Source of the DNA: Alphaproteobacteria bacterium
GTDB lineage: Bacteria; Pseudomonadota; Alphaproteobacteria; Kiloniellales; DSM-21159
Length of the DNA: 64,000 nt
Direction: 5' to 3'
Assembly (NCBI GenBank): GCA_030433005.1
Contig: JAUILQ010000006.1
Span: 1 to 64,000 of the forward strand
Of this stretch, positions 1 through 64,000 are shown one piece after another. A program made the translations under genes and the position numbers. Positions within the stretch are counted from its first letter, which is position 1. Every line of letters starts with the position of its first letter. The notes beneath the pieces were generated by a model that did not search any database, had not been told where the DNA came from, and saw only the letters and a program-made list of their open reading frames with translations.

Positions 1-218
1 AGAACCAAACGCTTGCGCCCCTTCTCGGCGCCCCGGCCGGGCAACCGCAAACGGCGACGCGAACAAACCAGGGAAACCGTCAACGATGTTCCCGGTCCAT
101 AGTGTCAACGATCCTACCGGTTGCTCAAACGGCGGCGTCCGCCCCTAGCGCCCCCTCTCCGCCCCTTTGGGGGGGAGAGGGTCGGGGTGAGGTGGGGGAG
201 GGTCCCCCGCGCCATCGC
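1..218. other. Left-edge intergenic stretch
   Basis: No coding region is supported here. The ORFs listed in this stretch run through a G-rich palindromic repeat (separate entry) and have no recognisable protein signature. The short string GTCAACGAT occurs twice (around 79 and 106), which may be chance. The stretch lies downstream of the minus-strand gene that stops at 219. Confidence 0.5.
151..198. repeat. Intergenic palindromic repeat, family C, copy 1
   Basis: A C-rich run followed by TTTGGGGGGGAGAGGG and then GGGGTGAGGTGGGGG. The first part folds as a hairpin (CCCTCTCC pairing with GGAGAGGG). Nearly the same sequence recurs at the end of gltX near 43608-43653, differing at only a few positions, so this is a dispersed repeat rather than unique sequence. 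Confidence 0.75.
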
Positions 219-596
219 TCAGCGTCCTGCCTTACCCGGCCGCACCCGCCGACCTGCCGTCCGGAGAGCGACAACGATCGGCGCCACGACCGAAAGCGCC
301 GCGGCGGCGATCGGCTGGATCAGGTAGCTCCACCCCGCCTCATTGAGAATCGCCGGGTAGATGATCGGATCGAAGACCTCAGAAGCGACGAGGTAGATGT
401 AGAGCGCGCCTGCCGGCAGCGTCAGCAGCGCGGCCCGGGCTCTCCAGCGCGAAAGGGCGAGCGCCAGGATGACAATGGCCCCGCAGGCGAGCCACAGCTC
501 CAACGGGTCCGGCATCTTGTCCATCACTTCGGCATGGGCGACCCCAGGCCACAGCGACACAGCGACCGCCATCTGAAGCGCCCGGCGGGCTCTCAT
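219..596 (-). CDS. Small predicted membrane protein, function unknown
   Basis: 125 residues from an ATG at 596, chosen because the longer ORF in the track is a shadow of the neighbouring DUF1272 gene. The N-terminus looks like a signal peptide ending near AHA-E (residues 1-25). Three hydrophobic segments follow (about 36-52, 55-75, 92-115), and the tail is basic. It starts 7 nt after the stop of the DUF1272 gene, so the two are probably co-transcribed. I do not recognise a family. An alternative reading is that the first segment is a signal anchor rather than a cleaved peptide. Confidence 0.65.
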   Translation of the reverse strand: MRARRALQMAVAVSLWPGVAHAEVMDKMPDPLELWLACGAIVILALALSRWRARAALLTLPAGALYIYLVASEVFDPIIYPAILNEAGWSYLIQPIAAAALSVVAPIVVALRTAGRRVRPGKAGR

Positions 597-603
597 GCCG
601 CCC

Positions 604-894
604 TCACCGCCGTTCCGGCGGCACCTCGCGGTAGCGGGCCTGCAGCTCGGCCAGCTTGGCCGGGTCCGGGGTCTTGACGACGCGCTCGCTCGAGGCGGGA
701 TGCTTCGCCAGCATCGCCTGCGGGCGCACCGGGCGGCGCTCGAGGCCGCCGCCGCAGTTCGGGCAGACGTTGGCGAGCGGGCCCTCGGCGCAGGCGGCGC
801 AGAAGGTGCATTCGTAGCTGCAGATCCGGGCGTCCGGGTCGTGCGGCGGCAGGTCGCGGTCGCAGAGCTCGCAGTTCGGACGCAGCGCCAGCAT
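604..894 (-). CDS. DUF1272 small Cys-rich zinc-ribbon-like protein
   Basis: 96 residues. The start MLALRPNCELCDRDLPP and the spaced Cys pairs (CELC, CSYECTFC, CAEG, CPNCGGGL) match the DUF1272 family, in which paired cysteines are thought to bind zinc. The C-terminal third (RRPVRPQAMLAKHP and after) is a charged tail. The molecular role of the family is unknown. It is the first gene of a two-gene minus-strand unit with the membrane protein downstream. Confidence 0.9.
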   Translation of the reverse strand: MLALRPNCELCDRDLPPHDPDARICSYECTFCAACAEGPLANVCPNCGGGLERRPVRPQAMLAKHPASSERVVKTPDPAKLAELQARYREVPPERR

Positions 895-986
895 CGCCTT
901 CCCCTCCGCACGGTGCCCCAGGCGTTAACCGAACCCTAAGCTGGCGGCGGCCAGACTGGCGAGGTCCAATCCGGGGGAAAGACCTG

Positions 987-2600
987 ATGCCAGCCGCGTT
1001 GCCGTCCAGCCTCACGCCGCCGACTGCGCTCGCGGCGGGCGGCGACCGCTTTGCCGAGGCCGTGGCGCTCCATCAGGCGGGCAAGCTGCCCGAGGCCGAG
1101 GCGCTCTACCGCCAGATCCTGCGGCGCGAGCCGCGCCGTGCCGAGGCCTGGCACCTGCTCGGCGTGCTGGCCGGCCAGTGCGGCAAGCTGGAGGCCGCGC
1201 TCGAGCTGCTCGACCAGGCGGTCGACCTCGACCCGCGCCCGGCCCACTACCACGAGAACCGCGCCAAGGCGCTGCGCCGCCTGGGCCGCATCGAGGCCGC
1301 CGAGGCCGCCTACCACGCCGCCCTCGCCCGGGCGCCGCAGCAGGTCGGCCTGCAACTCGGCCTGGGCAGGCTGCTGCTCGCCGAGGGCCGCGGCGAGGAG
1401 GCCCTGGAGCCGCTGCGCCGGGCCACGGTGCTGACCCCGGGCGACGCCGCGACCCATGCGACCTACGCCGCCGCGCTCTCACAGGTCGGCCAGTCGGCGC
1501 GCGCCGAGATGGCGCTGCGCAAGGCCGTGCGCCTCGATCCCGAGAACGCCGATCACTGGCGCAACCTCGGGCTGGTGCGCCGCCAGCTCGGCAAGGCCGG
1601 CCCGGCCGCCGAAGCCCTGGAGCGCGCCGTCGCCCTCGCCCCCGAGGACCGCGAGGCGCGCTACGCCCTCGGCCTGCACCGCCTGCAGCACGGCGCGCTC
1701 GCCGAGGGCTGGGCGCTGGCGCTCGGCCGCGAGGAGGCGCCCTCCGGCGCCGCCTGGCGCCGCCGCCTGCCGCAGCCGCGCTGGCAGGGCGAGACGCTGG
1801 CCGGCCGCTCCCTGCTGCTGTGGGGCGAGCAGGGCGTGGGCGACGAGATCCTCTTCGCGCGCCAGCTGCCGCGCGCGCTCGCCGAGGCCGGGGCCGCCGG
1901 CGGCACCGTCGCCGTCGAGTGCGACCCGCGACTCGCCGGCCTCTACCGCCGCAGCTTCCCCGGCCTGGTCGTGCTGCCGCGCGGCGCGGCCTCCGAGGGC
2001 ACCGCGGCCAGCCTCGACCTGCAGGCGCCGATCGGCGACCTGGCGGCGCGCTGGCTGACCGACTTCGACGCCTTCGGCGCGGGCGCCGCCTACCTGCAGG
2101 CCGACCCGCGATCGCGCAACGCCTGGCGGGCGCGGCTCGACGACGGCCGGCGGCTGGTCGGCATCGCCTGGCGCTCGGGCAACCCGGGCAACGGCGCGGC
2201 GCGCACGCCGCCGCTCGAGGCCTGGAAGCCGCTGCTGGCGCGCCGCGACCTGCGGCTGGTCGCCCTGCAGTACGGCGAGATCGACGCCGAGCTGGAGGCC
2301 TTCGCCGCGCTCGGCGGCCGGGTCGAGCGGCCCGAGAGCCTCGACCGCCGCGACGACCTGGAGGGCCTGGCCGCGCTGGTCGCCGCGCTCGACGGCGTGG
2401 TGACGATCGACAACGCGACGCTGCACCTGGCGGGCGCTCTGGGCGCGCCGACCCTGGGCCTGCTGCCGTTCGGCGCCAACTGGCGCTGGTTCGAGGCCTA
2501 TCCCGAGACCACGCCCTGGTACGCCTCGGTCGCGCTGCTGCGCCAGTCGAGTCCCGGCGACTGGAGCGGCCCGCTGGCCGAAGCCGCGCGCCGCGCCTGA
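987..2600 (+). CDS. TPR protein with a C-terminal glycosyltransferase-like domain
   Basis: 537 residues. Residues about 20-240 are a run of tetratricopeptide repeats, with the A-E-A-L-Y-R and A-W-H-L-L-G spacing repeated about every 34 residues. Residues about 265-530 resemble the GT9 heptosyltransferase-type fold: LLLWGEQGVGDEILFARQLP near the start of that domain and VVTIDNATLHLAGALGAP near the end. This architecture is common in proteobacteria and is often linked to flagellin or surface glycosylation, but the acceptor is not known here. It is convergent with the pyruvyl transferase-like gene, with only 14 nt between the stops. The start has a GGGGGAAAG-type ribosome site upstream. Confidence 0.85.
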   Translation: MPAALPSSLTPPTALAAGGDRFAEAVALHQAGKLPEAEALYRQILRREPRRAEAWHLLGVLAGQCGKLEAALELLDQAVDLDPRPAHYHENRAKALRRLGRIEAAEAAYHAALARAPQQVGLQLGLGRLLLAEGRGEEALEPLRRATVLTPGDAATHATYAAALSQVGQSARAEMALRKAVRLDPENADHWRNLGLVRRQLGKAGPAAEALERAVALAPEDREARYALGLHRLQHGALAEGWALALGREEAPSGAAWRRRLPQPRWQGETLAGRSLLLWGEQGVGDEILFARQLPRALAEAGAAGGTVAVECDPRLAGLYRRSFPGLVVLPRGAASEGTAASLDLQAPIGDLAARWLTDFDAFGAGAAYLQADPRSRNAWRARLDDGRRLVGIAWRSGNPGNGAARTPPLEAWKPLLARRDLRLVALQYGEIDAELEAFAALGGRVERPESLDRRDDLEGLAALVAALDGVVTIDNATLHLAGALGAPTLGLLPFGANWRWFEAYPETTPWYASVALLRQSSPGDWSGPLAEAARRA

Positions 2601-2614
2601 AGCCGCCGGCCCCC

Positions 2615-3685
2615 TCAGCCTTCGGGCAGGTTGCGTCGAGCCAGGCGGCGCAGTTCCTCCAGCTTGTCCGGCGCCCCGAAGCACGGCGCGTTGGCCTGCG
2701 CCCAGTCGATTCGGGCCGCGACCTGCTCCGTCCAGTCCTCGGCGTCGTGGGCGATCGGCGCCGGCAGGTCGAGCAGCTGCGACAGCCCGGCCAGCTTCGG
2801 CGTATGGGTCTCCAGCGCCACGAAGGGCGTGCCGCAGCAGTAGGCCGCCAGCGAGTGGTGGAAGCGCCCGGAGACCAGCAGGCGTGCGCCGGCCAGGCAG
2901 TCGCGCCACTCGACCAGGCTGCGGCACTTGCGGATCCTCAGCTCGGGCAGCAGAGCGCGCAGCTTGCGCGCGAACTCGGCCTCGTCGCTGGCCGGCTTGT
3001 CTGCGGCACCCAGCGGCAGCACCAGCTCCGTGCCGCCAGCCGCCAAGTCCCTCAGCAGCGCGGCCAGGTCGCCGAGCCGCTCGTCCGGGAACTCGGCGGC
3101 GCCGGCGACCGCGACGGTGTTTCCCCGCGCCGGCGCCGCGCCCAGGCCGGCGAAGGTCAGCGGCAGGCAGTCGGCGGCCTGCACCGCGGCGACGCCGAGC
3201 TCGCGCAGCAGCGCGCAGGAGACCGGCTCGCGGACCGCGACGTGGTCGAGCGGCCGCAGGACCCGGGCGTAGAAGCTGCCGTAGGGCGGACGCGGCGGGA
3301 TCGCCGCGTCGTCCGGGTACGCCGAGTGGTTGACCAGCCAGACCGTCTTGCCCATCAGGCTCTTGGCGGCATGCAGCAGGTAGAGCAGGCAGCCGACCGT
3401 CTGGCGCACGCCGTGCAGCGTGCCCTCGCCGTTGACGACGACCAGCTGAGCCTCGGCGATCGCCTGATAGATCCCGGGATTGGCGGCGGCGTGGCGGGCG
3501 AAGAAGGCCGGCTCGACGAACTGCTGCGGACCGGCCGGCGGCTCCGCGAGCCGGGTCGCGACGTCGAGCGGCAGGCTGCCGACCAGGTCGTGGCGCTCGG
3601 CGATCAGCGCCTTGAGGCCACGCGAGGTCGCGGTGCAGCCCCAGTGGTACCAGCGCTCGGTGTCGTTGATCAGGAGGGCACGCAT
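2615..3685 (-). CDS. Polysaccharide pyruvyl transferase family protein
   Basis: 356 residues. It begins MRALLINDTERWYHWGC, with the nucleotide-binding strand at the very N-terminus, and contains VVVNGEGTLHG near residue 85 (the family's G-E-G-T/S motif) and a second-half motif, ARLLVSGRFHHSLAAYCCGTPFVAL, characteristic of CsaB/WcaK-type pyruvyl transferases. The family adds ketal pyruvate to surface sugars, but many members have untested functions. The gene lies downstream of the DksA-type gene on the same strand (76 nt gap) and beside a TPR-glycosyltransferase, which fits a cell-surface glycan role. Confidence 0.85.
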   Translation of the reverse strand: MRALLINDTERWYHWGCTATSRGLKALIAERHDLVGSLPLDVATRLAEPPAGPQQFVEPAFFARHAAANPGIYQAIAEAQLVVVNGEGTLHGVRQTVGCLLYLLHAAKSLMGKTVWLVNHSAYPDDAAIPPRPPYGSFYARVLRPLDHVAVREPVSCALLRELGVAAVQAADCLPLTFAGLGAAPARGNTVAVAGAAEFPDERLGDLAALLRDLAAGGTELVLPLGAADKPASDEAEFARKLRALLPELRIRKCRSLVEWRDCLAGARLLVSGRFHHSLAAYCCGTPFVALETHTPKLAGLSQLLDLPAPIAHDAEDWTEQVAARIDWAQANAPCFGAPDKLEELRRLARRNLPEG

Positions 3686-3761
3686 CGCCGCTGGGAATGG
3701 GCCAGCCCCGGCCGCCCGTCAAGCAAAAGCCCGTCGAGCGAGAGGGTCGGGGCAGCACGGC

Positions 3762-4112
3762 TCAACCGTCGTCGCTCTCCAGGCAGGGCACGCAGACCGC
3801 GGTCGCCGGGTCGAGCCTGAGGCGGGCGATCGGGATCTCCTCGCCGCAGCGCACGCAGTCGCCATAGGCGTCGTCGTCCAGGCGCTGCAACGCCGCGCGG
3901 ATGCGTCCGGCCGCGGCGCGGCGGCGCTGCTCGGCGGCCTTCGCCATGGCCTGCTGCTGCAGGGCGTCCATGCGGGTCAGCCGGCCGGTGCTCTGCTGGT
4001 CCAGCTCGACCGGCCGGCGGCTCTCCGCCGTCGCCGCGTCTTGCGCCGCCAGCGCCTCGAGCTGCCGTTCCAGCTCGACCCGGAAGGCCGCGAGTTGCTC
4101 GTCGCTCAGCAT
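3762..4112 (-). CDS. TraR/DksA family C4 zinc-finger protein
   Basis: 116 residues. The N-terminal two thirds are predicted to be a helical coiled coil rich in Gln, Ala and Arg. The C-terminus carries the C4 zinc finger C-V-R-C-G-E-E ... C-V-P-C-L-E typical of DksA/TraR proteins. DksA relatives enter the RNA polymerase secondary channel. This one is shorter than DksA (about 150 residues) and lacks an obvious conserved acidic tip, so it is better called DksA-like. It is transcribed toward the pyruvyl transferase gene. Confidence 0.88.
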   Translation of the reverse strand: MLSDEQLAAFRVELERQLEALAAQDAATAESRRPVELDQQSTGRLTRMDALQQQAMAKAAEQRRRAAAGRIRAALQRLDDDAYGDCVRCGEEIPIARLRLDPATAVCVPCLESDDG

Positions 4113-4233
4113 CGAGCCAGCCTAGCCGAGGCCGGCGGACGAAGGCGAGGGCCCGCAAAAGGGGTGCGGCGAGGCTTCACAAGCCGCCGCCGCCGTGCGA
4201 CGAGGGCCGAACGGCTTTCAGGAGATGCTTGCG

Positions 4234-4956
4234 ATGAGCCCGCTGTTCGAGGAGCTCGACTACCGCCCCACGGCGATCGGCACGCTCAGCCTGCGCCGCC
4301 GCCGCGATCCGGCCAGCGACGAGACGCTCTACGAGATCAAGCTCGACGACGACTTCCTGATGTCGAGCCGCTTCACCGCGGCGGAGGAGGCGCTGGCCCG
4401 CGTCGCGCTCGCCGAGGCGCCGGGCCGGGCGCTCGAGGTCGTGGTCGGCGGGCTCGGCCTCGGCTACACGGCGCGCGCGGCGCTGGAGGAGCCGCGGGTC
4501 GACTCGCTGCTGGTGGTCGAGGCGCTGGCCCCGGTCATCGAGTGGCACCGCGACGGCCTGCTGCCGCTCGGCGCGACGCTGACCGCCGACGCCCGCTGCC
4601 GCTTCCGCGAGGCCGACTTCTTCGCCCTGGCGGCCGATCCGGATCTCGGCTTCGACGCCGAGCGGCGCGGCCGGCGCTGGGACGCCGTGCTGCTCGACAT
4701 CGACCACTCGCCGGACGACCTGCTCGACCCGGCCAACGCCGGATTCTACCAGCCCGAGGGGCTGCGCCGGCTGGCCGGCCATCTCAAGCCCGGCGGCGTC
4801 TTCGCGCTGTGGAGCAACGACCCGCCGGACGAGGCCTTCCTGGCGCGCCTGCGCCGGGTCTTCGCCGAGGCCCGCGCCGAGGTCGTCGACTTCGCCGATT
4901 CGCGCGGCGAGCCGGTCGCCAACAGCCTCTACCTGGCCTTCACGGCGCGCGGCTGA
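4234..4956 (+). CDS. Spermidine-synthase-like methyltransferase-fold protein
   Basis: 240 residues from the ATG at 4234, chosen because AGGAG sits about 9 nt upstream; the track's longer start adds 13 doubtful residues. The region LEVVVGGLGLGYTARAAL followed by an acidic VVEAL and AVLLDIDHSPDDLL is the SAM-binding Rossmann core found in spermidine synthases and their relatives. The aminopropyltransferase gate loop is not evident, so it may be a methyltransferase or an orphan member of the superfamily. It precedes the interrupted palindrome and IS element. Confidence 0.75.
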   Translation: MSPLFEELDYRPTAIGTLSLRRRRDPASDETLYEIKLDDDFLMSSRFTAAEEALARVALAEAPGRALEVVVGGLGLGYTARAALEEPRVDSLLVVEALAPVIEWHRDGLLPLGATLTADARCRFREADFFALAADPDLGFDAERRGRRWDAVLLDIDHSPDDLLDPANAGFYQPEGLRRLAGHLKPGGVFALWSNDPPDEAFLARLRRVFAEARAEVVDFADSRGEPVANSLYLAFTARG

Positions 4957-5004
4957 GAGTCTGAACACGGGGTGCCTGAGGCGCTCCCACGCTCGCATGG
5001 TTCG

Positions 5005-5009
5005 ACAAG
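5005..5009. repeat. Target-site duplication, left copy (ACAAG)
   Basis: ACAAG lies immediately outside the TGT end of the IS and is repeated directly after the opposite end, at 6292-6296. Five base pairs is within the range seen for IS481-type elements. Confidence 0.8.
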
Positions 5010-5057
5010 TGTGCAGCCCCGAGACATGGTGGACACATGTCCGGGGACATGGTGGAC
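5010..5057 (+). repeat. IS left terminal inverted repeat
   Basis: Begins TGTGCAGCCCC and holds two copies of GACATGGTGGAC at 5023-5034 and 5046-5057. The inner copy ends about 40 nt before the transposase start codon. Confidence 0.85.
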
Positions 5058-5098
5058 GCATTCTGTTCGGCATTGGAGGCCTTTTGGAGGGTCCTGCG

Positions 5099-6241
5099 AT
5101 GCCGTTTCGGGGGCTGTCTGTGATGGAGCAGCGCCGGCTGTTCGTGGAGGCCGCGAGCCTGGAGGATGCGAACCTGCGGGGCCTGTGCCGGGCCTTCGGG
5201 ATCAGTCCGACGACCGGCTACAAGTGGCTGGGGCGCTACCGGGAGAGCGGCGAGGCGGGTCTGCCGGATCGCTCGCGCCGGCCGCTGAGCTCGCCGCGCC
5301 GCTCGCCGGTGGCGCTCGAGCAGGCGGTGGTCGCGGTGCGCCGGGCCCATCCCTGCTGGGGCGGGCGCAAGATCCACCACGTGCTGCGCGCCCAGGGCCT
5401 GGACCCGGCCCCGCACCGCAGCACGGTGACCGGCATCCTGCACCGCCACGGCCTGATCGCGCCGGAGGCCTCGGCCCAGCGCCGGCCGTGGCAGCGCTTC
5501 GAGCGGGCGACGCCGAACGAGCTCTGGCAGATGGACTTCAAGGGCCATTTCCCGCTCGGCGCCGGCCGCTGCCACCCCCTGACCGTGATCGACGACCACT
5601 CGCGCTTCCTGGTCGCGCTGTCGGCCTGCCGGGACGAACGGCGCGCCAGCGTCCAGCCGGCGCTCACCGAGAGCTTCCGCCGCCACGGCCTGCCCGAGGC
5701 GATCCTGGTCGACAACGGGCCGCCCTGGGGCAAGGACAGCGAGCACCGGCACACCCGCCTGACCGCCTGGCTGATGCGGCTCGGCGTCGCCGTTCACCAC
5801 GGCCGGCCCTACCATCCGCAGACCCGCGGCAAGAACGAGCGGCTCAACGGCACGCTCGCCCGGGAGGTCGTCGAGGTCGAGGACTTCGCCGACTTCGAGA
5901 CGCTGCAGGCGCGCTTCGATGCCTGGCGCGAGGTCTACAATCACCTGCGACCCCACGAGGCGATCGGCGACCGCCCGCCGGCCAGCCGCTACCTGCGCTC
6001 GCCGCGCGCCTTTCCCGACCAGCTGCCGCCGATCGCCTATCCCGACGACTGCCTGGTGCGCCGCGTCGACCGCTACGGCCGGATCAGCATCAGGCATCAC
6101 CCCTACTTCCTCAGCGGCGCCTTCGCCGGCCATCCCGTCGGCCTCAGGCCGACCCAGCGCGATGGCCTCTACGACGTGCTCTTCTGCACATTCACCGTCG
6201 CTCAGCTCGACCTCAACAAGCCGCAAGAAACCGATGCCTGA
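5099..6241 (+). CDS. IS481-type DDE transposase
   Basis: 380 residues from the ATG at 5099, preferred over the track start at 4997 because GGAGG lies 8 nt upstream and the longer version would begin outside the IS. Residues 1-75 form a helix-turn-helix region (LCRAFGISPTTGYKWLGRYR). The rve catalytic core shows the first Asp in LWQMDFKGHF, the second in ILVDNGPPWG and the Glu in RGKNERLNGTL, so the DDE triad is complete. No frameshift or internal stop is present. Confidence 0.93.
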   Translation: MPFRGLSVMEQRRLFVEAASLEDANLRGLCRAFGISPTTGYKWLGRYRESGEAGLPDRSRRPLSSPRRSPVALEQAVVAVRRAHPCWGGRKIHHVLRAQGLDPAPHRSTVTGILHRHGLIAPEASAQRRPWQRFERATPNELWQMDFKGHFPLGAGRCHPLTVIDDHSRFLVALSACRDERRASVQPALTESFRRHGLPEAILVDNGPPWGKDSEHRHTRLTAWLMRLGVAVHHGRPYHPQTRGKNERLNGTLAREVVEVEDFADFETLQARFDAWREVYNHLRPHEAIGDRPPASRYLRSPRAFPDQLPPIAYPDDCLVRRVDRYGRISIRHHPYFLSGAFAGHPVGLRPTQRDGLYDVLFCTFTVAQLDLNKPQETDA

Positions 6242-6243
6242 GT

Positions 6244-6291
6244 GTCCACCATGTCTCCGGACACCTGTCCACCATGTCTCCAGGCTGGACA
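6244..6291 (-). repeat. IS right terminal inverted repeat
   Basis: Reverse complement begins TGTCCAGCCTG and contains the same paired GACATGGTGGAC units as the left end. It starts only 2 nt after the transposase stop codon. Confidence 0.85.
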
Positions 6292-6296
6292 ACAAG
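6292..6296. repeat. Target-site duplication, right copy (ACAAG)
   Basis: Direct repeat of the ACAAG at 5005-5009. Joining 5009 to 6297 rebuilds the palindrome arm. Confidence 0.8.
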
Positions 6297-6431
6297 CTCA
6301 CCATGAAGCGATGGAAAGGTCTTCGCGGGCTCCCCGAAGGCGCTTCGAGGTGAGCTTGTCGAACCATGCGAGCGCGACCGGCACCGGCCCTCCGCCCAAG
6401 GGAGCGCGTTGCGAAGCAGCGTCCCGCCGCC

Positions 6432-9077
6432 TCAGGCCAGCGCCTTGGAGGCGATTTCGTAGACGTCCTTGGACAGCTTGGGCGCCTCGACGATGCGCTC
6501 CAGGGCGCGCTTCATCTTGGCCTGCCGGTCCTCGTCGAAACGGCGCCAGCGGATGAGCGGCTGGACCAGACGCGCCGCGACCTGCGGGTTGAGCGCGTCG
6601 AGCGCCAGCACCTCGTCGGCCAGGAAGCGGTAGCCGGAGCCGTCGGCGGCGTGGAAGCGCACCGGGTTGCCGGCCGCGAAGGCGCCGATCAGCGCGCGCA
6701 CCCGGTTGGGGTTGCGGCGGTCGAAGCCGGGGTGCTCGCGCAGGGCCTCGACGGTCGCCAGGGTGTCGGCACGCGCCGACATGGCCTTGAGGGCGAACCA
6801 CTTGTCGAGCACCAGCGAGTCGTCGCGCCAGCGGTCGTGGAAGGCCTGCAGCGCCGCCGCCGCGTCCTCGCGCTCCAGGTCGTTGAGCGACGCCAGGGCG
6901 GCCATGACGTCGGTCATGCGGCCGTCGGGCCGGGCCTGGGCCTTGGCCGCCTCGACCGCCGCCTCGTCGCCCGAGGCGACCCAGTAGGCGAGCGCGGCGT
7001 TCTTCAGGGCGCGCCGGCCCATCGCCTCCGTGCTCAAATCCTCGCCGCCGAGGTCGTTCTCGCCATCCGCCTCCGCGGCCAGCGCCTCGTAGGTGCGGCG
7101 CCAGTCGCCCTGCAGCGCCTCGCCGAGCGTGCGGCGCGCCTGCGTGCGGGCCTCGTGGACCGCGTCGACGTGCCAGGTCGCCATGGCCTGGCCGAGCAGC
7201 GATTCCCCGGGCAGCGCGAAGAGCTCGGCCTTGAAGGCGGGGTCCAGCCGGTCGTCGACGAGGCTGGCGCGGAAGGCCTCGAGGATGCGCGGGTCGAGCG
7301 CCGCCGTCCCGCCGGCGCGCAGGGTGTCGGCCATTGCCAGCAGCGAGCGCGTCGCCAGGGTCTGCAGCGCCTCCCAGCGGCCGAAGGGATCGTCGTCGGC
7401 GCCGGCCAGGAAGGCCAGGTCGTCCTCGCTCCAGGCGGCCTCCAGGCGCACCGGCGCGGAGAAGCCGCGCAGCAGCGAGGGCACCGCCGCGCCGCTCGGA
7501 TCCTCGAAGACGAACTCGGCCTCGGCGCCGTCGAGCAGCAGCACGCGCTCGGCCGCCGCCGGCGTGCCGTCGCGGCCGACCAGGGCGGCGCGCAGCGGGA
7601 TCGGCATCGGCTGCTTGTCGGGCTGCCCGGGCGTCGCCGGAACGCTCTGGCGCAGCCTCAGGGTCAGCGTCCCGGCCTCGGCGTCGCGCGTCCAGTCGGC
7701 GCGCACCTCGGGCGTGCCGGCCTGGCGGTACCACAGGCGGAAGGCGCCGAGGTCGGCGCCGTTGGCGTCCTCCATGGCGGCGACGAAGTCGTCGCAGGTC
7801 ACGGCCTGGCCGTCGTGCCGCTCGAAGTAGAGGTCGATGCCGCGGCGGAAGCCCTCGGCGCCGAGCAGCGTGTGGATCATGCGCACGACCTCGGCGCCCT
7901 TGTCGTAGACCGTCGGCGTGTAGAAGTTGCTGATCTCGATGTAGCTGTCGGGGCGCACCGGATGCGCGGTCGGGCCCGAGTCCTCGGGGAACTGCACCGA
8001 GCGCAGCAGCCGCACGTCGCCGACCCGCTTGACGCCGCGCGAGTGCATGTCGGCCGAGAACTCCTGATCGCGGAACACCGTCAGCCCTTCCTTGAGGGAG
8101 AGCTGGAACCAGTCGCGGCAGGTCACGCGGTTGCCGGTCCAGTTGTGGAAGTACTCGTGCGCGACGATCGACTCGACGCGCTGCAGGTCGGCGTCGGTCG
8201 CCGAGGCGGCGTCGGCCAGCACCGCCTTGGCGTTGAAGATGTTGAGGCCCTTGTTCTCCATCGCGCCCATGTTGAAGTGCGACACCGCGACGATCATGAA
8301 GAGGTCGAGGTCGTACTCCAGGCCGTAGACCTCTTCGTCCCAGCGCATCGCGCGCTTCAGCGAGTCGAGGGCGTGACCGGTGCGCGGCTCGTTGCCGTGC
8401 TCGACGAAGAGGCGCAGCGTCACCTCGCGGCCCGAGGCCGTGACGAAGCGGTCCTCGACGCAGGCGAGGTCGCCGGCGACCAGGGCGAAGAGATAGCTCG
8501 GCTTCGGGAAGGGGTCGTGCCAGACGGCGTAGTGCCGGCCGCCGTCCAGCGCGCCCTGCTCGACCGGATTGCCGTTGGCCAGCAGCACCGGGAAGCGGTC
8601 GGCCTCGGCCTCGATGCGCACGGTGAAGACCGCCATGACGTCGGGCCGGTCCGGATAGTAGGTGATGTTGCGGAAGCCCTCTGCCTCGCACTGGGTGCAG
8701 TACATGCCGCCGGACATGTAGAGCCCTTCCAGCGCGGTGTTGTCCTGCGGCCGGATGCGGCTTTCGACCGTCACCTCGAAGGCGCCGTCGCGCGCCGGCA
8801 GGGTCAGGCGCTCGGGCTCCAGGGCGTAGGCGTTGGGCCCGAGCGTCTCGCCGTCGAGGCTGACCGAGACCAGCTCCTGGTTCTGGCCGTCGAGCACGAT
8901 CGGCGCCGCGCCCTGCCCGGCCTCGGGATTGCGGCGGCCGCGCAGCGTCGTGCGCACTCTCGTCCAGTCGTCGCCCAGGGAGACCGCCATGTCGACCGTC
9001 TCGATGACATGCGCCGGCGCCTGGTAGTCGGACAGGCGGATCGGCTGCGGCGTGGCGAGGCTGAGGGTGCGGTCCAT
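6432..9077 (-). CDS. pepN: Aminopeptidase N (M1 family)
   Basis: 881 residues from the ATG at 9077, which has AAGAAGG upstream; the longer ORF in the track reads into the neighbouring divergent region. The exopeptidase motif HFNMGAMENKGLN and the zinc site VAHEYFHNWTGNRVTCRDWF with the downstream Glu in LKEGLTVFRDQEF are intact. The length equals that of E. coli-type PepN. It removes N-terminal residues from peptides in the cytoplasm. It is transcribed away from the glycan cassette and ends beside the right arm of the interrupted palindrome. Confidence 0.96.
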   Translation of the reverse strand: MDRTLSLATPQPIRLSDYQAPAHVIETVDMAVSLGDDWTRVRTTLRGRRNPEAGQGAAPIVLDGQNQELVSVSLDGETLGPNAYALEPERLTLPARDGAFEVTVESRIRPQDNTALEGLYMSGGMYCTQCEAEGFRNITYYPDRPDVMAVFTVRIEAEADRFPVLLANGNPVEQGALDGGRHYAVWHDPFPKPSYLFALVAGDLACVEDRFVTASGREVTLRLFVEHGNEPRTGHALDSLKRAMRWDEEVYGLEYDLDLFMIVAVSHFNMGAMENKGLNIFNAKAVLADAASATDADLQRVESIVAHEYFHNWTGNRVTCRDWFQLSLKEGLTVFRDQEFSADMHSRGVKRVGDVRLLRSVQFPEDSGPTAHPVRPDSYIEISNFYTPTVYDKGAEVVRMIHTLLGAEGFRRGIDLYFERHDGQAVTCDDFVAAMEDANGADLGAFRLWYRQAGTPEVRADWTRDAEAGTLTLRLRQSVPATPGQPDKQPMPIPLRAALVGRDGTPAAAERVLLLDGAEAEFVFEDPSGAAVPSLLRGFSAPVRLEAAWSEDDLAFLAGADDDPFGRWEALQTLATRSLLAMADTLRAGGTAALDPRILEAFRASLVDDRLDPAFKAELFALPGESLLGQAMATWHVDAVHEARTQARRTLGEALQGDWRRTYEALAAEADGENDLGGEDLSTEAMGRRALKNAALAYWVASGDEAAVEAAKAQARPDGRMTDVMAALASLNDLEREDAAAALQAFHDRWRDDSLVLDKWFALKAMSARADTLATVEALREHPGFDRRNPNRVRALIGAFAAGNPVRFHAADGSGYRFLADEVLALDALNPQVAARLVQPLIRWRRFDEDRQAKMKRALERIVEAPKLSKDVYEIASKALA

Positions 9078-9216
9078 CGAACGGCCTTCTTCGCAGGGAA
9101 AGGGGGCGCGGCGGGGCTGCCACGAAGGTAGGCGGCCCGGCGGCGCGGAAAAAGGGGGTGGCGCGGAACGGGCACGGCCGGCGCCGAAGGCTGCCGCTCG
9201 CGCGCGAGGCGATGAT

Positions 9217-9999
9217 ATGCTGCGCGCGACGCGCCCGCCGAGACCACTTCTCCAGCGACCCGGACCGCCCTTGATCGAGATCACCATACCCGTGCTCAAC
9301 GAGGAGCAGACCCTGGCCGCCCAGGTCCGCACCCTGCGCCGCTTCCTCGACGAAGAGCTTCCGGACCTCGCGCCGATCGGCATCGTCATCGCCGACAACG
9401 GCTCCAGCGACCGCACGCCCGAACTGGCCCGCGGCCTGGCCGAAGAGCTCACCCATCTCCGGTACCTGCGCCTGGAGGAACGTGGCGTCGGACGGGCGCT
9501 GAAGGCCGCCTGGCACAGCTCGGAAGCCGAGATCGTCGGCTACATGGACCTCGACCTCGCCACCGACCTCAGGCACCTGCGCCCGGCGCTGACGCCGCTG
9601 ACCGAAGGCCGCGCCGACATCGTCGCCGGCTCGCGCCTGATCGAGGGTGCACGGGTCGTCGGACGCAAGCTGTCGCGCGAGGTCACCAGCCGGGCCTTCA
9701 ACCTGATCGTCAAGGCGATGTTCTCGACCCGCTTCTCCGACGGGCAGTGCGGCTTCAAGTTCCTGCGCCGCGAGCTGCTGCCGCGCCTGGAGGCGCATGG
9801 CGCCGCCAGCAACGGCTGGATCTTCGCCAGCGAGCTGCTGATCGTCGGCGAGCACCTCGGGCTGCGCGTTCTCGACCTGCCGGTCGTCTGGACCGACAGC
9901 CCGGAGTCGAAGGTGCGGGTCGGCCGGCTGGCGGTCGAGTACCTCGGCGCGCTGCGCAGCCTGCGGCGCAAGCTCTCGGCGAGAAGCGCGGCCCGGTGA
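9217..9999 (+). CDS. Family 2 glycosyltransferase
   Basis: 260 residues from the ATG at 9217 (GAGG about 8 nt upstream); a TTG at 9271 just before IEITIPVLNEEQ is a possible alternative. The GT-A core is visible: IPVLNEE, VIADNGSSDRT and the DxD-type motif MDLDLATDL. The later segment DGQCGFKFLRRELLP and the basic tail resemble dolichol-phosphate-mannose-synthase-like enzymes without membrane anchors. It opens a cassette in which the following genes overlap by 4, 4 and 8 nt, so it likely acts in the same glycan pathway. Confidence 0.88.
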   Translation: MLRATRPPRPLLQRPGPPLIEITIPVLNEEQTLAAQVRTLRRFLDEELPDLAPIGIVIADNGSSDRTPELARGLAEELTHLRYLRLEERGVGRALKAAWHSSEAEIVGYMDLDLATDLRHLRPALTPLTEGRADIVAGSRLIEGARVVGRKLSREVTSRAFNLIVKAMFSTRFSDGQCGFKFLRRELLPRLEAHGAASNGWIFASELLIVGEHLGLRVLDLPVVWTDSPESKVRVGRLAVEYLGALRSLRRKLSARSAAR

Positions 10000-10946
10000 G
10001 TCCGGCGGCGACGTCCGGGTCGGGCGCGGGCGGCGGCCGGACCCTGGTGCTCGGCACCGCCCTCTGGGGCTGGGGGGTCGAGCGCGCCCAGGCGATGGCG
10101 CTGCTCGACCGCTTCGCCGAGGCCGGCGGGCGGCTGGTCGACAGCGCCCCAAACTACCCGCTGTCGAAGCGGCCGGAGGACTTCGGGCTGGCCCTGCGCT
10201 GGATCGCGGAGTGGCTCGCCGCACAGGGCGGCGCGCCGCTCGGCGTCTCGGTCAAGCTGGGCGCCACCGACAACCTCGGCGGCCCGCAGGCCAGCCTTTC
10301 GCGCTCCTTCCTCGAGGTCTCGCAGGAGATCCTGCTCGGACGCTTCGGCCCCGCCCTGGCCGGCCTGGCGGTGCACTGGGACAACCGCGACGAGCCCGAG
10401 GCGATCGCCGAGACGCTCGACGTCTTCCGCGGCTTCGCGGCGGCGGGCTGCGCGATCGGCTTCTCCGGCGTGCGCCACCCCGAGCTCTACGCCGCGGCGG
10501 CGCCCGACCTGGCGAACCGCTGGCACATCCAGGTCAAGGAAAACGCGGCGACCTGCGAGGCGCGCGAGCGCTACCGCCCGCACTTCCCGGCGGCGCGCTA
10601 CCTCGCCTACGGCATCAACATGGGCGGCCTCAAGCGCGAGCCGCCCGGCCCGGCCAGCTCGCTGATGCTGCGCGGCCTGGCACCGCCGGACCGCCTGGCG
10701 GCACAGCTCTGCGCCTTCCTGGAGAGCGAGCACGGGCTGCAGCCGCGGCCGTCCAGCCTCAACGAGCTGGCGCTGAGCCTGGCCTGGCACAACCCGTCGC
10801 TCGCCGGCGTCGTCGCCGGCCCGCGCAGCCCCGCCCAGCTCGCCGAGACCCTGGCCTTCTGGAGCCGGCTCGAGACCGAAGCGCCGGCCGCGCCGCCGCC
10901 GGCGCTGGCCGGGCTGCGCGACCGCTTGCGGAGAGCCGGGTCGTGA
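9996..10946 (+). CDS. Aldo/keto reductase family protein
   Basis: 316 residues from a GTG at 9996 that overlaps the previous stop (GTGA). The AKR catalytic tetrad can be traced: Asp and Tyr in LVDSAPNYP, Lys in GVSVKLGA and His in LAVHWDN. The C-terminal half carries LSLAWHNPSLAGVVAGPRSPAQL, the usual NADPH-binding end of the barrel. It is probably an oxidoreductase acting on a sugar intermediate, inferred only from its place between a glycosyltransferase and an FAD enzyme in one transcription unit. Confidence 0.82.
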   Translation: MSPAATSGSGAGGGRTLVLGTALWGWGVERAQAMALLDRFAEAGGRLVDSAPNYPLSKRPEDFGLALRWIAEWLAAQGGAPLGVSVKLGATDNLGGPQASLSRSFLEVSQEILLGRFGPALAGLAVHWDNRDEPEAIAETLDVFRGFAAAGCAIGFSGVRHPELYAAAAPDLANRWHIQVKENAATCEARERYRPHFPAARYLAYGINMGGLKREPPGPASSLMLRGLAPPDRLAAQLCAFLESEHGLQPRPSSLNELALSLAWHNPSLAGVVAGPRSPAQLAETLAFWSRLETEAPAAPPPALAGLRDRLRRAGS

Positions 10947-12082
10947 GCGGGGCTGCGACGGGCGTCGATTTCGTCGTCGTCGGCGCCGGCATCTTCGGCT
11001 GCTACGCGGCGCTGTTCCTGCAGCGGCAGGGCTTCAAAGTGCTGCTCGTCGAGCGCGAGGCGCGGCCCTGGCAGAAGGCCAGCGCCGTCAACCAGGCCCG
11101 CCTGCACGGCGGCTACCACTACCCGCGCTCGATCGCGACCGCCCGGCTCGCCAACGGCCACCGCGCCCGCTTCCTCAAGGAGCACCGCGACCACGTCAAC
11201 CACCGCTTCACCCAGTACTACGGGATCGACCGCCACGCCTCGCTGACCGATGCCGAGCAGTTCCAGCGCTTCTGCCGGCGCGTCGGCATTCCGGCGCGGC
11301 CCTGCGTGCGCGACGACCTGTTCCTACCCGACCGCCTGGAGGCGCTGTTCGAGACCACCGAGTTCAGCTTCGACCCCTACCGCCTGCGCCATCACTACGA
11401 GCGGCTGCTGCAGGCGGAGTCGGTGCCGCTGCGGCTGTCGACGACGCTGGAGGAGGCGGAGGCCGGCGACGGCGTCTGGCGCCTGCGGCTGCGCGGGCCC
11501 GAGGGCGTCGAGGCCGTGGCGGCGCGCGGCGTCGTCAATGCCGCCTATGCCAACCTCAACGCGGTCAATCGCCTGTTCGGCGTGCCCGAGGCCGAGGTCG
11601 TGCACGAGCTCTCCGAGCTGGTTCTGTTCAGCAGCCCGGCCCTGGAAGCGGTAGGGCTGTCGGTGATGGACGGCCCCTACCTGTCGCTGATGCCCTACGG
11701 CCTGACCGGGCTGCACTCGCTGTCCTCGGTGCCCTACACCCACCACAGCCTGTCGAGCGGCCCCGACCCGCGTTTCGCCTGCCAGGACCGTCGTCCCGAC
11801 TGCGCGCCGGGCGCGGTGCGGGCCTGCACGACCTGCCCGGCGCGCCCGGCGAGCAACGCCCGCAAGATGCGCCGGCAGCTGGCGCTCTACCTGCGGCCCG
11901 GCCTCGACCTCTTCGAGTACGGCTCGCTCTACACGGTCAAGACCAAGCTGAAGAGCAGCTTCGTCGACGACGCCCGCCCGACCCAGGTCGGCCTGCAGCG
12001 CCGGGAGCCGCTGTTCTTCACGGTGTTTTCCGGCAAGATCAACTCGATCTACGAAGTCGAGACGCTCCTGAACCATGTATAG
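10943..12082 (+). CDS. FAD-dependent oxidoreductase with an inserted Cys cluster
   Basis: 379 residues from a GTG at 10943 that overlaps the previous stop. The N-terminal dinucleotide fold is clear (VVGAGIFGCYAALFL, then VLLVERE), followed by the DAO-type motif NQARLHGGYHYPRS. Residues about 274-296 contain five cysteines (FACQ, PDCAPG, RACTTCPARP), which is unusual for this fold and could bind metal or an iron-sulphur cluster. The stop overlaps the next gene by 8 nt. The substrate is unknown. The cassette suggests a sugar, lipid-linked sugar or amino acid. Confidence 0.8.
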   Translation: MSGAATGVDFVVVGAGIFGCYAALFLQRQGFKVLLVEREARPWQKASAVNQARLHGGYHYPRSIATARLANGHRARFLKEHRDHVNHRFTQYYGIDRHASLTDAEQFQRFCRRVGIPARPCVRDDLFLPDRLEALFETTEFSFDPYRLRHHYERLLQAESVPLRLSTTLEEAEAGDGVWRLRLRGPEGVEAVAARGVVNAAYANLNAVNRLFGVPEAEVVHELSELVLFSSPALEAVGLSVMDGPYLSLMPYGLTGLHSLSSVPYTHHSLSSGPDPRFACQDRRPDCAPGAVRACTTCPARPASNARKMRRQLALYLRPGLDLFEYGSLYTVKTKLKSSFVDDARPTQVGLQRREPLFFTVFSGKINSIYEVETLLNHV

Positions 12083-13001
12083 CAGCTTCATCAGCCTGGT
12101 CGTCGTGCTCGACGAGACCGACGACCGCGCGCAGGTCGCGGCCTTCGTCTCGGCGGTCGGGGCGCACCTCGCCCAACGCTTCGCCGACTACGAGATCGTC
12201 TTCGTCGACAACGGCGCGCGCCGCGACCTCGACGGCCTGGAGGCGCCCGAGGCGATCCGCGCCAACTGCTACCTCGTCGCGCTGTCGAACCGGGTCGGCC
12301 TGGACATCGCGATCCTGGCCGGCTTCGAGCGCGCCAACGGCGACTATGCGGTCGTCTTCGACACGCAGCTCGCCGAGCACCCCGAGTTCATCGACCGGCT
12401 CTACGAGCGCGCCCAGGACGGCGCCGACATCGTGCTGCTGCGCGACCGCCGGCCGGCCCGGCGCTTCTCGCCGGCGAGCCTGCTGTTCTTCGCGCTGGTG
12501 CGCGGCGGCCTCGACCCGCGCGACCGCAAGGAGGTGCTGGTCTCCCGGCGGGCGCTGAACTGGATCCTGCGCTACCGGCACCGCACGGCCTATCTCAGCG
12601 AGATCTACTCGAGCAGCGGCTACCGCACCGAGGCGGTCGAGGTCGAGGCCGGCCGGCGCAGCCGCAGCCGCACCCGCGCCGACCGCCAGAAGCTGGCCTG
12701 GGCGGCGCTGACCCGCATGTCCTCGCTGCCGCTGCAGATCGCCAGCGGCTCGATCCTGGCGCTCGCCGCCGGCGTGCTGCTGCTCTCGGCCAACGCTCTG
12801 ACGGTCAAGCTCTTCCAGGTCGACCTGCTCGGCGAGCCGGCGTTCGCGGTGCCCGGCTGGACGTACCTGGTGCTCCTGATGTCGCTCGGCTTCCTGCTGA
12901 CCAACGTGACGCTCTACGCCATCCTGCGGGTGCTGCTGGTGATCTCCGAGGACGTGCGCGACGAGCCGAGCCACGTGGTCGAGTTTTCCAGGCGCCTCTA
13001 G
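12075..13001 (+). CDS. GtrB-like family 2 glycosyltransferase with two C-terminal TM segments
   Basis: 308 residues. The fold follows dolichyl-phosphate sugar synthases: EIVFVDNGARRD and VALSNRVGLDIAILAGFERANGDYAVVFDTQLAEHPEFI, with two hydrophobic helices near 225-245 and 262-285. The position normally held by the DxD motif reads D-T-Q, so the second metal-binding Asp is missing. The acidic D-N-G strand is kept. It may use a modified metal site or be a regulatory relative. It precedes a GtrA gene, the usual flippase partner of GtrB. Confidence 0.82.
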   Translation: MYSSFISLVVVLDETDDRAQVAAFVSAVGAHLAQRFADYEIVFVDNGARRDLDGLEAPEAIRANCYLVALSNRVGLDIAILAGFERANGDYAVVFDTQLAEHPEFIDRLYERAQDGADIVLLRDRRPARRFSPASLLFFALVRGGLDPRDRKEVLVSRRALNWILRYRHRTAYLSEIYSSSGYRTEAVEVEAGRRSRSRTRADRQKLAWAALTRMSSLPLQIASGSILALAAGVLLLSANALTVKLFQVDLLGEPAFAVPGWTYLVLLMSLGFLLTNVTLYAILRVLLVISEDVRDEPSHVVEFSRRL

Positions 13002-13015
13002 GAGAGGGCCCGGCC

Positions 13016-13387
13016 GTGCTCGCCGAGCTGCTCCGCTACGGCGCCACCGGCGTCGTCAACACGCTGGTCGGCTACGGCGTGTTCCTGGCGGCGTTGCGCC
13101 TGCTCGGGCTGGCGCCGGAGGCCGCCAACGCGCTGGGCTACGCCGTCGCGCTGGCGCTCGCCTTCACGCTCAACCGGCTGGTCGTGTTCAGGGGTTCCCG
13201 GGCCTCGCCGGCGGCGGCGCTGCGCTTCGCGCTCGCTTTCGCCCTGGCCTTCGCGGTCAACCAGGCGGTGCTGGCGCTGCTGGTCCGCCTCGCCGGAGTC
13301 GAGGCGGAGATCGCCCAGGTCGCGGCCATGGCCGCCTACACGGTGCTGTTCTACCTGCTCAACAAGTTCTTCGTGTTCGCGCGCTGA
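13016..13387 (+). CDS. GtrA-like membrane protein
   Basis: 123 residues from a GTG at 13016 with AGGAGAGGG upstream. Four predicted transmembrane helices fill the protein. The motifs LLRYGATGVVNTLVGYGVF and NALGYAVALALAFTLNRLVVF match the GtrA family, proposed to flip a polyprenyl-phosphate-linked sugar made by a GtrB enzyme. It follows the GtrB-like gene by 14 nt and is the last gene of the cassette on this strand. Confidence 0.92.
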   Translation: MLAELLRYGATGVVNTLVGYGVFLAALRLLGLAPEAANALGYAVALALAFTLNRLVVFRGSRASPAAALRFALAFALAFAVNQAVLALLVRLAGVEAEIAQVAAMAAYTVLFYLLNKFFVFAR

Positions 13388-13407
13388 GCCGCACGGCGAC
13401 GCGACAC

Positions 13408-15018
13408 TCAGCGGCGGCAGGCCCAGAGGTCGAAGTGGCGGCCGGCCTCGACGCGCGCGTAGGCTTCCCGGAAGGCCTCGACCAGCGCGTCATCGAACAG
13501 CGCCGCGCCGCTGTAGAAGTCGCGTTTCGAGAAGGGCGCCTCGCCGGCCGGAATCAGCCAGAGGTCGAAACGGCAGCCGGACAGCGCGCGCAGCGTCGTG
13601 TCGGGCAGCGCGAGCCCGGACTTCTTCATGTCCATCATCGCCACGGCGTCGAGCAGGTAGGGCTGGCCGGCGAAGACCAGCAGCGGCCTGAGCGCGGTCT
13701 TGTGGTAGCTGGCCTCGCCGCCGTAGCCCATCGCCAGCGTCCGCCCGGGATGGCGCGCCAGCGCCGACTCGATCTCGCCGCGCGCCTCGCGCAGGGCCGT
13801 AACCTGTCCGAGGTTGGCCAGCACGAAGACGCTGTTGACCGCCACCGCCGGCAGGAACGCCAGCACCAGCAGCAGCAACCCGGTGCGCACCCGGAGCCGA
13901 AGCGCCGCCGGCGCCCGGCCCGGCGACTGTCGGCGCAGCAACCGGTCGCCCAGGACCAGGGCGCCGGGCAGGAAGGGCATCAGGTGGTGCGGACCCGAGC
14001 CCGGTTTCGCCGCGACCAGGCAGACCGCCAGCACGGCGAGCCCGAAGCTCAGGACCAGCGCGCGGTCCGGCCAGCCGAGCACGGGCCAGGCCCGGCCGGC
14101 GAGCAGCGCCAGGGGCACCAGCAGGGCACTGCCCAGCGCCAGGTCGAGCACCAGCAGCTCGAGGCTCAGCCCGTGGCCGACCGCCGCCTGGAGCCAGGCG
14201 AGATAGGCCGGCAGCGAGATTCCGGCCGGCAGCAGCGGCAGGAGCAGGCCGGCCGCGGCGCCGAGCGCACCCGCCGCGACCACGCGCAGCGGCCGCCCGG
14301 CATCGAGCAGGTAGAACAGGGCCCAGGGCGCGGCGTAGACCGCCGCATGGGCCTTGAGGTGCAGCAGCAGGCCGCCCAGCAGCCCCAAGGCCAGCGCGCG
14401 TGGCGCCGGAGAGCGGCTGGCGCCCTCGCCGCCCAGCGCCAGCCAGGCGGCCAGGGCGGAGAGCGCCAGGATCGCCGGGTCGGGCCGGTTCCAGAAGCTG
14501 TACTGCAGGAAGTAGAGCAGCAGGAAGGCGAGCAGGCCGAGCGGCGCCAGGGTCTCGCGCCAGGGTCGGCCGCCGCGGTGCAGGGCGAGGCCTGCGGCGC
14601 CGAGCGTCGCCGTCAGGGCGAGAGCCCCGGGCAGCTTGGAGGCCCACAGGCTCGGGCCGAGCAGCGCCATGACCGCGTGACCCGCCTCGTAGAGCAGCGG
14701 GCCGTAGAGGATCGTGTAGCGCTCGGGCGCGTCGAGCGCGTGGTAGAGCGGCTCGCCGCGGTCGAGCAGCCAGGCGACGCTGGCGACCATCGCCTCGGCA
14801 TGGTCGAGGTAGCCGGGATAGGCGAGGTAGCCCCAGGCCAGGAGCAACAGCCAGGCGACCGCCGCCGCGGCCGGCAGGCGAGCGAGGCGCACTGCGCGCT
14901 CGCTCCACCGAACGCCGCGGCCGCCGCGCAGCAGCAGCACCGTCGGCAGGCTCGCCGCGAAGGCCAGGCCGGCCCAGGGGCGGTAGTCGATCAGCAGCGA
15001 CTTGACGAGCTCGATCAC
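13408..15018 (-). CDS. Predicted GT-C type membrane glycosyltransferase
   Basis: 536 residues with about 10-12 hydrophobic helices. Between the first helices lies GYLDHAEAMVASVAWLLDRGEPLYH, an acidic loop like that of GT39/ArnT-type GT-C enzymes that use lipid-linked sugars. The C-terminal soluble part has Asp and Arg clusters. It is convergent with gtrA-like gene, so it is probably in the same glycan locus but a separate transcript. The family assignment is by topology and motif only. A polymer-length or other membrane protein cannot be excluded. Confidence 0.65.
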   Translation of the reverse strand: MIELVKSLLIDYRPWAGLAFAASLPTVLLLRGGRGVRWSERAVRLARLPAAAAVAWLLLLAWGYLAYPGYLDHAEAMVASVAWLLDRGEPLYHALDAPERYTILYGPLLYEAGHAVMALLGPSLWASKLPGALALTATLGAAGLALHRGGRPWRETLAPLGLLAFLLLYFLQYSFWNRPDPAILALSALAAWLALGGEGASRSPAPRALALGLLGGLLLHLKAHAAVYAAPWALFYLLDAGRPLRVVAAGALGAAAGLLLPLLPAGISLPAYLAWLQAAVGHGLSLELLVLDLALGSALLVPLALLAGRAWPVLGWPDRALVLSFGLAVLAVCLVAAKPGSGPHHLMPFLPGALVLGDRLLRRQSPGRAPAALRLRVRTGLLLLVLAFLPAVAVNSVFVLANLGQVTALREARGEIESALARHPGRTLAMGYGGEASYHKTALRPLLVFAGQPYLLDAVAMMDMKKSGLALPDTTLRALSGCRFDLWLIPAGEAPFSKRDFYSGAALFDDALVEAFREAYARVEAGRHFDLWACRR

Positions 15019-15079
15019 GGCGCTGCCGCGCTCCCCCTCACCCGAACCGACCGCAGCCTATCACGGCTGCCCAAAGAGA

Positions 15080-15107
15080 AAGGGCCGCGGCGTTCGCCGC
15101 GGCCCTT
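15080..15107 (-). terminator. Rho-independent terminator of groEL
   Basis: A 13-bp perfect stem (AAGGGCCGCGGCG) with a 2-nt loop lies 27 nt past the groEL stop. On the minus strand the stem is followed by TTTCTCTTTG. It also sits ahead of the GT-C gene's upstream region. Confidence 0.75.
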
Positions 15108-15133
15108 CCCGGTAGCCTGACGGTCGGACGGAC

Positions 15134-16783
<1,650 letters not shown>

Positions 16784-16797
16784 CTAGGCAGCTTGGA

Positions 16798-17112
16798 TCA
16801 GGCGGCCTTCTTCGAGGACTTCGCGCCCTCGAGGATGCCCATGATGTCCGACTCCTTCATGATCAGCAGGTCTTCCCCGTCGATCTTGACCTCGGTGCCG
16901 GACCACTTGCCGAAGACCACGCGGTCGCCGGCCTTGACGTCGAGAGCGACCAGGTCGCCCTTCTCGTTGCGCGCGCCCGGGCCGACGGCGACGACTTCGC
17001 CCTGCTGCGGCTTCTCCTTGGCGCTGTCGGGGATGATGATGCCGCCGGAGGTCTTCTCGTCTTCCTCGAGGCGACGGACGACCACGCGGTCATGCAACGG
17101 CCGGAAATTCAT
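16798..17112 (-). CDS. groS: 10 kDa chaperonin GroES
   Basis: 104 residues, slightly longer than the usual 95-97 because of a Lys/Ser-rich tail ([12 protein letters not shown]). The start [29 protein letters not shown] and the mobile loop are conserved. It caps the GroEL cavity. It is the first gene of the operon, read from the promoter-CIRCE region upstream. Confidence 0.98.
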
Positions 17113-17161
17113 AGCTCATGCTCCCGAAATGAGTCTGAGGTGTAGCCCCCATCCGGGGGTG

Positions 17162-17188
17162 TTGGCACTCCCTTGCGGCGAGTGCTAA
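17162..17188 (-). promoter_or_regulatory. CIRCE operator of groESL
   Basis: TTGGCACTC-N9-GAGTGCTAA differs from the HrcA operator consensus (TTAGCACTC-N9-GAGTGCTAA) at one position. It lies 50 nt upstream of the groES start. HrcA binding here would repress groESL at normal temperature. Confidence 0.92.
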
Positions 17189-17198
17189 CCGGGCAAGC

Positions 17199-17226
17199 AT
17201 TTACAGCGGAGGCCGACGCTTTTCAA
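17199..17226 (-). promoter_or_regulatory. Predicted groESL promoter
   Basis: On the minus strand TTGAAA is followed after 16 nt by GTAAAT, with the CIRCE operator just downstream near the expected start of transcription. It could be read by a housekeeping or heat-shock sigma factor. Confidence 0.5.
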
Positions 17227-17258
17227 GATCCTGCGCCGAAAAATAATCGGCCGGAAAA

Positions 17259-18236
17259 TCAGGCCTTTACGCCGGCCCTGACGCGCTCGCGGTACCACAC
17301 GTAGAGCCCGCTGGCGATCAGCACGCCGGCGCCCGCCAGGGTGGTCCATTCCGGCACGTCGCCGAACAGGACCAAGCCGTAGAGCGTCGCCCAGATCATG
17401 TTGGAATAGCCGAAGGGCGAGACAACCGCCGCCGGCGCGCTCTCGAAGGCCTTGATCAGCGCGAACTGGCTGGCGCCGCCCAATGTGCCGACCACCGCCA
17501 TCAGCGCCCAGCCGGCGGCGTCCGGCGCCTGCCAGGCCCAAGGCACGACCGCCGAGGCGGCCAGGGCCCCGACCAGGCCGGTATAGAGGAGCGTCGTCTC
17601 CGGCGGATCGCTGGCCGCCAGCACCCGGGTGGCGATCTGGTAGAAGGCATACAGGCTGGCCGCCGCAAGCGGCAGCAGCGCCGCCCACTCGAAGACTCCC
17701 GCGCCCGGCTTGACGACGATCAGCGCGCCGAGAAAGCCGACGACCACCGCGCACCAGCGGCGCAGCCCCACCGGCTCGCCGAGCAGCGGCACCGACAGGG
17801 CGGTGACGAACAGCGGCGCGACCAGCATGATCGCGCTGGCCTCGGCGAGCGGCAGCAGGCTGAGCGCCAGGAAGAAGCAGCCGGTGGTGACGACCAGCAG
17901 CAGCGAGCGGGCCAATTGCAGGCCGAGGCGCCGCGAGCGCAGCAGCCGCGGGACGTGGCGGTTGAGCACCAGCACCACGACCAGGACGTGGAAGACGTAG
18001 CGCGCCCAGACGACCTGGGGCACGGCGTAGCTCTGCGACAGGTACTTCGCGGCCGCGTCCATCGAGACGAAGAGGAAGATCGCCAGCAGCATCCACAAGA
18101 TGCCGCGACGGCCGTCGGCCAGGCGGGCCAGCGGCGCAGCCGGTCCGGCTGCCGCGGCGGCGCGCGTCGCCGCGCCCGGAACGGCACGACCGCCCTCGGC
18201 CGCGGCGCTCGCGGCGTGGCCCCTGCTGCTTGCCAT
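17259..18236 (-). CDS. EamA/DMT family transporter
   Basis: 325 residues from the ATG at 18236, preferred over the upstream ATG at 18287 because AAGGGA lies just before it. An Ala-rich basic N-terminus is followed by ten predicted helices in two EamA halves (WMLLAIFLFVSMDAAAKYLSQ; later WATLYGLVLFGDVPEWTTLAGAGVLIASG). The DMT superfamily exports metabolites and amino acids; the substrate is unknown. It is convergent toward groES and unrelated to the following plus-strand genes. Confidence 0.88.
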   Translation of the reverse strand: MASSRGHAASAAAEGGRAVPGAATRAAAAAGPAAPLARLADGRRGILWMLLAIFLFVSMDAAAKYLSQSYAVPQVVWARYVFHVLVVVLVLNRHVPRLLRSRRLGLQLARSLLLVVTTGCFFLALSLLPLAEASAIMLVAPLFVTALSVPLLGEPVGLRRWCAVVVGFLGALIVVKPGAGVFEWAALLPLAAASLYAFYQIATRVLAASDPPETTLLYTGLVGALAASAVVPWAWQAPDAAGWALMAVVGTLGGASQFALIKAFESAPAAVVSPFGYSNMIWATLYGLVLFGDVPEWTTLAGAGVLIASGLYVWYRERVRAGVKA

Positions 18237-18320
18237 GCTTTCCCTTGTGACTCGTGGCGCCCCTGATAGCCTAGCGCCCGCCAACAACGAAATGATCGCT
18301 ATGCAGGGGAGATCTGCCCG

Positions 18321-19454
18321 ATGAAGACTACGGCGGCCGTCCTATACGAAATGGGCCTCCAGCGGCCCTACGCCGACAGCCAGCCGCTCAAGATCGAGGA
18401 GCTGGAACTCGAAGGCCCCGGTCCCGGCGAGGTGCTGGTGGAGGTGCGCGCCGCCGGCCTCTGCCACTCCGACCTCTCGGTGATCAACGGCGACCGGCCG
18501 CGGCCGACGCCGATGGCGATCGGCCACGAGGCCGCCGGCGTGGTGCGCGAGCTCGGCCCCGGCGTCGAGGACCTGGCCGTCGACGACCAGGTCGTTATGA
18601 CCTTCGTGCCGGCCTGCGGGCACTGCGTGCCCTGCTCGGAAGGCCGGCCCGCGCTCTGCGAGCCGGCGGCGGCCGCCAACGGCCGGGGCGAGCTGCTGTC
18701 CGGCGCGCACCGCCTGTCGAAGGGCGGCAGGCCGGTCGGCCACCACATGGGCGTCGCCGCCTTCTCGACCCTGACGGTCGTGTCACGGCGCTCGCTGGTC
18801 AAGGTCGACCGCGACCTGCCGGCCGAGCAGGCGGCGCTGTTCGGCTGCGCGGTCATGACCGGCGTCGGCGCAGTCATCAACACGGCACGCTTCCAGGCCG
18901 GCCAGAGCGCGGTGGTGATCGGGCTCGGCGGCGTCGGGCTGAACACGCTGCTCGGCTGCCTCGTCGCCGGCGCCTCCAAGGTGGTCGCGGTCGACCTGGT
19001 GCCGGCGAAGCTCGAGCTGGCGCGCCAGCTCGGCGCCACCGATGCAGTCGACGCCTCGGCACCGGACGCCCTGGAGCAGATCCGCGCGCTCACCGACGGC
19101 GGCGCCGACCAGGTCTTCGAGATGGCCGGCTCGGTGCCGGCGCTGGAACTCGCCTACAAGGCGACCCGGCGCGGCGGCACCACGATCACCGCCGGCCTCG
19201 CCAATCCCTCGAAGCACCTCTCCATCCAGCAGGTCAGCCTGGTCGCCGAGGAGCGCACGCTGAAGGGCAGCTACATCGGTTCCTGCGTGCCGCTGCGCGA
19301 CATCCCGCGCTACATCGGCCTGTTCCGCGGAGGCCGGCTGCCGGTCGACCGCCTGCTCTCCGAGAAGATCGGCTTCGGCGAGCTCAACGCCGCCTTCGAC
19401 CGCCTGTCCGACGGGCTGTCGGTGCGCCAGGTGCTGGTGCCGGGCGCCGCCTGA
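18321..19454 (+). CDS. Zinc-dependent alcohol dehydrogenase
   Basis: 377 residues. Catalytic zinc ligands appear in GLCHSDL and IGHEAAG. The structural zinc lobe is C-G-H-C-V-P-C-S followed by ALC. The NAD-binding fold is VVIGLGGVGLNTLLG with an acidic VAVD. It looks like a class-III-related Zn-ADH oxidising primary alcohols, possibly hydroxymethyl or glutathione-linked substrates, but the exact substrate is not visible. It stands on the plus strand, divergent from the EamA gene. Confidence 0.88.
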   Translation: MKTTAAVLYEMGLQRPYADSQPLKIEELELEGPGPGEVLVEVRAAGLCHSDLSVINGDRPRPTPMAIGHEAAGVVRELGPGVEDLAVDDQVVMTFVPACGHCVPCSEGRPALCEPAAAANGRGELLSGAHRLSKGGRPVGHHMGVAAFSTLTVVSRRSLVKVDRDLPAEQAALFGCAVMTGVGAVINTARFQAGQSAVVIGLGGVGLNTLLGCLVAGASKVVAVDLVPAKLELARQLGATDAVDASAPDALEQIRALTDGGADQVFEMAGSVPALELAYKATRRGGTTITAGLANPSKHLSIQQVSLVAEERTLKGSYIGSCVPLRDIPRYIGLFRGGRLPVDRLLSEKIGFGELNAAFDRLSDGLSVRQVLVPGAA

Positions 19455-19521
19455 CAGGCGATCGCCCGTTTCGGCCGGAGGGCGCCCGGATCCGCGCCTG
19501 CGCTCTGGAGACAGCAAGCCG

Positions 19522-20202
19522 ATGCACTTCACCATCGACGAGGCCGAGATGACGGACGCCAAGCCGGTCAAGCCGACCTACACCCTCTACTGGACCCCCG
19601 GCAGCGCCTCGCTGGCCCCGCTGGTCATCCTCGAGGAGGTCGGCGTGCCCTATGCCCTGGAGAAGGTCGACACCCGCGCCGGCGAGCATCGCAGCGCGGC
19701 CTACCGCTCGGTCCATCCCTACGGCAAGGTGCCGGCGATGATGCTGCCCGACGGCCGGCCGCTGTTCGAGTCGGCGGCGATCTGCCTGCACCTCGGCGAG
19801 GCCTATCCGCAGTGCGGACTGGTACCGGAATCGCGCAACCACGACCGCGCCCGGCTCTACCAGTGGATGTTCTTCGCCGCTGACACGCTCTACCCGAGCT
19901 ACCAGCGCTGGTACCACGCCGACCAGTACATCGAGGGCGAGGCCGGCCAGACCGCCCTCAAGGCGCGGGCGCTCGAGCTGCTGCAGGAGCAGTGGGCCGT
20001 CGTCGAGGCCCAGGCCGCCCGGCGCGAATGGCTGGTCGGCAACCGCTTCAGCGTCGCCGACATCTACGTCTCGATGCTGCGGCTCTGGTACCCCGACCTC
20101 GAGGACTTCGACCGCCGCTTCCCGGAGACCGCGGCGATCGCCGCGGAAGCCGCGCAGCGCCCGGCCTGGCAGCGCGCCGTCGAGATCCACGAGCCCGGCT
20201 GA
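19522..20202 (+). CDS. Glutathione S-transferase family protein
   Basis: 226 residues (start uncertain; an ATG at 19549 just before TDAKPVKPTYTLYW would suit the family better). The N-terminal thioredoxin fold shows YWTPGSASLAPLVILEEVGVPYALE and the cis-Pro region GKVPAMML followed by ESAAICLHLGEAYP. The C-terminal helical domain ends LEDFDRRFPETAAIAAEAAQRPAW. Catalytic Ser is plausible in PGSASLAP. It follows the alcohol dehydrogenase on the same strand. Confidence 0.85.
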   Translation: MHFTIDEAEMTDAKPVKPTYTLYWTPGSASLAPLVILEEVGVPYALEKVDTRAGEHRSAAYRSVHPYGKVPAMMLPDGRPLFESAAICLHLGEAYPQCGLVPESRNHDRARLYQWMFFAADTLYPSYQRWYHADQYIEGEAGQTALKARALELLQEQWAVVEAQAARREWLVGNRFSVADIYVSMLRLWYPDLEDFDRRFPETAAIAAEAAQRPAWQRAVEIHEPG

Positions 20203-20223
20203 GGCGTCCGCCGGGCCGACGCC
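20203..20223. terminator. Weak bidirectional hairpin between convergent stops
   Basis: GGCGTC and GACGCC form a 6-bp stem with a 9-nt loop in the 23-nt gap between the GST and homospermidine synthase stops. No T-run follows on either strand, so this is a weak call. Confidence 0.3.
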
Positions 20224-20225
20224 GC

Positions 20226-21650
20226 TCAGACCACCCGGACGTTCCTGAACTGCCAGGGGTCGTCGCGGTCGATGTCCTCCTCGAACAGCGTCTCGCGGCG
20301 GTCGAGCGGCGTCCAGTCGCCGTACTCGCCGACCACCGGGCCGAGGTAGGGCCGGCAGATCTCGAGGATCCGCTCGTGGTCCATCTCCTCGGGCTCGACG
20401 AGGCCGCGGTTCGGGTTCTCGCAGGCCCAGATCAGGCCGGCGAGCACCGGGATCGTGACCTGCAGCGAGGTCGCGTTGTTGTGCGGCGCCAGCAGCCGCG
20501 CCTCGTCGACCGACAGCCGCGAGCCATACCAGTAGGCGTTCCTGGCGTGACCGCAGAGCAGCACGCCGAGCTCGTCGATGCCGCCCGGCTGCACCTCGTC
20601 GACGATCAGGCGCCTGCTCTCCTGAAGCTCCCACTGGCGCCCGGAGAGCTCGTGCACCGACAGCACCGCCGCGTCGCAGGGGTGGTAGGCGTAGTGCACG
20701 GTCGGCCGGTAGGTCGCCTTTTCGCCCTCCTTGACCGTGAGGTAGTCGGCCAGCGAGATCGACTCGTTGTGGGTGATCAGGAAGCCGTTGATCGGGCCGG
20801 CCAGCGGCGTCCAGGTGCGCACCCGCGTCGAGGCGCCCGGACGCAGCAGGTAGATCGCCGCGTCCGAGCCGCTCTCGTGGCGCCGGCCGTCGGCCGGCAG
20901 CGCCTTCTCGTGGGTGCCCCAGCCGAGCTCGGCCGGCTGGCAGCCCTCTGAGAAGAAGCCGTCGACCGACCAGGTGTTGACGAACTCGCCCGGGCGCTTC
21001 GGCGTCGTCGGCACCTGCGTGTCGCGCTCGGCGATATGGATGACCTTGACGCCGAGCCGCTGCGCGAGCCCTGCCCAGCCGGCACGGTCGCCGGGGGTCG
21101 CCGTCTCGACGCCGGTGTCGCGCGCGATGTCGAGCAGCGCCTGCTTGACGAAGTGGCTGACCAGCCCGGGATTGGCGCCGTGGGTCAGCACGCAGGTCGG
21201 CGCGTCCGCCCCGAGCTCCCGGCCGGCCGCCAGGGCCTGCTCGCGCAGCGCGTAGTTGGTCCGCTGGTCCGCCGGCACCGAGGCGTCGATGTAGCCGCCG
21301 GGCCAGGGCTCGATGCAGGTGTCGAGATACTTCGCGCCGTTCTTCGCCGCCAGCGTGAACAGCGCGGTCGAGAGCACGTCGACCGACAGGTTGAGCAGGA
21401 AGTCGCCGGGTCCGAGCAGCGGCGTCAGCTCGGCCTCGTAGTTCTGCTTCGTCAGCTCGACCTTGCGCAGCTCGACACCGTACTCGCGCGCCACCGCGGC
21501 GCCGGAATCGTCGGCCGAGAGGATCTGGATCTGGTCCGGCCGGATCTCCAGGTGACGCAGGATCAGCGGCAGCACGCCCTGGCCGATCGAACCGAAGCCG
21601 ATCATCACGAGACGATGCTTGAAGGCGAGATACTTCGTCGGCTCGGCCAT
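20226..21650 (-). CDS. hss: Homospermidine synthase
   Basis: 474 residues, matching bacterial homospermidine synthases. It begins with a Rossmann fold (RLVMIGFGSIGQGVLPLILRHL) and has the family segments LLNLSVDVLSTALFTLAAKNGAKYLDT and NPGLVSHFVKQALLDIA. It makes homospermidine from putrescine with NAD in the cytoplasm, the typical triamine of many alphaproteobacteria. AAGGAG precedes the ATG. It is divergent from the ornithine decarboxylase that supplies putrescine. Confidence 0.94.
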   Translation of the reverse strand: MAEPTKYLAFKHRLVMIGFGSIGQGVLPLILRHLEIRPDQIQILSADDSGAAVAREYGVELRKVELTKQNYEAELTPLLGPGDFLLNLSVDVLSTALFTLAAKNGAKYLDTCIEPWPGGYIDASVPADQRTNYALREQALAAGRELGADAPTCVLTHGANPGLVSHFVKQALLDIARDTGVETATPGDRAGWAGLAQRLGVKVIHIAERDTQVPTTPKRPGEFVNTWSVDGFFSEGCQPAELGWGTHEKALPADGRRHESGSDAAIYLLRPGASTRVRTWTPLAGPINGFLITHNESISLADYLTVKEGEKATYRPTVHYAYHPCDAAVLSVHELSGRQWELQESRRLIVDEVQPGGIDELGVLLCGHARNAYWYGSRLSVDEARLLAPHNNATSLQVTIPVLAGLIWACENPNRGLVEPEEMDHERILEICRPYLGPVVGEYGDWTPLDRRETLFEEDIDRDDPWQFRNVRVV

Positions 21651-22020
21651 CGGCGATGACTCCTTGCGGTCTGGTTCGAAGGTCGGCAGCCTGCCGCGCA
21701 GCGAGGCAGCGGCGCTTGCACCCGGGGGCGCTTAAAGAAAACGACCGGGGGGCGCAACCCGCAATGGCGCGCCGCTCGGCCGGGTTTCGCCCAAGAAGGC
21801 CTTAATCGGCCAGGGATTTTCCCGAGGCGCCGCCACGATTTTTTCACTTGCGCGGCGGGGCGAAACCTCCATATTTCGCGGCGACGCAAACGCGCACGTG
21901 CCTCTGGTCGTCCCCGTACGGCCACGCAACGACGTCCCAGCGGATCTCGTTGATTTGGCCGCCGGCCCAAGCTCCCCGGGCGAAACGGATCGGGAAGCGA
22001 AGCCGGTACGGAGACGGTGC
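21651..22020. other. Divergent hss/ODC region and ODC leader start
   Basis: No long gene is supported. Toward ornithine decarboxylase there is an A/T-rich patch and a promoter-like pair, then about 145 nt of transcribed leader before the small ORF. An inverted repeat GGCCTTAATCGGCC lies near 21800. Long structured leaders precede ornithine decarboxylase genes of alphaproteobacteria (the speF RNA motif), and this region is a reasonable place for one. I could not match the motif position by position. Confidence 0.5.
21848..21875 (+). promoter_or_regulatory. Predicted promoter for the ODC leader
   Basis: TTGCGC, a 16-nt spacer and CATATT, following a TTTTTT run. It would start transcription about 375 nt before the decarboxylase start codon, leaving a long leader. 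Confidence 0.35.
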
Positions 22021-22161
22021 ATGACGACCCGGAAGCCCCTGGCGGCGCTGCCGCACTTCTTCTTTCTGGAAAGCCGCGACGCGACCTCGGCGCCCGTGCT
22101 GCGCTGGGACTACTGGCTGTTGCTCGGCAGGGACGTTCCCTCGAGCAGTATCGAGGGCTGA
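22021..22161 (+). CDS. Candidate 46-residue leader ORF upstream of ornithine decarboxylase
   Basis: Begins MTTRKPLAALPHFFFLESR and ends IEG. GGAG lies about 8 nt before the ATG, and the stop is 95 nt before the decarboxylase start. The longer ORF in the track starts further upstream and has no better ribosome site. Its aromatic PHFFF run and Arg-rich N-terminus recall leader peptides that stall ribosomes in response to a polyamine precursor, for example SpeFL of enterobacteria, but no alignment was made. It may also be chance coding capacity in a structured leader RNA. Confidence 0.4.
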   Translation: MTTRKPLAALPHFFFLESRDATSAPVLRWDYWLLLGRDVPSSSIEG

Positions 22162-22207
22162 AGGCCCCCTCGACGACCGACCCCGCTCGACAGCTCAGTT
22201 CCCATCA

Positions 22208-22229
22208 GGGAGTCTGTGACCGGACTCCC
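22208..22229 (+). promoter_or_regulatory. Hairpin just before ornithine decarboxylase
   Basis: GGGAGTC and GACTCCC form a 7-bp stem with an 8-nt loop, followed by GGCCCC and the ribosome site AAGGAGGCCCC, which could itself pair. No T-run is present, so control of initiation is more plausible than intrinsic termination. Confidence 0.4.
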
Positions 22230-22256
22230 GCCGGCCCCATGAAGGAGGCCCCGCCG

Positions 22257-23387
22257 ATGACTCCGAAGATCGCCCGCTTTCTCGCCGAGCAGCAGCCGCT
22301 GACCCCCTGCCTGGTCCTCGACCTCGACGTCGTCGAGGAGCGCTATCGCGCGCTCGCCGGCGCGCTGCCCTCGGCCTCGATCTACTACGCCGTCAAGGCC
22401 AACCCGGCGCCCGAGATCCTGGCGCTGCTGGAGCGCCTCGGCTCCTGCTTCGACTGCGCCTCGGCGCAGGAGATCCGCATGGTCATGGCGACCGGCGCCG
22501 GCGCCGAGCGCATCTCCTTCGGCAACACCATCAAGAAGCAGTCGGACATCGCCTGGGCGCATTCCGAGGGCGTCGACCTCTACGCCTTCGACAGCGAGGC
22601 CGAGCTGGAGAAGCTGGCCGAGTCCGCGCCCGGCGCCCGGGTGTTCTGCCGCATCCTGGTCGAGACCCAGGGCGCCGAGTGGCCGCTGTCGAAGAAGTTC
22701 GGCTGCGCGCCCGAGATGGCGTCGGACCTGCTGGTCAAGGCGCGCGAGCGCGGGCTCCAGCCCTACGGCGTGTCGTTCCACGTCGGCTCGCAGCAGACCG
22801 ACACCGAGCAGTGGGACATCGCGATCGGCGCGGCGAAGATGGTTTTCGCGGACCTGCAGGAGGCCGGCATCGAGCTGAAGCTGGTCAACCTGGGCGGCGG
22901 CTTCCCGACGCGCTACCGCGAGGAGATCGGCGGCATCGACGGCTACGGCGCGCGCATCACCGAGGCGCTGGTCCGCCACTTCGGCAACCACATGCCGGCG
23001 ACGATCATCGAGCCGGGCCGCTACATGGTCGGCGAGGCCGGCGTCATCGAGGCCGAGGTCGTGCTCGTCTCGCGCAAGTCCTACGACGAGGACAAGCGCT
23101 GGATCTATCTGGACATCGGCCGCTTCTCGGGTCTCGCCGAGACCGAGGGCGAGGCGATCCGCTACCCGATCCTGACGCCGCGCGACGGCGGCGCCACGGG
23201 ACCGGTGGTGCTGGCCGGGCCGAGCTGCGATTCGGCCGACATCCTCTACGACCGCTCTGGCTACGAGTTGCCGCTCGAACTCAAGGTCGGCGACCGCGTG
23301 CGGCTGCTTTCGACGGGGGCCTACACCACCACCTACGCCTCTGTCGGCTTCAACGGCTTTCCGCCGCTGGCCAGCTACTGCATCTGA
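22257..23387 (+). CDS. Ornithine decarboxylase (fold III, PLP-dependent)
   Basis: 376 residues from the ATG at 22257, preceded by AAGGAGG; longer track starts reach into the leader. The PLP lysine is in YYAVKANPAPEIL, with the later motifs SFHVGSQ, NLGGGFP, EPGRYMVGEAG and the active-site Cys in LAGPSCDSADILYD. It decarboxylates ornithine to putrescine, feeding homospermidine synthase across the divergent region. Lysine decarboxylase activity is common in this family and cannot be excluded. Confidence 0.93.
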   Translation: MTPKIARFLAEQQPLTPCLVLDLDVVEERYRALAGALPSASIYYAVKANPAPEILALLERLGSCFDCASAQEIRMVMATGAGAERISFGNTIKKQSDIAWAHSEGVDLYAFDSEAELEKLAESAPGARVFCRILVETQGAEWPLSKKFGCAPEMASDLLVKARERGLQPYGVSFHVGSQQTDTEQWDIAIGAAKMVFADLQEAGIELKLVNLGGGFPTRYREEIGGIDGYGARITEALVRHFGNHMPATIIEPGRYMVGEAGVIEAEVVLVSRKSYDEDKRWIYLDIGRFSGLAETEGEAIRYPILTPRDGGATGPVVLAGPSCDSADILYDRSGYELPLELKVGDRVRLLSTGAYTTTYASVGFNGFPPLASYCI

Positions 23388-23542
23388 CGGCAGCGGCCGG
23401 CCGCCGGGACCGAGACCCGGCGGCCGCCCCCGTCCCTGCGGCATCGCGGGACCGGCAGGGAGCGCCGAACCGCTGGCATCCGCGGCAGGCACGTGCTAAG
23501 GCGACCCCCAAGCAGAAGGGTCTTCTCGGGTTGGGGGTTTTC

Positions 23543-24757
23543 ATGTCGATCCGCCTCGTCACGGCCGCCGCCGGCGCGCTGGCCCTCGCCGGGCTCGCCT
23601 GCGGCCCCGCCGCCGCCCAGACCAGCTACGCCAACCCCTACGGCTACGCCTATCCGCAGCCCTACGGCGGCTACGCGCAGGGCTACGGCTACCCCCAGCA
23701 GCCCTATGCGCCCGGCGCCTACGGCTCGCCGGGCCAGGGCTATGCGCCCCAGGCCTACGCGCCCCAGGGCTATCCGCCGCAGCCCTACGGCTCGCCCTAC
23801 GCCCAGCAGGGCTACGGCGGCGGCTACGGGGCGGCGACCTACGTCCAGCCCTACTACGGCTCGCCCTACGTGCCCCAGGCCGGCGACCCCTTCCCGGAGC
23901 AGCCGGCCGCGATCGAGCAGACCGAGACCATCGTGGTGACCGGCGCCAGCGCGCCGGCGAACCAGCCGGCCGCCCGCTCGACGGGCCTGCCGGCCTCGGC
24001 GCCCAGCGTATCGGGCGTGCCCGCCGCGAGCCGCGGCCTGTCGGATGCCGGACCGCTGCCCTCGACCGCGCCGAGCGCGGCGGCCGAGCCGATGGCCGTC
24101 TCCGAGCCGCCGCGCACGACGCCGATGCGAGGCGGGCCGTCCGGCGGCGAAGTGGTTATCGCCGAGGACGCCGAGGTGGTCATGACCGAAGGCGCGCCGC
24201 AGGCGCCGGAAGGCACCTTCGACCAGCTCTACGAGGCGCGCTACAGCGAGCCGCAGGTCGCCGAGTGGACGCCGGATCCGCAGGAGGGCTACGGCGGCTG
24301 GCTGTCGGAGCTGCGCTTCGGCATCCTGGAGCACGACGCCGGCCTGTGGAGCGGCAAGAAGGAGGACGGCCTCGACATCAACGGCGAGGTGCTGTTCGTG
24401 TCGCCCGACTTCCTGGAGGTCATCTTCTCGCCGCGCCCCACGATCGGCGGCTCGATCCACACCGAGGGCGAGACCAACGTCGTCTACTTCGGCCTGACCT
24501 GGGAGTGGAACGTCACGCCCTGGCTCTACATCGAGGGCCAGTGGGGCCCGGCCTTCCACGACGGCAACCTGACCGGCCAGACCTCGACCAAGAAGGGCTA
24601 CGGCTGCCCGGTGCTGTCGCGCGGCTCGGCGGCGATCGGCCTGCGCTACGAGCACCACTCGATCCAGGCCTTCTACTCGCACATGTCGAACGGCGACATC
24701 TGCGAGGAGAACGACGGCATCGACGCCGCCGGCGTGCGCTACGGCTACCGCTTCTGA
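23543..24757 (+). CDS. PagL-like outer-membrane acyloxyacyl hydrolase with YGYP-rich segment
   Basis: 404 residues from the ATG at 23543. A signal peptide ends near AAA-Q (residue 26). Residues about 27-115 are low-complexity Tyr/Gly/Pro/Gln repeats of YGYPQ and YAPQ type, and 130-200 are Pro/Ala-rich. Residues about 250-404 resemble lipid A 3-O-deacylase PagL: strand-rich, with FYSHMSNGDI near the end (catalytic His-x-Ser) and the outer-membrane C-terminus YGYRF. At the spot of the third catalytic residue there is D rather than E, and the repeat domain is not normal for PagL. Function is therefore likely envelope-related but not proven. Confidence 0.72.
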   Translation: MSIRLVTAAAGALALAGLACGPAAAQTSYANPYGYAYPQPYGGYAQGYGYPQQPYAPGAYGSPGQGYAPQAYAPQGYPPQPYGSPYAQQGYGGGYGAATYVQPYYGSPYVPQAGDPFPEQPAAIEQTETIVVTGASAPANQPAARSTGLPASAPSVSGVPAASRGLSDAGPLPSTAPSAAAEPMAVSEPPRTTPMRGGPSGGEVVIAEDAEVVMTEGAPQAPEGTFDQLYEARYSEPQVAEWTPDPQEGYGGWLSELRFGILEHDAGLWSGKKEDGLDINGEVLFVSPDFLEVIFSPRPTIGGSIHTEGETNVVYFGLTWEWNVTPWLYIEGQWGPAFHDGNLTGQTSTKKGYGCPVLSRGSAAIGLRYEHHSIQAFYSHMSNGDICEENDGIDAAGVRYGYRF

Positions 24758-24856
24758 GGGCGATGAGCCGAGGCCGGGCCGAGAGCGCCGGGGGCGGCGA
24801 AACGCCCGCCGCGGCGGCGTTTCCCCCGCCGCCGCTTCTGGTCTAGTCTCGGCGCC

Positions 24857-25978
24857 ATGCGCAGCCTGGATCGCTACATCTTCGGCCAGCTCGGCTGGAC
24901 CACCCTGGCCGTCACGGTCGCCCTGACCTTCGCCATCTGGCTGACGCAGTCGCTCCGGCTGTTCGACTACATCGTCAACCGCGGGCTGCCGGCGGACAAG
25001 TTCCTGCTGTTCGCGGCCCTGCTGATGCCGGCCTTCCTGGGCGTCGTCGTGCCGATCGCCGCCTTCGTCGCGGTGCTCTTCGTCTACAACAAGATGATCG
25101 GAGACCGCGAGCTGGTGGTGCTGCGCGCCGCCGGCCTCAGCCAGGGCCAGCTGGCGCGCGCCGCCGTGATCCTCTGCGCGATCTGCGTGCTGGTCGGCTA
25201 CGGCATGACGCTCTACCTGCAGCCGGCCTCGTTCCGCGCCTTCAAGGACCTGCAATGGGAGCTGCGCCACGACTTCTCGACGGTGCTGCTGCAGGACGGC
25301 GTGTTCAACGAGATCGAGGACGGCCTGACGGTCTACATCCGCGAGCGCCTGGAGGACGGCAAGCTGCTCGGCATCATGGTCCACGACCAGCGCAACGCCG
25401 AGCAGCCGGTCACGATCATGGCCAAGCAGGGCGCGGTGGTCAGCGCCGCCGGCGGCGCGATGGTCGTCATGGTCGACGGCAACCGCCAGGAGTTCGATCC
25501 CGAGAAGGGACGGCTTTCGATGCTCAAGTTCGACCGCTACACGGTCGAGCTCGGCTCGGTGACCAGCGGCGAGCAGATGCCCTGGCGCTGGCGCGAGCCG
25601 CCCGAGCGCTACCTGCACGAGCTGCTCGGGCCGCCCGAGGTCGAAGAGGACGTGCGCTACCGCTCGGAGCTGATCGCCGAGTTCCACCAGCGCATGGTCG
25701 TGCCGCTCTACACCATCGCCTTCGTCGCCATCGGCCTCGCCGCCATGCTCGGCGGCGAGTTCGACCGGCGCGGCCGCCCCCGCCGCCTGGCCGTCGCGAT
25801 CATGGCGGTCGGCGCGCTCGAGGGCCTGCAGCTGGCCCTCCAGGACATCGCCGAGCGCACGCCCGAGGTCGGCGTGCTCGTCTACCTGCCGCCGGTCCTG
25901 GTGACCATGGTCGCCCTGCTGTTTCTCTACCAGCGGCCGCGCCGCCCGCGCCGCGCCGCCGCGCCGGCCGCGGCCTGA
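24857..25978 (+). CDS. lptF: LPS export permease LptF
   Basis: 373 residues. It shows the LptF/LptG plan: three N-terminal helices (VTVALTFAIWLTQSLRLFDYIV, LLMPAFLGVVVPIAAFVAVLFVYNKM), the coupling motif DRELVVLRAAGLSQGQLARAAV, a periplasmic beta-jellyroll and three C-terminal helices. It moves LPS across the inner membrane with LptB. LptG is not in the window. The start has no strong ribosome site, and the gene is followed by the two-domain kinase 14 nt later. Confidence 0.9.
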   Translation: MRSLDRYIFGQLGWTTLAVTVALTFAIWLTQSLRLFDYIVNRGLPADKFLLFAALLMPAFLGVVVPIAAFVAVLFVYNKMIGDRELVVLRAAGLSQGQLARAAVILCAICVLVGYGMTLYLQPASFRAFKDLQWELRHDFSTVLLQDGVFNEIEDGLTVYIRERLEDGKLLGIMVHDQRNAEQPVTIMAKQGAVVSAAGGAMVVMVDGNRQEFDPEKGRLSMLKFDRYTVELGSVTSGEQMPWRWREPPERYLHELLGPPEVEEDVRYRSELIAEFHQRMVVPLYTIAFVAIGLAAMLGGEFDRRGRPRRLAVAIMAVGALEGLQLALQDIAERTPEVGVLVYLPPVLVTMVALLFLYQRPRRPRRAAAPAAA

Positions 25979-25992
25979 CGGAGCGGCGCGGC

Positions 25993-27633
25993 GTGCCGCA
26001 GAACCGGCCGGCGCGCGAGCCCGCCTCCTCGGCTTCCGAGGCGACGCGCGCCGAGGTCGAGGCCTTCCTGTCCGACCCGGCGAGCCACGGGCTGCCGGCG
26101 GACGCGGCGGTCGAGCGCATCGACACCCACGTCGCGACGGTCTTCCTCGCCGGCGAGCGCGCCTACAAGATGAAGCGGCCGGTCGCCTATTCCTTCCTCG
26201 ACTTCACGACGCTGGCGGCGCGGCGCGACACCCTGCGCCGCGAGCTGGCGCTCAACCGCCGCACCGCGCCCGATCTCTACCTCGCCGTGGTGCCGCTGCT
26301 GCGCGAGGCCGACGGCGGCCTGCGCCTCGGCGCCGCCGAGGACGGCGAAGGCGCGGCGAGCCGGGACGAGGGCGGGCGCGAGGGCGAGGAGGCGGTCGAG
26401 TGGCTGCTGGTCATGCGACGCTTCGACCAGGCCGACCGCTTCGACGCCCTGGCCGAGGCCGGCGCCCTCGACCGAGAGCTGGTCGAGCGTCTGGTCGACC
26501 GGATCCTGGCCTTCCACCAGGGCGCCGAGCGCAAGGGCAAGCCCTTCGGCGGCGCCGGCTACCTGCGCCAGGTGCTGGCCGAGAACCGGCAGGACTTCGA
26601 GGGGTTGGACGAGGTCTTCCCGGCCGAGCGGATCGCGCGCTACGGCCGCGACGCCGCGCAGGCCGTGGAAGCGGTCGCGGCGATCCTCGACGCGCGGCGC
26701 GCGGGCGGCCTGGTGCGCCAGTGCCACGGCGACCTGCACCTCGCCAACATCGTGCTCTGGGGCGGCGAGCCGACGCTGTTCGACTGCATCGAGTTCAGCG
26801 ACCGCATCGCCAACATCGACCTGCTCTACGACGTCGCCTTCCTGTTCATGGACCTTCGGTTCCGGAGCCTCGCCGAGCTCGCCTCGGCGGCCTTCTCGCG
26901 CTACTTCGGCCGCAGCGGCCAGACCGCCTCGCTGCGCGCGCTGCCGGCAATGCTGTCGATCCGCGCCTCGGTGCGCGCCAAGGTGACGGGCCTCGGGCTT
27001 TCGGCCCAGCGCAGCGAGGCGGCGCAGGCGCGCGACCGGCAGCGCGCGCTGGACTACCTGGCCGCCGCCGAACGCTACCTCGAGCCGGCGACGCCGCGCC
27101 TGATCGTCGTCGGCGGCCTGTCCGGCAGCGGCAAGTCGACCCTGGCACGCGCCCTGGCGCCCGCCTTCGACGCGCCGCTCGGCGCCCTGCACCTGCGTTC
27201 CGACGTGATGCGCAAGCGCCTCTTCGGAGTCGCCCCGGAGGAACGGCTGCCGGCCGAGGCCTACGGCCGCGACGTCACCTGGCAGGTCTACGAGCTGCTA
27301 CTGGCCGAGGCGCGCATGGCGCTTTCGGCCGGCTGGCCGGTGGTCGTCGACGCCGTCTTCTCCCATCCCGGCGAGCGGCGCGCGGTGCAGGCCGTGGCCA
27401 CCGACCTCGGGCTGCCGCTCGAGGGCATCTGGCTGGAGGCGCCGGAAGACACGCTGAAGGGCCGCGCGTCGGGCCGGGGCCGCGACGCCTCGGACGCCAC
27501 CGCCGAGATCGTCGAGCGCCAGCTCGCCCTCGATCTGGGCGAGATCGACTGGCCCCGGCTGCCGGCCGGCGGCGACAGCGACTCGGTCGCCGCCGCGGCG
27601 CGCGCGCTGCTGGGCCTGCCGTCCGGACCCTAG
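25993..27633 (+). CDS. Bifunctional APH-like/P-loop (AAA_33) protein
   Basis: 546 residues from a GTG at 25993 (GGAG 9 nt upstream). The N-terminal two thirds have an aminoglycoside-phosphotransferase-like fold (CHGDLHLANIVLW and FDCIEFSDRIANIDLLYD, the Brenner and DFG-like motifs). The C-terminal domain has the Walker A GGLSGSGKSTLARAL. Proteins with this architecture are widespread but their substrates are unknown. It follows lptF closely but need not be functionally linked. Confidence 0.88.
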   Translation: MPQNRPAREPASSASEATRAEVEAFLSDPASHGLPADAAVERIDTHVATVFLAGERAYKMKRPVAYSFLDFTTLAARRDTLRRELALNRRTAPDLYLAVVPLLREADGGLRLGAAEDGEGAASRDEGGREGEEAVEWLLVMRRFDQADRFDALAEAGALDRELVERLVDRILAFHQGAERKGKPFGGAGYLRQVLAENRQDFEGLDEVFPAERIARYGRDAAQAVEAVAAILDARRAGGLVRQCHGDLHLANIVLWGGEPTLFDCIEFSDRIANIDLLYDVAFLFMDLRFRSLAELASAAFSRYFGRSGQTASLRALPAMLSIRASVRAKVTGLGLSAQRSEAAQARDRQRALDYLAAAERYLEPATPRLIVVGGLSGSGKSTLARALAPAFDAPLGALHLRSDVMRKRLFGVAPEERLPAEAYGRDVTWQVYELLLAEARMALSAGWPVVVDAVFSHPGERRAVQAVATDLGLPLEGIWLEAPEDTLKGRASGRGRDASDATAEIVERQLALDLGEIDWPRLPAGGDSDSVAAAARALLGLPSGP

Positions 27634-27639
27634 GCCGGA

Positions 27640-28422
27640 TCAGTCGTCGGAGACCACCAGGTCGCGATAGGCGTGCCAGGTGGCGTGGCCGATGATCGGC
27701 AGGGTGACGATCAGGCCGAGATAGAAGGTCGCCAGGCCGGCCCCCGTGAACAGCACGATCAGGCAGCCCCAGACGAACATCGGGAAGAGGTTCCGCCGCA
27801 CCGTCTCGACCGAGGTCGCGATCGCCACGACCACGTTGACGTCGCGGTCCAGCAGCATCGGCACCGAGACCACGGAGATCGCGAAGACCAGAGCCGCCAG
27901 CACGGCGCCGACGCCGCCACCGACCAGCAGGAAGGGGATCGAGTCCCACTGGAAGAAGACGTCCTGGATGAAGGTCTCCGGCGACGGCGGGTCGTAGGCG
28001 AAGAACAGCATGAAGATCAGCGAGGCCAGGCGCATCCAGGCGATGAAGAACAGCAGCAGGGCGACGCCGAACAGCGCGACCTGGCCGACGTTGCGCCGCC
28101 ACGCGAGCAGCGCCGTGGCCATCGTGACCTTCTCGCCGGCGGCGAGCCGGCGGCTGGTCTCGTAGAGCCCGACGGCGAGCACCGGGGCCAGCAGCAGGAA
28201 GCCGCCCGCGAGCGGCAGGAACAGCTCGAAGACGTCGAACGACCACATCAGGGCGACGACCAGGAAGCCGGCCGCCGCGAACAGCGCGCCGTAGCCGAGG
28301 CCGACCGCCGGCGCGGCGCGCAGGTCCGACCAGCCCCTGGACAGCCACGTCCAGGGGCGCTCCGGCGAGATCGTCCTGATCTTCGGCACGCCATCCGACA
28401 GAACCGCAACCTGATCGCTCAT
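27640..28422 (-). CDS. DUF2189 membrane protein
   Basis: 260 residues from the ATG at 28422; the track adds 36 implausible upstream residues. Six or more predicted helices, with PRPWTWLSRGWSDLRAAPAVGLGYG at the start and AYDPPSPETFIQDVF in a loop, match the DUF2189 family, whose role is unknown. It starts in the region that holds the FNR-type box of the cbb3 operon, divergently, so it may share oxygen control. It ends 6 nt from the convergent kinase gene. Confidence 0.85.
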   Translation of the reverse strand: MSDQVAVLSDGVPKIRTISPERPWTWLSRGWSDLRAAPAVGLGYGALFAAAGFLVVALMWSFDVFELFLPLAGGFLLLAPVLAVGLYETSRRLAAGEKVTMATALLAWRRNVGQVALFGVALLLFFIAWMRLASLIFMLFFAYDPPSPETFIQDVFFQWDSIPFLLVGGGVGAVLAALVFAISVVSVPMLLDRDVNVVVAIATSVETVRRNLFPMFVWGCLIVLFTGAGLATFYLGLIVTLPIIGHATWHAYRDLVVSDD

Positions 28423-28529
28423 GTCCTCAATCCCCTTGCCCGCAGGACCACGGTCCCGGCGGCTTCTGCGGCCGGCCGCGACACGCCCATGATAGCAACG
28501 ATCACGCCGCGTCTCACGGTATCCGGGCA

Positions 28530-28543
28530 TTGACGCAGATCAA
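28530..28543. promoter_or_regulatory. FNR/FixK-type box upstream of ccoN
   Basis: TTGACGCAGATCAA fits TTGA-N6-TCAA, the core of FNR/FixK sites. It lies 81 nt before ccoN and between it and the divergent DUF2189 gene. This indicates activation of the oxidase at low oxygen. Confidence 0.8.
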
Positions 28544-28623
28544 TGAGGCGGACACCGTTTCCCGGCCTTCTGCGGGCCACTCGCCGGCCGGTGGAATCCG
28601 ACCGGGACAAGGAGAGGGGAATC

Positions 28624-30096
28624 ATGTCCGACAGCGCCGTCGCGGGCCATCCTGTGGCCTCGCCCTACGATGACGGCCCGATCCGTCTGCTGACAGCCGC
28701 CACGGTCTTCTGGGGCGTCGTCGGCTTCCTGGTCGGGGTCATCATCGCCTTCCAGCTCGCCTTTCCGGAGCTGAACCTGAACGAGCCCTGGACGACCTTC
28801 GGGCGCCTGCGGCCCGTGCACACCTCGGGCGTGATCTTCGGCTTCGGCGGCAACGCACTGATCGCCACCTCCCTCTACGTCGTGCAGCGCACCTGCCGGG
28901 CCCGGCTGTTCGGCGGCGAGGAGGCCGGCTACTTCCTGTTCTTCGGCTACCAGCTGTTCCTGGTCATGGCAGCCTGGGGCTACATCAACGGCGTCACGCA
29001 GGGCCGCGAGTACGCCGAGCCCGAGTGGTACGTCGACCTCTGGCTGACCGTCGTCTGGGTCGTCTACCTGGTGGTCTTCATGGGCACGATCATGAAGCGC
29101 CGCGAGCCGCACATCTACGTGGCGAACTGGTTCTACCTGGCGTTCATCGTGACCATCGCGATGCTGCACATCGTCAACAACCTGGCGGTGCCGGTGTCCT
29201 GGACGGGAGCCAAGAGCTACAGCCTGTTCGCCGGCGTCCAGGACGCCCTGACCCAGTGGTGGTACGGCCACAACGCGGTCGGCTTCTTCCTGACCGCCGG
29301 CTTCCTCGGGATCATGTACTACTTCATCCCGAAGCAGGCCGAGCGGCCGGTCTATTCCTACCGCCTGTCGATCATCCACTTCTGGTCGCTGATCTTCCTC
29401 TACATCTGGGCGGGCCCGCACCACCTGCACTACACGGCGTTGCCGGACTGGGCCCAGACGCTGGGCATGACCTTCTCGGTGATGCTCTGGATGCCCTCCT
29501 GGGGCGGCATGATCAACGGCATCATGACCCTGTCCGGGGCCTGGGACAAACTGCGCACCGACCCGGTGCTGCGCTTCCTGGTCACCTCGGTCGCCTTCTA
29601 CGGCATGAGCACCTTCGAGGGCCCGCTGATGTCGGTGAAGCCGGTCAACGCCCTGTCGCACTACACCGACTGGACGATCGGCCACGTGCACTCCGGCGCG
29701 CTCGGCTGGGTCGCCTTCATCTCCTTCGGCGCGGTCTACTTCCTGGTGCCGAAGCTGTGGGGCGCGACGCGGCTCTACTCGGTCAAGCTGGTCAGCCTCC
29801 ACTTCTGGATCTCGACCATGGGCATCGTGCTCTACATCACCGCGATGTGGATCAGCGGCATCATGCAGGGCCTGATGTGGCGCTCCTACGACCAGCTCGG
29901 CTTCCTGCAGTACTCCTTCGTCGAGACCGTGGCCGCGATGCACCCCTTCTACGTGATCCGGGCGTTCGGCGGCGTGCTCTTCCTGATCGGCGCGCTGATC
30001 ATGGTCTACAACCTCATCCGCACGGCCCGGGGCGAAATCCGCGACGAGAAGATCGTCCTGCGCGGCCCGGCCGCCCACCGGCTGCCGGCCGAGTAA
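28624..30096 (+). CDS. ccoN: cbb3 cytochrome oxidase subunit I
   Basis: 490 residues from the ATG at 28624 (AAGGAG upstream). The N-terminal cytosolic tail is followed by twelve predicted helices with the haem and copper ligand histidines ([48 protein letters not shown]). It is the catalytic subunit that reduces oxygen to water and pumps protons at the cytoplasmic membrane. First gene of ccoNOQP. Confidence 0.99.
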
Positions 30097-30109
30097 GGAG
30101 GGCCGCGAC

Positions 30110-30844
30110 ATGGCATTGCTCGACAAGCACGCGAAGGTCGAGAAGAACGTCACCCTGCTGCTGGTGCTGACCCTGATCACGGTCGCCATCGGCGGCTTGG
30201 TCGAGATCGTCCCGCTCTACACCATCAAGAACACCATCGAGCGGGTCGAGGGCGTGCGCCCCTACTCGCCGCTGGAGCTGGCCGGGCGCGACATCTACAT
30301 CCGCGAGGGCTGCTACCTCTGCCACTCCCAGCAGGTCCGCCCGTTCCGCGACGAGGTCGAGCGCTACGGCCACTACTCGCTGGCGGCGGAGTCGATGTAC
30401 GACCACCCGTTCCAGTGGGGCTCGAAGCGCACCGGCCCGGACCTGGCGCGCGTCGGCGGCAAGTACTCGAACGACTGGCACGCCGCGCACCTGGCCGATC
30501 CGCGCTCGCTGGTCCCCGAGTCGGTGATGCCGCCCTACGCCTTCCTCTACGAGCGCAACCTGCGGCCCGAGGACTACCGGGCGCACCTGGAGGCGAACGT
30601 CGCGGTTGGCGTGCCCTACAGCGAGGAGGCGATCGAGAACGCCGCGGCGGACATGCGCGCCCAGGCCGATCCCAACGGCGACCACGAGGCGCTGCTCGCC
30701 CGCTATCCCAAGGCCGCGGTCGGCGACTTCGACGGCCAGCCGGATCGGCTGACCGAGATGGACGCGCTGATCGCCTACCTGCAGATCCTGGGCCGGATGG
30801 TCGACTTCACCGACGTCCGCCCCGAAGACCTGACGCAGAACTAG
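30110..30844 (+). CDS. ccoO: cbb3 oxidase monohaem subunit II
   Basis: 244 residues. One N-terminal helix ([21 protein letters not shown]) anchors a periplasmic c-type domain with the haem motif C-Y-L-C-H and a later Met region. It passes electrons from CcoP to CcoN. It starts 13 nt after ccoN with AAGGAGG in the gap. Confidence 0.98.
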
Positions 30845-30855
30845 GGCGGGCCGCC

Positions 30856-31068
30856 GTGGAGGAGTTCTACCAGTTCCTGCGCAGCCTCTGGGTGCTCTGG
30901 CTGATGGCGATCTTCCTGGGCATCGTCGCCTGGGTCTACTGGCCGAGCCGCCGCCGCAAGAAGCGCCTGCAGGACCACGCCAACATCCCGTTCCGCGACG
31001 AGGCCGGCGACGGTCCCTCGCAGCGCAGCGGCGACGAGCAGCACAAGGGCGATCGGAGGCCCGACTAG
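30856..31068 (+). CDS. ccoQ: cbb3 oxidase subunit CcoQ
   Basis: 70 residues, too short to be a separate line of the track. It is read from a GTG at 30856 (VEEFYQFLRSLWVLWLM). One helix (MAIFLGIVAWVYW) is followed by a basic/acidic cytosolic tail, as in other CcoQ proteins, which stabilise the complex. It lies between ccoO and ccoP, as usual. The GTG start has only a weak ribosome site. Confidence 0.85.
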   Translation: MEEFYQFLRSLWVLWLMAIFLGIVAWVYWPSRRRKKRLQDHANIPFRDEAGDGPSQRSGDEQHKGDRRPD

Positions 31069-31069
31069 G

Positions 31070-31939
31070 ATGCCGACGAAGATCGAGAAGGACGCCGTCA
31101 CCGGCACCGAGACCACCGGCCACGAGTGGGACGGGATCAAGGAGCTCAACACGCCGCTGCCGAAGTGGTGGCTCTACGTGTTCTACGCGACGATCGCCTG
31201 GTCGCTCGTCTATTTCGTGCTCTATCCCGCGATCCCGTACCTCAGCGGCGCCACCGAAGGCGTGCTCGGCTGGTCGAGCCGCGAGCAGGTCGTCAAGCAG
31301 CTGGCCGAGGCCGAGGCCGCCCAAGCCGAGTACCTCGAGGCGATCGGCGGCACCGAGCTGGCGGCGATCTCGGACGATGCGACGCTGTTCGAGTTCGCGC
31401 GGCGCGGCGGCGAGGCGGCGTTCAACGAGAACTGCGCGCAGTGCCACGGCGTCGGCGGCGCCGGCAACCCCGGCGGCTTCCCGGTGCTGGCCGACGACGT
31501 CTGGCTGTGGGGCGGCACGCTCGAGGCGATCCATACCACCCTGCAGCACGGCATCCGCTGGAACGACGACCCCGAGACCCGCTTCAGCGAGATGCCGCCC
31601 TACGGCGACATCTTCTCGCGCGAGGAGATCGGCCAGGTCGCCGACTACGTGCTGTCGCTCTCCGGCCAGGTCCCCGAGGGCGCTGACCTGGAGGCCGGCG
31701 CGACGCTGTTCGCCGACAACTGCGCGGCCTGCCACGGCGAGCAGGGCGGCGGCATGAACGAGCTCGGCGCGCCGCGCCTCAACGACGCGGTCTGGCTCTA
31801 CGGCGGCCAGCGCGAGGAGATCGTCTCGCAGATCACCCGGCCCAGGCACGGCGTGATGCCGGCCTGGGGCGGCCGCCTGGACGAGGACACCGTCAAGATG
31901 CTGACGATCTACGTCCACTCGCTGGGCGGCGGCGAGTAG
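31070..31939 (+). CDS. ccoP: cbb3 oxidase dihaem subunit III
   Basis: 289 residues. A cytosolic N-terminus and an anchor helix (LYVFYATIAWSLVYFVLYPAIPYL) precede two c-type domains with haem motifs CAQCHG and CAACHG. It accepts electrons from the bc1 complex or cytochrome c. It starts 1 nt after ccoQ, with GGAGG before it. Confidence 0.98.
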   Translation: MPTKIEKDAVTGTETTGHEWDGIKELNTPLPKWWLYVFYATIAWSLVYFVLYPAIPYLSGATEGVLGWSSREQVVKQLAEAEAAQAEYLEAIGGTELAAISDDATLFEFARRGGEAAFNENCAQCHGVGGAGNPGGFPVLADDVWLWGGTLEAIHTTLQHGIRWNDDPETRFSEMPPYGDIFSREEIGQVADYVLSLSGQVPEGADLEAGATLFADNCAACHGEQGGGMNELGAPRLNDAVWLYGGQREEIVSQITRPRHGVMPAWGGRLDEDTVKMLTIYVHSLGGGE

Positions 31940-32008
31940 CCTCGCCCGGGTGCCGATTCGGCCCCGCGGAGCCCTGCGGCGCGACGCCGCGGGGGGCCGC
32001 GGGGCCGC

Positions 32009-32022
32009 TTGATTCAGCGCAA
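32009..32022. promoter_or_regulatory. Imperfect FNR/FixK-like box upstream of ccoG
   Basis: TTGATTCAGCGCAA has the left half-site TTGAT and a one-base deviation (GCAA instead of TCAA) in the right half. It lies 88 nt before ccoG. It suggests weaker oxygen control of the assembly operon. Confidence 0.45.
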
Positions 32023-32109
32023 TGCACGGGGATGCTGGGGGGCGCAGGTGTTGGCGCGACGCCGGCGGAACCGCCCGCCGGCCGCTGGACGATTGCCAGG
32101 AGACCCGGC

Positions 32110-33657
32110 ATGGCCGAACAGGTCGTCGCGGAGGATGTCGCCTCGGTCCGCGAGCAGCGGGAGGCGCTGAAGCAGCAGGAGCAGGCGCGCGCTGGCGGCG
32201 CCGGCGCCGAGACCACGGCGCCGGCCGCCGCCCCCGGGCGCGACCAGCCGCTCTATGCGGATCGCGTCAAGGTCTACCCGCGCAAGGTCTCCGGCACCTT
32301 CCGGCGCCTGAAGTGGGCGGCGCTGGGCCTCCTGCTCGGCATCTACTACCTGGTGCCCTGGATCCGCTGGGACCGCGGACCGAACGCGCCCGACCAGGCG
32401 GTGCTGATCGACATGCCGAGCCGGCGCGCCTACTTCTTCTTCATCGAGATCTGGCCTCAGGAGGTCTACTACCTGACCGGCCTGCTGATCCTCGGCGCCG
32501 TCGGCCTGTTCCTGGTGACCTCGGTGGCCGGCCGCGTCTGGTGCGGCTATGCCTGCCCGCAGACCGTCTGGACCGACCTCTTCATGTGGGTCGAGCGGCT
32601 GGTCGAGGGCGACCGCAACGCCCGCATCCGCCTCGACCGCCAGCCGCTCTCGGCCGAGAAGGTCGGCCGCAAGGCGGCCAAGCACGGCATCTGGCTGCTG
32701 ATGGCCTTCCTGACCGGCGGCGCCTGGATCATGTATTTCAAGGACGCCCCGACCCTGGTCGCGGAACTGGTCACCTTCGAGGCCAGCCAGTCGGTCTGGC
32801 TGTTCATCGGGCTGTTCACCGCGACCACCTACCTGCTGGCCGGCTGGGCGCGCGAGCAGGTCTGCACCTACATGTGCCCCTGGCCGCGCTTCCAGGCCGC
32901 GATGTTCGACGAGGACACCCTCATCGTCACCTACCAGCGCTGGCGCGGCGAGCCGCGCGGCAAGCTGAAGAAGGGCGAGAACGACGACTGGTCGAAGCGC
33001 GGCGACTGCATCGACTGCAAGGCCTGCGTCGCGGTCTGCCCGACCGGCATCGACATCCGCGACGGCCAGCAGCTCGAGTGCATCTCCTGCGCGCTGTGCA
33101 TCGACGCCTGCAACGACGTGATGGCCAAGATCGGCCGGCCGCCGAACCTGATCGGCTACGACACCGAGGCCAACCAGATCGCCCAGGAGCAGGGCAAGCC
33201 GCGGCCGCGCTGGAAGCTGCTGCGCATCCGCACGCTGTTCTACGCCCTGCTGTTCGTCGGCGTCGCGGCCGTCATGCTCGGCCAGCTGCTGTTCCGCGAC
33301 ACCCTCGACATCAACGTGCTGCACGACCGCAACCCGCTGTTCGTCACGCTGTCGAACGGCGACATCCGCAACGGCTACACCGTCAAGCTGCTCAACAAGA
33401 CCCGCGAGCGCCGCGCCTTCGTGCTCGGCTTCGAGGGCCTGCCGGGCGCCACCATGGAGGTGCTGGGCGAGCCGGCGCAGGGCCAGCGGGTGCCGCTGGT
33501 CGCCGAGCCCGACTCGGTCGCCACCTACGACATCCAGGTGCGCGCGCCGCGCAGCCAGGTGACCGGCGAGACGCGGCCGGTCAGCTTCACCTTGACCGAT
33601 CCCGACAGCGGCGAGACCGTGGTCTACGACAGCGTCTTCCGAGGGCCGGAGCGATGA
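32110..33657 (+). CDS. ccoG: Cytochrome oxidase accessory protein CcoG (FixG/RdxA)
   Basis: 515 residues from the ATG at 32110 with AGGAGA upstream. An Ala/Gln-rich N-terminus leads into membrane helices with the haem/FeS-related motifs VWCGYACPQTVWTDLFMWVER and CTYMCPW, then two ferredoxin-type clusters (CIDCKACVAVCP and CISCALCIDAC), and a C-terminal IgG-like fold. It assists cbb3 assembly and probably copper reduction for the oxidase. First gene of ccoGHIS. Confidence 0.97.
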   Translation: MAEQVVAEDVASVREQREALKQQEQARAGGAGAETTAPAAAPGRDQPLYADRVKVYPRKVSGTFRRLKWAALGLLLGIYYLVPWIRWDRGPNAPDQAVLIDMPSRRAYFFFIEIWPQEVYYLTGLLILGAVGLFLVTSVAGRVWCGYACPQTVWTDLFMWVERLVEGDRNARIRLDRQPLSAEKVGRKAAKHGIWLLMAFLTGGAWIMYFKDAPTLVAELVTFEASQSVWLFIGLFTATTYLLAGWAREQVCTYMCPWPRFQAAMFDEDTLIVTYQRWRGEPRGKLKKGENDDWSKRGDCIDCKACVAVCPTGIDIRDGQQLECISCALCIDACNDVMAKIGRPPNLIGYDTEANQIAQEQGKPRPRWKLLRIRTLFYALLFVGVAAVMLGQLLFRDTLDINVLHDRNPLFVTLSNGDIRNGYTVKLLNKTRERRAFVLGFEGLPGATMEVLGEPAQGQRVPLVAEPDSVATYDIQVRAPRSQVTGETRPVSFTLTDPDSGETVVYDSVFRGPER

Positions 33658-34178
33658 GCATGTCACACTCCCTGAGACCGTCCGATGCCTCGCTGAAGCA
33701 GCGTCTGTTCGGCCAGAGCCGCTGGATCCCCTGGCTGTTCGTCGGCCTCTTCGGCGTCGTGCTGGCGGTCAACGGCATCATGGTGGCGATCGCCCTCGAC
33801 AGCTGGACCGGTCTGGTCGAGCACAACTACTACCGCCGCGGCCTGCAGTACAACGAGGCGCTGGCAGCGCAGCGCGCCCAGGACGCCCTGGGCTGGCAGG
33901 TCGAGGTCGGCGAGCACAACGAGGCGCCCGGCGAGCTGGTGCTGCGGCTCTCGCTCGCCGACCGCGAGGGCCGCGCGATCGCCGCCGAGCGCGTCGTCGC
34001 CACCCTCGAGAGGCCGAGCCAGATCGCCCTGGACCGCGCCGTCGTCTTCCACGCCCAGCGGCGCGGGCGCTACAGCGCAGCGGTCACGGAGCTGCCCCCT
34101 GGGGTCTGGGACCTGCGCCTCGTGGTGCACAAGGGCGCCGACAGCTACGAGGCGGTCAAGCGCCTGATGGTGCAATGA
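33654..34178 (+). CDS. ccoH: cbb3 assembly protein CcoH (FixH)
   Basis: 174 residues from the ATG at 33654 that overlaps the ccoG stop by 4 nt (an ATG at 33660 is a minor alternative). One N-terminal helix (IPWLFVGLFGVVLAVNGIMVAIAL) is followed by a periplasmic domain with HNYYRRGLQYNEALAAQRAQDALGW, as in FixH. It is required to assemble the oxidase with CcoI and CcoG. Confidence 0.93.
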   Translation: MSMSHSLRPSDASLKQRLFGQSRWIPWLFVGLFGVVLAVNGIMVAIALDSWTGLVEHNYYRRGLQYNEALAAQRAQDALGWQVEVGEHNEAPGELVLRLSLADREGRAIAAERVVATLERPSQIALDRAVVFHAQRRGRYSAAVTELPPGVWDLRLVVHKGADSYEAVKRLMVQ

Positions 34179-34233
34179 GCGCTCCCGCGCCCACGGCGGC
34201 AACGGCGTGCTCCGGAGACTCGGCGGTGCAGGG

Positions 34234-36462
34234 ATGACTCTGGCCGAAAGCTTGCCCGCCGGCCGCGACGAGGCCGCGCCGATCGACGCGGGAGCCTACG
34301 TCCAGGTCGCAGACGACGGCGGCCTGCGCCTGCACCTGCTGGTCGAGGGCGCGCACTGCGGGGGCTGCGTGCGGCGCATCGAGCAGGGCCTCGCCGCCCT
34401 GCCGGGCGTCGAGGAGGCGCGGCTCAACCTCACGACCCGCCGCCTCAGCGTCGGCTGGCACGGCGAGCGGCGCCTGGCCGGCCGGGTCACGGCGAAGATC
34501 GCCGAGCTCGGCTACCGGGCGGTGCCCTACGAGCCCTCGCGGCTGACCGCCGACGACACCCGCCACGAGCGCGAGCTGCTGCGCTGCCTGGCGGTCGCCG
34601 GCTTCGCGGCGGCCAACGTCATGCTGCTGTCGGTTTCGGTCTGGTCCGGGGCCGGCGAGGAGAGCGGCGCGGTCACCCGCGACCTGCTGCACTGGTTCTC
34701 GGCGCTGATCGCCCTGCCGGCGATCGCCTATGCCGGCCGCCCGTTCTTCCGCTCGGCGCTGGCGGCGCTGCGCGCGCGCACGACCAACATGGACGTGCCG
34801 ATCTCGCTCGGCGTTCTGCTGGCCGCCGGCATGTCGCTGCACGAGACGATCGTCAGCGGGCCCCATGCCTACTTCGACTCGGCGATCACCCTGCTGTTCT
34901 TCCTGCTGGTCGGCCGCTATCTCGACCGCCGCGCGCGCGGCCGCGCGCGCTCCGCGGCGGAGCGCCTGCTGGCGCTGGGCGCCCAGGCGGTGACCGTGCT
35001 GCGCGCCGACGGCAGCCAGGTGCTGCTGCCGCCCGAGCAGGTCGAGCCGGGCGCCACCGTCCTGGTCGCGGCCGGCGAGCGCATCGCCGTCGACGGCTCG
35101 GTGGCCAGCGGCACGTCGGAGATCGACAGCCAGCTGATCACCGGCGAAACCCTGCTGCAGCCGGCCGCGCCCGGCACCCGCGTCTTCGCCGGCACCACCA
35201 ACGTGGCGGCACCGCTGCGGCTCACCGTGGCGGCGACCGGCGAGAAGACCCTGCTGGCCGAGATCGTGCGCCTCATGGAGTGCGCCGAGCAGCGCAAGGC
35301 GCGCTACGTCGGCCTCGCCGACCGCCTGTCGCGGATCTACGCCCCGGTCGTCCATCTGGCGGCGCTCGCCGCCTTCCTGGGCTGGACGCTCGTCGGCGGT
35401 CTCGCCTGGCAGCCGGCGCTGCTGATCGCCGTCGCCGTGCTGATCGTCACCTGCCCCTGCGCGCTCGGCCTCGCCGTCCCCGCCGTCCAGGTCATGGCCA
35501 GCGGCCGGCTGCTGCGCCGGGGCATCCTCCTGAAGTCGGCGACCGCCCTGGAGCGCCTGGCGCAGGTCGACACCGTGGTCTTCGACAAGACCGGCACGCT
35601 GACCGTGGGCCGCCCGGAGCTGCGTGGCGAGGGCATACCGGAGGAAGCGCTGGCCGCGGCCGCGGCGCTGGCCGCCAACTCGCGCCACCCGCTGGCCCGC
35701 GCGCTGCTGCGCGCCGCCACCGGGGCGCGGCCGGCCGAGGGCGTCATCGAGGTGCCGGGCTGCGGTCTCGAGCAGGTCACCGACGCCGGGCCCGTCCGGC
35801 TCGGCAGCCGTCGCTGGCTCGGCCTGCCCGAGGATTCCGCGGCCGGCCCGGAGCTCTGGCTGCAGCGGCCCGGCCGCGCGCCGCAGCGCTTCGTCTTCGA
35901 GGACCGTCTGCGCGACGACGCGGCGGCCGTGGTCGCCGAGCTCGCGCGCCGCGGCCTCGCCGTCGAGCTGCTGTCGGGCGATCGCGCGCCGACAGTCGAG
36001 GCCGTCGCCGGGTCGCTCGGCATCGCCGAGGCCCGGGCCGGCCAGACGCCTGCCGACAAGGTCGCGCGCCTCGAAGCCCTGGCCGCCGAGGGACGCCGGG
36101 TGCTGATGGTCGGCGACGGCCTGAACGACGCCCCGGCCCTTGCCGCGGCCGCCGTCTCGCTGTCGCCGTCGAGCGCCATCGACATCAGCCAGACCGCGGC
36201 CGACGCGGTCTTCCAGGGCGCTCGGCTCGCCCCCGTCCTGGAGGCCCTGGAGGTGGCGCGCCGCAGCGAGCGACTGGTGCGCCAGAACTTCGCCCTGGCG
36301 ATCCTCTACAACCTCTTCGCCGTGCCGCTGGCGGTCGCCGGCTTCGTGACGCCGCTGATCGCCGCCGCCGCCATGTCGGCCTCGTCGCTGACCGTCATCG
36401 GCAACGCCCTGCGCCTCGGGCTGCGCCGCCGCCCGGCGGCCGGGAGCGCCACCGCCCCGTGA
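34234..36462 (+). CDS. ccoI: Cu-exporting P-type ATPase of cbb3 assembly
   Basis: 742 residues from the ATG at 34234; a GTG at 34207 would add nine. An N-terminal HMA domain has the metal site GAHCGGC. The membrane part has CPC in IVTCPCALGLAVP, the phosphorylation site is VFDKTGTLTVG, and VGDGLNDAPAL is present. FixI-type ATPases export copper to the periplasm for the oxidase active site. It lies 55 nt after ccoH and overlaps ccoS by 4 nt. Confidence 0.95.
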   Translation: MTLAESLPAGRDEAAPIDAGAYVQVADDGGLRLHLLVEGAHCGGCVRRIEQGLAALPGVEEARLNLTTRRLSVGWHGERRLAGRVTAKIAELGYRAVPYEPSRLTADDTRHERELLRCLAVAGFAAANVMLLSVSVWSGAGEESGAVTRDLLHWFSALIALPAIAYAGRPFFRSALAALRARTTNMDVPISLGVLLAAGMSLHETIVSGPHAYFDSAITLLFFLLVGRYLDRRARGRARSAAERLLALGAQAVTVLRADGSQVLLPPEQVEPGATVLVAAGERIAVDGSVASGTSEIDSQLITGETLLQPAAPGTRVFAGTTNVAAPLRLTVAATGEKTLLAEIVRLMECAEQRKARYVGLADRLSRIYAPVVHLAALAAFLGWTLVGGLAWQPALLIAVAVLIVTCPCALGLAVPAVQVMASGRLLRRGILLKSATALERLAQVDTVVFDKTGTLTVGRPELRGEGIPEEALAAAAALAANSRHPLARALLRAATGARPAEGVIEVPGCGLEQVTDAGPVRLGSRRWLGLPEDSAAGPELWLQRPGRAPQRFVFEDRLRDDAAAVVAELARRGLAVELLSGDRAPTVEAVAGSLGIAEARAGQTPADKVARLEALAAEGRRVLMVGDGLNDAPALAAAAVSLSPSSAIDISQTAADAVFQGARLAPVLEALEVARRSERLVRQNFALAILYNLFAVPLAVAGFVTPLIAAAAMSASSLTVIGNALRLGLRRRPAAGSATAP

Positions 36463-36671
36463 ACGTTCTCGTCTACCTGATTCCGATCGCCCTGTTCCTC
36501 GGCCTGCTCGGGCTCGGCGCCTTCCTCTGGTCGCTCAGGAGCGGCCAGTACGACGACCTGGACGGCGCCGCCGAGCGGATCCTGTTCGACGACGACGACG
36601 GGGAGCCGGACGAGACCGACAGGGTGCCGGCGGAGACGCGGCCTTCGTCGGATCGGGACCGCATGGCCTGA
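36459..36671 (+). CDS. ccoS: cbb3 oxidase maturation protein CcoS
   Basis: 70 residues from a GTG at 36459 overlapping the ccoI stop (GTGA). A single helix (VLVYLIPIALFLGLLGLGAFLWSL) is followed by an acidic tail (DDLDGAAERILFDDDD), the usual CcoS form. It is needed for cofactor insertion into the oxidase. Not a separate line in the track except as the end of a shadow ORF. Confidence 0.92.
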   Translation: MNVLVYLIPIALFLGLLGLGAFLWSLRSGQYDDLDGAAERILFDDDDGEPDETDRVPAETRPSSDRDRMA

Positions 36672-36772
36672 CCGGCCGGACGCCGCTCCCCTGACGCCGG
36701 CCATTGCCCCGAAGCCCTGCCCGGGGGTATCCAGGAACTCCGCAGGTCGGCCGGGAGCCTGGGCAGCCCGTC

Positions 36773-37219
36773 ATGTCGGATTTCCGGATGTCGATGGAGA
36801 TCGACGCCAGGGGCGTCGTCGTCGCCGTCTACGAGGGCGAGTTCGATGCGACCGCCTGGATGCGCCAGCGCGCGGCGGTCTTCGAGAGCCGCTATCGACC
36901 CGAGGCCTACGACGGTCGCCCCACGGTGGTCGACGCCCGGCGCTGCCGCGTGCCCGAGCGCGACTGGTCGGCACATTTCGAGCAGGTCGCCCGGCAGCTC
37001 GGACAGCGCAAGCCGAAGCCGGCCCGGCACGCCATCGTGATCGCCGACGAGGCCGGCCAGAGCAACGCCGTCGCCCTGTTCGCCGCCTACCAGAGAATGT
37101 TCCACCACCCCCATGCCGAAGCTCGCGCCTTCCGCGACTACGACGCCGCCTATGCCTGGGCGCTCGAGGGACTGGCAGAACGTCCGCCCGGACCGGCGGG
37201 CGGCGTCCCCGCCGCTTGA
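36773..37219 (+). CDS. Tandem paralogue 1, predicted STAS/SpoIIAA-like protein of unknown function
   Basis: 148 residues from the ATG at 36773. The shared pattern is MEIDARGVVVAVYEGEFD, then FESRY.P..YDGRPTVVD, RRC.VP...W, the pair RHAIVIADEAG...ALFAAYQ, then MFHHPHAEARAFRDYDAAYAWALEGL. By hand this alternates strand-helix-strand-helix (strand at IDARGVVVAV, helix before FESRY, strand at PTVVDARRC, helix at FEQVARQL, strand at HAIVIA, helix at ALFAAYQRM), like the STAS/SpoIIAA superfamily. No signal peptide or membrane helix is present. First of five copies, lying 101 nt after ccoS. Confidence 0.78.
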   Translation: MSDFRMSMEIDARGVVVAVYEGEFDATAWMRQRAAVFESRYRPEAYDGRPTVVDARRCRVPERDWSAHFEQVARQLGQRKPKPARHAIVIADEAGQSNAVALFAAYQRMFHHPHAEARAFRDYDAAYAWALEGLAERPPGPAGGVPAA

Positions 37220-37243
37220 CCTCCGGCGGCACCGGGCTACAGC
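37216..37243 (+). promoter_or_regulatory. Possible promoter between paralogues 1 and 2
   Basis: TTGACC, a 16-nt spacer and TACAGC start within the paralogue 1 stop region, 40 nt before paralogue 2. Weak but in the right place to give the second unit its own start. Confidence 0.3.
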
Positions 37244-37282
37244 TTAGCCTTGGGCCACGAAGCTGTGAGAGGGCACGACGCG

Positions 37283-37759
37283 ATGCCGGCGTTCCGGCTG
37301 CAGATGGACATCGACGCGAACGGCGTCGTGGTCGCTGTGTTCAGCGGCCGCTTCGACGCCTCGGAGTGGCTGCGCCAGCGCACCGCCGTCTTCGAGAGCC
37401 GCTACGGTCCCGACGACTACGACGGCCTGCCGGTGGTCACCGACTTCACCGACTGCCGCCTGCCCGACCGCGGCTGGACCGAGCAGTTCGAGGCCGTGGC
37501 CCAGGTGATCGGGACCAAGCGCCCCGCCCCCTTCCGTCACGCCATCGTCCTGCCCGGCGGCACGAAGGGCGAGACGGCGGTCGCGCTGTTCGGCCAGTAC
37601 CAGAAGCTGATCGCCAATCCCGGCGTCGTCACGCGCCGTTTCGAGGTCTTCGACGAGGCCTACGCCTGGGCTCTGGAAGGCCTCGGCGCCGCCGCCGACC
37701 GATGGCCGCAACGAAGCCCGCGCGGCGACGCCGGCCACGTCGATCCGCCGAGCGAGTGA
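37283..37759 (+). CDS. Tandem paralogue 2, predicted STAS/SpoIIAA-like protein
   Basis: 158 residues from the ATG at 37283. It keeps IDANGVVVAVFSGRFDASEWLRQRTAVFESRYGPDDYDGLPVVTDF, CRLPDRGWTEQFEAVAQVI and FEVFDEAYAWALEGL. It differs from its neighbours in having PGGTKGETAVALFGQYQKLIANPG in place of FHHPDxE, and it carries a charged tail after the shared domain. Its TGA overlaps the GTG of paralogue 3. A full ATG and AGAGGG-type ribosome site precede it. Confidence 0.78.
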   Translation: MPAFRLQMDIDANGVVVAVFSGRFDASEWLRQRTAVFESRYGPDDYDGLPVVTDFTDCRLPDRGWTEQFEAVAQVIGTKRPAPFRHAIVLPGGTKGETAVALFGQYQKLIANPGVVTRRFEVFDEAYAWALEGLGAAADRWPQRSPRGDAGHVDPPSE

Positions 37760-38217
37760 TCCCGGTGGAGCCGTTCCGCCTGTCCATGGAGATCGATGCG
37801 CGCGGAGTCGTCGTGGCGGTCCTGGAAGGCGAGTTCGACACGGCGGCCTGGCAGGCCCAGCGAGAGGCCGGCTTTCTCAGCCGCTACCGGCTCGAGGACT
37901 ACGACGGCCGTCCGGTGGTGACGGACTTCCGGCGCTGCCGCCTGCCGAGCGGCAACTGGTCCGAGCAGTTCCGCGGGGTCGCCGAGGTGCTGGCCCGCGA
38001 ACGGCGCAAACCCTTTCGGCGCGCCATCGTGATCGGGCCGGAGGCCGGTGCGGAGCTGGGGATCACCCTGTTCGCAGAGTTCCAGAAGCTGTTCCACCAC
38101 GCCGACCTGGAGACCCGGGCGTTCCTCGACTACGACGCGGCCTACGCCTGGGCGCTCGAAGCCCTGCCCGGCGAGCGGGACGAGCGGCCGACCCCATCCG
38201 AGGGGCGCGCCGGCTGA
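37756..38217 (+). CDS. Tandem paralogue 3, predicted STAS/SpoIIAA-like protein
   Basis: 153 residues from a GTG at 37756 that overlaps the preceding stop in a GTGA; the ATG at 37699 would give a basic leader that no other copy has. It keeps MEIDARGVVVAVLEGEFDTAAW, YDGRPVVTDFRRCRLPSGNWSEQF, RAIVIGPEAGAELGITLFAEFQ and FLDYDAAYAWALEALPGE. The 4-nt overlap suggests translation coupled to copy 2. Confidence 0.75.
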   Translation: MIPVEPFRLSMEIDARGVVVAVLEGEFDTAAWQAQREAGFLSRYRLEDYDGRPVVTDFRRCRLPSGNWSEQFRGVAEVLARERRKPFRRAIVIGPEAGAELGITLFAEFQKLFHHADLETRAFLDYDAAYAWALEALPGERDERPTPSEGRAG

Positions 38218-38244
38218 TCCCGTTGCCGGGCCGGCGAGCCGGAG

Positions 38245-38273
38245 TTGTGCGCCTTGCGGCTGCCCGCTAGAAA
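38245..38273 (+). promoter_or_regulatory. Possible promoter before paralogue 4
   Basis: TTGTGC, a 17-nt spacer and TAGAAA lie 67 nt before paralogue 4, in the largest gap of the array (123 nt). It may let copies 4 and 5 be transcribed separately. Confidence 0.38.
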
Positions 38274-38340
38274 ATGTGCGGGGATATCCGGCACGTCTGA
38301 TGCACCGGCCGCCGCAGGGCGCCGCCGGCGAGGAAGGGCG

Positions 38341-38769
38341 ATGCCGGATTTCAGCATGACGATGGAGATCGACGACCGCGGCGTCATCCTGGTCGTCTTC
38401 GAGGGGGTCTTCGTCGCCTCCGAGTTCCGCCGCCAGCGCGCCCTGCTGTTCGAGAGCCGCTACGCGCCGGCCGACTACGACGGCCGCCCCGTGGTCAGCG
38501 ACATCCGCCGCTGCGCCCTGCCCCGCCGTCACTGGGCCGACGAGTTCCGCGAGGTCGCCGAGCTGCTGCGCCGGCGGCGGCCGGCACCCTACCGCCACGC
38601 CATCGTGGTCGGCGACGAGCTCGGCTCGGAGACCGCGGTCGCGCTGTTCGGCGAGTACCAGCGGATCTTCCACCATCCCGACGTCGAGGTCCGCTCGTTC
38701 CGCAGCTTCTCGGAGGCCTACGCCTGGGCTCTCGAGGCTTTACCCGCGCCCGGTCAGATGGGAGCCTGA
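38341..38769 (+). CDS. Tandem paralogue 4, predicted STAS/SpoIIAA-like protein
   Basis: 142 residues from the ATG at 38341 with GAGGAAGG upstream; the track's longer N-terminus is not shared by other copies. It keeps MEIDDRGVILVVFEGVF, FESRYAPADYDGRPVVSDIRRCALPR, RHAIVVGDELGSETAVALFGEYQRIFHHPDVE and SFSEAYAWALEALP. Among the five copies it looks most like copy 5. Confidence 0.8.
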   Translation: MPDFSMTMEIDDRGVILVVFEGVFVASEFRRQRALLFESRYAPADYDGRPVVSDIRRCALPRRHWADEFREVAELLRRRRPAPYRHAIVVGDELGSETAVALFGEYQRIFHHPDVEVRSFRSFSEAYAWALEALPAPGQMGA

Positions 38770-38825
38770 GCGACTTGGGCGGCCGGCGCCACGGCTCCCC
38801 CCGGGCAGCAGCGGAAGGGCAAGGC

Positions 38826-39233
38826 ATGCCGAGGTTCGACATGACCATGGCGATCGACGACAACGGTCTGGTCGTGACCACCTGCGAGGGCACGTTCGAC
38901 GCCCGCCAGTGGCTGCGCCAGCGCCGCGAGCGCTTCGAGAGCCGCTATGCGCTGGCCGACTACGACGGCCGCCCGACGGTCACCGACCTGCGGCGCTGCC
39001 AGCTGCCGGACGGCGACTGGGCGGAGCAGTTCCGGACCGTGGCCGAAACCCTGAACCACCGCCGCCTGAAGCCCTTCCGCCGGGCGCTCATCGTCAGCGA
39101 CGAGCCCGGCGCCACGCTGGCGGCGACGCTGTTCGGCGAGTACCAGAAGATCTTCCACCACCCGGACGTCGAGACCCGGGCCTTCCGCGACTTCGACGAG
39201 GGCTACGCCTGGGCACGCGCCGCGCTGGAGTGA
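38826..39233 (+). CDS. Tandem paralogue 5, predicted STAS/SpoIIAA-like protein
   Basis: 135 residues from the ATG at 38826 (GGAAGGG upstream). It keeps IDDNGLVVTTCEGTFDARQWLRQRRERFESRYALADYDGRPTVTDLRRCQLPDG, RRALIVSDEPGATLAATLFGEYQKIFHHPDVET and FRDFDEGYAWARAALE. The shortest copy; it lacks the C-terminal tail of copies 2-3. Followed by the rpsD terminator hairpin. Confidence 0.8.
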   Translation: MPRFDMTMAIDDNGLVVTTCEGTFDARQWLRQRRERFESRYALADYDGRPTVTDLRRCQLPDGDWAEQFRTVAETLNHRRLKPFRRALIVSDEPGATLAATLFGEYQKIFHHPDVETRAFRDFDEGYAWARAALE

Positions 39234-39270
39234 GGATCCCCACCCGGAACGACAAGGGGCCCGAAACGAC

Positions 39271-39296
39271 GAAGGCCCCGGCGAGCCGGGGCCTTC
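39271..39296. terminator. Terminator hairpin between paralogue 5 and rpsD
   Basis: GAAGGCCCCGGC and its reverse complement GCCGGGGCCTTC form a 12-bp stem with a 2-nt loop. On the minus strand it is followed by GTCGTTTCG, so it may end rpsD, and on the plus strand it could end the paralogue array. Confidence 0.6.
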
Positions 39297-39323
39297 GAAG
39301 CGTTCCTGACGGGATCCGGGCGG

Positions 39324-39938
39324 TCAGCGCGAGTAGTACTCGATGACCAGGTTCGGCTCCATCTGCACCGCGTAGGGCACGTCGGCCAGCTTGGGGCCGC
39401 GCACGAAGGTCGCCTTGACCTCGCGGTCGTCGATCTCGAGGTAGTCCGGCAGGTCGCGCTCGCTGGAGCCCATGGCCTCCAGCACGATCGCCAGCTCGCG
39501 GCTCTTCTGCTTGACCTGCACGACGTCGCCGTCCTTGACCATGTAGGACGGGATGTTGACGCGCTTGCCGTTGACCGTGACGTGGCCGTGATTGACGAAC
39601 TGGCGGGCGGCGAAGATCGTCGGCACGAACTTGGCGCGGTAGACGACCGCGTCGAGGCGGCGCTCCAGCAGCTCGATCAGGTTCTCGCCGGTGTCGCCGC
39701 GGCGGCGCGTCGCCTCCTCGTAGTAGCGGCGGAACTGCTTCTCGCCGACGTCGCCGTAATACTGCTTCAGCTTCTGCTTGGCGCGCAGCTGGATGCCGAA
39801 GTCCGACGGCTTGCGGCGGCGCTGGCCATGCTGGCCCGGGCCGTACTCGCGCTTGGTGACCGGGCTCTTCGGGCGGCCCCAGAGGTTCTCGCCGAGGCGG
39901 CGGTCGATCTTGTACTTGGAATTCTGACGCTTGGGCAA
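39324..39938 (-). CDS. rpsD: 30S ribosomal protein S4
   Basis: 204 residues starting with a TTG at 39938 ([15 protein letters not shown] follows); AGGAG is 7 nt before the TTG, and no in-frame ATG gives a sensible start, since the longer ORF reads through the 5' end into the neighbouring EamA gene. Typical S4 segments are [14 protein letters not shown]-type (here [20 protein letters not shown]), [35 protein letters not shown] and [18 protein letters not shown]. It binds 16S rRNA early in 30S assembly and in many bacteria represses its own translation, a task to which the weak TTG start may be suited (inference). Confidence 0.95.
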
Positions 39939-40121
39939 AGCCCCACTCCTTTGTGCTTTCGCAGTTGTCCCGGTAGTCCGCCGGCGACCCCCACCGTGAA
40001 CAGGAAGGGGGGAGCCCCGGCGGCGGGGCCATGAGGGCACGCCAGAGGCGCCCGGACCCGCATTCCCAGGAATGAAGCGCGGGACTATACGCAGCGCGCT
40101 CGGGATGTCAAACCTAAGTCC

Positions 40122-41051
40122 ATGCCAAGAGACAATGACGCCTCCGCCGCGGCGAGACAGCGCCGCGGCTTCTGGATCACGCTGGCCGGCGCGCTGGTGC
40201 TCTGCCCCGACACGCTGCTGGTGCGCCTGATCGACACCGACGCCTGGACCCTGACCTTCTGGCGCGGCCTGCTGATGGGCAGCGCGCTCTTCGTCTTCTT
40301 CGCGCTTTACCAGGGCCGTGGCTGGCCGGCCCGGATCCGGCAGGTCGGCTGGCCCGGGCTCGGCGCCGCGCTGCTGTTCGGCGCCAACGCGGTCTGCTTC
40401 GTCGTCGCGCTGGAGTACACGACGGTGGCGAACACGCTGCTGATCGTCGCGACCTCGCCGCTGTTCGCCGCCGCGCTGTCGTGGATCTTCCTGGGCGAGC
40501 GGGTCTCGCTGCGCACCGGCCTGGCGATCCTGTCGTGCGGCATCGGCATCGCCCTGATCTTCTCGGGCTCGCTGTTCGGCGGCGAGCGCAGCGGCAGCCT
40601 GTGGGGCGACCTCTCGGCGCTCGGCACGGCGGTCGGCATGGCCGGCGGCTTCGTCGTCGTGCGCCGGCACCGCCAGGTCAACATGATCCCCGCGATGGCG
40701 CTGGGCTCGCTGTTCGCCGGCGCCTTCGCCCTGCCGCTGGCGCTGGCCACGGCCACGCCCTTCGGGCTGGACGCGACGCAGTTCGGCCTGACGCTGGTCA
40801 TGGGCCTGGTGCTGCTGCCGGTGGCCTTCGGCCTCATCACCATCGGCCCGCGCTACATTCCGGCGCCCGAGGTCGGGCTGATGATGCTGCTGGAGACCGT
40901 CCTGGGCCCGCTGATCGTCTGGGCGGCGATCGGCGAGGAGGCCTCAGTCGAGGCGCTGATCGGCGGCGCGGTCGTGGTCTGCACCCTCGCCGTCCACGCC
41001 CTCCTCGGCCTCCGCATGGCCCGCCGCCAGGCGCTCCAGGTCGGCCGCTGA
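40122..41051 (+). CDS. EamA/DMT family transporter 2
   Basis: 309 residues. Ten predicted helices in two EamA halves, with [44 protein letters not shown] at the start and [42 protein letters not shown] typical of the family. It likely exports a metabolite, substrate unknown. It starts divergent from rpsD, and its last 108 nt overlap in antisense the end of the TrmJ-like gene. Confidence 0.9.
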
Positions 41052-41843
41052 CAGCGGCGGCTGGCTGCCGGCCGGGCCGCGGCCGAGCTTGGCGCCGAGC
41101 AGCGCCGAGAGCACGCCCTGCAGGGTGCGTACCTCCTGGTCGGTCAGCTCGTTGCGCAGGAAGATGGCGCGCAGGTTCCGGGCCATGCCGGCCTTCTTCT
41201 CGGGGGGATGGAAGAAGCCCATGCGGTCCAGCGTGGCCTCCAGCCGCTCGAGGAAGCCGAGCAGGCGGGCGCGCTCGGCCGGCGGCGAGGCGTTGGTCTG
41301 CAGCCGCCGCTCCGGGCCCTCCTGCCCCGCCTGGTACCACTCGTAGCCGGCCAGCAGCACGGCCTGCGCCAGGTTCAGCGAGGAGTAGGCCGGGTTGAGC
41401 GGCACCTGCAGCAGCGTGTCGGCGAGCGCCACCTCGTCGTTCTCCAGCCCGGTGCGCTCCGGCCCGAACAGGATGCCGACCCGCTCGCCGCGGGCCAGGT
41501 GGTCGCGCGCCTCGGCGGCCGCGCGGCGCGCGGTGACCACCGGCTTGACCTGCTCGCGGTGGCGCGCCGTCGTCGCGTAGACGCGCTGCAGGTCGGCGAC
41601 GGCCGCCGCCGCCGTGGGATAGAGCGCCGCGCGCTCGAGCACGACGTCGGCGCCCGAGGCGGCGCTCACCGCCGTCGGGTTCGGCCAGCCGTCGCGCGGC
41701 GCCACCAGGCGCAGCTCGGTCAGGCCGCAGTTCAGCATGGCGCGCGCGCTCATGCCGATGTTCTCGCCGAGCTGCGGGCGCACCAGGATGACGATCGGGC
41801 CCGCGCCCAGGTCGGCCGCGGCCGGCCGGTTCGTTCCGGCCAC
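40944..41843 (-). CDS. TrmJ-like SPOUT RNA methyltransferase
   Basis: 299 residues from a GTG at 41843, only 2 nt after the cimA stop, so the two are coupled. The motif GPIVILVRPQLGENIGMSARAMLNCG opens the SPOUT fold; GILFGPERTGLENDEVALADTLLQVPLNPAYSSLNLAQAVLLAGYE holds the knotted SAM site. It methylates tRNA (TrmJ) or rRNA at 2'-O positions; the target is not certain. The acidic C-terminal tail overlaps the convergent EamA gene. The longer track ORF is a shadow of the cimA coding frame. Confidence 0.85.
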   Translation of the reverse strand: MAGTNRPAAADLGAGPIVILVRPQLGENIGMSARAMLNCGLTELRLVAPRDGWPNPTAVSAASGADVVLERAALYPTAAAAVADLQRVYATTARHREQVKPVVTARRAAAEARDHLARGERVGILFGPERTGLENDEVALADTLLQVPLNPAYSSLNLAQAVLLAGYEWYQAGQEGPERRLQTNASPPAERARLLGFLERLEATLDRMGFFHPPEKKAGMARNLRAIFLRNELTDQEVRTLQGVLSALLGAKLGRGPAGSQPPLSAADLERLAAGHAEAEEGVDGEGADHDRAADQRLD

Positions 41844-41845
41844 CG

Positions 41846-43444
41846 CTAGCTGCCCGCCGGCGTCGCGCCGGAGCGGTAGAGCTTCCAGACGATGGCGTCG
41901 GCCAGCGCGTTGAAGGAGGCGTCGATGATGTTCGGCGAGACGCCGACCGTGGTCCAGCGCCCGGACTTGCCGCGGCTCTCGATCATCACGCGGGTGACGG
42001 CCTCGGTGCCGGCCTGCGGCGTCAGGATGCGCACCTTGTAGTCGACCAGGCGCATCGTCTCGAGGATCGGATAGGCCGGGTTGAGGGCCTTCCTGAGCGC
42101 CTTGTCGAGGGCGTCGACCGGGCCGTTGCCGTCGGCCACGGTCATCATCTCCTGCTCGCCGATGCGCACGGTCACCGTCGCCTCGGACTCGGTGACCAGC
42201 TCGCCGCGTGCGTTCCAGCGCCGGTCGTCCATGACCCGGAAGCGCGAGAGCTCGAAGTAGGTCGGCACCTCGCCGAGCGAGCGGCGCGCCATCATCTCGA
42301 AGGAGGCGGCGGCGCCGTCGTAGGCGTAGCCCTCGAACTCGCGGGCCTTGACGTCCTCGACCAGGCGGCCGACCCGCGGGTCGGCGGGGTCGACCTCGAC
42401 GCCGATCTCGCGAAGCCGCGCCAGGATGTTGGAGCGTCCGGCCTGGTCGGAGACGACGATGTGGCGGCGGTTGCCGACGCTCTCCGGCGGCACGTGCTCG
42501 TAGGAGCGCGGGTCCTTCTCGACCGCCGAGACGTGCAGGCCGCCCTTGTGGGCGAAGGCGCGCTCGCCGACGTAGGCCGCGTCGGTGCGGCCGGCGCGGT
42601 TGAGCCGCTCGTCGAGCAGCCGCGACAGGCCGGTGAGATGCGTCAGCGCCTCGGCCGAGACCCCGGTCTCCCACTCGGTCTTGAGCGCCAGCGTGGCGAT
42701 CAGCGTGACGATGTTGGCGTTCCCGCAGCGCTCGCCCAGGCCGTTGAGCGTGCCCTGGACCTGGCGGCAGCCGGCCTCGATCGCGGCCAGCGAGTTGGCG
42801 ACCGCGTTCTCCGTGTCGTTGTGGCAGTGGATGCCCAGGCGCGCCTCGGGCAGTGCGGCGCGCACCTCGGCCACGATGCGCCGCACCTCGTCGGGCAGCG
42901 TGCCGCCGTTGGTGTCGCAGAGCACCAGCCAGGAGGCGCCGCCCTCGGCCGCCGCCTTCAGGCAGTCGAGCGCGTAGCCCGGGTTCGCCTTGAAGCCGTC
43001 GAAGAAGTGCTCGGCGTCGAACATCGCCTCGTCCTTGCGCTCGGCGAGGTGGGCGATCGAATCGCGGATCAGCTCCAGGTTCTCTTCGAGCGGGATGCCG
43101 AGCGCCAGGTCGACGTGGAAGTCCCAGGTCTTGCCGACCAGGCAGGCCGCCGTCGCCTTCGACTGCACCAGCGCCGCCAGGCCGGGATCGTTCTCGGCCG
43201 AGCGCCCAGGCCGCCGGGTCATGCCGAAGGCGACGAAGCGCGCGCCGCCGAACTCCGGCGGCTCGGCGAAGAAGGCGTCGTCGGTCGGGTTGGCGCCGGG
43301 CCAGCCGCCCTCGATGTAGTCGAGCCCGATGCGGTCGAGCGCCTCGGCGATCGCGACCTTGTCGGCGACCGTGAAGTCGACGCCCTGGGTCTGCGCGCCG
43401 TCGCGCAGCGTGGTGTCGAAGAGATGGATGCGCTTGTCGGACAA
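41846..43444 (-). CDS. cimA: (R)-citramalate synthase
   Basis: 532 residues. The HMGL-type motifs HLFDTTLRDGAQTQGVDF, GIHCHNDTENAVANSLAAIEAGCRQVQGTLNGLGERCGNAN and the C-terminal LeuA-type dimerisation domain are present. It condenses pyruvate and acetyl-CoA to citramalate, an entry to isoleucine synthesis that bypasses threonine. The length fits the CimA class rather than LeuA. It lies downstream of the repeat that ends gltX. Confidence 0.93.
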   Translation of the reverse strand: MSDKRIHLFDTTLRDGAQTQGVDFTVADKVAIAEALDRIGLDYIEGGWPGANPTDDAFFAEPPEFGGARFVAFGMTRRPGRSAENDPGLAALVQSKATAACLVGKTWDFHVDLALGIPLEENLELIRDSIAHLAERKDEAMFDAEHFFDGFKANPGYALDCLKAAAEGGASWLVLCDTNGGTLPDEVRRIVAEVRAALPEARLGIHCHNDTENAVANSLAAIEAGCRQVQGTLNGLGERCGNANIVTLIATLALKTEWETGVSAEALTHLTGLSRLLDERLNRAGRTDAAYVGERAFAHKGGLHVSAVEKDPRSYEHVPPESVGNRRHIVVSDQAGRSNILARLREIGVEVDPADPRVGRLVEDVKAREFEGYAYDGAAASFEMMARRSLGEVPTYFELSRFRVMDDRRWNARGELVTESEATVTVRIGEQEMMTVADGNGPVDALDKALRKALNPAYPILETMRLVDYKVRILTPQAGTEAVTRVMIESRGKSGRWTTVGVSPNIIDASFNALADAIVWKLYRSGATPAGS

Positions 43445-43516
43445 GAGGAGCGTCCTCGAGGGCGAACGGGCCTTGACCTAGCCGAGGACGGCGCCCGGGG
43501 GCAACAAACAGTTACG

Positions 43517-43653
43517 CCCTCACCTCACCCTCCCACGGCCGGCGGCCGCGGGCCCCTCCCTATCCCCTCCCCAAGGGAGCGGAGAGGGGTGAGGCGCGAT
43601 AGTCACTCCCTTTCCGCCCCCTTGGGGGGGAGAGGGCCGGGGTGAGGTGGGGG
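43517..43653. repeat. Intergenic palindromic repeat, family C, copy 2 (composite)
   Basis: The right part (43608-43653) is nearly the same as copy 1 at 151-198. The left part (from 43517) is an inverted, diverged half with CCCTCACCTCACCCTCCC and CCAAGGGAGCGGAGAGGGG. The right part lies inside the gltX reading frame and encodes the protein's last 16 or so residues. Confidence 0.75.
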
Positions 43654-45036
43654 CGCGGTCTCCGCCGCGCCGGAGCGGCCGGGGTGGCGGGACTCGCCCG
43701 CCCCCGCCTCCAGCCGCGCCAGCGCGCGGGCGCGGCCGATCAGCGGCAGCAGCTCCGACATCTCGGGGCCGTGGGGGCGGCCGGTCAGGGCCAGGCGCAG
43801 CGGCAGGAACAGCGCCTTGCCCTTGCGGCCGGTCGCCGGCTTGAGGGCGTCGGTCCAGGCCTTCCAGGTCGTGCCGTCCCAGGGCTCGGGCGGCAGCAGC
43901 CGCGCCGCCTCGGCCAGGTAGCCGGGCTCCTCGACGAGCGGCTCGACCGAGCCGCGGGCGACCTCGCGCCACCAGCCGATCTCGCCGCGCCGGGTCAGGT
44001 TGCCGCGCACCGCGAGCCAGAGCGCCTCGTCGACCTCGGCGAGGCCGCGCGCCTCGAGCCAGGGGCTCACCGCCTCGTAGGGCATGGCATGGAGGATCCG
44101 CGCGTTGAGCTGCTCGAGCTCTTGCGGATCGTACTTCGGCGTGGCGCGGCCGAAGCGCGTGACGTCGAAGCCGGCGACCAGCTCGTCCAGGTTCTGGTGC
44201 GGCTCGATCGGGTCGGGCGTGCCGAGCCTCGCCAGGTAGGAATTCAGCGCCATCGCCTCCAGGCCGTCCTCCCAGAGGCTGCGCAGGGCGAGCGAGCCGA
44301 GACGCTTGGACAGCCCCTGGCCCTGGGCGTCGGTCAGCAGCGGCAGGTGGGCGAAGACCGGCGGTGCCGCGCCGAGCGCCTCGAACAGCTGGAGCTGCAC
44401 GGCGGTGTTGGCGACGTGGTCCTCGCCGCGCAGCACGTGGCTGACGGCGAGTTCGGCGTCGTCGACCACCGAGGAGAGCGTGTAGAGCGGCCGGCCGTCG
44501 GCGCGCAGCAGGACGGGATCAGAGAGCCTGTCGCCCTCGAAATGCTGGGGGCCGCGCACCGCGTCGTGCCACTCGACCGGCACGTGCTCCAGCCGGAAGC
44601 GCCAGTGCGGGACCCGGCCCTCGGACTCGTAGGCCGCCTTCTGCGCCGCGCTGAGCGCCAGGGCCTCGCGGTCGTAGAGCGGCGGGCGGCCGGACTTGAG
44701 CTGCAGCTTGCGCTTGAGCTCCAGCTCCCCGGCGGTCTCGTAGCAGGGATAGAGCCGGCCGGCCGCCTTGAGCCGCTCGGCGGCGGCGGCGTAGCGCTCG
44801 AGCCGGTCCGACTGGCGCGCCTTCTCGTCCCAGGCGAGGCCGAGCCAAGTCAGGTCCTCCTCGATGCCGGCGGCGAAGGCCTCGCTCGAGCGCTCGGCGT
44901 CGGTGTCGTCGAGGCGCAGCAGGAAGGTCCCGCCTTCCTTGCGCGCCCACAGCCAGTTGAGCAGAGCCACGCGCGCGTTGCCGACGTGCAGCCGGCCGGT
45001 CGGGCTGGGCGCGAAGCGGAGCTTCATCGCAGACAT
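43603..45036 (-). CDS. gltX: Glutamyl-tRNA synthetase
   Basis: 477 residues. Catalytic motifs [23 protein letters not shown] (HIGH-like, here HVGN) and LSKRLGS (KMSKS-like, here LSKR) are present, with the C-terminal anticodon-binding part. The last ~16 residues ([13 protein letters not shown]) come from the family-C repeat that replaces or extends the normal end. It charges tRNA with glutamate. It sits 18 nt after nadE on the same strand. Confidence 0.94.
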
Positions 45037-45054
45037 GGGCGGGCTCTCTCCGGC

Positions 45055-46740
45055 TCAGCCCGGCCCCTTGAAGGCGTTGACGATCGGGTAGCGGCGGTCG
45101 CGGCCGAAGGAGCGGCGGGTGATCTTGACCCCCGGCGGCGCTTGGCGGCGCTTGTACTCGGCATTCTCCAGCAGACGCCAGACCCGGTTGACCGTGTCGC
45201 GCGGATGGCCGCGGCCGACGATCGCCTCGATCGAGGCCTCCTCCTCGATCAGGCCGGAGAGGATGTCGTCGAGCACCGGATAGGCCGGCAGCGAGTCCTC
45301 GTCCTTCTGGTCGGGCTTGAGCTCTGCCGAGGGCGGCTTGGTGATGATCCGCTCGGGAATCACCCGGCCCTCGGGGCCGAGGGCCTCGGCCGGGCGCACC
45401 TGGTTGCGCCACTGGCAGAGCTTGAAGACGGTCGTCTTGTAGACGTCCTTCAGCACGTTGTAGCCGCCGCACATGTCGCCGTAGAGCGTGGCGTAGCCGA
45501 CCGACATCTCGGACTTGTTCCCGGTCGAGAGCACCATCGGCCCGAACTTGTTGGAGATCGCCATCAGCAGGATGCCGCGGGCGCGCGACTGCAGGTTCTC
45601 CTCGGTGGTGTCGGGCGCGCGGCCGTCGAACAGCGGCGCCAGCATCTGGTCGTAGGCGGCCATCGCCGGGCCGATGTTGATCTCGTCGAGCCGGAGGCCG
45701 TTGAGCGTCGCCAGCTCGGCGGCATCGTCCAGGCTGTCCTGGCTGGTGTAGGGGCTCGGCATCATCACGCAGTGCACCCGCTCGGGGCCCAGCGCATCGG
45801 CCGCGACGACCGCCGAGATCGCCGAGTCGATGCCGCCCGACAGGCCGAGCACGACGCCGGGAAAGCCGCTCTTGGTGACGTAGTCGCGCAGGCCCAGCAT
45901 CAGCGCCCGGTAGATCGGCTCGACGCCGCTGCCCGGCGCCACGCGCTCACCGGCCTCGACCGACCAGCCCTCGGGCCCGCGCCGCCAGGTGGTCAGGCTC
46001 AGCGCCTCGGTAAACTCGGGCAGCTGGACCTGCAGGTTGCGCTGGGTGTCGACGACGAAGGAGGCGCCGTCGAAGACCAGCTCGTCCTGGCCGCCGACCT
46101 GGTTGACGTAAACCAGCGGCAGGCCGCTTTCGACGACCCGCTCGAGCGCCAGCTGGACGCGGACCTCCTGCTTGTCGACCTCGTAGGGGCTGCCGTTGGG
46201 CACGACGAGGATCTCGGCGCCCGATTCCTCGAGGCACTCGGTGACGTCGGGAAACCACATGTCCTCGCAGACCATGATGCCCAGGCGCACGCCGCGGAAG
46301 TTGACCGGGCCCGGCAGCGGGCCGGGCGCGAAGACGCGGATCTCGTCGAACACGCCGTAGTTCGGCAGGTGGTGCTTGGTGCGCACCGCCTGGATCTCGC
46401 CGCCGTCGAGCAGCAGGGCGGCGTTGTAGACCTTGCCGCGCAGGGGCGCCTTCGCCTCCGGGTCGAGCCGCCAGGGCGCGCCGATCAGCAGGCCGGGACC
46501 GCCGTCGGCGGTGTCACGTGCCAGCGCCTCGACCTCCAGGCGCACGGCCTCCAGGAAGTCGGGCTTGAGCACCAGGTCCTCGGGCGGATAGCCGGAGACG
46601 CAGAGCTCGGTCCCGACCACCAGGTCGGCGCCCTCGGCGGCGGCACGCGCGCGCAGGTCGCGCAGCTTCTGCAGGTTCGCCGGCAGGTCGCCGACGGTCG
46701 GATTGAGCTGGGCGAGCGCGATGGTCAGGCGGTCGGTCAT
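45055..46740 (-). CDS. nadE: Glutamine-dependent NAD+ synthetase
   Basis: 561 residues with an N-terminal nitrilase-like glutaminase domain (VVGTELCVSGYPPEDLVLKPDF; nucleophile Cys in GIMVCEDMWFPDV) and a C-terminal synthetase with GLSGGIDSAISAVVAADALG and STGNKSEMSVGYATLYGDMCGG. It makes NAD from deamido-NAD, the last step of the pathway. Its ATG overlaps the stop of a 23-codon ORF. Confidence 0.97.
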   Translation of the reverse strand: MTDRLTIALAQLNPTVGDLPANLQKLRDLRARAAAEGADLVVGTELCVSGYPPEDLVLKPDFLEAVRLEVEALARDTADGGPGLLIGAPWRLDPEAKAPLRGKVYNAALLLDGGEIQAVRTKHHLPNYGVFDEIRVFAPGPLPGPVNFRGVRLGIMVCEDMWFPDVTECLEESGAEILVVPNGSPYEVDKQEVRVQLALERVVESGLPLVYVNQVGGQDELVFDGASFVVDTQRNLQVQLPEFTEALSLTTWRRGPEGWSVEAGERVAPGSGVEPIYRALMLGLRDYVTKSGFPGVVLGLSGGIDSAISAVVAADALGPERVHCVMMPSPYTSQDSLDDAAELATLNGLRLDEINIGPAMAAYDQMLAPLFDGRAPDTTEENLQSRARGILLMAISNKFGPMVLSTGNKSEMSVGYATLYGDMCGGYNVLKDVYKTTVFKLCQWRNQVRPAEALGPEGRVIPERIITKPPSAELKPDQKDEDSLPAYPVLDDILSGLIEEEASIEAIVGRGHPRDTVNRVWRLLENAEYKRRQAPPGVKITRRSFGRDRRYPIVNAFKGPG

Positions 46741-46808
46741 AGGGGCCCGATGTACTCCTCTGGGACAGGCGGTTCCAACAGGGCGCGGACCAGATCACGC
46801 TCCGTCAT
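46737..46808 (-). CDS. Possible 23-residue coupling ORF before nadE
   Basis: From the ATG at 46808 (MTERDLVRALLEPPVPEEYIGPL) to a TGA that overlaps the nadE ATG (ATGA). Its start overlaps the end of the nucleotidyltransferase gene. The only clear ribosome site near nadE (GAGGAG) is 14 nt from its ATG and inside this ORF. The ORF may be a translational coupler or the remnant of a larger partner gene, or nothing. Too short to judge from coding use. Confidence 0.3.
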   Translation of the reverse strand: MTERDLVRALLEPPVPEEYIGPL

Positions 46809-47100
46809 ACTGGATCTCGGCCGTCTTCAGGATCGCGGGCGCCAGAGCCGGGTGCAGGTCCTCGGGACGGCCGAGATCGACCTTCCGGCCCCCGAAGACC
46901 GCGCCCAGCTCCTGCTCGAGCGCCGCCAGCGACAGAAGCGACGGGCGCACGCCCGCATCGAACTCGACGAGGACGTCGATATCACTCGCCGGGCCGAAGT
47001 CGTCGCGCAGCACCGAGCCGAAGAGCGAGAGGCGACGGATGCAGCGCTCGTGGCAGAAGGCGCGCAGCGCATCCTTGTCTATGGCAAGTCTCGCCGTCAT
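46795..47100 (-). CDS. MNT-type minimal nucleotidyltransferase
   Basis: 101 residues. The G-S-x(10)-D-x-D motif is visible as GSVLRDDFGPASDIDVLVEF, with a downstream acidic region (KVDLG). Such proteins often form HEPN/MNT pairs with toxin-like functions or act alone. No HEPN gene is adjacent, though a 23-codon ORF follows in the same direction. It is read toward nadE. Confidence 0.9.
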   Translation of the reverse strand: MTARLAIDKDALRAFCHERCIRRLSLFGSVLRDDFGPASDIDVLVEFDAGVRPSLLSLAALEQELGAVFGGRKVDLGRPEDLHPALAPAILKTAEIQYDGA

Positions 47101-47166
47101 GCCCCCTAGCTACGACGCCACCGGCGGCGGGACAAGCCTCGCCGCGCGCCGATCAGGCCATGCCGG

Positions 47167-47967
47167 TCAGGCGGCGCCGGACAGCGGCGCCGATGCGCGC
47201 AGCGGCAGCGGCGTCACCGAGACCGCGCCGCCGAGTGTCAGCTCGACCAGGGCGTTGGCCGGCACGGCCTGCCAGCGCTCGCGCTCGATGTCGTGGGGCT
47301 CGGAGGCCAGCACCGTGCCGCTCGGGAAGTCGCGCACGTAGAGGGTCGGCGCCCGGTCGTCGCTGGCGTAGCGGAAGCCGAAGACCCGCGCGCCGTCGCT
47401 GAGCGCGGCGGTGAAGCGCATCGGCTCGGCGACGCCGGCCTCGGCCATGATCGCCTCGACCTCGGCGAGCCCGCACAGCACCGCGCCGACCGGGTCTTCG
47501 TCGAGGCCGCGCCCGGCGATCGCCAGGAACAGCGCCTCGCTGTCGGTCGTGCCGTGGCGGTGCGGGTAGAGCGCGTCGGGAATCAGCGCTTCGACCTTGC
47601 GGCGGATCCGCTCGTAGCCGCCGATCTGGCCGTTGTGCATGAACAGCCAGCGGCCCCAGGCGAAGGGATGGCAGTTGGCGCGCGCCGTCGCGGTGCCGGT
47701 CGAGGCGCGCACGTGGGCGAAGAACAGGCGGGCGCGCAGCTGGCGGCAGAGGCTGCGCAGGTTGGCGTCCGACCAGGCCGGCAGGATCTCGCGGTAGAGA
47801 CCGGGCTCGGCGCGCTCGCCGTACCAGCCGAGGCCGAAGCCGTCGCCGTTGGTCTCGGCCTTGGCCTCGCGGGCGTGCAGCGACTGCGCGATCAGCGAAT
47901 GGCAGGGCTCGAGGACGAGTTGCTCCAGGAACACCGGCTCCCCGGCATGGACGGTCCAGCGGCACAT
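47167..47967 (-). CDS. Class II glutamine amidotransferase (YafJ/EgtC type)
   Basis: 266 residues. The nucleophile Cys is residue 2 (MCRWTVHAG), which requires removal of Met1. The glutamine-binding region NGDGFGLGWYGE, FFAHVRASTGT and the oxyanion residues FMHNGQIGG are all present. It lacks the ergothioneine enzyme partners in the window. Likely a stand-alone amidotransferase of unknown acceptor. It is read toward the nucleotidyltransferase gene, 66 nt away. Confidence 0.88.
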   Translation of the reverse strand: MCRWTVHAGEPVFLEQLVLEPCHSLIAQSLHAREAKAETNGDGFGLGWYGERAEPGLYREILPAWSDANLRSLCRQLRARLFFAHVRASTGTATARANCHPFAWGRWLFMHNGQIGGYERIRRKVEALIPDALYPHRHGTTDSEALFLAIAGRGLDEDPVGAVLCGLAEVEAIMAEAGVAEPMRFTAALSDGARVFGFRYASDDRAPTLYVRDFPSGTVLASEPHDIERERWQAVPANALVELTLGGAVSVTPLPLRASAPLSGAA

Positions 47968-48010
47968 GGCCGGAGTCTGCGCCGCGATCCGTTAGGAAGC
48001 GGTAACCGGC

Positions 48011-48241
48011 TCAGCGGGGGCGCCGGGCGGCGGCGTTGCGCGGCGCGCAGCGGCCGGCCAGCGCCAGCACGACGCCGCTCGCCGTGGTCTTGAACAGGAA
48101 GGGGAAGAGGCCGTGCAGCAGGGCCGCGCAGCCGGCGCCGATCAGCTTCAGGCCGATCCCCGAGGCGAAGACGAAATGCTCGCCGTAGCTCTCGCCGACG
48201 GCGGCTGGATGGTCGGTGAAGGCGGCGACGACGGCTTTCAT
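48011..48241 (-). CDS. DUF6356-type small membrane-associated protein
   Basis: 76 residues from the ATG at 48241. MKAVVAAFTDHPAAVGESYGEHFVFASGIGLKLIGAGCAALLHGLFPFLFKTTASGVV matches the DUF6356 family, with a hydrophobic middle and basic end. Function is unknown. The track start at 48307 adds residues in an A/T-poor stretch shared with no homologue I know. Confidence 0.8.
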   Translation of the reverse strand: MKAVVAAFTDHPAAVGESYGEHFVFASGIGLKLIGAGCAALLHGLFPFLFKTTASGVVLALAGRCAPRNAAARRPR

Positions 48242-48367
48242 GGCGTTCGGCTCCCGGCTCGAAGGACGGGACAGGAGTAGCGCAGGCACCCTCGAAAGGG
48301 CTCCCAAAGATCAAGTCGATCCGGTAGATTTGTGGGAAGATATCCCATCCAGGAAAGCCTGCGCCGA

Positions 48368-48829
48368 ATGCTGGACCGCACCGACCGCCGCCTGCTGGAC
48401 GCCATCCAGACTGACGCCGACCGCACCCTGGCCGAGCTCGCCGAGCTGGTCGGCCTGTCGCGCAACGCCTGCTGGACGCGCCTCAAGCGCCTGGAGCAGG
48501 AGGGCTACGTCCGCGGCCGACGCGCCCTGCTGGACCGCGAGAAGCTGAACCTCGGCCTCATGGTCTTCGTCTCGGTCAAGACCGACAGCCACTCCCAGGC
48601 CTGGGCCGAGGCCTTCCGCCGGGCGGTCGCCGACATCCCCGAGATCCTCGGCGTCTACCGCACCGCCGGCGAGGTCGACTACCTGATCCAGGCCGTGGTC
48701 CCCGACGTGAAGGCCTACGACGCGCTCTACCAGCGCCTGACCGCGCGCCTGACCCTCTCCGACGTCTCCGGCGCCTTCGTCATGGAGGAGATCAAGGCGA
48801 CCAGCGTCCTGCCGCTCGACTACGCGTAG
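48368..48829 (+). CDS. Lrp/AsnC family transcriptional regulator
   Basis: 153 residues from the ATG at 48368 (AGGAAA upstream); a GTG at 48332 is also possible. The helix-turn-helix is at residues about 5-45 (DRRLLDAIQTDADRTLAELAELVGLSRNACWTRLKRLEQEGYV), followed by the RAM ligand domain with SVKTDSHSQAW and GEVDYLIQAVVPDVKAYD. It likely senses an amino acid. Its targets cannot be read here, but it is divergent from the DUF6356 gene. Confidence 0.92.
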   Translation: MLDRTDRRLLDAIQTDADRTLAELAELVGLSRNACWTRLKRLEQEGYVRGRRALLDREKLNLGLMVFVSVKTDSHSQAWAEAFRRAVADIPEILGVYRTAGEVDYLIQAVVPDVKAYDALYQRLTARLTLSDVSGAFVMEEIKATSVLPLDYA

Positions 48830-48886
48830 AGCGGTAGCGGCGTGTTTCCTCTCGGTCGCACCGCTTCCGCCGGCCCCGCCCCCGGT

Positions 48887-49001
48887 TCGTCATCCCGGCG
48901 AATGCCGGGATCCAGAGGAAGAAACGGCAGGCACGAGCGGCCGGGGTCCGCCCGTACTGGCCGATCCTTTCTCTGGATCCCTGCTTTCGCAGGGATGACG
49001 A
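48887..49001. repeat. Intergenic palindromic repeat, family A, copy 1
   Basis: TCGTCATCCCGGCGAATGCC at the left end is matched by CGCAGGGATGACGA at the right, and each half is itself a hairpin. The halves are joined by a central segment containing CCAGAGG and CTCTGG inverted repeats. The family carries the common CATCCCCGC...GCGGGGATG form. Confidence 0.75.
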
Positions 49002-49035
49002 AAACGCGGACTCGGCTGGCCGCCGCGCTTGCCCC

Positions 49036-50223
49036 CTACCGCCGCAGCAGGAACTCGCGGCCGACCTTGACGCGGGGCTGGCCGTCGTACTCGACGATGT
49101 CGGCGGTGGCGTAGGTCTCGCTCCAGCGGGTCGGCAGGAAGGAGCCGGTGCCGATGGCGTCGACCGGCACCCGGGCCTCGCTCATCAGCTTGCACTTGCG
49201 CGGGCCGAAGCCCGAGGAGGCGACGATCTTGGTCGCCTCGAAGCCGGCGCGGTCGAGCTGCTCGCGCAGGTGCCAGATGCCTGCCGCCGAGACGCCGGGG
49301 CCGACCAGGTAGCGCAGCTCCTCCTCGGTACGGTAGCCGCGGATCGCCTCCGGGACGTTGCGCTCGATGACCGCGTAGGAGGCCGCCGGGTCGAGGCCCT
49401 CGAGGTAGCGGCTGGCCGGCACGTCGACGCGCAGCGACAGGCGGCCGCTGGCCGCCAGCTCGGGAAAGCGGCGGCAGACCGCGAGGCTGTCGGTGATCTC
49501 CTGGGCGAAGTAGTCGACCAGCACGGTAACCGGCTCGTCGGGATAGGTCTCGACGTACATCTCGGCGGCACGGACGGTCGAGCCGGCGAAGCCGATCAGC
49601 GCGTGCGGCATGGTCCCCAGGCCGCGGCTCAGGCCGAAGTAGTGCGCGGTCGCGTCGGTCGCGTTGCCGACGAAGCCGACGGCGCCGACCTTGCGCCGGG
49701 CGCGCTCCGAGCCGACGGCGGCGGCGTAGGCCATCTGCTCGGCCATCTCGGTGCCGGCGCAGTGGCGCGCGTCGAAGGCCATGAAGGCGACCTCGGGCAG
49801 GTCGACGCACATGGTGTGGGCGTTGAAGGCGGCGACGCAGGCGGGGCCGATCTTCTGCAGCAGCAGCGTCTCCAGGTCGGCCAGCTGCACGAAGGAGCCG
49901 GTGACGTAGAGCATCGGGTCGCCGGCGCCGACCCAGCGGCCCTCGGCGTAGCGCAGGTCGATGTCGAAGCGCGTGCCGCGCCGCTCGGCCATCGCCTCCA
50001 GCCACTGGATCGCCAGGCGCGGCGCCGAGACCACCGGCCGGCGCATGAAGACCGCGTAGGTCACCTGGCAGTCGCCGAAGCGCGCCGCGATCTCCTTGGT
50101 CCGATTGAAGTAGGCGTCGGTCCAGGCGCGCACCGAGGCGTCGCCGTCCGGCCAGCCGGCGCCGTCGTTGCGCAGCGCCTCCGCCGCGGCGTCGTCGCCC
50201 GGCCGGCTGCTGTCGTCTGGCAT
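49036..50223 (-). CDS. Nicotinate phosphoribosyltransferase
   Basis: 395 residues from the ATG at 50223 (GGAGGAAGCG upstream); the longer track ORF begins in the family-B repeat. Segments AFNAHTMCVDLPEVAFMAFDARHCAGTEMAEQMAYAAA, NATDATAHYFGLSRGLGTMPHALIGFAGSTV and the PRPP loop near FEATKIVASSGFGPRKC fit NAPRTase. It starts NAD salvage from nicotinate and complements nadE. It is the only NAD-salvage entry gene seen here. Confidence 0.87.
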   Translation of the reverse strand: MPDDSSRPGDDAAAEALRNDGAGWPDGDASVRAWTDAYFNRTKEIAARFGDCQVTYAVFMRRPVVSAPRLAIQWLEAMAERRGTRFDIDLRYAEGRWVGAGDPMLYVTGSFVQLADLETLLLQKIGPACVAAFNAHTMCVDLPEVAFMAFDARHCAGTEMAEQMAYAAAVGSERARRKVGAVGFVGNATDATAHYFGLSRGLGTMPHALIGFAGSTVRAAEMYVETYPDEPVTVLVDYFAQEITDSLAVCRRFPELAASGRLSLRVDVPASRYLEGLDPAASYAVIERNVPEAIRGYRTEEELRYLVGPGVSAAGIWHLREQLDRAGFEATKIVASSGFGPRKCKLMSEARVPVDAIGTGSFLPTRWSETYATADIVEYDGQPRVKVGREFLLRR

Positions 50224-50335
50224 CGCTTCCTCCGCTGCTCCCCCGAGCGCCGGATGTTTCGCGCCCCGCGCGCCAGCGTCAACCCGCGCCGCCCGCGGGA
50301 CGGACATGCCCGGGCCTGCCGGCTCGCTGCCGGCC

Positions 50336-50422
50336 CCCACGTCCCTCGACAGGCTCGGGACGAAGCGACCTTTGGGACGCACCGCAAGCCTGCTTCGTCC
50401 CGAGCCTGTCGAGGGGCGTGGG
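50336..50422. repeat. Family-B palindrome, intact copy
   Basis: The arms of 31 nt (50336-50366 and 50392-50422) match at 30 positions around a 25-nt loop. The core TCGACAGGCTCGGGACGAAGC closely follows that of the palindrome at 4990 (TCGACAAGCTCACCATGAAGC), identifying one family. It lies between the DAHP synthase and nicotinate phosphoribosyltransferase genes. Confidence 0.8.
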
Positions 50423-50430
50423 AGCGCCCC

Positions 50431-51828
50431 CTACTCGCCGGCGACGGCGCGGCGCTGGGCCTCGGCGTCCTGGCGCGCCTGGCGCTCGGCGTTGAGCTCC
50501 TCGGCGATCAGGAAGGCCAGGTCGAGCGACTGGCTGGCGTTGAGCCGCGGGTCGCAGTGCGTGTGGTAGCGGTCGGCCAGCATGGTCTCGTCGATCGCCT
50601 GCGCGCCGCCGATGCACTCCGTGACGTCCTGGCCGGTCATCTCGACGTGGATGCCGCCGGCATGGCTGCCCTCGGCGCGGTGCACGGCGAAGAAGCCGCG
50701 GACCTCGGCCAGGATGCGGTCGAAGGGCCGCGTCTTGTAGCCGGTCGAGGACTTGATGGTATTGCCGTGCATCGGGTCGCAGGACCAGACGACCTTGCGG
50801 CCCTCGCGCTCGACGCGGCGAACCAGCGGCGCCAGGTGGGTCTCGACCTTCTCGTGGCCCATGCGCGAGATCAGGGTCAGGCGGCCGGGCTCGTTCTCGG
50901 GGTTGAGCAGGTCGATCAGGCGCAGCAGCTCGTCGGGGTCGCTGCTCGGCCCGCACTTCATGCCGATCGGATTCTTGACGCCGCGCAGGAAATCGACATG
51001 GGCGCCGTCGAGCTGGCGCGTGCGGTCGCCGATCCACAGGAAGTGCGCCGAGACGTCGTACCAGTCGCCGGTCAGGCTGTCGACGCGGGTCAGCGCCTCC
51101 TCGTAGGGCAGGATCAGCGCCTCGTGGCTGGTGTAGAAGTCGGTCTCGCGCAGCTGCTGCACCGTCTCCGGCGTGACGCCGCAGGCCTCCATGAAGGCCA
51201 GCGCCTGGCCGATGCGGTTCGACAGCTCCTCGTAGCGCTCGGACTGCGGGCTGCCGGCGACGAAGCGCAGGTTCCACTGGTGGACCTTGTGCAGGTCGGC
51301 GAAGCCGCCCTGGGCGAAGGCGCGCAGCAGGTTGAGCGTCGCCGCCGCCTGGTTGTAGGCGCGCAGCAGACGCTCCGGGTCGGGCCGACGCGCCGCCTCC
51401 TCGAACTCCATGGCGTTGATCGAGTCGCCGCGGTAGCTCGGCAGCTCGACACCGTCCTGACTCTCGGTCGGCGCCGAGCGCGGCTTGGCGAACTGCCCGG
51501 CCATGCGGCCGACCTTCACCACCGGCACCGAGGCGGCGTAGGTCATCACGACCGCCATCTGCAGCAGCACGCGGAAGGTGTCGCGGATGTTGTTGGCGTG
51601 GAACTCGGCGAAGGACTCGGCGCAGTCGCCGCCCTGCAGCAGGAAGCCGCGGCCCTCGGCGACCTCGCCCAAAGACTCCTTGAGCCGGCGCGCCTCGCCG
51701 GCGAAGACCAGCGGCGGATAGTCCCGAAGGGTCCGCTCGACCCGGCCCAGGGCCTCGGCGTCGCTGTAGTCCGGTACCTGCAGGATCGGCTTGTTCCGCC
51801 AGTTGGCGGGCGTCCAGTTGTCACCCAT
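50431..51828 (-). CDS. Class II 3-deoxy-7-phosphoheptulonate synthase
   Basis: 465 residues from the ATG at 51828; the track adds 47 residues without homologous character. [20 protein letters not shown] and [18 protein letters not shown] near the start, [56 protein letters not shown] and [11 protein letters not shown] are the class-II DAHP synthase signature. It catalyses the first step of the shikimate pathway. The C-terminus reaches nearly into the palindromic repeat (8 nt away). Confidence 0.95.
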
Positions 51829-51997
51829 GGTCTTGTCCAGTTCTTCGCTTGCCAGGCCGCGCCGGGGTGGAGACCGGCACGGGGACAGTGGTTGTAGCGC
51901 CTCGCTCCCGGCGAATCCACTGTCGCTGGCCGGCAGGGGGCGGCGATCGGGGCGCGCGGACCGTGCCATGCCCGTCTCGTTGACGGCTCTCTCTCGA

Positions 51998-52025
51998 CGT
52001 CATCCCCGCGGAGGCGGGGATGACG
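51998..52025. repeat. Family-A hairpin, short copy
   Basis: CGTCATCCCCGC-GGAG-GCGGGGATGACG, a perfect 12-bp stem. It is one half of the longer family-A units and stands alone between the DAHP synthase and cupin genes. Confidence 0.8.
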
Positions 52026-52066
52026 AGAAAGGAGATGTGTGCCGGCGTTTGCCGGGGGCGCCCCGA

Positions 52067-52420
52067 TCAGGCCTGGTAGATCGCGTAGAGCTTGCGGACC
52101 TTGCCGATCGAGCGCCAGGTGCCCTTGAAGCCGGCCGGGATGACGAAGGCCTCGCCGGCGGCGAAGCGCTCGCTGGTGCCGTTCTCGGCGGTCAGCTCGA
52201 CCTCGCCCTCGAGCAGCTGGCAGAGCTCGTGCTCCGAGTAGTCGACGCGCCAGGCGCCGGGGTCGGACGACCAGAAGCCGGCGAAGAAGCGGCCGTCGGC
52301 GGCCTCGTAGTGGTTCTCGGTGGTCTGCGAGGGGATGCCGTCGAGCAGCTTCGAGGGCTCGACCGGCGCGGTCTCGGCGGGAGCGCCGCCGGGCGAGAGG
52401 CGCAGGGGCTTGGCGGTCAT
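52067..52420 (-). CDS. Cupin domain protein (Cupin_3 type)
   Basis: 117 residues from the ATG at 52420 (GGGAGGATC upstream). The cupin barrel shows FFAGFWSSDPGAWRVDYSEHELCQLLEGEVELTAENGTSERFAAGEAFVIPAGFKGTWR, with His in SEHELCQLL and Glu/His positions as in Cupin_3 proteins. Such proteins bind metal in small-molecule enzymes or are sensors. It begins 29 nt after the glutathione reductase stop, so it is likely co-transcribed with gor. Confidence 0.83.
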   Translation of the reverse strand: MTAKPLRLSPGGAPAETAPVEPSKLLDGIPSQTTENHYEAADGRFFAGFWSSDPGAWRVDYSEHELCQLLEGEVELTAENGTSERFAAGEAFVIPAGFKGTWRSIGKVRKLYAIYQA

Positions 52421-52449
52421 CGGGATCCTCCCGGGTCTGCTCGCGGGGC

Positions 52450-53841
52450 CTACTCGGCCGCTCGCACGGCGGCCTGGCTGTCCTCGGGCTCGGGCAGCGG
52501 CTCGCGCATCGTCACGAACTCCTCCGCCGCGGTCGGGTGGATGCCGATCGTGCGGTCGAAGTGCTCCTTGGTCGCGCCGGCCTTGATCGCGATGGCCAGG
52601 CCCTGGACGATCTCGGCGGCGTCGAGCCCGACCATGTGGGCGCCGACGACCCTGCGGCCCTCGCGCTCGACGATCAGCTTCATCAGGGTCTTCTCGTCGC
52701 GTCCCGACAGCGTGTGCTTCATCGGCTTGAAGCTCGAGCGGTAGATGTCGACCGCGCCGTGCCTGGCACGCGCCGCCTCCTCGGTCAGGCCGACCGAGGC
52801 GATCGGCGGCTGGCTGAACACCGCGCTCGGCACGTCGTGGTAGTCGACCGTCGTCGGCTCGTCGTTGAACAGGGTCCTGGCGACGGCCATGCCCTCGGCC
52901 AGCGCCACCGGGGTCAGCTGGATGCGGTCGGTGACGTCGCCGATCGCCAGGATCGAGGGCACCGAGGAGCGGTAGTGCTCGTCGACCTTGACCGCCCCGG
53001 CGCCGTTCAGGGTGACCCCGGCCCTGTCGAGGCCGAGGTCCATCGTGTTGGGCTGGCGGCCGATCGCGTAGAGCACCTGGTCGACCTCGCGGACCTCGCC
53101 GCTGGTCAGGGTCGCGGCCAGGCCGTTCGAGGTCTTCTCGATCTTCTCGATGATCTGGTTGAACACCAGGTCGACGCCCTTCTTGGGCATCTCCTCGGCC
53201 AGGAAGGCGCGCACGTCGGCGTCGAAGCCGCGCAGGAACAGCGGGCCGCGGTAGATCTGCGTGGTCTCGGCGCCGAGGCCGGCGAAGACCCCGGCGAACT
53301 CGACGGCGATGTAGCCGCCGCCGGCGATCAGGATGCGCTCGGGAAGCCTGTCCAGGTAGAAGACGTCGTCGGAGACGATCGAGTGCTGGCAGCCCGGCTC
53401 GCGGGCGCGCACCGGCTTGCCGCCGGTCGCCACCAGGATGTGTTCGGCCGTGACCTTGCGGCCGCCGACCTCGACGCTGTGGGGATCGAGGATCGTCGCG
53501 CGGGCCTCGAAGACCTCGACGCCGGCGTTCTGCAGCAGCCGCTCGTAGATGCCGTTGAGCCGGGCGATCTCGCGGTCCTTGTTGGCGATCAGCGTCGCCC
53601 AGTCGAAGCTGCGCTCGCCGACCGACCAGCCGTATCCGGCCGCGTCCTCGAAGTCCTCCGAGAAGTGGCTGGCGTAGACCATCAGCTTCTTCGGCACGCA
53701 GCCGATGTTGACGCAGGTGCCGCCGAAGAAGCGCTCCTCGGCGATCGCCACCTTCGCGCCGTAGCCGGCCGAGAAGCGCGCCGCGCGCACGCCGCCTGAG
53801 CCGGCGCCGATGACGAAGAGGTCGTAGTCGTACTGGCTCAT
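52450..53841 (-). CDS. gor: Glutathione-disulfide reductase
   Basis: 463 residues. The FAD fold [21 protein letters not shown], the redox-active pair [15 protein letters not shown] and the C-terminal H-P-T motif [17 protein letters not shown] are intact. It keeps glutathione reduced with NADPH in the cytoplasm. First gene of a gor-cupin unit, with a family-A repeat upstream. Confidence 0.95.
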
Positions 53842-53992
53842 CGGAATTCCCCTCTTTCGACGGCATATGGCGCGCGGCGGCGGGACTTTAACCCGGGCCG
53901 TCCGGAAAGGCAGCCGTGACGGCGGCGACGGGAGGTGGCGGTCGGCATTCGTTCAGTCGTCATCCCGTCACTCGGCGTCCCCGCCCCCCTTT

Positions 53993-54075
53993 GCGTCGTC
54001 CCCGCGGAGGCGGGGACCCAGGGGCCACGGGCCGCGGCGGGACGGCCCTGGATCCCCGCCTTCGCGGGGATGACG
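53993..54075. repeat. Intergenic palindromic repeat, family A, copy 3
   Basis: The halves CGTCCCCGCGGAGGCGGGGA and ATCCCCGCCTTCGCGGGGATGACG are each hairpins and together form a long inverted repeat, with a variable G/C-rich centre. Lies between gor and the quinone-reductase-like gene. Confidence 0.75.
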
Positions 54076-54108
54076 GTAAGGAAAGAGCGGTAGAGAAGAA
54101 GGCCGCCG

Positions 54109-55128
54109 TCACGCCGGCTCGGCGATGCGCACCATGGCCTTGCCGTCGTTCTCGCCCCTGAGCAGGCGGACGAGATGCGCCGGCGCCGCCTCGATGCCCT
54201 CGGCGACGTCGTGGCGGGTGTGGATGCGGCCTTCCTTGTGCCAGATCGCCAGCTGGCGGGCGGCTTCGTCGAACTTCTCGGTCCAGTCGAAGGCCAGGAA
54301 GCCGGTCACGGTGGCGCGCGCGACCAGGATCGCGCGGTTGTAGCGCGGCCCCTCGGGCACCGGATGCGAGGGGATCGACATGGTGCCGACGATGGCGATG
54401 CGGGCGCGCGGCTTCAGCTGCGTCATGACCGCGTCGGAGACCGGACCCGCCGTGTTGTCGTAGTAGACGTCGACGCCCTCGGGCGCCGCGGCCTTGAGCG
54501 CCGAGGCGAGGTCGCCGGCCTTGCGGTAGTTGATCGCGGCGTCGTAGCCGAAGTCGTCGAGGCAGGCCGCGACCTTCTCGTCGCTGCCGGTGAAGCCGAC
54601 GGTGCGGCAGCCGAGGATCTTGGCGATCTGGCCGGCGACCGAGCCGACCGCCCCGGCGGCGGTCGAGACCACGACCGTCTCGCCGGCCTGGGGCCGGCCG
54701 ATCTCGGTCAGCGCCAGGTAGGCGGTCAGGCCGGTCAGGCCGAGCAGGTGCAGGTTGATCTCCAGCGGCCCGTCGTGGGCGTGGCAGCGGCGGTCGATGT
54801 CGCTGCCGTCGCTGAGGTGCCAGTCCTGCCAGCCGAAGCGGCCGTAGACCAGGCTGCCGGCCGGCCAGTGCGAGTCGTCGCTCTCGACGATCTGGCCGAG
54901 CGCGAAGCTGCGCATCACGCCGCCCAGCGGCACCGGCTCGGAGTAGTTCGCCGCCGCCGCGATCCAGCCGCGCTGGGCCGGCTCGCAGGACAGCAGCAGG
55001 TTGCGGATCAAGAGCTGCCCCGGCCCGGGGCGCGGCTTGTCGCCGACCTCGAGCCGGAAGCAGTCCTCGGTGACGCCCTCGGGGCCCGGCCGCGCAGCCA
55101 GGACGATGCGTCGGTTGGTCTCGCTCAT
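54109..55128 (-). CDS. NADP-dependent MDR oxidoreductase (CurA/PTGR type)
   Basis: 339 residues. Begins SETNRRIVLAARPGPEGVTEDCF and contains the NADP fold AGETVVVSTAAGAVGSVAGQIAKILGCRTVGFTGSDEK and DVYYDNTAGPVSDAVMTQLKPRARIAIVG. It has no catalytic zinc, as in the leukotriene-dehydrogenase group that reduces enones. It starts 28 nt after the gabD stop (same strand), suggesting a two-gene unit with the aldehyde dehydrogenase. Confidence 0.9.
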   Translation of the reverse strand: MSETNRRIVLAARPGPEGVTEDCFRLEVGDKPRPGPGQLLIRNLLLSCEPAQRGWIAAAANYSEPVPLGGVMRSFALGQIVESDDSHWPAGSLVYGRFGWQDWHLSDGSDIDRRCHAHDGPLEINLHLLGLTGLTAYLALTEIGRPQAGETVVVSTAAGAVGSVAGQIAKILGCRTVGFTGSDEKVAACLDDFGYDAAINYRKAGDLASALKAAAPEGVDVYYDNTAGPVSDAVMTQLKPRARIAIVGTMSIPSHPVPEGPRYNRAILVARATVTGFLAFDWTEKFDEAARQLAIWHKEGRIHTRHDVAEGIEAAPAHLVRLLRGENDGKAMVRIAEPA

Positions 55129-55156
55129 CGCGGCCGTGTCCCCGGCAGAGGGCGGC

Positions 55157-56644
55157 TCACACGCCGCCCATGCAGAGGTACTTGATCTCGAGGAAGTCCT
55201 CGATGCCGTACTTCGAGCCCTCGCGGCCCAGGCCCGATTCCTTGACGCCGCCGAAGGGCGCGACCTCGGTCGAGATGATGCCGGTGTTGATGCCGACGAT
55301 GCCGCTCTCCAGGCCCTCGGAGACGCGCCAGACGCGGCCCATGTCGCGGGCGTAGAAGTAGCTCGCCAGGCCGAACTCCGTGTCGTTCGCCATGGCGATG
55401 CCCTCCTCGTCCTTCGAGAAGCGGAACAGCGGGGCGACCGGGCCGAAGGTCTCCTCCTTGGTGACCTTCATGTCGGTCGTCACGTCGGTCAGCACGGTCG
55501 GCTGGAAGAAGCTGCCGCCGAGCTTGTGGCGCTCGCCGCCGACGACGATCTTGGCACCCTTGCCGACGGCGTCCTTGATGTGCTCCTCGACCTTCTCGAC
55601 CGCGGCCATGTCGATCAGCGGGCCCTGGACGACGCCGTCCTCCAGGCCGTTGCCGACCTTCAGCTCCTTGACCTTGGCGGCGAGCTTCTCGGCGAAGGCC
55701 TCGTAGACGCCGTCCTGGACCAGGATCCGGTTGGCGCAGACGCAGGTCTGGCCGGCGTTGCGGTACTTCGAGGCCAGCGCGCCCTCGACCGCGGCGTCGA
55801 GGTCGGCGTCGTCGAAGACCAGGAAGGGCGCGTTGCCGCCGAGCTCCATCGAGAGCTTCTTCACGGTGTCGGCCGACTGCTTGATCAGGATCTTGCCGAC
55901 CTCGGTCGAGCCGGTGAAGGAGATCTTGCGCACCGTCGGGTTGCTGGTCAGCTCGCCGCCGATCTCCGAGGACGAGCCGGTGACGACGTTGATGATGCCC
56001 TTCGGAATGCCGGCGCGCTCAGCCAGCTCGCAGAGCGCCAGCGCCGAGAAGGGCGTGGCCGTCGCCGGCTTGATCACGATCGGGCAGCCGGCGGCCAGCG
56101 CCGGGCCGGCCTTGCGGGTGATCATGGCGTTCGGGAAGTTCCAGGGCGTGATCGCCCCGACCACGCCGACCGGCTGCTTGACCACGACGATGCGCTTGTC
56201 GCGCTGGTGGCCCGGGATGACGTCGCCGTAGACGCGCTTGGCCTCCTCGGCGAACCACTCGATGAAAGAGGCGCCGTAGGCGATCTCGCCCTTGGCCTCG
56301 GTCAGCGGCTTGCCCTGCTCCAGGGTCATCAGCAGGCCGAGATCCTCCTGGTTCGCCATCATCAGGTCGAACCACTTGCGCAGGATGTTGGAGCGCTCCT
56401 TGCCGGTCAGCGCGCGCCACGCCGGCCACGCCCTGTCGGCGGCCTCGATGGCGCGGCGCGTCTCGGCGGCGCCCATCTTCGGCACGCTGCCCAGCTCCTC
56501 GCCGGTCGCCGGGTTGGTGACCGGCAGGGTCTTGCCGCTGTCGGCGTCGACCCACTTGCCGTCGATGTAGCACTGCTGGCGGAACAGCGAGGCGTCCTTG
56601 AGTTTCGGGGCACCGTTCTCCGCGACCATGGCCTGCGCGCTCAT
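55157..56644 (-). CDS. gabD: Succinate-semialdehyde dehydrogenase (NAD(P)+)
   Basis: 495 residues from the ATG at 56644 (GGAGGAG upstream). The aldehyde dehydrogenase fold is complete: NP-W-NFP equivalent in GAITPWNFPNAMI, FTGSTEVGKIL, the catalytic Glu in ELGGNAPFLVF and the catalytic Cys in NAGQTCVCANRILV. It oxidises succinate semialdehyde to succinate in GABA catabolism. The GabD subfamily matches, though related semialdehydes are possible substrates. Confidence 0.92.
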   Translation of the reverse strand: MSAQAMVAENGAPKLKDASLFRQQCYIDGKWVDADSGKTLPVTNPATGEELGSVPKMGAAETRRAIEAADRAWPAWRALTGKERSNILRKWFDLMMANQEDLGLLMTLEQGKPLTEAKGEIAYGASFIEWFAEEAKRVYGDVIPGHQRDKRIVVVKQPVGVVGAITPWNFPNAMITRKAGPALAAGCPIVIKPATATPFSALALCELAERAGIPKGIINVVTGSSSEIGGELTSNPTVRKISFTGSTEVGKILIKQSADTVKKLSMELGGNAPFLVFDDADLDAAVEGALASKYRNAGQTCVCANRILVQDGVYEAFAEKLAAKVKELKVGNGLEDGVVQGPLIDMAAVEKVEEHIKDAVGKGAKIVVGGERHKLGGSFFQPTVLTDVTTDMKVTKEETFGPVAPLFRFSKDEEGIAMANDTEFGLASYFYARDMGRVWRVSEGLESGIVGINTGIISTEVAPFGGVKESGLGREGSKYGIEDFLEIKYLCMGGV

Positions 56645-56850
56645 TGCTGCTCTCCTCCCTTGGATTGGACCCGGCTCTGACGGGCCGGCCGGCCCGGAGC
56701 CGTCCGTGGCATGCGCCTGAAACGTCTTCCGGCAGATATATGCCGGCACCGCCGCCGGCGAAACCCCCGCGCCGGGACGCCGGACCCTGCCCTGCCCGGA
56801 CTGTCCCCTGCCCGGACTCTATCCTGCAACGCCCCGGGCGGGCCGGACGT

Positions 56851-57465
56851 TCACTCCGAAGCGGTATGGGCCGCGTCGGCGACGACCATGGCGAAGCGGT
56901 CCGACAGCGCCGCCAGCTCGGCGCGGTGCAGCTGGTCGGAGGGCACGACCCCGCCGACCCCGTCGGGCAGGTCGCGGGTCGCGCAGGCAGCGGCCACGAC
57001 CGTGGAACCGTAGCCGAGGTCCAGGGCCGCGCGCACCGTCGAGGAGACGCACATGTGGGTCATGAAGCCGCCGACGATCAGGTTCTTCCGGCCGTATCCC
57101 TTGAGCAGCGCGTCCAGGTCGGTGCCGGCGAAGGCGTTCGGCAGCGCCTTGCGCACCCGCCCCTCGCCCTCGCGCGGCGCGACCGGATCGGCCAGCGCGA
57201 AGGCCTCGCTGCCGGGATCGAAGGCACCGCCCGGCTTGCCCTCGTGCTGGACGTGGACGACCGGCGTGCCGGCCGAGCGGGCGCGCTCGAGCAGCGCCGC
57301 GCCCTCGGCCAGCGCCGGCTCGACGCCCGGCAGCGGCAGCTTGCCGCTGCGGTACTCGTTCTGCATGTCGATCAGCAGCAGCACGCTGTCGTGCCAGGGG
57401 TGCGGGCGGTTCTCCACGCCGGCCATGGCCAGCAGGGTCTTCGGCAGGCTCTCGGGCGGGGTCAT
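56851..57465 (-). CDS. Cysteine hydrolase (isochorismatase-like)
   Basis: 204 residues from the ATG at 57465 (GAGGAAG upstream; the track's earlier start is less likely). The isochorismatase fold appears as SVLLLIDMQNEYRSGKL (catalytic Asp), a central Lys in GYGRKNLIVGGF and the catalytic Cys in THMCVSSTVRAALDLGYGSTVVAAACATRDL. It hydrolyses an amide or related bond of a small molecule. The substrate is not visible. Confidence 0.9.
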   Translation of the reverse strand: MTPPESLPKTLLAMAGVENRPHPWHDSVLLLIDMQNEYRSGKLPLPGVEPALAEGAALLERARSAGTPVVHVQHEGKPGGAFDPGSEAFALADPVAPREGEGRVRKALPNAFAGTDLDALLKGYGRKNLIVGGFMTHMCVSSTVRAALDLGYGSTVVAAACATRDLPDGVGGVVPSDQLHRAELAALSDRFAMVVADAAHTASE

Positions 57466-57691
57466 TCCGGCTTCCTCTTCCTCATGCGCTGGGCGGGGCG
57501 ACACGGTAGTCCGCCGCGCCCCGGGGCACCAGAGACGTCATGGCAATAATGCTGTGATCGCGGCCGCTTAGCGGCACAGCCCCCTTGCAACTCGGGCGCG
57601 CGCGTTGAAAGATTGGAACAGTTAAAAACAAACCGAACCGTCCGGCCGTCGAAGGGCTAGCGGGGCCGGCCGCAAGTCGGAGGAGCCTGTC

Positions 57692-58963
57692 ATGCTGCTG
57701 CATTCGCTTCTGGGGCATATGGTCAGGAAGGGATCCCTCGGGGTCATCGACGCCAGCGGCCGGCGCCGCGACTACGGCGACGGCGGCACGCCCCGCGCTG
57801 TCATCAGGCTGCACCGCAAGGACCTCGAGTGGAAGCTGGCGCTGAACCCGCCGGTGCGCATCGGCGAGGCCTACATGGAGGGCCTGCTGACCGTCGAGGA
57901 AGGCCGGCTCTACGACCTGCTCGAGGTCGCCGCGATAAACTACGACCACCTCGAGGACCACTGGCTGGTCAGGCTCGGCAACTGGGGTCTGCGCCAGGGC
58001 CGCCGCCTCAAGCAGTACAACCCGATCGGCCTGGCGCAGAAGAACGTGGCGCACCACTACGACCTCTCGGGCCGGCTCTACGACCTCTTCCTCGACCCGG
58101 ACCGGCAGTACTCCTGCGCCTACTTCCCGACCGCCGAGACCGATCTCGAGAGCGCGCAGATCGCCAAGAAGCGGCATCTCGCGGCGAAGCTGAACCTGGC
58201 GCGCCCCGGCCTCAAGGCGCTCGACATCGGCTCCGGCTGGGGCGGCATGGCGCTCTACCTGGCCCAGGTCGCGGACAGCGACGTCACCGGCGTCACGCTC
58301 TCGGTCGAGCAGCACAAGCTCAGCCAGGCGCGCGCCGCCGAGGCCGCGCTCGCCGAGAGCTGCCGCTTCGAGCTGGTCGACTACCGCCAAAAGTCGGGGC
58401 CCTTCGACCGCATCGTCTCGGTCGGCATGTTCGAGCACGTCGGCAAGCGCAACTACGACGAGTTCTTCGGCAAGGTCCGCGACCTGCTGGCCGAGGACGG
58501 CGTCGCGGTGATCCACTCGATCGGCCGCTTCGACGAGCCCTCGCCGATCAATCCCTTCATCCGCAAGTACATCTTCCCCGGCGCCGACGTGCCGGCCCTG
58601 TCGGAGGTCATGACCGCGGTCGAGAAGTCCGGCCTGATCACCACCGACATCGAGATCCTGCGCCTGCACTACGCCGAGACGCTGAAGCACTGGCACGAGC
58701 GCTTCCAGGCCAACCGCAAGCAGATCGCCGAGCTCTACGACGAGCGCTTCTGCCGGATGTGGGAGATGTACCTGGTCGGCTGCGAGCTCGGTTTCCGCCA
58801 CCAGGGCCTGATGGTCTTCCAGATCCAGCTGACCCGCCGGCTCGACGCCCTGCCGACGACCCGCGACTACATGGTCGAGGAGGAGCGGCGCCTGAAGGCC
58901 CTGGAGGACGAACGCTTCTCCGTGCCCTATCTCGACTCGCGCCACGCCACGGCGGCCGAGTAG
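57692..58963 (+). CDS. cfa: Cyclopropane-fatty-acyl-phospholipid synthase
   Basis: 423 residues. The SAM site LDIGSGWGGMALYLAQVADSDVTGVTLS, the catalytic segment SVGMFEHVGKRNYDEFF and the C-terminal FCRMWEMYLVGCELGFRHQGLMVFQIQL are typical CFA features. It adds a methylene bridge to unsaturated acyl chains of membrane lipids, a stationary-phase and acid-stress response. The Shine-Dalgarno GGAGGAG is 9 nt before the ATG. It is followed by a GTG-started gene. Confidence 0.95.
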   Translation: MLLHSLLGHMVRKGSLGVIDASGRRRDYGDGGTPRAVIRLHRKDLEWKLALNPPVRIGEAYMEGLLTVEEGRLYDLLEVAAINYDHLEDHWLVRLGNWGLRQGRRLKQYNPIGLAQKNVAHHYDLSGRLYDLFLDPDRQYSCAYFPTAETDLESAQIAKKRHLAAKLNLARPGLKALDIGSGWGGMALYLAQVADSDVTGVTLSVEQHKLSQARAAEAALAESCRFELVDYRQKSGPFDRIVSVGMFEHVGKRNYDEFFGKVRDLLAEDGVAVIHSIGRFDEPSPINPFIRKYIFPGADVPALSEVMTAVEKSGLITTDIEILRLHYAETLKHWHERFQANRKQIAELYDERFCRMWEMYLVGCELGFRHQGLMVFQIQLTRRLDALPTTRDYMVEEERRLKALEDERFSVPYLDSRHATAAE

Positions 58964-58986
58964 CGGCGGCCGGGAGGACGCGGGCC

Positions 58987-59349
58987 GTGATCGCCGTCAT
59001 CTTCGAGGTCTGGCCGAAGGCCGAGGGGCGGCGGCCCTATTTCGAGCTGGCGGCCGCGCTCAAGGCCGAGCTGGCGGGGGTCGACGGCTTTCTCTCGGTC
59101 GAGCGCTTCGAGAGCCTCGCCGAGCCCGGCAAGATCCTGTCGCTGTCGTTCTGGCGCGACGAGGCGGCGCTGACCGCTTGGCGGCAGCTGCACAGCCACC
59201 GCACGGCGCAGCAGGCTGGCCGCCAGAAGCTGTTCGCCGACTACCGCCTGCGCGTCGCCGGGGTGCTGCGCGACTACGGCATGACCGAACGGGCCCAGGC
59301 GCCGGCGGACAGCCGGGCCTGCCACGACGGCGCTGCCGAGGCGCCCTGA
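58987..59349 (+). CDS. Antibiotic biosynthesis monooxygenase-fold protein
   Basis: 120 residues from a GTG at 58987. VIAVIFEVWPKAEGRRPYFELAAALKAELAGVDGFLSVERFESL and SLSFWRDEAALTAWRQLHSHRTAQQAGR match the ABM (dimeric alpha-beta barrel) family, in which many members act as small oxygenases or binding proteins of unknown substrate. It lies 23 nt after cfa and is probably read with it. Absent as a separate line of the track. Confidence 0.8.
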   Translation: MIAVIFEVWPKAEGRRPYFELAAALKAELAGVDGFLSVERFESLAEPGKILSLSFWRDEAALTAWRQLHSHRTAQQAGRQKLFADYRLRVAGVLRDYGMTERAQAPADSRACHDGAAEAP

Positions 59350-59405
59350 GGTCCCGAAGGAAGCGGGCCGACACAGGCGGGCCGGCAAGGCAAATCGAAC
59401 GAAAA

Positions 59406-59431
59406 AGCGCGGGACCCGTGGGTCCCGCGCT
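59406..59431 (-). terminator. Rho-independent terminator of the EF-hand gene
   Basis: AGCGCGGGACCC and GGGTCCCGCGCT form a perfect 12-bp stem with a 2-nt loop. On the minus strand it is followed by TTTTCG, 79 nt beyond the EF-hand stop. It can also end the convergent cfa-ABM transcript. Confidence 0.85.
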
Positions 59432-59509
59432 CTTCGCGTCGATCGTCCGGACCGTCCGGCCGGGGCATCCTGCGACCCGGCCGCGTGCCCGGAAGGCAGG
59501 GCTGACCGA

Positions 59510-59935
59510 TCAGTCGAACAGGCCCTGCTCGTCGGCATCGTCCTCGAACATCGAGAACTCGTTCTCGTCGATCATGCCGTCGCCGTCGGCGTCGTAGGTG
59601 TCGTAGTAGCCGTCACGGAACTCGCTCTCCTTGAGAACGGTGTCCCGATCCTGGTCCCAGGCCTGGTAGGTCTCGTCCGTGCGCCAGTCGGGGTTGCCGA
59701 TGCGCTCGTCGAACATCTCCTGGGTGACCTCGGCGTCGTCCTCCGGCGCCTTCTCGCGAGCGTCGTAGATCTTCAGGCCGTTGAGGCCCTTGTCGAACTC
59801 GCTGTTGTTGATGTCGCCGCTCTGGTCGGCGTCCCACTCGTTGAACATGTCGGCCGACATCGCCGGCGTCGCGGCGAACGCGGCCAGGGCGAGGGTACCG
59901 GCGGCAAGGGCGGTAATGCGGGTATGGCGTTTCAT
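59510..59935 (-). CDS. Secreted EF-hand protein 1
   Basis: 141 residues from the ATG at 59935 (AAGGAGG upstream). A signal peptide ends near AMSA-D (residue 28). EF-hand-type loops are visible: DADQSGDINNSEF, DQDRDTVLKESEF and DADGDGMIDENEF, each with D-x-D-x-D/S-G spacing. A periplasmic or secreted Ca-binding protein is indicated; EF-hand proteins are unusual but not unknown in alphaproteobacteria. The minus-strand gene is divergent from the TRAP operon. Confidence 0.85.
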   Translation of the reverse strand: MKRHTRITALAAGTLALAAFAATPAMSADMFNEWDADQSGDINNSEFDKGLNGLKIYDAREKAPEDDAEVTQEMFDERIGNPDWRTDETYQAWDQDRDTVLKESEFRDGYYDTYDADGDGMIDENEFSMFEDDADEQGLFD

Positions 59936-60273
59936 CAGGTCGCCTCCTTGGCTGTTGGGGCGTCGCGGCGGCAGCGCGTTGCGCGCCGCCCCGACGCGGG
60001 GCCTCGTTGCCCCTCGGTTGCGACAATGACGCGACCGGGACGGCGTTCCTCGCCGTTCGGAAGATTCTCCGGCTTTTCGTTCGCCATCAAGCAGTTGGCA
60101 GGGCCGCCGCGCGGCGGCGGCGGCTTCGCGGGACCCCGCCGAGCAGGCATCTTGTCGAGGCCGCGCGATTGGCCCTAGCCTGAGGACCGAGACGCCGTCC
60201 CCCCGCGCGCCCGTCCCGGGCCGGCGACGGGCGGCGGCGCGCAGCAGAGTCACGAGCAGCAAGGGGAAGCAGG
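59936..60273. other. Divergent region between EF-hand 1 and TRAP genes
   Basis: 338 nt with no supported gene. GC-rich, with A-rich patches near 60060. No recognised operator or promoter pair stands out. The TRAP start is preceded by GGGGAAGCAGG. Confidence 0.45.
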
Positions 60274-61380
60274 ATGACGGGCATCAAGCGACGGGCGTTT
60301 CTCGGCGGGGCGGTGGCCGGCACGGGCGCCGCGGCGGCCGGCCTCGCGGCGCCGGCGATCGCTCAGGACCGGCGGCGCTGGAAGATGGTGACGGCCTGGC
60401 CGAAGAACCTGCCCGGACCGGGCGTCGCCGCGCAGATGCTGGCCGACCGCATCACCGCGCTGTCCGGCGGGCGCATCGAGGTCGAGCTCTACGCCGCCGG
60501 GGAGCTGGTGCCGGGCAACGGCGTCTTCGACGCGGTCTCCGAGGGCACGGCCGAGCTCTATCACGCGGTGCCGGCCTACTGGGGCTCGAAGTCGAAGGGC
60601 ATCCTGCTGTTCGGCTCCCAGCCCTTCGGCCTGCGCGCCGACGAGCAGGTCGGCTGGCTGCAGCACGGCGGCGGCCAGGCGCTCTACGACGAGATCTACG
60701 GGCGCTTCAACCTGAAGCCCTTCCTGTGCGGCAACTCGGGCCCGCAGTGGGCCGGCTGGTTCCGCAACGAGATCCAGACCGTCGACGATCTCAAGGGCCT
60801 GCGCTTCCGCACCACCGGCCTCGCCTCCGAGATGTGCGCCAAGCTGGGCATGGCCGCGCAGGCGATGGGCGGCCGCGACATGTTCCAGGCGCTGCAGTCC
60901 GGCGCGCTCGACGCCGGCGAGTTCATCGGCCCCTGGACCGACAGCGCGCTCGGCTTCTACCAGGTCGCCAAGAACTACTACTGGCCGGGCGTCGGCGAGC
61001 CCTCCTCGGCCGAGGAGTGCGCGGTCAACAAGGCGGCCTACGAGGAGCTGCCCGACGACCTCAAGCAGGCCGTCACCGCGGCCTGCGAGTCGCTCTACAA
61101 CCCGGTCTGGACCGAGTACACGACGAAGCACGCCCAGGCCCTCAAGCAGCTGGTCGCCGAGCAGGGCGTGATGGTGCGCAAGCTGCCCGAGCCGGTGCTG
61201 GTCGCCATGGGCAACGCCGCGGGCGAGGTCATGGCCGAGCTGCGCGACGACAGCGACGAGCTGGTCAAGCGCATCGTCGAGTCCTTCCTGGCCTACCGCC
61301 GCTCGATCGCCGACTACATGGTCTACGCCGACAACGGCCAGATGAACGCCCGCTCGCTCGACTACAGCTACCCGGGCTGA
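60274..61380 (+). CDS. TRAP transporter substrate-binding protein (DctP/TakP type)
   Basis: 368 residues. A Tat-type signal peptide (KRRAFLGGAVAGTGAAAAGLAAPAIA-Q) precedes the DctP fold: WKMVTAWPKNLPGPGVAAQMLADRI, ELYHAVPAYWGSK and the ligand-binding Arg region GLRFRTTGLASEM. This is the TakP/keto-acid/lactate group by motif. The periplasmic protein delivers solute to the DctQM permease, whose genes follow. The Tat signal is common in this group. Confidence 0.93.
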   Translation: MTGIKRRAFLGGAVAGTGAAAAGLAAPAIAQDRRRWKMVTAWPKNLPGPGVAAQMLADRITALSGGRIEVELYAAGELVPGNGVFDAVSEGTAELYHAVPAYWGSKSKGILLFGSQPFGLRADEQVGWLQHGGGQALYDEIYGRFNLKPFLCGNSGPQWAGWFRNEIQTVDDLKGLRFRTTGLASEMCAKLGMAAQAMGGRDMFQALQSGALDAGEFIGPWTDSALGFYQVAKNYYWPGVGEPSSAEECAVNKAAYEELPDDLKQAVTAACESLYNPVWTEYTTKHAQALKQLVAEQGVMVRKLPEPVLVAMGNAAGEVMAELRDDSDELVKRIVESFLAYRRSIADYMVYADNGQMNARSLDYSYPG

Positions 61381-61432
61381 GCGAACAGCCTTCAGACGGG
61401 GCCGGCCGCGCCGCGACCCGGCCCGTCTTTCC

Positions 61433-61543
61433 TCGTCATCCCCGCGAAGGCGGGGATCCATGGTGAGTCTGGCTTCTGTCAGAACAGCGGCCCCGGTGCG
61501 GACGGCCCTTCCCCATGGATCCCCGCCTTCGCGGGGATGACGG
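61433..61543. repeat. Intergenic palindromic repeat, family A, copy 4
   Basis: CGTCATCCCCGCGAAGGCGGGG and GCCTTCGCGGGGATGACGG are inverted halves joined by a variable centre with CCATGG at both sides. The full length is 111 bp, matching copies 1 and 3. It lies between the TRAP binding protein and DctQ genes, so it is inside the transcription unit. The apparent N-terminus MDPRLRGDDG of the DctQ ORF is the translation of this repeat and not part of the protein. Confidence 0.8.
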
Positions 61544-61595
61544 CCGGGGAGGCGATGTCTCCACGCGAGGCCGACGTAAGGGAGCACTGGTCGCG

Positions 61596-62132
61596 GTGGC
61601 AGGCTGGATCGACCGGCTCGACTGGATCAACCGCGCGGTCGGGCTGACCGCGCGCTGGCTGGCGCTGGCCATGGTGCTGCTGCAGTTCGCCGTGGTGCTG
61701 CTGCGCCACGTCTTCGGCATCAGCTTCGTGTTCCTCGGCGAGGGCGTGCTCTACCTGCACGGCGCGCTGTTCATGCTCGGCGCCGGCTACACCCTGCTGG
61801 TCGACGGCCACGTCCGCGTCGACATCTTCTACGGCCGGCTGTCGGCGCGCGGCAGGCGGGCGATCGACCTGGCCGGCGGCCTCGCCTTCCTGCTGCCGGC
61901 GACGCTGGTCCTGCTGTGGTACTCCTGGCCGTCCGTGCGCAACTCCTGGGCGGTGCTCGAGGGCGCCATCTCGGTCGGCGGCATCCCCGCGGCCTTCCTG
62001 CTGAAGTCGCTGATCCCGGCCTTCTGCGTGCTGCTGCTCGTCCAGGGCCTGGCCTGCGCGCTGCGCGACGCCCTGCGCCTCGCGCGCGGCGAGGTCGCCG
62101 GCGACGCCAAGGACGGCGGGCCGGCGCTGTGA
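61596..62132 (+). CDS. TRAP transporter small permease (DctQ)
   Basis: 178 residues from a GTG at 61596 (VAGWIDRLDWINR); AAGGGAG is about 11 nt upstream. Four predicted helices (RWLALAMVLLQFAVVLLRHVFGISF, LHGALFMLGAGYTLL, LAGGLAFLLPATLVLL, AFLLKSLIPAFCVLLLVQGL) are the DctQ pattern. It is the helper membrane subunit. It overlaps dctM by 4 nt. The track start at 61515 is rejected as repeat translation. Confidence 0.9.
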   Translation: MAGWIDRLDWINRAVGLTARWLALAMVLLQFAVVLLRHVFGISFVFLGEGVLYLHGALFMLGAGYTLLVDGHVRVDIFYGRLSARGRRAIDLAGGLAFLLPATLVLLWYSWPSVRNSWAVLEGAISVGGIPAAFLLKSLIPAFCVLLLVQGLACALRDALRLARGEVAGDAKDGGPAL

Positions 62133-63727
62133 CCCTGCCCCTGGACTGGCTCGCGGACTGGCTCTCCGGCTGGCTCGACCTGCTGATGTTCGCAGCGCTG
62201 GTCGGCGCCATCCTCCTCGGCTATCCGGTGGCCTTCACGATCGCCGGCGTGGCGACGCTGTTCGCCGGCCTGGGCTGGGCGCTCGGCCACTTCGACCCCG
62301 GCCTGATGGGCGCGCTCGGCCAGCGCGTCTTCGGCGTGCTGACCAACGACGTGCTGATCGCCATCCCGCTGTTCGTCTTCATGGGCGTGATGCTCGAGAA
62401 GAGCCGGATCGCCGAGGAGCTGCTGGAGACCCTGGGCCGCCTGTTCGGCAGCCTGCGCGGCGGGCTCGGCATCTCGGTGGTGCTGGTCGGCGCGCTGCTC
62501 GCCGCCTCGACCGGCATCGTCGGCGCGACCGTCGTGGCGATGGGGCTGATCGCCCTGCCGACCATGCTGCGCCACGGCTACGACCCGCGCTTGGCCGCCG
62601 GGCTGGTCTGCACGGCGGGCACGCTCGGCCAGATCATCCCGCCCTCGACGCTGCTGATCATCCTCTCCGACGTCATGTCGAACGCCTTCCAGCAGGCGCA
62701 GTTCGAGCAGGGCAAGTTCACCGTCGAGACCATCTCGGTCGGCCAGACCTTCGCTGCGGCGCTGCTGCCCGGCCTGACGCTGGTCGGCCTCTACCTGCTC
62801 TACCTGGTGCTGACCGCCTGGCTGCGGCCGCAGGCGGCTCCGGCGATCCGGGCCGGCGAGGCCCGGCCCTCGGCGCGCCAGGTCGGCCGGGCTGTGCTGC
62901 CGCCCTGCCTGCTGATCGTCGCGGTGCTCGGCTCGATCCTCGGCGGCGTCGCGACGCCCAGCGAGGCGGCCTCGGTCGGCGCGGTCGGCGCGCTGCTGCT
63001 GGCCGGCGCCCGGCTCGGCGAGCCGGCGCGCGGCGAGGGCGCCGGGCGGATCGTCCTGGCGGCGCTGGCGCTGGGCGCGCTGGCGGTGCTCGCCGGCGTC
63101 CATCCGCTGCGCCTGCAGCGCGACGACGCGACGCTCGCCGACTGGCTGCTCGGCGCGGTCGCGCTCGGCCTGATCCTGCTGGCGCTGGCCGGGATTCTCC
63201 AGTCGCTGGCGCGGGTCTCGCGCGCCGGCATCCTGAAGCCGGTCACGACGTCCAGCATGGTCGTGGTCTCGATGATCTTCGCGACCATCCTGACCGCCAG
63301 CCTGTTCTCGCTGGTGTTCCGCGGCCTGGGCGGCGACGACCACGTCGAGCAGATCATCGCCGCCATGCCGGGCGGGCCCCAGGGCGCCCTGCTGTTCGTC
63401 ATGGCCCTGGTGTTCCTGCTCGGCTTCTTCCTCGACTTCGTCGAGATCTCGGTGATCCTGCTGCCGCTGGTCGTGCCGGCGCTGATCCTGCTCGGCCACG
63501 ACCCGATCTGGCTGTCGGTGCTGATCGCCATCAACCTGCAGACCAGCTTCCTGACGCCGCCCTTCGGCTTCTCGCTGTTCTACCTGCGCGGCGCCGCGCC
63601 GAAGGAGATCTCGACGGCGCAGATCTACGCCGGCGTCGTGCCCTTCATCGTCATCCAGGTCGTCGGCATGCTGGTCATCTGGTTCGTGCCCGCCATCGCC
63701 ACGGCCCTGCCGGCCTGGCTCTACTGA
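62129..63727 (+). CDS. TRAP transporter large permease (DctM)
   Basis: 532 residues from a GTG at 62129. About 14 helices with GYPVAFTIAGVATLFA, the conserved LAASTGIVGATVVAMGLIALPTML and ILGGVATPSEAASVGAVGALLLA motifs near the middle of each half. Extended linkers near residues 230-300 are longer than typical. It imports the solute bound by the DctP protein using the sodium or proton gradient. Confidence 0.94.
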   Translation: MTLPLDWLADWLSGWLDLLMFAALVGAILLGYPVAFTIAGVATLFAGLGWALGHFDPGLMGALGQRVFGVLTNDVLIAIPLFVFMGVMLEKSRIAEELLETLGRLFGSLRGGLGISVVLVGALLAASTGIVGATVVAMGLIALPTMLRHGYDPRLAAGLVCTAGTLGQIIPPSTLLIILSDVMSNAFQQAQFEQGKFTVETISVGQTFAAALLPGLTLVGLYLLYLVLTAWLRPQAAPAIRAGEARPSARQVGRAVLPPCLLIVAVLGSILGGVATPSEAASVGAVGALLLAGARLGEPARGEGAGRIVLAALALGALAVLAGVHPLRLQRDDATLADWLLGAVALGLILLALAGILQSLARVSRAGILKPVTTSSMVVVSMIFATILTASLFSLVFRGLGGDDHVEQIIAAMPGGPQGALLFVMALVFLLGFFLDFVEISVILLPLVVPALILLGHDPIWLSVLIAINLQTSFLTPPFGFSLFYLRGAAPKEISTAQIYAGVVPFIVIQVVGMLVIWFVPAIATALPAWLY

Positions 63728-63749
63728 GGCCGCTCCCGGGGCATGGCCG

Positions 63750-64000
63750 TCAGTGCGGCCAGTCCTCCCAGCCGACCTCCTCGACGAAGCGGCCGAACTC
63801 GGTCTCGCTCAGCGTCTGGTCGTCGTTCGTGTCGTAGGCGTCGTAGTAGCGGTCGTGGAACGCGATCTCGTCGAGCCCCTCGGCGCCGCTGTCGCTCCAG
63901 GCCTCGGCCTCGGCGGCCGTGAAGTGCGCCGGCGGCGCGGCCCGGTACTCCTCGTCGGTGATCAGGCCGTCGCGGTCGCTGTCCCAGCGCTCGTAGAGGC
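63750..64000 (-). CDS. EF-hand protein 2, C-terminal part (runs off the window)
   Basis: The last 82 codons are visible, read from right to left, ending E-D-W-P-H. It contains two canonical EF-hand loops, DSDRDGLITDEEY and DTNDDQTLSETEF, each with D-x-D/N-x-D-G/T spacing. It resembles the EF-hand protein at 59510 and is convergent with the TRAP operon. Not in the ORF track because it has no start in the window. A full length and any signal peptide cannot be seen. Confidence 0.75.
   Translation of the reverse strand, partial: LYERWDSDRDGLITDEEYRAAPPAHFTAAEAEAWSDSGAEGLDEIAFHDRYYDAYDTNDDQTLSETEFGRFVEEVGWEDWPH

Follow-up and report, generated by a model that had tools for sequence, protein, structure and literature searches.

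The ornithine decarboxylase locus and the layout of its leader

The window, by which we mean the whole 64,000-nt stretch of alphaproteobacterial DNA analysed here, contains a gene for ornithine decarboxylase (ODC) whose closest solved structures are lysine/ornithine decarboxylases and eukaryotic ODC (Table 1). Putrescine is the polyamine product of an ODC-type gene. The coding sequence starts at the ATG at 22257, preceded by the Shine-Dalgarno (SD) sequence GGAGG (22244-22248), and an alternative in-frame ATG lies at 22239. Divergent from ODC, on the reverse strand (20226-21650), is a gene for a 474-aa protein with a saccharopine-dehydrogenase fold, most likely homospermidine synthase; the two polyamine genes stand back to back with one intergenic region between them.

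The promoter was missed by a simple consensus scan. It agrees with the arrangement CTTGC-N16/17-TATAT that relatives show at the same place, about 20 nt upstream of the 5' element described below, and on the strength of this agreement its position was accepted, giving an expected transcription start near 21882 and an ODC leader of about 375 nt. A first-pass annotation of this DNA had described a leader of that length, holding a short open reading frame (ORF) with a good ribosome site, and we confirm both the ORF and the site. Within this upstream ORF (uORF), which encodes the 46-aa peptide MTTRKPLAALPHFFFLESRDATSAPVLRWDYWLLLGRDVPSSSIEG, a GCGGC-GCT-GCCGC hairpin (22042-22054) is followed by a pyrimidine stretch, and a hairpin soon after the start codon is also seen in other uORFs.

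Table 1. Features of the ODC leader and gene in the window
Feature	Position	Strand	Basis
Promoter: TTGCGC -35 (21848-21853), 16-nt spacer, CATATT -10 (21870-21875)	21848-21875	+	sequence; arrangement in relatives
5' structured element, ar45-speF type	21886-22002	+	R2 model match and alignment
GGAG, SD sequence of the leader ORF (7 nt to the ATG)	22010-22013	+	site corresponds to CUGAAGAGG / CCGAGAGGG in speF-type leaders
Leader ORF (uORF), 46 codons, ATG 22021 to TGA 22161	22021-22161	+	codon-level conservation with Tistlia consotensis
C-terminal codons AGC AGT ATC (Ser-Ser-Ile), AGT at 22147-22149 invariant	22144-22152	+	69/69 distinct uORFs; 19/19 representatives
Hairpin over uORF end and stop: TCGAGGG (22151-22157) / CCCTCGA (22167-22173)	22151-22173	+	folding
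Hairpin with a 9-bp stem and UGAC loop, ahead of the ODC ribosome site	22208-22229	+	folding; comparison with T. consotensis
Local hairpin GGCCCC...GGAGGCC over the ODC SD	22232-22249	+	fold prediction, window and T. consotensis
ODC, fold-III PLP ornithine/lysine-type decarboxylase, 376 aa	22257-23387	+	Pfam Orn_Arg_deC_N, 5.8e-57

The leader begins with a diverged ar45-speF element

The speF motif known from alphaproteobacterial ODC genes had been expected in this leader. The Rfam model for speF (RF00518, threshold 37 bits) gave no match up to E=1 in the interval 21000-22600, and that for ar45 (RF02347, threshold 40 bits) none in the window. In the relative L011, which belongs to the same family as the window, the same Rfam models score 40 bits for speF and 51.5 bits for ar45, and the two occur in tandem before ODC in the relatives L011, L006 and L007. 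A covariance model (R2) made from other alphaproteobacterial ODC leaders, with the Tistlia sequences left out, matches the window leader at 31.2 bits (E=5e-5 in 68 kb); this is the top match in its genome (E=0.004), and a second, weak match (C72, E=0.15) was dismissed because the invariant blocks are absent from it. Given the R2 match obtained without Tistlia and the ar45 and speF matches in the same leaders of relatives, the window leader is a diverged member of one family, treated in Rfam as the two entries ar45 and speF. The expectation of a speF motif thus held at the level of the family but not for the Rfam model itself. We define here a broader class of ar45-speF-type ODC leaders, to which the window leader belongs: it matches a covariance model made without Tistlia and precedes a fold-III ODC gene.

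In the window, the element consists of the invariant blocks GCACGTGCC (21894-21902) and GCAACGACG (21926-21934), followed by a GCCGGC...GCCGGT hairpin. We surveyed 121 ODC loci of the class Alphaproteobacteria, and in the leaders of 71 of them GCACGTGCC is followed, some 20-60 nt on, by GCAACGACG (or variants of these blocks). The exact pattern GCACGTGCCNNTGGN{5,35}GCAACGACG is present in 69/76 and 66/82 genomes of two orders, in a single copy in most genomes that have it, and its reversed control is found in 0 genomes of the two orders. Covariation is evident in the helix CCUUUUUGG / CCGAGAGGG, where five of the six pairs show changes on both sides (1.6 in shuffled data; 0/500 shuffles). The 3' strand of this helix is the SD sequence of the uORF, so that the helix covers the uORF's own ribosome site; this part of the element is poorly kept in the window. 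At its downstream end, ar45 has a G+C stem and then a U run, and this run pairs with the speF site as well (L011, 1130-1236, and its relatives); the ar45 RNA may be a product of attenuation, representing the 5' end of the ODC transcript.

The leader ORF is a coding sequence under selection

The only congener that we found was Tistlia consotensis USBA 355, whose leader ORF encodes MTTRKPRAALPHFFYLETRDATSAPALRWDYWQLLGRDVPSSSTRG, identical to the window peptide at 39 of 46 residues (85%). The first-pass annotation had proposed an alignment of the leader ORF across relatives for conserved codons, and in the Tistlia pair such conservation is found: nucleotide changes number 2, 7 and 14 at the three codon positions, and 13 changed codons are synonymous (35 sites) against 7 nonsynonymous (103 sites; Fisher p=5e-5). 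The flanks align poorly, with 47% identity over the 60 nt before the uORF and 44% over the 70 nt after it. Judged by this codon pattern, the leader ORF is a real coding sequence under protein-level selection, and it combines the coding constraint and the conservation of frame that generally mark a regulatory uORF. A peptide working beside the RNA motif had been raised as a second principle of control; with a real, conserved leader ORF lying within an RNA leader related to speF, both principles are present.

Similarity over the entire peptide is confined to the genus. Neither an HMM of the whole Tistlia peptide, run on 63 genomes belonging to the order, nor a GTDB pattern scan returned anything beyond Tistlia, and the uORFs match no family in Pfam or NCBIfam. 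The argument for a uORF across the class is accordingly drawn from its position, its reading frame and its C-terminus. The aromatic block noted in the first-pass annotation, PHFF[FY]LE[ST]R, is likewise kept within Tistlia only; what is shared across families is instead the C-terminus.

A shared C-terminal motif contains an invariant codon

In many families of the Alphaproteobacteria a uORF starts at the same place, directly after the SD sequence of the element. Of the 121 ODC loci surveyed, 34 carry a free-standing ORF here, about 30-59 codons long, and in 12 the ORF either continues in frame into ODC, extending its N-terminus, or overlaps the ODC start; 19 are speF-like without a recognised ORF, 50 are without a detectable element and 6 are unclassified. 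Mid-peptide sequences drift freely and lengths vary, and the part common across families is a C-terminal [ST]-S-[IMT..]. Within the last 10 residues, [ST]S[IMTQL] is present in 13 of 24 representative uORFs (mean of 0.7 and maximum of 4 in 2000 shuffles) and missing from the other 11, and [ST]S[IMT] is kept in frame in about ten families (counted by the numbering of families in the searched genome set). A longer form, GR[DEK][NV]P[LS]SS, is common to Tistlia and three other families, as in YWLLLGRDVPSSSIEG (Tistlia), YITLFGRENPLSSQR (L060), YGSLIGRKNPLSSICASC (L061), YLHLIGRKNPLSSMCSRQ (L108) and YGLLFGRKNPLSSMCRSR (L168). The window peptide ends in SSSIEG, with the codons listed in Table 1, and falls within what we define here as the SS(AGU) uORF class.

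Although amino acids and not codons were used to define the motif, its second serine is encoded by AGT in 69 of 69 distinct uORFs. In the ODC genes this codon makes up 0.6-3.5% of those for serine, and elsewhere in the uORFs 23 of 205; its presence in all 19 representatives has p=3e-16. The first motif residue is encoded by TCG, TCC, TCT, TCA, AGC, AGT or ACC, a range of TCN, AGY and ACC codons which means that this residue is kept at the level of the peptide. The frame is conserved too: in 26 leaders from one large genus-level clade, the distance from ATG to AGTAT takes seven lengths (85-124 nt), all in one phase, whereas the gap from the uORF stop to ODC takes all three, and 24 leaders of a second family show the same in-phase motif distance and drifting gap phase. 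The sequences CAGTAT and GAGTAT are absent from 19/19 speF-type leaders without a uORF. In a tree of 41 ODC proteins the SS-type uORFs are found in several distant lineages; they may have one origin.

The invariance of AGU could reflect a role at the RNA level. A small hairpin around AGUA was considered as its cause and rejected, since the PSSM and TSI variants break the hairpin, and frameshifting from the uORF into ODC was rejected because the gap between them occurs in all three phases.

Hairpins between the leader ORF and ODC

The end of the uORF is covered by a hairpin that also includes its stop codon. Comparison of the two Tistlia species shows two pairs of this hairpin changed on both sides in T. 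consotensis and one lost, at a cost of two amino acids (IE to TR), and in one clade covariation across 28 species is seen in a hairpin whose start is the uORF stop. Nearer to the ODC ribosome site, the GGGAGTC/GACTCCC hairpin pointed out in the first-pass annotation is part of a longer stem, GGGAGTCTG-TGAC-CGGACTCCC, with nine pairs including one G-U; T. consotensis keeps the UGAC loop and the 9-bp stem with changed pairs.

Whether the uORF end pairs with the ODC ribosome site depends on the lineage. Strong pairing with the ODC SD region is predicted in L060, L061, L168, L073 and L074 (z of about -3.5 to -4.3); it is no general feature, being weak or missing in many lineages, among them Tistlia. 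Folding of the Tistlia leader with a ribosome placed at the AGU codon or at the stop left the predicted accessibility of the ODC SD unchanged, at 0.20 in all cases. The gap after the uORF stop is C-rich and G-poor (mean C 0.37 and G 0.24; 0.44 and 0.26 in the window), which makes Rho-dependent attenuation a fair alternative to masking of the SD.

A possible mechanism and its alternatives

With a real uORF under coding selection, its C-terminal motif and AGU codon, a 5' RNA element and a hairpin over the uORF end in place, we lean on balance, by a little, towards reading the leader as a two-part regulator of ODC, in which an ar45-speF RNA is combined with a cis-acting uORF that would pause the ribosome at SS(AGU) and thereby set the fold downstream. 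The Ser-Ser(AGU) end shared by many alphaproteobacteria points to ribosome pausing as part of the control of ODC. Transcripts would begin with the structured RNA close to their start, followed by translation of the uORF at its fixed place; the C-terminal [ST]-Ser(AGU)-[Ile/Met/Thr..] would slow or arrest the ribosome a few codons before the stop, where it would cover the 5' arm of the hairpin at the last uORF codons and stop (22151-22173) and prevent that hairpin from forming. Depending on where the ribosome stands, the 80-110 nt before ODC could take up one fold or another, and the choice of fold could switch ODC translation, read-through past Rho, or both. The signal would most plausibly be ornithine or a polyamine. 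Several results speak against this reading: ribosome position made no difference to ODC SD accessibility in the folded Tistlia leader, pairing of the uORF end with the ODC SD is confined to some lineages, the helix over the uORF SD is poorly kept in the window, the SS-to-stop distance is not constant, 11 of 24 representatives lack the motif and 50 of 121 loci the element, and a role of AGU in the RNA would also account for its invariance. We infer the pausing at the motif, the fold switch with its direction, the effect on ODC output and the ligand. A more specific version of the two-part regulator, to which we give only tentative credence, holds that fold-III ODC genes of alphaproteobacteria are controlled by arrest peptides of a family not described before, responsive to ornithine or a polyamine and marked by [ST]-Ser(AGU)-[Ile/Met]; the codon as well as the amino acid would take part in the signal, and the ar45-speF RNA would gate translation of the uORF.

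Somewhat unlikely, in our judgement, is that the uORF merely supplies translation through the leader, keeping Rho off or opening structure, with the RNA acting as the sensor and the peptide sequence being unimportant. The composition of the gap after the stop would suit Rho, the peptide middles change freely in sequence and length, and the 5' element is better conserved than the peptide. However, an unimportant peptide would leave unexplained why [ST]S[IMT] is kept in frame at the peptide level with an invariant AGU across so many families, and why coding constraint is strong over the whole Tistlia peptide. The same constraint, seen as 85% identity within Tistlia, would fit a small trans-acting protein, for instance one that binds ODC, as would the fusion of the same start in frame to ODC in other lineages; yet across families only a few C-terminal residues are common and lengths range from about 30 to 59 aa, the peptides match no known family, and a fixed AGU codon is not expected of a protein acting in trans, all of which makes this improbable. 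Slightly less probable again is a purely RNA-based regulator, be it an orphan riboswitch or a trans-acting ar45 sRNA, with the ORF incidental. Both ar45 and speF are Rfam families expressed as RNAs in Sinorhizobium and Bartonella (PMC7717549), and 19/121 leaders are speF-like without a uORF, but conservation of codon and frame argues against an incidental ORF, and the speF RNA of Agrobacterium tumefaciens bound no metabolite in vitro (PMC1273637). Homology of the uORF peptide to SpeFL, the ornithine-sensing arrest peptide of gammaproteobacteria, is very improbable: it is suggested by the position upstream of an ornithine decarboxylase and by a superficial HFF likeness (PHFFFLESR against HFFNAR of SpeFL), whereas the two peptides do not align, the downstream enzyme belongs to a different fold class, and HFF lies mid-peptide, away from the stop, and is conserved only in Tistlia.

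Comparison with known systems

We found no earlier description of the ODC-leader uORF in the open-licence literature. The RNAs speF and ar45 have been treated as RNAs of unknown function (PMC1273637, PMC7717549, PMC12403871, PMC3766115), and in-line probing of the A. tumefaciens speF RNA alone showed no metabolite binding (PMC1273637). They resemble the window leader in having a fold-III ODC downstream and the same order of conserved blocks, and the combined element, for both parts of which relatives score in tandem, aligns with the window leader. They differ in that the window scores for neither Rfam model, that Rfam halves the element and describes no uORF, and that the site conserved in speF as ACUGAAGAGG is here the SD sequence of a translated uORF. 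The function of the speF leader has been unexplained since 2005, when pathway metabolites did not bind, as is that of ar45 just upstream; a conserved uORF starting at the speF-conserved site gives both a testable role, namely the gating of a leader peptide.

In gammaproteobacteria, SpeFL acts as an ornithine sensor (PMC8429421), and in Salmonella orf34-speF the uORF end is an anti-SD and a hairpin lies downstream of the stop, together controlling speF (PMC6386406), which is a precedent for the mechanism proposed above. Shared with this speF-potE system are a uORF in a long ornithine decarboxylase leader, structure at the uORF end, a hairpin downstream of the stop and, in part of the alphaproteobacterial lineages, anti-SD pairing. 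The window uORF nevertheless lacks the sequence similarity that would place it with SpeFL: it gave no alignment with SpeFL and no match among PDB sequences, where SpeFL is present. It also has no termination-type motif; 27 codons follow PHFFFLESR where an HFFNAR-type effector (its position being read from the SpeFL sequence) would stand directly before the stop, and uORFs differ in how far SS lies from the stop, unlike a termination-arrest peptide. The ODC is of another class, and the alphaproteobacterial uORF has its own SS(AGU) motif and associated 5' RNA element, so the likeness looks convergent. If the proposed regulator is real, bacteria would have brought ornithine decarboxylase under the control of a uORF a second time, apparently independently.

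Arrest peptides of the TnaC and Erm type are similarly short, cis-acting leader peptides with conserved C-terminal residues adjoining a hairpin; here arrest and ligand are putative, and the invariance of a codon is unusual, so that if true the motif would be an arrest-type motif that fixes a codon (AGU). The polyamine-responsive uORFs of eukaryotic AdoMetDC and ODC share the working idea of reading out a nascent chain for genes of polyamine synthesis, but have no sequence relation and another mechanism of initiation.

Other arrangements of the element

In several lineages the ORF that begins after this SD continues without a stop into the ODC frame (L005, L008, L059, L066, L083, L109, L141, L148, L157, L159), and since it then forms an N-terminal extension, the element would control ODC directly; evolution has alternated between fused and separate ORFs. 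In family f58, many genomes (L207, L209, L210, L217, L228, L200) carry a second copy of the element, which precedes another fold-III decarboxylase, 30% identical to the window ODC, and is followed by a very short uORF such as MLALHGRALRR. Among speF-type leaders without a recognised uORF, a GCGYCUCCANCGCGC-like hairpin is shared (L111, L127, L134, L150, L156, L158, L163), and its CUCC loop could mask the ODC ribosome site.
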